11,439 nt of DNA from contig CAKTUC010000042.1 in assembly GCA_934617135.1 (NCBI GenBank), positions 1 to 11,439 on the forward strand, given 5' to 3'. Positions within the stretch are counted from its first letter, which is position 1. The number at the start of each line of letters is the position of its first letter. Below are positions 1 through 11,439 of this stretch, in pieces. Below the pieces are notes generated by a model that did not search any database, was not told the DNA's origin, and was given only the letters and a program-made list of their open reading frames with translations. Made by a program: the position numbers and the translations under genes. This DNA comes from an uncultured Collinsella sp. (lineage in GTDB: Bacteria; Actinomycetota; Coriobacteriia; Coriobacteriales; Coriobacteriaceae).

Positions 1-1
1 G

Positions 2-3000
2 ACCGCCGCCCTTAAGGGCTGCTACGTCGTGGCCAAGGCCAACGGCGGCTATGGCGAGCAGAAGCCCTACTATGCGGTGGGTCCTGTCTCCGTCGCTGGC
101 CAAGTTGAGCTTTACGACGTGCAGTTCGAGGGCTCTCCTGCCACCAACGGCGTACATGTGGGTGATACGCTCAAGACTAAGGTGCGCAAAAAGGACGGCT
201 CCAGCTATAGCTATATCGGTCGCACCGATAATGTGAGCTACCAGTGGCAGTATGCAAATAGCAGCTCAAGCTATGACTCCGCCTATACTGACATCCCCGG
301 TGCCACTGAGGCCACCTACACCGTTGACGCCGCCTATGCCGGCAAGTACCTGCGTGTGAAGGTGACGAGCGAAAATACTGTTTCCAGCACGCAGAAGAAG
401 AGCTCCTACGGCGGCACGCAGTCCGTAGCTCCGCTCGGCCCCGTGACGCTTAAGGGTCAGTACAAGCTGGCGGGCATTGAGCTTGCCGATAAGAACGTTA
501 CGCTCAGCGTGGGTTCAAAGATCACGCCGAGCGTGCAGGTTCCGGGTAGCTGGTCGGGCTCGACGAAGGACGTGCCCGAGGATGCCGAACTCACCATGGC
601 GTGGTATGCCAAGGGCGAGGGCGATGCCGATTGGACCGAGCTCACCGACGACATCGATACGACTGATGGCAGCCTGACCATCTCGGACGCGCTTGTTGGC
701 AAGCGCATCAAGGTTACGGCGAACGCCCTCGACAACACCGTTGAGTGGGTTTCGTCCGATAGCGTCACCACGGCGGGGGAGTACAACCTGCTGCGCGTAA
801 TCGCCAACCCGCAAATCAATAGCGACTCGACTCATCTCGTTTCGGGCGACAGTGTCAAGGCGACGGTACAGGCCAAGCGCGCTGACGGTTCGACCACCAA
901 CGGCATCGACGTGACCGCTCAAACGACGGTTTCCTGGTACGCGGCCGACGATGCGAAGGCTCCCGCGGCTGACTGGACGCTGCTGTCCGACATGTCGGGC
1001 GCCACGGCGACGGTCTCGGCTTCTGCTGCGGGCAAGTATCTGAAGGCTGTCGCTACGAGTGGCAGCTCGACGGTCGAGCTCATCTCCGCTAACAAGGTTA
1101 TCGCCGCAGGCTCGCTCGAGGCTGCAGTCCAAAAGCTCACCGATGCCAACAAGCAGATTGTTGTTGATTACAACGCCAAGGGCGGCAACGTCAACGATGT
1201 CCTGAAGGCGCAGCTTGCTGAGCTTGGTTTCGATGACGTTGACGTTAAGGTCGTCGAGGGCGGCGTGCTCTTTAAGGCCGAGGATGCCAAGGCTACGGTC
1301 GGCATTTCCGACGCCCAGGATAAGACCAATGGCGATGTGACGTTCTTCTACATCGATCCTAACGATTACACGGGCTATAACATCGACGGCCTGCGTAGCG
1401 CTGACGTGGCGTTTGAGCTGTCGCGCGACGGCAAGACCGAGCACTACCAGCCTAACAAGACGGTGCAGGTTGCTTGGGACGAGGCTCGCGTGCAGCAGAT
1501 GCTCGACGATGCTGCCGAGCAAATCGCCATCGGTTATGCCGCGGGCGATTCGGCCGAGTCTGTAACGTCCAACCTCACGCTGCCATATCGCGCAGGCTCC
1601 AAGAGCAAGTTCGAGGTCAGCTGGAAGAGCTCCGACGGCGATGTCATTTGGCCCTCCGGCTATGGCTGGAGCGACTACACCGGCAAGGTGACGCGCGCCT
1701 CGAGCGATCGCGCCGTTACGCTGACCGCGACCGTTTCATTTGTGAGCGGTGGCCCGAAGGACATCGAGGGCTCGCATGACTTTGCCGTGACGGTCAAGGG
1801 AGATCCCGAGAAGGTCGCCGCCGACAAAAAGGCGCTGCAGGAGAAGGTCGATGCGGCCTTTACCTACGACAACATCAAGTACTCCGGTACCGATGCGGTT
1901 GCCAACAAGGACGGCCTGACCGCCGATCTGCAGATGCCGCGCACGAGCGCGCTCAATATCGATGGCAAGTATTACAAGGTCGAGTACTCCGCAAGCACCG
2001 ACGACATTACGTTCAACGGTTACAAGGGCACGGTCTACCAGCCGCTGCCCGGCGCTAAGGCTGCGAACACCAAGATCACCCTCACGGTGACCGACAAGTC
2101 CAACGCCGAAGTCACGGCCAGCAAGACCCTCGACTTTGCCATTGCTCCGCAGGACCAGTCCGAGCTCAAGGCTGAGCTGTTCTACCTCGGCCTTGCGAAG
2201 TCTTCGTTCTACCTGGGTATTCTTGACGGGCAAAATATCTCCGATGTGACGGGAAACCTACATGCGCCGCTGAAGGTGTATGGTCAAGGGTCCGGTCTGG
2301 GATCTGCTGTTAATTGGTGCTACACCACCGAGGAAGCCGCTGGCCATTATGGTTTCGTGTTCAGCGAGCTCCCCGGCGGCACGGAGAGTACCTATCGTCT
2401 GCTTAAGTCGAGCAAGCCGAGTGTTATCTCGCACGAGAACCTTCTGCTTAAGCAGCCCAAGTACAACACGAAGGTTACGATCAGCGGTCGCTTGAAGAGC
2501 GAGCGATTCGCTCGTTATGCCGAGCGCTATCCCGACGATTCTGACTACGCGGTGCTTGCCGGCCTGGATGTATCCGCGACGGTCACCGTCAAGGGAACGA
2601 CGGGTCTCGATAACCCCAACGAGGGCAAGACCATTACGGTAACGGCCAAGGTCACGGGTGTGTCGGCAAGCGATGCCGACGGTAACTACACCGAGCAGTC
2701 GGTCGTGCCGCTGACTGAGGTCACGCTTCCTGCCGATGAAGACACGACGGCCGAGTCGGTGCTCGAGCAGCTTATGACGACTGCCGGCTGCACTGACCTC
2801 AAGGCAAATGGTTTGGGCCTTACGAGCGCGACGATGCCTGATGGTCGCGTGCTTAGCACAACAAGCACCGAGCCGTACAGCTACTGGTCGTTCTTTGTGA
2901 ACAATGAGTACTCGTATAATGCCGGCGCTTCGAGCTATTCCCTCCAGAACGGCGATTGCGTTGAGTTCCGTTACGTTAAGGGCGACGGTACGCAGAAGCC

Positions 3001-4906
3001 TACAAAGGCTCCCGCTACCAATCCTGGAACCGAGCATCCTGATGTTGATGCGTCGTGGAACGGCTTTGCGAATGGCGGTTCTGGTTCTGCAACGGACGCT
3101 CTTACGCCCACGACAAAGACGGACAAGCCTTCTTGGGCGCTCAAACTTTTGACCGACGAGCAGCAGAAGGCGGGCGCAAGCGTCTCCGCGTCTGACCCCA
3201 TTGTCGCGAATGGCAAGGTGTACCTTGTCACGGGCGCTTCGGTATGGAACGGAAAGACATGGAATGCTGTCCTCAACGAGATTGACTCCAAGACGGGTTC
3301 CGTCGTGCGATCGCTTGAGCTTGGCTCTTCCATGGATACCACGTGCCGTCCTGTTGTCGCGCAAGGCATTATCTTAATTCCGCTTTCTGGCGGTTACCTG
3401 CAGGCCGTTTCGGCGAAAACGTTCGAGACGCTGTGGTATTCCGACGCTTTTACCAAACAGAATCTGTCTTCGCTGACCGTTGATGGTGACTACGTCTATA
3501 TCAACACCCTTGATAAGTGGTCCAACAACGACGTGCAAAACGGCACCGTTAAGCGCATTAATATTCATACGGGTGCAGTTGCCGGCAGTGCCACTGCTGA
3601 CGACGGCGGTTACTATTGGTCTGGTGGCCTGATGGCCAACGGCTACTATGTAGTTGGCGGCGACTTTGGCCAGGTGCGTGTGTATTCTGCCGATCTGTCG
3701 AAGCTTGTTGCCTCCCTCAAGCTCTCCGGCGGCAATATTCGTTCGGCGCTTACCGTTCATGACGGCTATGTATATGCTGTCACGCGCGACGATGGCACCC
3801 TGCATAAGCTCACCATTGGTTCCGATGGCTCCATTGCCGAGGTTGCGAAGGCGCAGTTTGCCGCGTATTCGACTTCGACGCCTGTATTTAGCGGCAACTA
3901 CGCATTTATAAACGGTGCGACCACGAATAATTGGAAGGCCAAGGGCCTGCTTTCGATCATCGATCTTTCCGATATGAGCGTGAAGCAGATTGCGAAGGCC
4001 GATGGCGAGGAGCTCGGCTTTGAGTCCAAGAGCACGCCGCTTGTTTCGACGCGCGATGGCGAAACGTACGTGTACTTTACGCTGAACGGGGCCAAGGGCA
4101 ATTGGCCTAATTACACTAGCGGCGGTGGCGTGTACATGTACAAGCTGGGCGATGCCGAGGCAACCGAGGTATTCGTTCCTGGTTCTGGATATGCCAACTA
4201 CTGCATGGCGTCGGTCGCGTGCGATCAGTTCGGCAATCTGTATTACACGAACGACTCGGGCCACCTGTTCTGCGTGAAGTCTCAGGCACATCGCGTCAAG
4301 TTTGATGCCAAGGGCGGTTCGTCGGTTGATAGCCAGACCCCCGCTTCGGGCTCGACTGTCACCAAGCCGGCCGATCCGACGCGTGAGGGCTATACCTTCG
4401 CTGGTTGGTATACCGATGAGGCTTGCACGGAGGCGTACAAATTTGACGCTGCGGTGACGGCCGATATGACGCTGTATGCCAAGTGGACCAAGAATGTCGT
4501 TAACCCTGGCGGCAATGGCGACTCTGACTCCAACGGCGGCAATGGCGGATCTAACGGCGGTTCTGGCAATGGCACGAACGGCCAGCAGGCTGGCGGCGCT
4601 GTTGCTCCGGGCCAGAAGCCGGTGTCCACCACGACCAAGACCGAGACCAAGGACGACAAGGATTCCAAGAAGGATTCCGACAAGTCCGATAAGAAGGACA
4701 GCAAGAAGTCTGACAAGAAGGACGACAAGTCCAGCAAGTCCGACTCCAAGTCCGATTCGGGTTCGGCTGCTACGACTACCGCTGAGGAGTCCGCCGAGGC
4801 TTCCGCACAGCAGGCTGGCTTCAACCCGCTCGCTATTGTCGGCGTTGCGGCTGGCGTGATCGGCCTCGCTGTCATCGCCGTCTTTATGCTGACCAAGCGT
4901 CGGTAG
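2..4906 (+). CDS. Giant mosaic cell-surface protein (Ig-like modules, DUF4430, PQQ-like propeller, InlB repeat, C-terminal anchor), 5' partial
   Basis: The frame is open to the window edge, and the GTG at 29 lies inside a module, so the N-terminus and signal peptide are upstream; 1634 residues are visible. Residues 1 to about 370 hold the end of one module and three full Ig-like modules. They are marked by recurring GPV-GQ or AG junctions (119, 107 and 111 residues apart), W-Y/Q core strands and a G-K-Y/R-L/I-K/R motif. Residues about 490-860 look like degenerate bacterial Ig sandwiches (NLTLP, VSWKSSDG, VTLTATV). Residues about 873-997 match DUF4430, the transcobalamin-like C-terminal fold (YWSFFVNN near 960). 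Residues about 1042-1425 are PQQ-type propeller blades (NGKVYLV, DGYVYAV, FGNLYYT). Residues about 1430-1497 are an InlB B-repeat (EGYTFAGWYTD, MTLYAKW). A Gly/Asn linker, a Lys/Asp/Ser stalk, a membrane helix at about 1609-1631 and KRR complete it. No LPXTG is present. The role is probably adhesion or ligand capture at the surface; the ligand is unknown. Confidence 0.9.
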   Translation, partial: TAALKGCYVVAKANGGYGEQKPYYAVGPVSVAGQVELYDVQFEGSPATNGVHVGDTLKTKVRKKDGSSYSYIGRTDNVSYQWQYANSSSSYDSAYTDIPGATEATYTVDAAYAGKYLRVKVTSENTVSSTQKKSSYGGTQSVAPLGPVTLKGQYKLAGIELADKNVTLSVGSKITPSVQVPGSWSGSTKDVPEDAELTMAWYAKGEGDADWTELTDDIDTTDGSLTISDALVGKRIKVTANALDNTVEWVSSDSVTTAGEYNLLRVIANPQINSDSTHLVSGDSVKATVQAKRADGSTTNGIDVTAQTTVSWYAADDAKAPAADWTLLSDMSGATATVSASAAGKYLKAVATSGSSTVELISANKVIAAGSLEAAVQKLTDANKQIVVDYNAKGGNVNDVLKAQLAELGFDDVDVKVVEGGVLFKAEDAKATVGISDAQDKTNGDVTFFYIDPNDYTGYNIDGLRSADVAFELSRDGKTEHYQPNKTVQVAWDEARVQQMLDDAAEQIAIGYAAGDSAESVTSNLTLPYRAGSKSKFEVSWKSSDGDVIWPSGYGWSDYTGKVTRASSDRAVTLTATVSFVSGGPKDIEGSHDFAVTVKGDPEKVAADKKALQEKVDAAFTYDNIKYSGTDAVANKDGLTADLQMPRTSALNIDGKYYKVEYSASTDDITFNGYKGTVYQPLPGAKAANTKITLTVTDKSNAEVTASKTLDFAIAPQDQSELKAELFYLGLAKSSFYLGILDGQNISDVTGNLHAPLKVYGQGSGLGSAVNWCYTTEEAAGHYGFVFSELPGGTESTYRLLKSSKPSVISHENLLLKQPKYNTKVTISGRLKSERFARYAERYPDDSDYAVLAGLDVSATVTVKGTTGLDNPNEGKTITVTAKVTGVSASDADGNYTEQSVVPLTEVTLPADEDTTAESVLEQLMTTAGCTDLKANGLGLTSATMPDGRVLSTTSTEPYSYWSFFVNNEYSYNAGASSYSLQNGDCVEFRYVKGDGTQKPTKAPATNPGTEHPDVDASWNGFANGGSGSATDALTPTTKTDKPSWALKLLTDEQQKAGASVSASDPIVANGKVYLVTGASVWNGKTWNAVLNEIDSKTGSVVRSLELGSSMDTTCRPVVAQGIILIPLSGGYLQAVSAKTFETLWYSDAFTKQNLSSLTVDGDYVYINTLDKWSNNDVQNGTVKRINIHTGAVAGSATADDGGYYWSGGLMANGYYVVGGDFGQVRVYSADLSKLVASLKLSGGNIRSALTVHDGYVYAVTRDDGTLHKLTIGSDGSIAEVAKAQFAAYSTSTPVFSGNYAFINGATTNNWKAKGLLSIIDLSDMSVKQIAKADGEELGFESKSTPLVSTRDGETYVYFTLNGAKGNWPNYTSGGGVYMYKLGDAEATEVFVPGSGYANYCMASVACDQFGNLYYTNDSGHLFCVKSQAHRVKFDAKGGSSVDSQTPASGSTVTKPADPTREGYTFAGWYTDEACTEAYKFDAAVTADMTLYAKWTKNVVNPGGNGDSDSNGGNGGSNGGSGNGTNGQQAGGAVAPGQKPVSTTTKTETKDDKDSKKDSDKSDKKDSKKSDKKDDKSSKSDSKSDSGSAATTTAEESAEASAQQAGFNPLAIVGVAAGVIGLAVIAVFMLTKRR

Positions 4907-5797
4907 GTGAGGTCCGTGCCCAATAAACCTCAGGACGCCGACTCCAAGCAACCCGACTCGTCGTTCATCCAGTTCGATGACGCTACGCAAAAGGACGCCG
5001 CTTCGGCGGCGTCCGCCCCTCGGCGAAAGGCACTCGTTGGCGTCCTGACTGCCGCCTGCATCGTGCTGATTGCCGTCTCACTTGGCTTTGTTCGCCCCTC
5101 CGCTAGCGGCGCATGGTCCATCGACTGGATTGTCCGAACCGTGACAGGGGAGAGCGTCGTTACCAAGGATGCGTCGGTTTCCGGCTCGACTACCGCTTCG
5201 GGAAAGGCCGGAGGCAAGGATTCCAAATCCTCGGATGATGCGAAGGACGAATCCAAAGATTCGGATACATCTGATTCCAAGGACGATTCCGAATCTTCGG
5301 ACAAGAAGTCGGACAAGGACTCGAAAGAGAAGAAGTCCGATGGCAAATCCGCCGGGCAGAGTTCCGGTTCCACTGGTGGACCTGGCTCTTCTGGCGGCGC
5401 CTCGTCGGGTGGCTCAACCACTGACGGTGCGCCTGTCTCTGGTGGCAGCAGCGCCTCTGCAGGCAACCAGGGCGGCTCACAGGAGTCCGGCCACGTTACC
5501 GTGACGGTCTCGGTCACATCGAGTGCCGTGGGTAATCCTGTCTCGTCTGGCGGTACGTTCACCTTTAACAAGGGTGCCACTCCCTATGACGCACTGTGCG
5601 CGCTGGGCCTTTCCGTTAACGCTCATGGCTCGTCGTACGGCACGTATGTCGCCGCCATCGGCGGTCTAGCCGAGAAAGAGCACGGCAGCACGAGCGGCTG
5701 GATGTACTCCGTCAACGGCGCGACGCCTATGACGGCCTGCAGCAACTACGTTCTCTCCAATGGCGACAACGTCGTTTGGTATTACGTAACAGGTTAG
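4907..5797 (+). CDS. Membrane-anchored DUF4430 (transcobalamin-like C-terminal) surface protein
   Basis: This 296-residue protein begins at the base after the stop of the giant surface gene, so the two are almost certainly co-transcribed and probably translationally coupled. GTG at 4907 is the outermost start. GTG at 4916 is an alternative, with AGGTGAGG just upstream but at short spacing. Residues 1-41 are polar and end in RRK. Residues 42-62 form one hydrophobic helix, so by the positive-inside rule the N-terminus is cytoplasmic and the rest lies outside. Residues about 98-140 are a Ser/Asp/Lys-rich stalk, followed by a Gly/Ser linker to about 195. Residues 196-296 are a DUF4430 domain with the typical SGWMYSVNG segment and a terminal GDNVVWYYV strand. 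Cysteines near 231 and 278 could form a disulfide. Family knowledge links this fold to the cobalamin-binding C-terminal domain of intrinsic factor and transcobalamin; actual cobamide binding here is unproven. Confidence 0.88.
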   Translation: MRSVPNKPQDADSKQPDSSFIQFDDATQKDAASAASAPRRKALVGVLTAACIVLIAVSLGFVRPSASGAWSIDWIVRTVTGESVVTKDASVSGSTTASGKAGGKDSKSSDDAKDESKDSDTSDSKDDSESSDKKSDKDSKEKKSDGKSAGQSSGSTGGPGSSGGASSGGSTTDGAPVSGGSSASAGNQGGSQESGHVTVTVSVTSSAVGNPVSSGGTFTFNKGATPYDALCALGLSVNAHGSSYGTYVAAIGGLAEKEHGSTSGWMYSVNGATPMTACSNYVLSNGDNVVWYYVTG

Positions 5798-5817
5798 AGG
5801 CCTCGACATAGCACGCC

Positions 5818-5856
5818 AAACGGGCGGTTCGGAGCGTATCCGAGCCGCCCGTTTTT
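5818..5856 (+). terminator. Rho-independent terminator of the surface-protein pair
   Basis: The 16-bp arms AAACGGGCGGTTCGGA and TCCGAGCCGCCCGTTT pair fully apart from one G-U wobble, around a 5-nt GCGTA loop. Five T residues follow at 5852-5856. The structure begins about 20 bp after the stop of the DUF4430 gene. Confidence 0.93.
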
Positions 5857-5864
5857 ACTGCGAA

Positions 5865-6218
5865 CGGGACAGAGCTTCCCAATCGAGGCTCAACCGGAAA
5901 GTGCGTCCCACTTTGGGATCGAATAGTGGGATGCAGTTTCCGGTTGGACGGTCATTGGGAAACCGCATCCCGCTTTCGAGCTGAATTCCGGGATGAACTT
6001 TCCGCTGAACTGTCGTTGGGAAAGTGTGTCCCACTTTAGGGGTAAATTCCGGGATGCACTTTCCCGGAGGCACTCATTGGGAAACTGCATCCCACTCTGG
6101 AGGCTGATTCCGGGATGCGCTTTCCTTTTCGGCGCCCATCGGGAAGCTGCGTCCCATTCTGAGGTCCCAAACTGGGACGTGCTTTCCCCGAGAGCACCCG
6201 TTGGGAAAGCGCATCCCA
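5865..6218. repeat. Array of twelve alternating inverted 15-bp half-sites at 30-31 bp spacing (61-62 bp tandem hairpin units)
   Basis: The half-site consensus in one orientation is GGAAAGTGCATCCCA. Half-sites begin at 5865, 5896, 5927, 5958, 5989, 6019, 6050, 6080, 6111, 6142, 6173 and 6204, alternating between the reverse complement (first) and the direct form (last). The spacing is 31 bp nine times and 30 bp twice. Adjacent direct and reverse sites make five imperfect hairpins. The first has 20-bp arms, AACCGGAAAGTGCGTCCCAC against its near complement at 5926-5945. The 15-16 bp spacers are also partly conserved: one class reads roughly CTTT-N2-GG-N4-AATTC and the other ends in CATTG or CGTTG. 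Frames opening here in several registers are not credible genes, because the 61-62 bp unit shifts frame. The function is unknown. Candidates are an intergenic RNA or DNA repeat element of the REP/BIME kind, or a phased protein-binding array. Confidence 0.92.
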
Positions 6219-6259
6219 TTTCGGCATCGTAGCCCGCCTTGCACGTGTCCTCGGCAAAC

Positions 6260-6294
6260 AAAAAAACCGGCTGGAACGGGAATTCCAACCGGTT
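6260..6294 (-). terminator. Rho-independent terminator of the GtrA gene
   Basis: Read on the minus strand, AACCGGTTGGAA and TTCCAGCCGGTT form a 12-bp stem with one wobble and a 6-nt loop, followed directly by a run of T residues (A-run at 6260-6266 on the plus strand). It lies about 27 bp past the stop codon of the downstream GtrA gene. Confidence 0.92.
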
Positions 6295-6320
6295 ATACAT
6301 TCAAGCAGATGTCGAATCGA

Positions 6321-6728
6321 CTACGACCTGGCGCCCTCGAGGAAAAAGCGGCGGCTAAAGTAGTTGTACCAGGTGACCAGGAACGTAGCGATGGCCTTCA
6401 TGGCCTGGTAGCCGATGCTCAAAAACGTGACGCCCACAAACATGTACAGGTCGTTGAGACCCAGGCCAATCACCGACAGGATGGTGAAGATCGTGAACTC
6501 ACGCTTGCGGCTCATGCCCTCGCGGTGGTCGAACACGTACTTCATGCTGAGCCAGTAGTTGACCATGACGGACGTGATGAACGAGATCGTGGTGCTCATC
6601 AAAAAGTCGAGGTGGAACAGCTCGACGAGCGCAATGAGCATGCCCCAGTCAATGCCAAAGGAGATAAGGCCCACGACGGCGAACTTGAGAAACTGCTTCG
6701 TATGAGGTTGTGCCAGTGCCTTGCGCAC
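6321..6728 (-). CDS. GtrA-family four-helix membrane protein (copy 1)
   Basis: This 135-residue protein is close to the usual GtrA length (about 120-150). Four hydrophobic segments lie at about 15-36, 42-60, 77-98 and 103-123. A conserved basic loop, SMKYVFDHREGMSRKREF, joins helices 2 and 3, and FNY/YNY-like aromatic motifs and FLEG lie near the C-terminus. Family knowledge: GtrA-like proteins are thought to move or present polyprenyl-phosphate-linked sugars across the membrane for cell-surface glycosylation. The substrate cannot be read from this sequence, and no glycosyltransferase lies next to it. The GTG start at 6728 is chosen because upstream codons to the stop near 6771 contain no ATG, GTG or TTG; a weak GGATG lies upstream. 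It is a paralogue of the gene at 6947-7342, with 26 of 33 residues identical over the central loop and helix 3. A strong terminator follows it. Confidence 0.9.
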   Translation of the reverse strand: MRKALAQPHTKQFLKFAVVGLISFGIDWGMLIALVELFHLDFLMSTTISFITSVMVNYWLSMKYVFDHREGMSRKREFTIFTILSVIGLGLNDLYMFVGVTFLSIGYQAMKAIATFLVTWYNYFSRRFFLEGARS

Positions 6729-6823
6729 GTAATCACATCCAATGCGTTGATGAATCGAGCAGAGGATACTTTAGAGCTTTTGCAAGGGAAACGTAAGGTC
6801 TTTGCCAAGAACTATACGAACTC

Positions 6824-6865
6824 GCCAAATTTGCAAGAGGCAATCCGCAAACGTGCCAAATTTGC
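6824..6865. repeat. Paired GCCAAATTTGC elements, each with a CAAATTTG palindrome
   Basis: The 11-mer GCCAAATTTGC occurs exactly at 6824-6834 and again at 6855-6865, a start-to-start distance of 31 bp (about three helical turns). Each has the self-complementary core CAAATTTG. The position upstream of GtrA copy 1 suits a dimeric regulator binding the same DNA face twice; this is inference. Confidence 0.6.
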
Positions 6866-6878
6866 CCGTAAACGAGTA

Positions 6879-6924
6879 GGGCCCGTGGACGATGCTGCGC
6901 TGAGCGCGTGCCGTCCGCGGGCCC
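6879..6924 (-). other. GC-rich hairpin downstream of GtrA copy 2
   Basis: The arms GGGCCCGTGGAC (6879-6890) and GTCCGCGGGCCC (6913-6924) pair over 12 bp with one mismatch, which is a wobble only in the plus-strand RNA. The 22-nt loop contains a small GCGC-TGA-GCGC stem. It starts 22 bp after the stop of GtrA copy 2. No T-run follows on the minus strand, so it is at best a weak terminator, an attenuator or a 3'-end stabiliser. Confidence 0.45.
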
Positions 6925-6946
6925 CGCACACTGCGAGAACGCCGAG

Positions 6947-7342
6947 CTACTTGGTCTCGTCGCCCTCTAGGAAGATCTTGCGAGTTACAAAGTTGTAGAC
7001 CATGACGAGCGCGGTGGCGCAAATCTTGGCAATATTGGCCTCGAGCCCAAGCCCGGCGTTGAGTGCCAGCACAATGCCGTCGTTGAGCGCCAGGCCAATC
7101 ACGGAGAGCACGACGAAGATGATAAACTCGCGGCGGCGGCTCATGCCCTCCTTGTGCGCAAACACGTATTTCATGCTCGCGACGTAGTTAAAGATAAGCG
7201 AGACGATAAAGCCGCTGGTGTTGGCGATCAGGATGTTGAGGCCCAGGCCGTAGTGGAGCAGATTCATGATGCCGAAGTCGATGACCGTGGCGACGACGCC
7301 GACGACGCCAAACTTCATGATCTGCGCAAGGAGCTTTTGCAT
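6947..7342 (-). CDS. GtrA-family four-helix membrane protein (copy 2)
   Basis: This 131-residue protein has the GtrA pattern: four hydrophobic segments at about 8-29, 34-54, 72-95 and 102-119, the basic loop SMKYVFAHKEGMSRRREF between helices 2 and 3, YNFVTRK, and a terminal FLEG motif. The presumed role is as for copy 1: a small membrane component handling lipid-linked sugars in surface glycan synthesis, with unknown substrate. The ATG at 7342 is chosen because AAAGGCAGG lies just upstream and the hydrophobic core begins soon after it. A TTG at 7405 in the same frame would add 21 unconserved residues. The gene lies 78 bp downstream of fbp on the same strand, so read-through from fbp is possible. 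It precedes copy 1 in transcription order and probably arose with it by tandem duplication. Confidence 0.9.
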   Translation of the reverse strand: MQKLLAQIMKFGVVGVVATVIDFGIMNLLHYGLGLNILIANTSGFIVSLIFNYVASMKYVFAHKEGMSRRREFIIFVVLSVIGLALNDGIVLALNAGLGLEANIAKICATALVMVYNFVTRKIFLEGDETK

Positions 7343-7375
7343 GGTACCTGCCTTTAGGTGGCGCCGGGGCGCCGT

Positions 7376-7410
7376 GGGGATGACAAACTCAGCAAGTTTA
7401 GCCAATCCCC
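7376..7410 (-). other. Nested stem-loop between fbp and GtrA copy 2
   Basis: On the minus strand GGGGAT pairs with ATCCCC, and inside this AAACT pairs with AGTTT around a TGCTG loop. No T-run follows. It may be a processing or stability element between two co-transcribed genes, or chance. Confidence 0.35.
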
Positions 7411-7420
7411 GCGGGCTGGG

Positions 7421-9337
7421 CTAGGCGCGCTCCTCGATAGCACCGTTTCTATATGCATCGAGCAGCTGACGTAGGTCCTGGATCTGGCTGCGGATCTTGG
7501 CGCCCGAATCGGTATCGCTTACCATGCGGCGGCGGTCGGCCTGGTCAAAACGGTTGGTCTCGCTCTCGATGTCCACGTTGCGCGTGAGTGCCTCGGCAAC
7601 CGTCGTAAAGGCCCGGTGCGACTTGAGACGGCAGCCGCGCGAGCTCGAGATGAGCGTGTAGCCGGCGATGCCCGTCTTGGGATGGTAGGCACGGCAGAAA
7701 CCACCGTCGATGACCAGCAGCTTGCCGTCGGCGCGAATGGGCTGTTCGCCCTTGGTGGTTTTAACGGGCGTGTGGCCGTTGATGATGTGACCGGTCGGCG
7801 AGCAAGCCATGGGGACGACGCCGAACTCGTGCATGATGTCGTCGCAGACCGAGGGCGACGTGGTGAGCGTGTAGTACGGATCCATCGGCTCGACCCAGGT
7901 GCTCTTGTCGGCGATATAGGCGCGCTCGAAGGTGCGGACCAGACGCCCGCTGGCGGGCGAGTTAAAGCCGATCCACAGGTACCACATCCAGTCGAGGGCA
8001 TCGCGGTCGCCCACGCGCCAGGCGCGGCGGGCGATACGGTCGCAAAAATCGAAATAATCGCGGCCGGCGTGCCACGTGCCCAGGCAGTTCATGCTGCTAA
8101 AGGTGCCGTCCTCGTTGAGCGGCACACAGCCGTGGAACAGCAGGTTGCCATTGGTAACTTTGTACATCGAGCCGTGGGTATAGAGGAAATCGATATGGCG
8201 ATGCAGGTGATCGGCGGTGACAAACTCGGACACGAGCTTGTCGATGATGTGCTGCTCCTGGGGCGTGAGCGTGTAGGGGTCTGCCGGGTCGACGGTGGGG
8301 AAGTCGTTGGTCGTGAGCGGCCACACGCTGCCGTCGGCGAGGGTGACCGTGCCGGAGTCGTGGTCGATCTTGTCGAGCAGCAGGCGGTCGGTCATATCGA
8401 ACTCGGGGTGGCGCTGGATAATCTGGCCCTCGAGCTTAAAGAGCAGCACGTTGATGGCTTTGATGAGCGGGGTGATGGATTCGCCGGCGGTGTAAGTGGC
8501 ATCGGCGAAGGCGACGAGCTCGCGCAGCGAGATGCCGTAGTCGTTCTCGAGGATCTCGTAGTTGTCGTAGCGCAGGTTGTTGCGCAGCACCGTGGCAATA
8601 CACGCCGGCTCGCCGGCCGCGGCGCCCATCCACAGCAGGTCGTGGTTGCCCCACTGGATGTCGAGCGAATGGTAGGTGAGCAGGCGGTCCATAATCTTGG
8701 CCGCACCGCCGCCGCGGTCGAAGATATCGCCCACCAGATGCAGGTGGTCGACGGCCAGGCGCTTGATGAGCGAGGCGAGCGACTCGATAAAGTCGTCGGC
8801 GCTGGCGGTCTCCAAGATGGACTCAACGATGCGCTCGTGATAGCGCACACGATAGTTGTTCTCGTCCGGATGCGTGTGCAGCAGCTCGTCGATGATGTAG
8901 GCGTAATCGCGCGGGATGGCCTTGCGCACCTTGGAGCGCGTGTAGCGGCTCGAAAGCGAGCGGGCGACCATGATGAGCTGGTCAAGCATCGTCTTGTACC
9001 AGGTGGGAGAGTCCTCGTGCTGGCTGCGGACCAACTCGATCTTCTCGCGCGGGTAGTAGATGAGCGTGCACAGCTCGCCCTTTTCGTCAAAGGAAAGCGT
9101 GTCGCCAAAGATCTCGTCGACATGCTCGCGCACGACGCCCGAGCAGTTGTTGAGGATGTGCATAAAGGCTTCGTACTCGCCATGCACGTCGCTCATAAAA
9201 TGCTCGGTGCCCTTGGGCAGGTTAAGAATGGCCGAGAGGTTAATGATCTCGGTAAACGCGGATTGTTCGGTGGGAAATTGTCTCGACAGCAGACGCAGAT
9301 ACTTGAAGTCTTGCGGATTGCGATCGAATGCGACCAT
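7421..9337 (-). CDS. fbp: Fructose-1,6-bisphosphatase, class III
   Basis: This 638-residue protein matches the length and sequence pattern of the Firmicutes-type class III FBPase (EC 3.1.3.11). The enzyme hydrolyses fructose-1,6-bisphosphate to fructose-6-phosphate and phosphate in the cytoplasm, the committed step of gluconeogenesis. Calcineurin-like metallophosphatase motifs are in order and intact: SDVHGE at 49-54, VGDIFDRG at 202-209 and WGNHDLLW at 229-236, with HGCVP at 402-406, NGHTPVK at 520-526 and DGGF at 544-547. The N-terminal segment (NPQDFKYLRLLSRQFPT) is typical of the family. The ATG start at 9337 is supported by GGAAGG six bases upstream. It is divergent from degV across a 320-bp intergenic region with palindromes, and the GtrA genes follow on the same strand. 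A long open frame on the opposite strand is a codon-bias shadow. Confidence 0.97.
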   Translation of the reverse strand: MVAFDRNPQDFKYLRLLSRQFPTEQSAFTEIINLSAILNLPKGTEHFMSDVHGEYEAFMHILNNCSGVVREHVDEIFGDTLSFDEKGELCTLIYYPREKIELVRSQHEDSPTWYKTMLDQLIMVARSLSSRYTRSKVRKAIPRDYAYIIDELLHTHPDENNYRVRYHERIVESILETASADDFIESLASLIKRLAVDHLHLVGDIFDRGGGAAKIMDRLLTYHSLDIQWGNHDLLWMGAAAGEPACIATVLRNNLRYDNYEILENDYGISLRELVAFADATYTAGESITPLIKAINVLLFKLEGQIIQRHPEFDMTDRLLLDKIDHDSGTVTLADGSVWPLTTNDFPTVDPADPYTLTPQEQHIIDKLVSEFVTADHLHRHIDFLYTHGSMYKVTNGNLLFHGCVPLNEDGTFSSMNCLGTWHAGRDYFDFCDRIARRAWRVGDRDALDWMWYLWIGFNSPASGRLVRTFERAYIADKSTWVEPMDPYYTLTTSPSVCDDIMHEFGVVPMACSPTGHIINGHTPVKTTKGEQPIRADGKLLVIDGGFCRAYHPKTGIAGYTLISSSRGCRLKSHRAFTTVAEALTRNVDIESETNRFDQADRRRMVSDTDSGAKIRSQIQDLRQLLDAYRNGAIEERA

Positions 9338-9378
9338 GAAACACCTTCCGATATGGTTGGTAAAACTGATAAAGCGGC

Positions 9379-9392
9379 GTCAAACGTTTACC
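9379..9392. promoter_or_regulatory. LacI-type operator-like palindrome upstream of fbp
   Basis: GTCAAACGTTTACC has an 8-bp perfect palindromic core, AAACGTTT, with a central CG step as is usual in LacI/CcpA-family operators. It lies about 42-55 bp upstream of the fbp start codon. The regulator is unknown, and similarity to a cre site is only partial. Confidence 0.4.
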
Positions 9393-9453
9393 AGTATGCG
9401 CCGGGTTTGTTTCGATTTAGCGCCGGCGGCTGAATTGTCAGGCGAACGGTTTG

Positions 9454-9467
9454 CTAAATCGATTTAG
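9454..9467. promoter_or_regulatory. Perfect 14-bp palindrome CTAAATCGATTTAG
   Basis: The palindrome is exact. A nine-base copy of one half, TCGATTTAG, recurs at 9412-9420, 47 bp away, overlapping the weak -10 candidate for fbp. A repressor or activator with a primary and a secondary site is plausible but unproven. Confidence 0.45.
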
Positions 9468-9563
9468 TGGAGGTAGATGTGTCGGTTGAGTGGAGACGAA
9501 GCGGGTGATTTTGCCCACGTTGGTCCATGGCGGGGATGGGGATGTTCATGATAAAGATATTCA

Positions 9564-9603
9564 ATACAAATGGTTCGAATTGGTAAATAGTGGACATTTG
9601 TAT
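9564..9603. promoter_or_regulatory. Inverted repeat upstream of degV
   Basis: The nine-base arms ATACAAATG (9564-9572) and CATTTGTAT (9595-9603) are perfectly complementary across 22 bp. The arm starts are 31 bp apart, so a dimer could bind both on one DNA face. It ends about 20 bp before the degV -10 box, overlapping where a -35 element would be expected. Confidence 0.45.
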
Positions 9604-9614
9604 CGTATTTAGGC

Positions 9615-9640
9615 TTGCTGTGCGATAATTTGCACAGCAA
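9615..9640 (+). promoter_or_regulatory. degV -10 box enclosed by an operator-like inverted repeat
   Basis: The perfect nine-base arms TTGCTGTGC (9615-9623) and GCACAGCAA (9632-9640) flank the eight bases GATAATTT, and GATAAT (9624-9629) is a good -10 match. No strong -35 is visible at the right distance, so the promoter may need an activator. A factor binding this repeat would cover the -10 box and start site. Transcription from here would leave a leader of about 20 bases before the ATG, including the Shine-Dalgarno sequence. Confidence 0.55.
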
Positions 9641-9657
9641 TACTTAAGGAGCCTCAT

Positions 9658-10548
9658 ATGAGTGATTATGTCCTGACCTGTGAATCCGCCGCCGATCGAA
9701 CCCGTGAGTTCTTTGCGTCGCGCAATATCCCTGTCGTGTGTTTTCATTACGAGATCGACGATGTTGTCTATACGGACGATCTGTATCAGTCGATTACGCC
9801 GGACAAGTTTTTTGCCCAGATTGCCGCGGGCGCCATGCCCAAGACGTCTCAGGTGAGCGTGGGTGAGTACGAGGAGTTTTGGGAGCCGTTTGTTGCCGAG
9901 GGTAAAGACGTGCTGCACCTGGCGTTGTCCTCGGGTATTTCGGGCACGTATGGATCGGCCTGCGTTGCGGCACAGATGCTCGCGGATCGCTATCCTCAGG
10001 GCGGCAAGGTGCGCGTCATCGATTCGTTGGCGGCGTCTTCGGGCTTTGGCCTGCTGGCGGAATGTGCCGCCGACGTTCGCGATGGCGGCGCTTCGCTCGA
10101 CGAGACGGCCGCTTGGATTGAGGAGCACAAGCTCAACCTGCACCACTGGTTCTTCTCGACCGATCTGTCGAGCTACCTGCGCGGCGGTCGCATTTCGGCT
10201 GCGAGCGCGATCATCGGCACGGCGCTTAAGATTTGCCCGCTTATGACGGTCGATTGCGAAGGTGGGCTGTCGCCACGTGAGAAAATTCGCACTAAGAAGC
10301 GCGCGATTTCCGAGATGGCTAAGACCATGATGGCACACGTGCAGGACGGTGCGGATTATTCGGGTAAGTGCGTCATGTCGCACTCGGCGTGCCGCGAGGA
10401 TGCCGAGGCAGTTGCGGCGCTGATCGAGGAACAGATTCCGCAGCTTAAAGGCAAGATTGAGATCAATAACATCGGTACTCTGATTGGCTCGCATACCGGA
10501 CCTGGTACGGTGGCGCTCTTCTTTATGGGCGACAAGCGCGTGGATTAG
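9658..10548 (+). CDS. DegV family fatty-acid-binding protein (FakB-like)
   Basis: This 296-residue protein has the full DegV length and motif order: PKTSQVS at 61-67, SSGISGTY at 91-98, DSLAASSGFG at 122-131, LRGGRIS at 174-180, LKICPLMTVD at 190-199 and IGSHTGPG at 276-283. Family knowledge: DegV/FakB proteins hold a fatty acid in a two-domain pocket and present it to the fatty acid kinase FakA for phosphorylation, feeding exogenous fatty acids into phospholipid synthesis. No FakA is in this window, so the partner must be elsewhere, and which lipid is bound cannot be told. The ATG at 9658 has TAAGGAG six bases upstream. It is transcribed alone, from a promoter region with a striking inverted repeat, to a shared terminator. 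Confidence 0.95.
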   Translation: MSDYVLTCESAADRTREFFASRNIPVVCFHYEIDDVVYTDDLYQSITPDKFFAQIAAGAMPKTSQVSVGEYEEFWEPFVAEGKDVLHLALSSGISGTYGSACVAAQMLADRYPQGGKVRVIDSLAASSGFGLLAECAADVRDGGASLDETAAWIEEHKLNLHHWFFSTDLSSYLRGGRISAASAIIGTALKICPLMTVDCEGGLSPREKIRTKKRAISEMAKTMMAHVQDGADYSGKCVMSHSACREDAEAVAALIEEQIPQLKGKIEINNIGTLIGSHTGPGTVALFFMGDKRVD

Positions 10549-10587
10549 TTTGCCCCATCACATCGCTGCATGATTGCTCAAACGAAC

Positions 10588-10619
10588 AAGGCCCGCCTCA
10601 CGTTTGTGGGGCGGGCCTT
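10588..10619. terminator. Bidirectional hairpin terminator between convergent genes
   Basis: The arms AAGGCCCGCCTCAC (10588-10601) and GTGGGGCGGGCCTT (10606-10619) make a 14-bp stem with one wobble and a 4-nt loop. It lies about 40 bp after degV and 10 bp after the stop of the TIM-barrel gene. T-tracts are short: only the stem-end TT on the plus strand, and TTGTTCGTTT on the minus strand. Confidence 0.8.
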
Positions 10620-10629
10620 ACTGCTGTGC

Positions 10630-11439
10630 TTAGCGTTTCTTGCCGCGGAAGAAGAAGCCGTGCAGCGACGGCTTGAGGCCGCGGTTGGCGCGATGCTCCT
10701 CAACGCGCTCGTGAATCGAGGCGACGCGCTCGATGACCTCGTCTGGAATCGGAACGTCGGGATTCATGTTCTCGACCTGGCTGACCTCGGCGGCGGCGAC
10801 CTGGTCGATAATGGGCACATCGTCGCGCGAGATAACGGGCGTGGCGTCTTCTTTCATCTTGCGGTAGCGCTGCATCATGTCGGTCTGCAGCTGCTGGGCC
10901 GAAGGCGGCGTCCAGATGATGGCGTTGGCACCGGCGGCGATGGTCTCGCGGATGCTCTCGGGCGTCTTGCCGCCCGGTGCGATGAGCGGCAGGTTGGGAT
11001 AGTGCTCGCGCAGCTCTCGCAGGACCTGCGGCGTGTTCTTGCCGGCCGCGATGTTGAGAATCTTGGCTCCGGCGCGCACCTTGGCGTGTGCGTCGTCGTC
11101 GCAGCGCACGACCGTGGCGATGACGGGGATGTCCGCCATGTTGGTGATGTGCTCGACCATTTCGGCGGTGGCGGGGGAGTTGACCACGCAGCCCGCCGCG
11201 CCTTGCATCTCGGAGACGGCCGCCATCTGCACGGAGCGCTTGCCGGTCGTGGTGCCGCCGCCCACGCCTACAAAGACCGGGCACTCGGCGACAGTCAGCA
11301 GCGCCTGCGTAATGGCCGGCTGCGGCGTGAAGGGGTAAACGGCAAAGACGGCGTCGGCGTTGGAGTTGCGGATGACGGCCACGTCGGTGGTATAGATGAG
11401 CGACTTGATGCGACGACCGAAGAGCGTAAAGCCGCTGGC
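10630..11439 (-). CDS. TIM-barrel phosphate-binding-type protein of uncertain activity, 5' partial
   Basis: The frame runs to the window edge, so the start codon lies beyond it; 269 C-terminal residues are visible. The GTG at 11382 is internal, since homologous-looking sequence (FTLFGRRIKSLIYTTDVAVI) continues upstream of it. Residues about 1-195 show regular beta/alpha units with Gly-rich strand ends typical of a phosphate-binding TIM barrel: VFVGVGGGTTTGKRS (55-69), AKILNIAAG (125-133), LIAPGGKTPESI (152-163) and AIIWTPPS (173-180). From memory, close relatives are usually labelled only 'hydrolase', so I give no reaction. Residues about 200-269 are a charged, probably helical tail ending FFFRGKKR. 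Epimerase or aldolase-like barrels (NanE, KDPG aldolase types) are alternatives. It is convergent with degV. Confidence 0.75.
   Translation of the reverse strand, partial: ASGFTLFGRRIKSLIYTTDVAVIRNSNADAVFAVYPFTPQPAITQALLTVAECPVFVGVGGGTTTGKRSVQMAAVSEMQGAAGCVVNSPATAEMVEHITNMADIPVIATVVRCDDDAHAKVRAGAKILNIAAGKNTPQVLRELREHYPNLPLIAPGGKTPESIRETIAAGANAIIWTPPSAQQLQTDMMQRYRKMKEDATPVISRDDVPIIDQVAAAEVSQVENMNPDVPIPDEVIERVASIHERVEEHRANRGLKPSLHGFFFRGKKR

Follow-up and report, generated by a model that had tools for sequence, protein, structure and literature searches.

A dispersed family of phased, alternating half-site arrays in the Collinsella aerofaciens clade

The array between the DUF4430 and gtrA genes

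The stretch of DNA analyzed here (the window; 11,439 bp, contig CAKTUC010000042.1 of the uncultured Collinsella sp. assembly GCA_934617135.1) carries an array of twelve 15-bp half-sites in the gap between two convergent genes, one coding for a DUF4430 domain-containing protein and the other for a GtrA family protein. Positions 29-4906 are occupied by an ORF of 1625 aa with DUF4430, a Listeria-Bacteroides repeat, a bacterial Ig-like domain, and an apparent C-terminal membrane segment; it adjoins a second DUF4430 gene. The features of the locus are as follows.

4907..5797, + strand: gene for a DUF4430 domain-containing protein, the convergent left neighbor
5818..5854, + strand: stem-loop (inverted repeat) followed by a T-run, between the DUF4430 gene and the array, found with the custom terminator rule
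5865..6218, no strand: whole array, twelve alternating 15-bp half-sites, consensus GGAAASYRYRTCCCR
5865..5879, - strand: half-site 1, at the outer end; its A-partner is missing and the stem-loop of the DUF4430 gene stands in its place
5896..5941, no strand: A unit 1, half-site 5896-5910 (+), A loop, half-site 5927-5941 (-)
5958..6003, no strand: A unit 2, half-sites 5958-5972 (+) and 5989-6003 (-)
6019..6064, no strand: A unit 3, half-sites 6019-6033 (+) and 6050-6064 (-)
6080..6125, no strand: A unit 4, half-sites 6080-6094 (+) and 6111-6125 (-)
6142..6187, no strand: A unit 5, half-sites 6142-6156 (+) and 6173-6187 (-)
6204..6218, + strand: half-site 12; its A-partner has apparently decayed
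~6236..6250, - strand: possible decayed half-site 13, GGACACGTGCAAGGC, recognized by eye against locus L005
6265..6294, - strand: terminator-like stem-loop that follows gtrA and precedes the array, found with the custom rule and the stock scan
6321..6728, - strand: gene for a GtrA family protein, the convergent right neighbor

The orientation of the half-sites alternates without exception, and their starts lie 31, 31, 31, 31, 30, 31, 30, 31, 31, 31, and 31 bp apart (nine spacings of 31 bp and two of 30 bp), which confirms the phased alternating array described in the sequence-only reading. All 12 matches to GGAAN6TCCC in the window fall within the array; 200 dinucleotide-preserving shuffles of the window contained 0.34 matches on average, and none reached 12. 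The core of the consensus is GGAAA-N5-TCCC, and the 14-bp site, GGAAASYRYRTCCC, is a near-palindrome of the form GGRA-N6-TYCC with two putative contacts ten base pairs apart. Two types of spacing alternate along the array, a rigid TCCC-18-GGGA (A) and a looser one (B), in which TTTCC and GGAAA are separated mostly by 16 or 15 bp, so that the true repeat is a unit of 62 bp (or 61 bp). A stem-loop with a T-run was found by the custom terminator rule between each of the two genes and the array, whereas a stock terminator scan of the window returned only that of gtrA (1 found versus a shuffle mean of 1.2).

The window array may have been shortened by half an A unit at either end, given that none of the 33 arrays in genomes G013, G014, and G018 starts with a - site and ends with a + site, as it does; 22 of the 33 start with + and end with - and thus consist of whole A units. 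On the right side, locus L005 has GGAAAGCGCACAAGGC at the place of a possible thirteenth half-site, and comparison by eye suggests that the sequence at ~6236-6250 of the window may be the decayed remainder of one.

Distribution, spacing, and placement of the family

The array in the window is one copy of a dispersed extragenic family that, in the searches made, is found almost only in the Collinsella aerofaciens clade. A two-site pattern had matches in 9 of 12 chosen genomes and in 23 of 43 genomes of the genus, with none for the reversed control pattern. One of the latter, G022, matched through a different palindrome and was not counted, leaving 22 of 43 array-bearing genomes; the pattern had no match in Enorma phocaeensis, C. 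tanakaei, or C. bouchesdurhonensis (G010, G011, and G012). When a three-site pattern was run on a sample of 396 genomes of the class, 22 matched, namely, 21 that also matched at the genus level and G367, whose single array, near the end of a short stretch of DNA, may represent contamination. The palindrome of G022 belongs to a separate REP-like family with nine dispersed copies, in which GGGACGTACCTTCCGCGTGCA (exact in all but one copy, which differs by a single base) is followed by four variable bases and its complement (L124, L126, L127, and L128; 4 of the 9 loci were inspected).

Among genomes with a chromosome-sized contig, G013 has 12 array loci (including one at 2071 kb added from separate searches), G014 has 10, and G030 has 13. 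With one mismatch allowed, A units number 30 in G013, 25 in G014, 25 in G018, and 41 in G030. Exact GGAARSYRYRTCCCR was found 62 times in G013 and G014 together, at positions that all fall in array loci (reversed control, 0), and this search revealed no isolated site linking the motif to a regulator. Outside these genomes, the three-site pattern detected no array in IMG/VR, a phage collection yielded one chance-like 27-base match and nothing convincing, and E. coli genomes yielded no match. In a plasmid collection, the only convincing match, next to three further chance-like ones, was a 900-kb C. aerofaciens record. A phage or plasmid origin was rejected on these grounds, and no mobile element carrying the sites was found in the searches made, which speaks against the array being the remnant of such an element, an outcome that the sequence-only reading had named as grounds for refuting it. 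The 900-kb record, NZ_OY725717.1 (L077, L129-L132, and L170), is labeled C. aerofaciens plasmid 6, carries arrays, and contains the housekeeping genes smpB, asnS, and his, as well as the fructose-1,6-bisphosphatase gene. It looks like a chromosome segment, since in other strains the orthologous arrays sit on chromosome-sized contigs. A literature search with thin coverage of subscription journals brought up no paper about these arrays among the matches listed.

The spacing seen in the window is maintained throughout the family. Across the A loop (+ site followed by - site), the start-to-start distance is 31 bp in 279 of 283 cases; across the B loop (- site followed by + site), the distance is 31 bp in 206 and 30 bp in 32 of 243 cases. 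When no chaining rule was applied, 603 of 626 strong neighboring sites at most 100 bp apart in array-holding loci were on opposite strands at 29-32 bp, and none of the 626 was on the same strand at that distance, so the regularity that had seemed unusual in the window is borne out. The elements do occur in many contexts, yet not with the irregular spacing that the sequence-only reading had named as a refutation. Arrays of G013, G014, and G018 comprise 2 to 15 detected sites, and the longest array listed has 17 (L063). Helical phasing of base composition is weak (P = 0.065 over all positions and 0.006 with the core masked), and DNA-bending periodicity was accordingly dropped as an explanation.

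Among 59 arrays from five genomes, 21 lie in gaps between convergent genes, 30 between genes of the same direction, 6 between divergent genes, and 2 at contig edges, compared with 14, 140, and 39 for convergent, same-direction, and divergent gaps among the other intergenic gaps of the same stretches; none of the 59 is inside a strongly coding ORF. Placement between convergent genes, as seen in the window, is therefore not general, although it is enriched: 21 of the 57 arrays with both neighbors called (the two contig-edge arrays being excluded and orthologous arrays or loci counted once per genome) versus 14 of 193 other gaps. The gene caller used for this count recovered 33 of 33 annotated CDS, but the same 33 had served for its training. 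As a caller of protein genes, it was blind to tmRNA genes, one of which lies on the far side, with its 3' end toward the array, in three of the six divergent cases (L046, L067, and L073). At these three loci, the array is near a second patatin relative, with the tmRNA gene alongside, and the sequence between the tmRNA gene and the array edge includes a stretch resembling the 3' end of a tmRNA or tRNA, which might mark a former integration site. Annotated genes with an array downstream include those for an arsenate reductase family protein, an alpha/beta hydrolase, a methylated-DNA cysteine methyltransferase, a sugar phosphate isomerase, and xanthine dehydrogenase. Of 69 gene ends with an array ahead of them at a distance of up to 300 bp, 45 had no intervening terminator by the custom rule (33 of these 45 are within about 54 bp), so many arrays may be transcribed.

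The largest array-free arcs of G013, G014, and G030 span 854, 1017, and 934 kb (35, 44, and 42% of the chromosome) and are centered nearly opposite dnaA, at 0.54, 0.52, and 0.49 of the circle. The P values are 0.10, 0.05, and 0.02 for an arc that large, in genomes that share loci and are not independent, and 0.04, 0.10, and 0.03 for so small a mean distance from dnaA. About 20 pooled loci all fall within 0.74 of the origin-terminus distance (P = 0.002 for a pattern sought after the positions had been seen), with 3 beyond 0.6 versus 8 expected; in this pooled set, a few near-origin loci are possibly counted twice, the genomes share loci, and the positions in G018 and that of the window itself (0.69) are estimates made through NZ_OY725717.1. 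The absence of arrays from the terminus-most quarter of the chromosome among these ~20 loci is suggestive only.

Strain variation and conservation of the core

The GtrA protein is 96-99% identical across 20 loci of the C. aerofaciens complex, to which the window belongs, and an array occupies the same place as in the window in 4 of them (L005, L007, L012, and L014). L010 appears to hold a deletion remnant, the remaining loci have a short array-free site, and the five more distant gtrA loci (L021-L025) have no array. Several of the array-free sites retain TCCCATTCGCA, a sequence similar to the edge of the final half-site; these sites may represent either array losses or the original state. The gtrA-locus array of L014 is interrupted, from 2827 on, by a sequence resembling an insertion element, an annotated IS3 gene lies 73 bp from the array of L077 with IS21 genes beyond it, and an IS200-type transposase gene (PF01797) is ~400 bp from the array of L159 (G018 C1).

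Twenty aerofaciens-clade loci have a close patatin relative (L078-L097), and at this patatin-thiE locus every one of them keeps at least one A unit, mostly in arrays of 2, 4, 6, or 8 sites. The 18-bp A loop at this locus, itself nearly palindromic, is exactly inverted in G004 relative to G001, with the same B loop alongside. Comparison of orthologue pairs gave 6 cases of an inverted A loop, which represent two distinct inversions, and none of an inverted B loop, whereas orientation was unchanged for 462 A and 449 B neighbors and the loops differed for 239 A and 433 B neighbors; these comparisons are not independent. In one strain, L050, two arrays at patatin-thiE enclose an additional gene. 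Downstream of the xanthine dehydrogenase gene, at the xdh locus, single genes with an array on each side vary between strains (L062, L043, L048, and L070): a 332-aa gene, an ATPase_2/DUF234 gene of 459-463 aa, or both, as in L062 with its order of array, 332-aa gene, array, ATPase gene, array. An AbiEi-like label for the 332-aa gene was discarded, as Pfam assigns it to no family. Unit number, presence, and loop orientation all differ among strains, which makes the arrays strain-variable markers that may indicate sites where single genes come and go.

Against this variation, the core of the site (positions 1-5 and 11-14) is nearly constant. Orthologous arrays with three or more half-sites were compared, after removal of redundant copies, in a strict set (at least 93% identity, 52 ordered pairs) and a looser one (88%, 82 ordered pairs). 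In the strict set, differences were seen in 18 of 2813 core comparisons (0.64%), 140 of 1566 for the centers (positions 6-10; 8.9%), 116 of 2370 for A loops and 89 of 1852 for B loops (4.8-4.9%), and 199 of 4549 for the flanks (4.4%). The corresponding values in the looser set were 1.4, 11.8, 7.3, 6.8, and 5.8%. In a still looser comparison, the core was equally low and the loops, at 17-19%, were well above the 9% of the flanks, probably because unlike units had been aligned. Choosing sites by the consensus in one partner can explain a roughly two-fold lowering of the core figure but not a seven-fold one. Of the changes in the centers, 54 of 69 are transitions, and there is mild clustering within sites (double changes, 14 versus 9.4 expected; triple changes, 3 versus 0.9). 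Gene conversion was rejected as the cause of the fast change in the centers, for which donors within the same array showed no excess (20 of 98 versus 20.5 expected), and it is disfavored for the constancy of the core, since it would homogenize the centers too, whereas these change fastest. Probable contact bases that stay fixed amid drift offer a ready bait for finding a new DNA-binding protein.

Possible functions and comparison with known systems

Were the arms selected to pair in RNA, the variable center bases of facing arms should match. In 28 arrays, the matching was 0.572 for A and 0.576 for B versus 0.581 between arrays, and in a larger set it was 0.584 versus 0.579 for A (250 pairs) and 0.579 versus 0.567 for B (220 pairs). 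Facing arms thus do not covary on average, which disfavors a conserved RNA hairpin, including the structured RNA that the sequence-only reading had offered as one option. It is rather improbable that the arrays are tandem hairpins acting at mRNA 3' ends as a stabilizer, processing site, or terminator. The predicted folding of the two strands is much stronger than that of shuffled sequence (z = -9.2 and -9.9), but such z-scores come from the inverted repeats and any repeat of this kind would give them. The many gene ends with no terminator found before the array would suit an RNA role, although in the window each gene seems to own one, and no Rfam model matched the window at the gathering score. 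In most strains, the arms of the final unit next to thiE agree at the center, and perfectly matching adjacent centers are in excess overall (A, 19 versus 9.3 expected; B, 17 versus 7.1), with no excess at 62 and 93 bp (10 versus 13.2 and 8 versus 10.6). The adjacent excess is inflated by orthologous copies counted repeatedly, and occasional copying of one arm from its neighbor, or a hairpin-linked process, may add to it. Finally, a hairpin has no need of a rigid 31-bp spacing. A function of the DNA is preferred here, although some loci may act as RNA.

With a conserved core, free loops, and no average covariation of the arms, the family behaves like the multimer-binding DNA array that had been envisaged from the window, and it has a slightly better than even chance of being a DNA array bound cooperatively by a dimeric protein, with three helical turns per site. 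Such a putative dimer, possibly of the helix-turn-helix type, would touch GGAA and TCCC one turn apart and tolerate the flexible Y-R center of the site. Sites placed every 31 bp, or about three turns, would put the bound dimers on one face of the helix, where neighbors could be in contact. Two kinds of interface would then alternate along the row, rigid where the 18-bp A loop lies between the dimers and looser where the B loop does. The outcome would be a cooperative row of protein on the DNA beside gene ends; as guesses at its role, chromosome organization comes before transcription insulation. For the nucleoid, partition, or supercoiling role put forward in the sequence-only reading, the one hint in favor is the suggestive lack of arrays around the terminus. 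Several observations count against this protein-bound array: arrays are present in just 4 of 20 gtrA loci and the window and so may be readily lost, no Noc-like ParB paralogue specific to array-bearing genomes (see below) or isolated regulator-linked site was seen, perfect matches of adjacent centers are in excess, for 45 of 69 facing gene ends no terminator was found, the helical phasing is weak, and the distribution of PF01797 genes differs between the two groups of genomes.

The last of these points concerns a selfish or tolerated REP/BIME-like repeat, a somewhat unlikely alternative but still a live one, whose units would be multiplied and moved by a putative enzyme recognizing the half-sites or the A-dyad hairpin and would lie at gene ends because insertion there is harmless. 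The arrays are dispersed, extragenic, 3'-end biased, clade-specific, and variable in presence and unit number, two distinct A-loop inversions separate orthologues, array-flanked genes are gained and lost, and BIMEs are likewise described as regularly spaced alternating repeats with strong length polymorphism (PMC2817692). Genes of the PF01797 transposase family are found in 21 of 21 array-bearing genomes, but also in 15 of 21 genomes without arrays; shared ancestry could account for this difference. A RAYT-driven REP was rejected because none of the five RAYT-like loci of G013 and G014 has a half-site, although the PF01797 tally keeps this rival alive. Inert copies would not be expected to drift in loops and flanks and yet preserve the core, as the resident ones do, and units differ as much within one array as between arrays, so there is no sign of recent spread. 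A recombination substrate is very improbable. Here, arrays would act like attachment sites through which array-gene-array modules exchange or delete single genes, as the xdh hotspot, where L062 holds both variable genes between arrays and other strains hold one, and the extra gene of L050 could indicate. Most of the loci analyzed, however, have no second array within 6 kb, and no recombinase is linked to them; homologous recombination at repeats would suffice.

Within the preferred reading of a protein-bound array, it is an unlikely but more specific possibility that the arrays are sites of a clade-specific DNA-organizing system that forms cooperative rows next to genes in the origin-proximal part of the chromosome and is absent around the terminus. 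The logic would be that of nucleoid-occlusion or macrodomain systems, but with phased alternating operators and two dyad interfaces. The chromosomal site sets of Noc and SlmA are said to avoid the terminus region; the Collinsella arrays may do likewise, with the difference that here the sites form long arrays. A Noc-like ParB paralogue specific to array-bearing genomes was sought and not found: each of 21 array-bearing genomes has one strong ParB_N match, as do the array-free ones except G038, which has none, while G017 has a second match of intermediate score and some other genomes in both groups have weak extras. C. aerofaciens is a common human gut bacterium, and to our knowledge the organization of its chromosome has not been studied.

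Repeated operators in a fixed helical phase are known from plasmid centromeres of the sopC type and from paired NrdR boxes about three turns apart. The Collinsella sites share the fixed phase, which by analogy would suggest cooperative binding, but they occur as many chromosomal copies beside gene ends rather than in a plasmid centromere or promoter, they alternate in orientation, and their motif is not known to be related. CRISPR arrays consist of short direct repeats in one orientation with partly unique spacers of near-constant length. Short repeats and a near-constant spacer length are common to both, but in the Collinsella arrays the repeats alternate and the spacers are semi-conserved, in agreement with the distinction from CRISPR drawn from the window.

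The closest resemblance in layout is to BIMEs, of which the BIME-2 type binds DNA gyrase. BIMEs are described as extragenic, polymorphic sets of regularly spaced REPs in alternating orientation (PMC2817692, PMC3733652), in which the REP unit is imperfectly palindromic and maintained by complementary mutations (PMC2817692) and its head is GTAG/CGTC or GT(A/G)G (PMC2817692, PMC3733652). The Collinsella arrays are similarly extragenic (0 of 59 in a strong ORF) and biased toward 3' ends, and their units are regularly spaced, alternating, and variable in number between strains. In contrast, the Collinsella half-site is a 14-bp bipartite motif and not a palindromic stem-loop, and it shows no complementary changes on average. 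Neither the half-site nor the 62-bp profile, by inspection, has such a head, the five RAYT-like loci of G013 and G014 have no half-sites, the 25-41 A units per genome compare with the usual >100 copies, and the spacing is very rigid. The family is classed here as BIME-like in layout and not as a BIME, since it differs in the palindromic unit, the head, the abundance, and the link to RAYT (at five loci). Such arrays would help to separate selfish palindromes from functional binding arrays, which are entangled in BIMEs.
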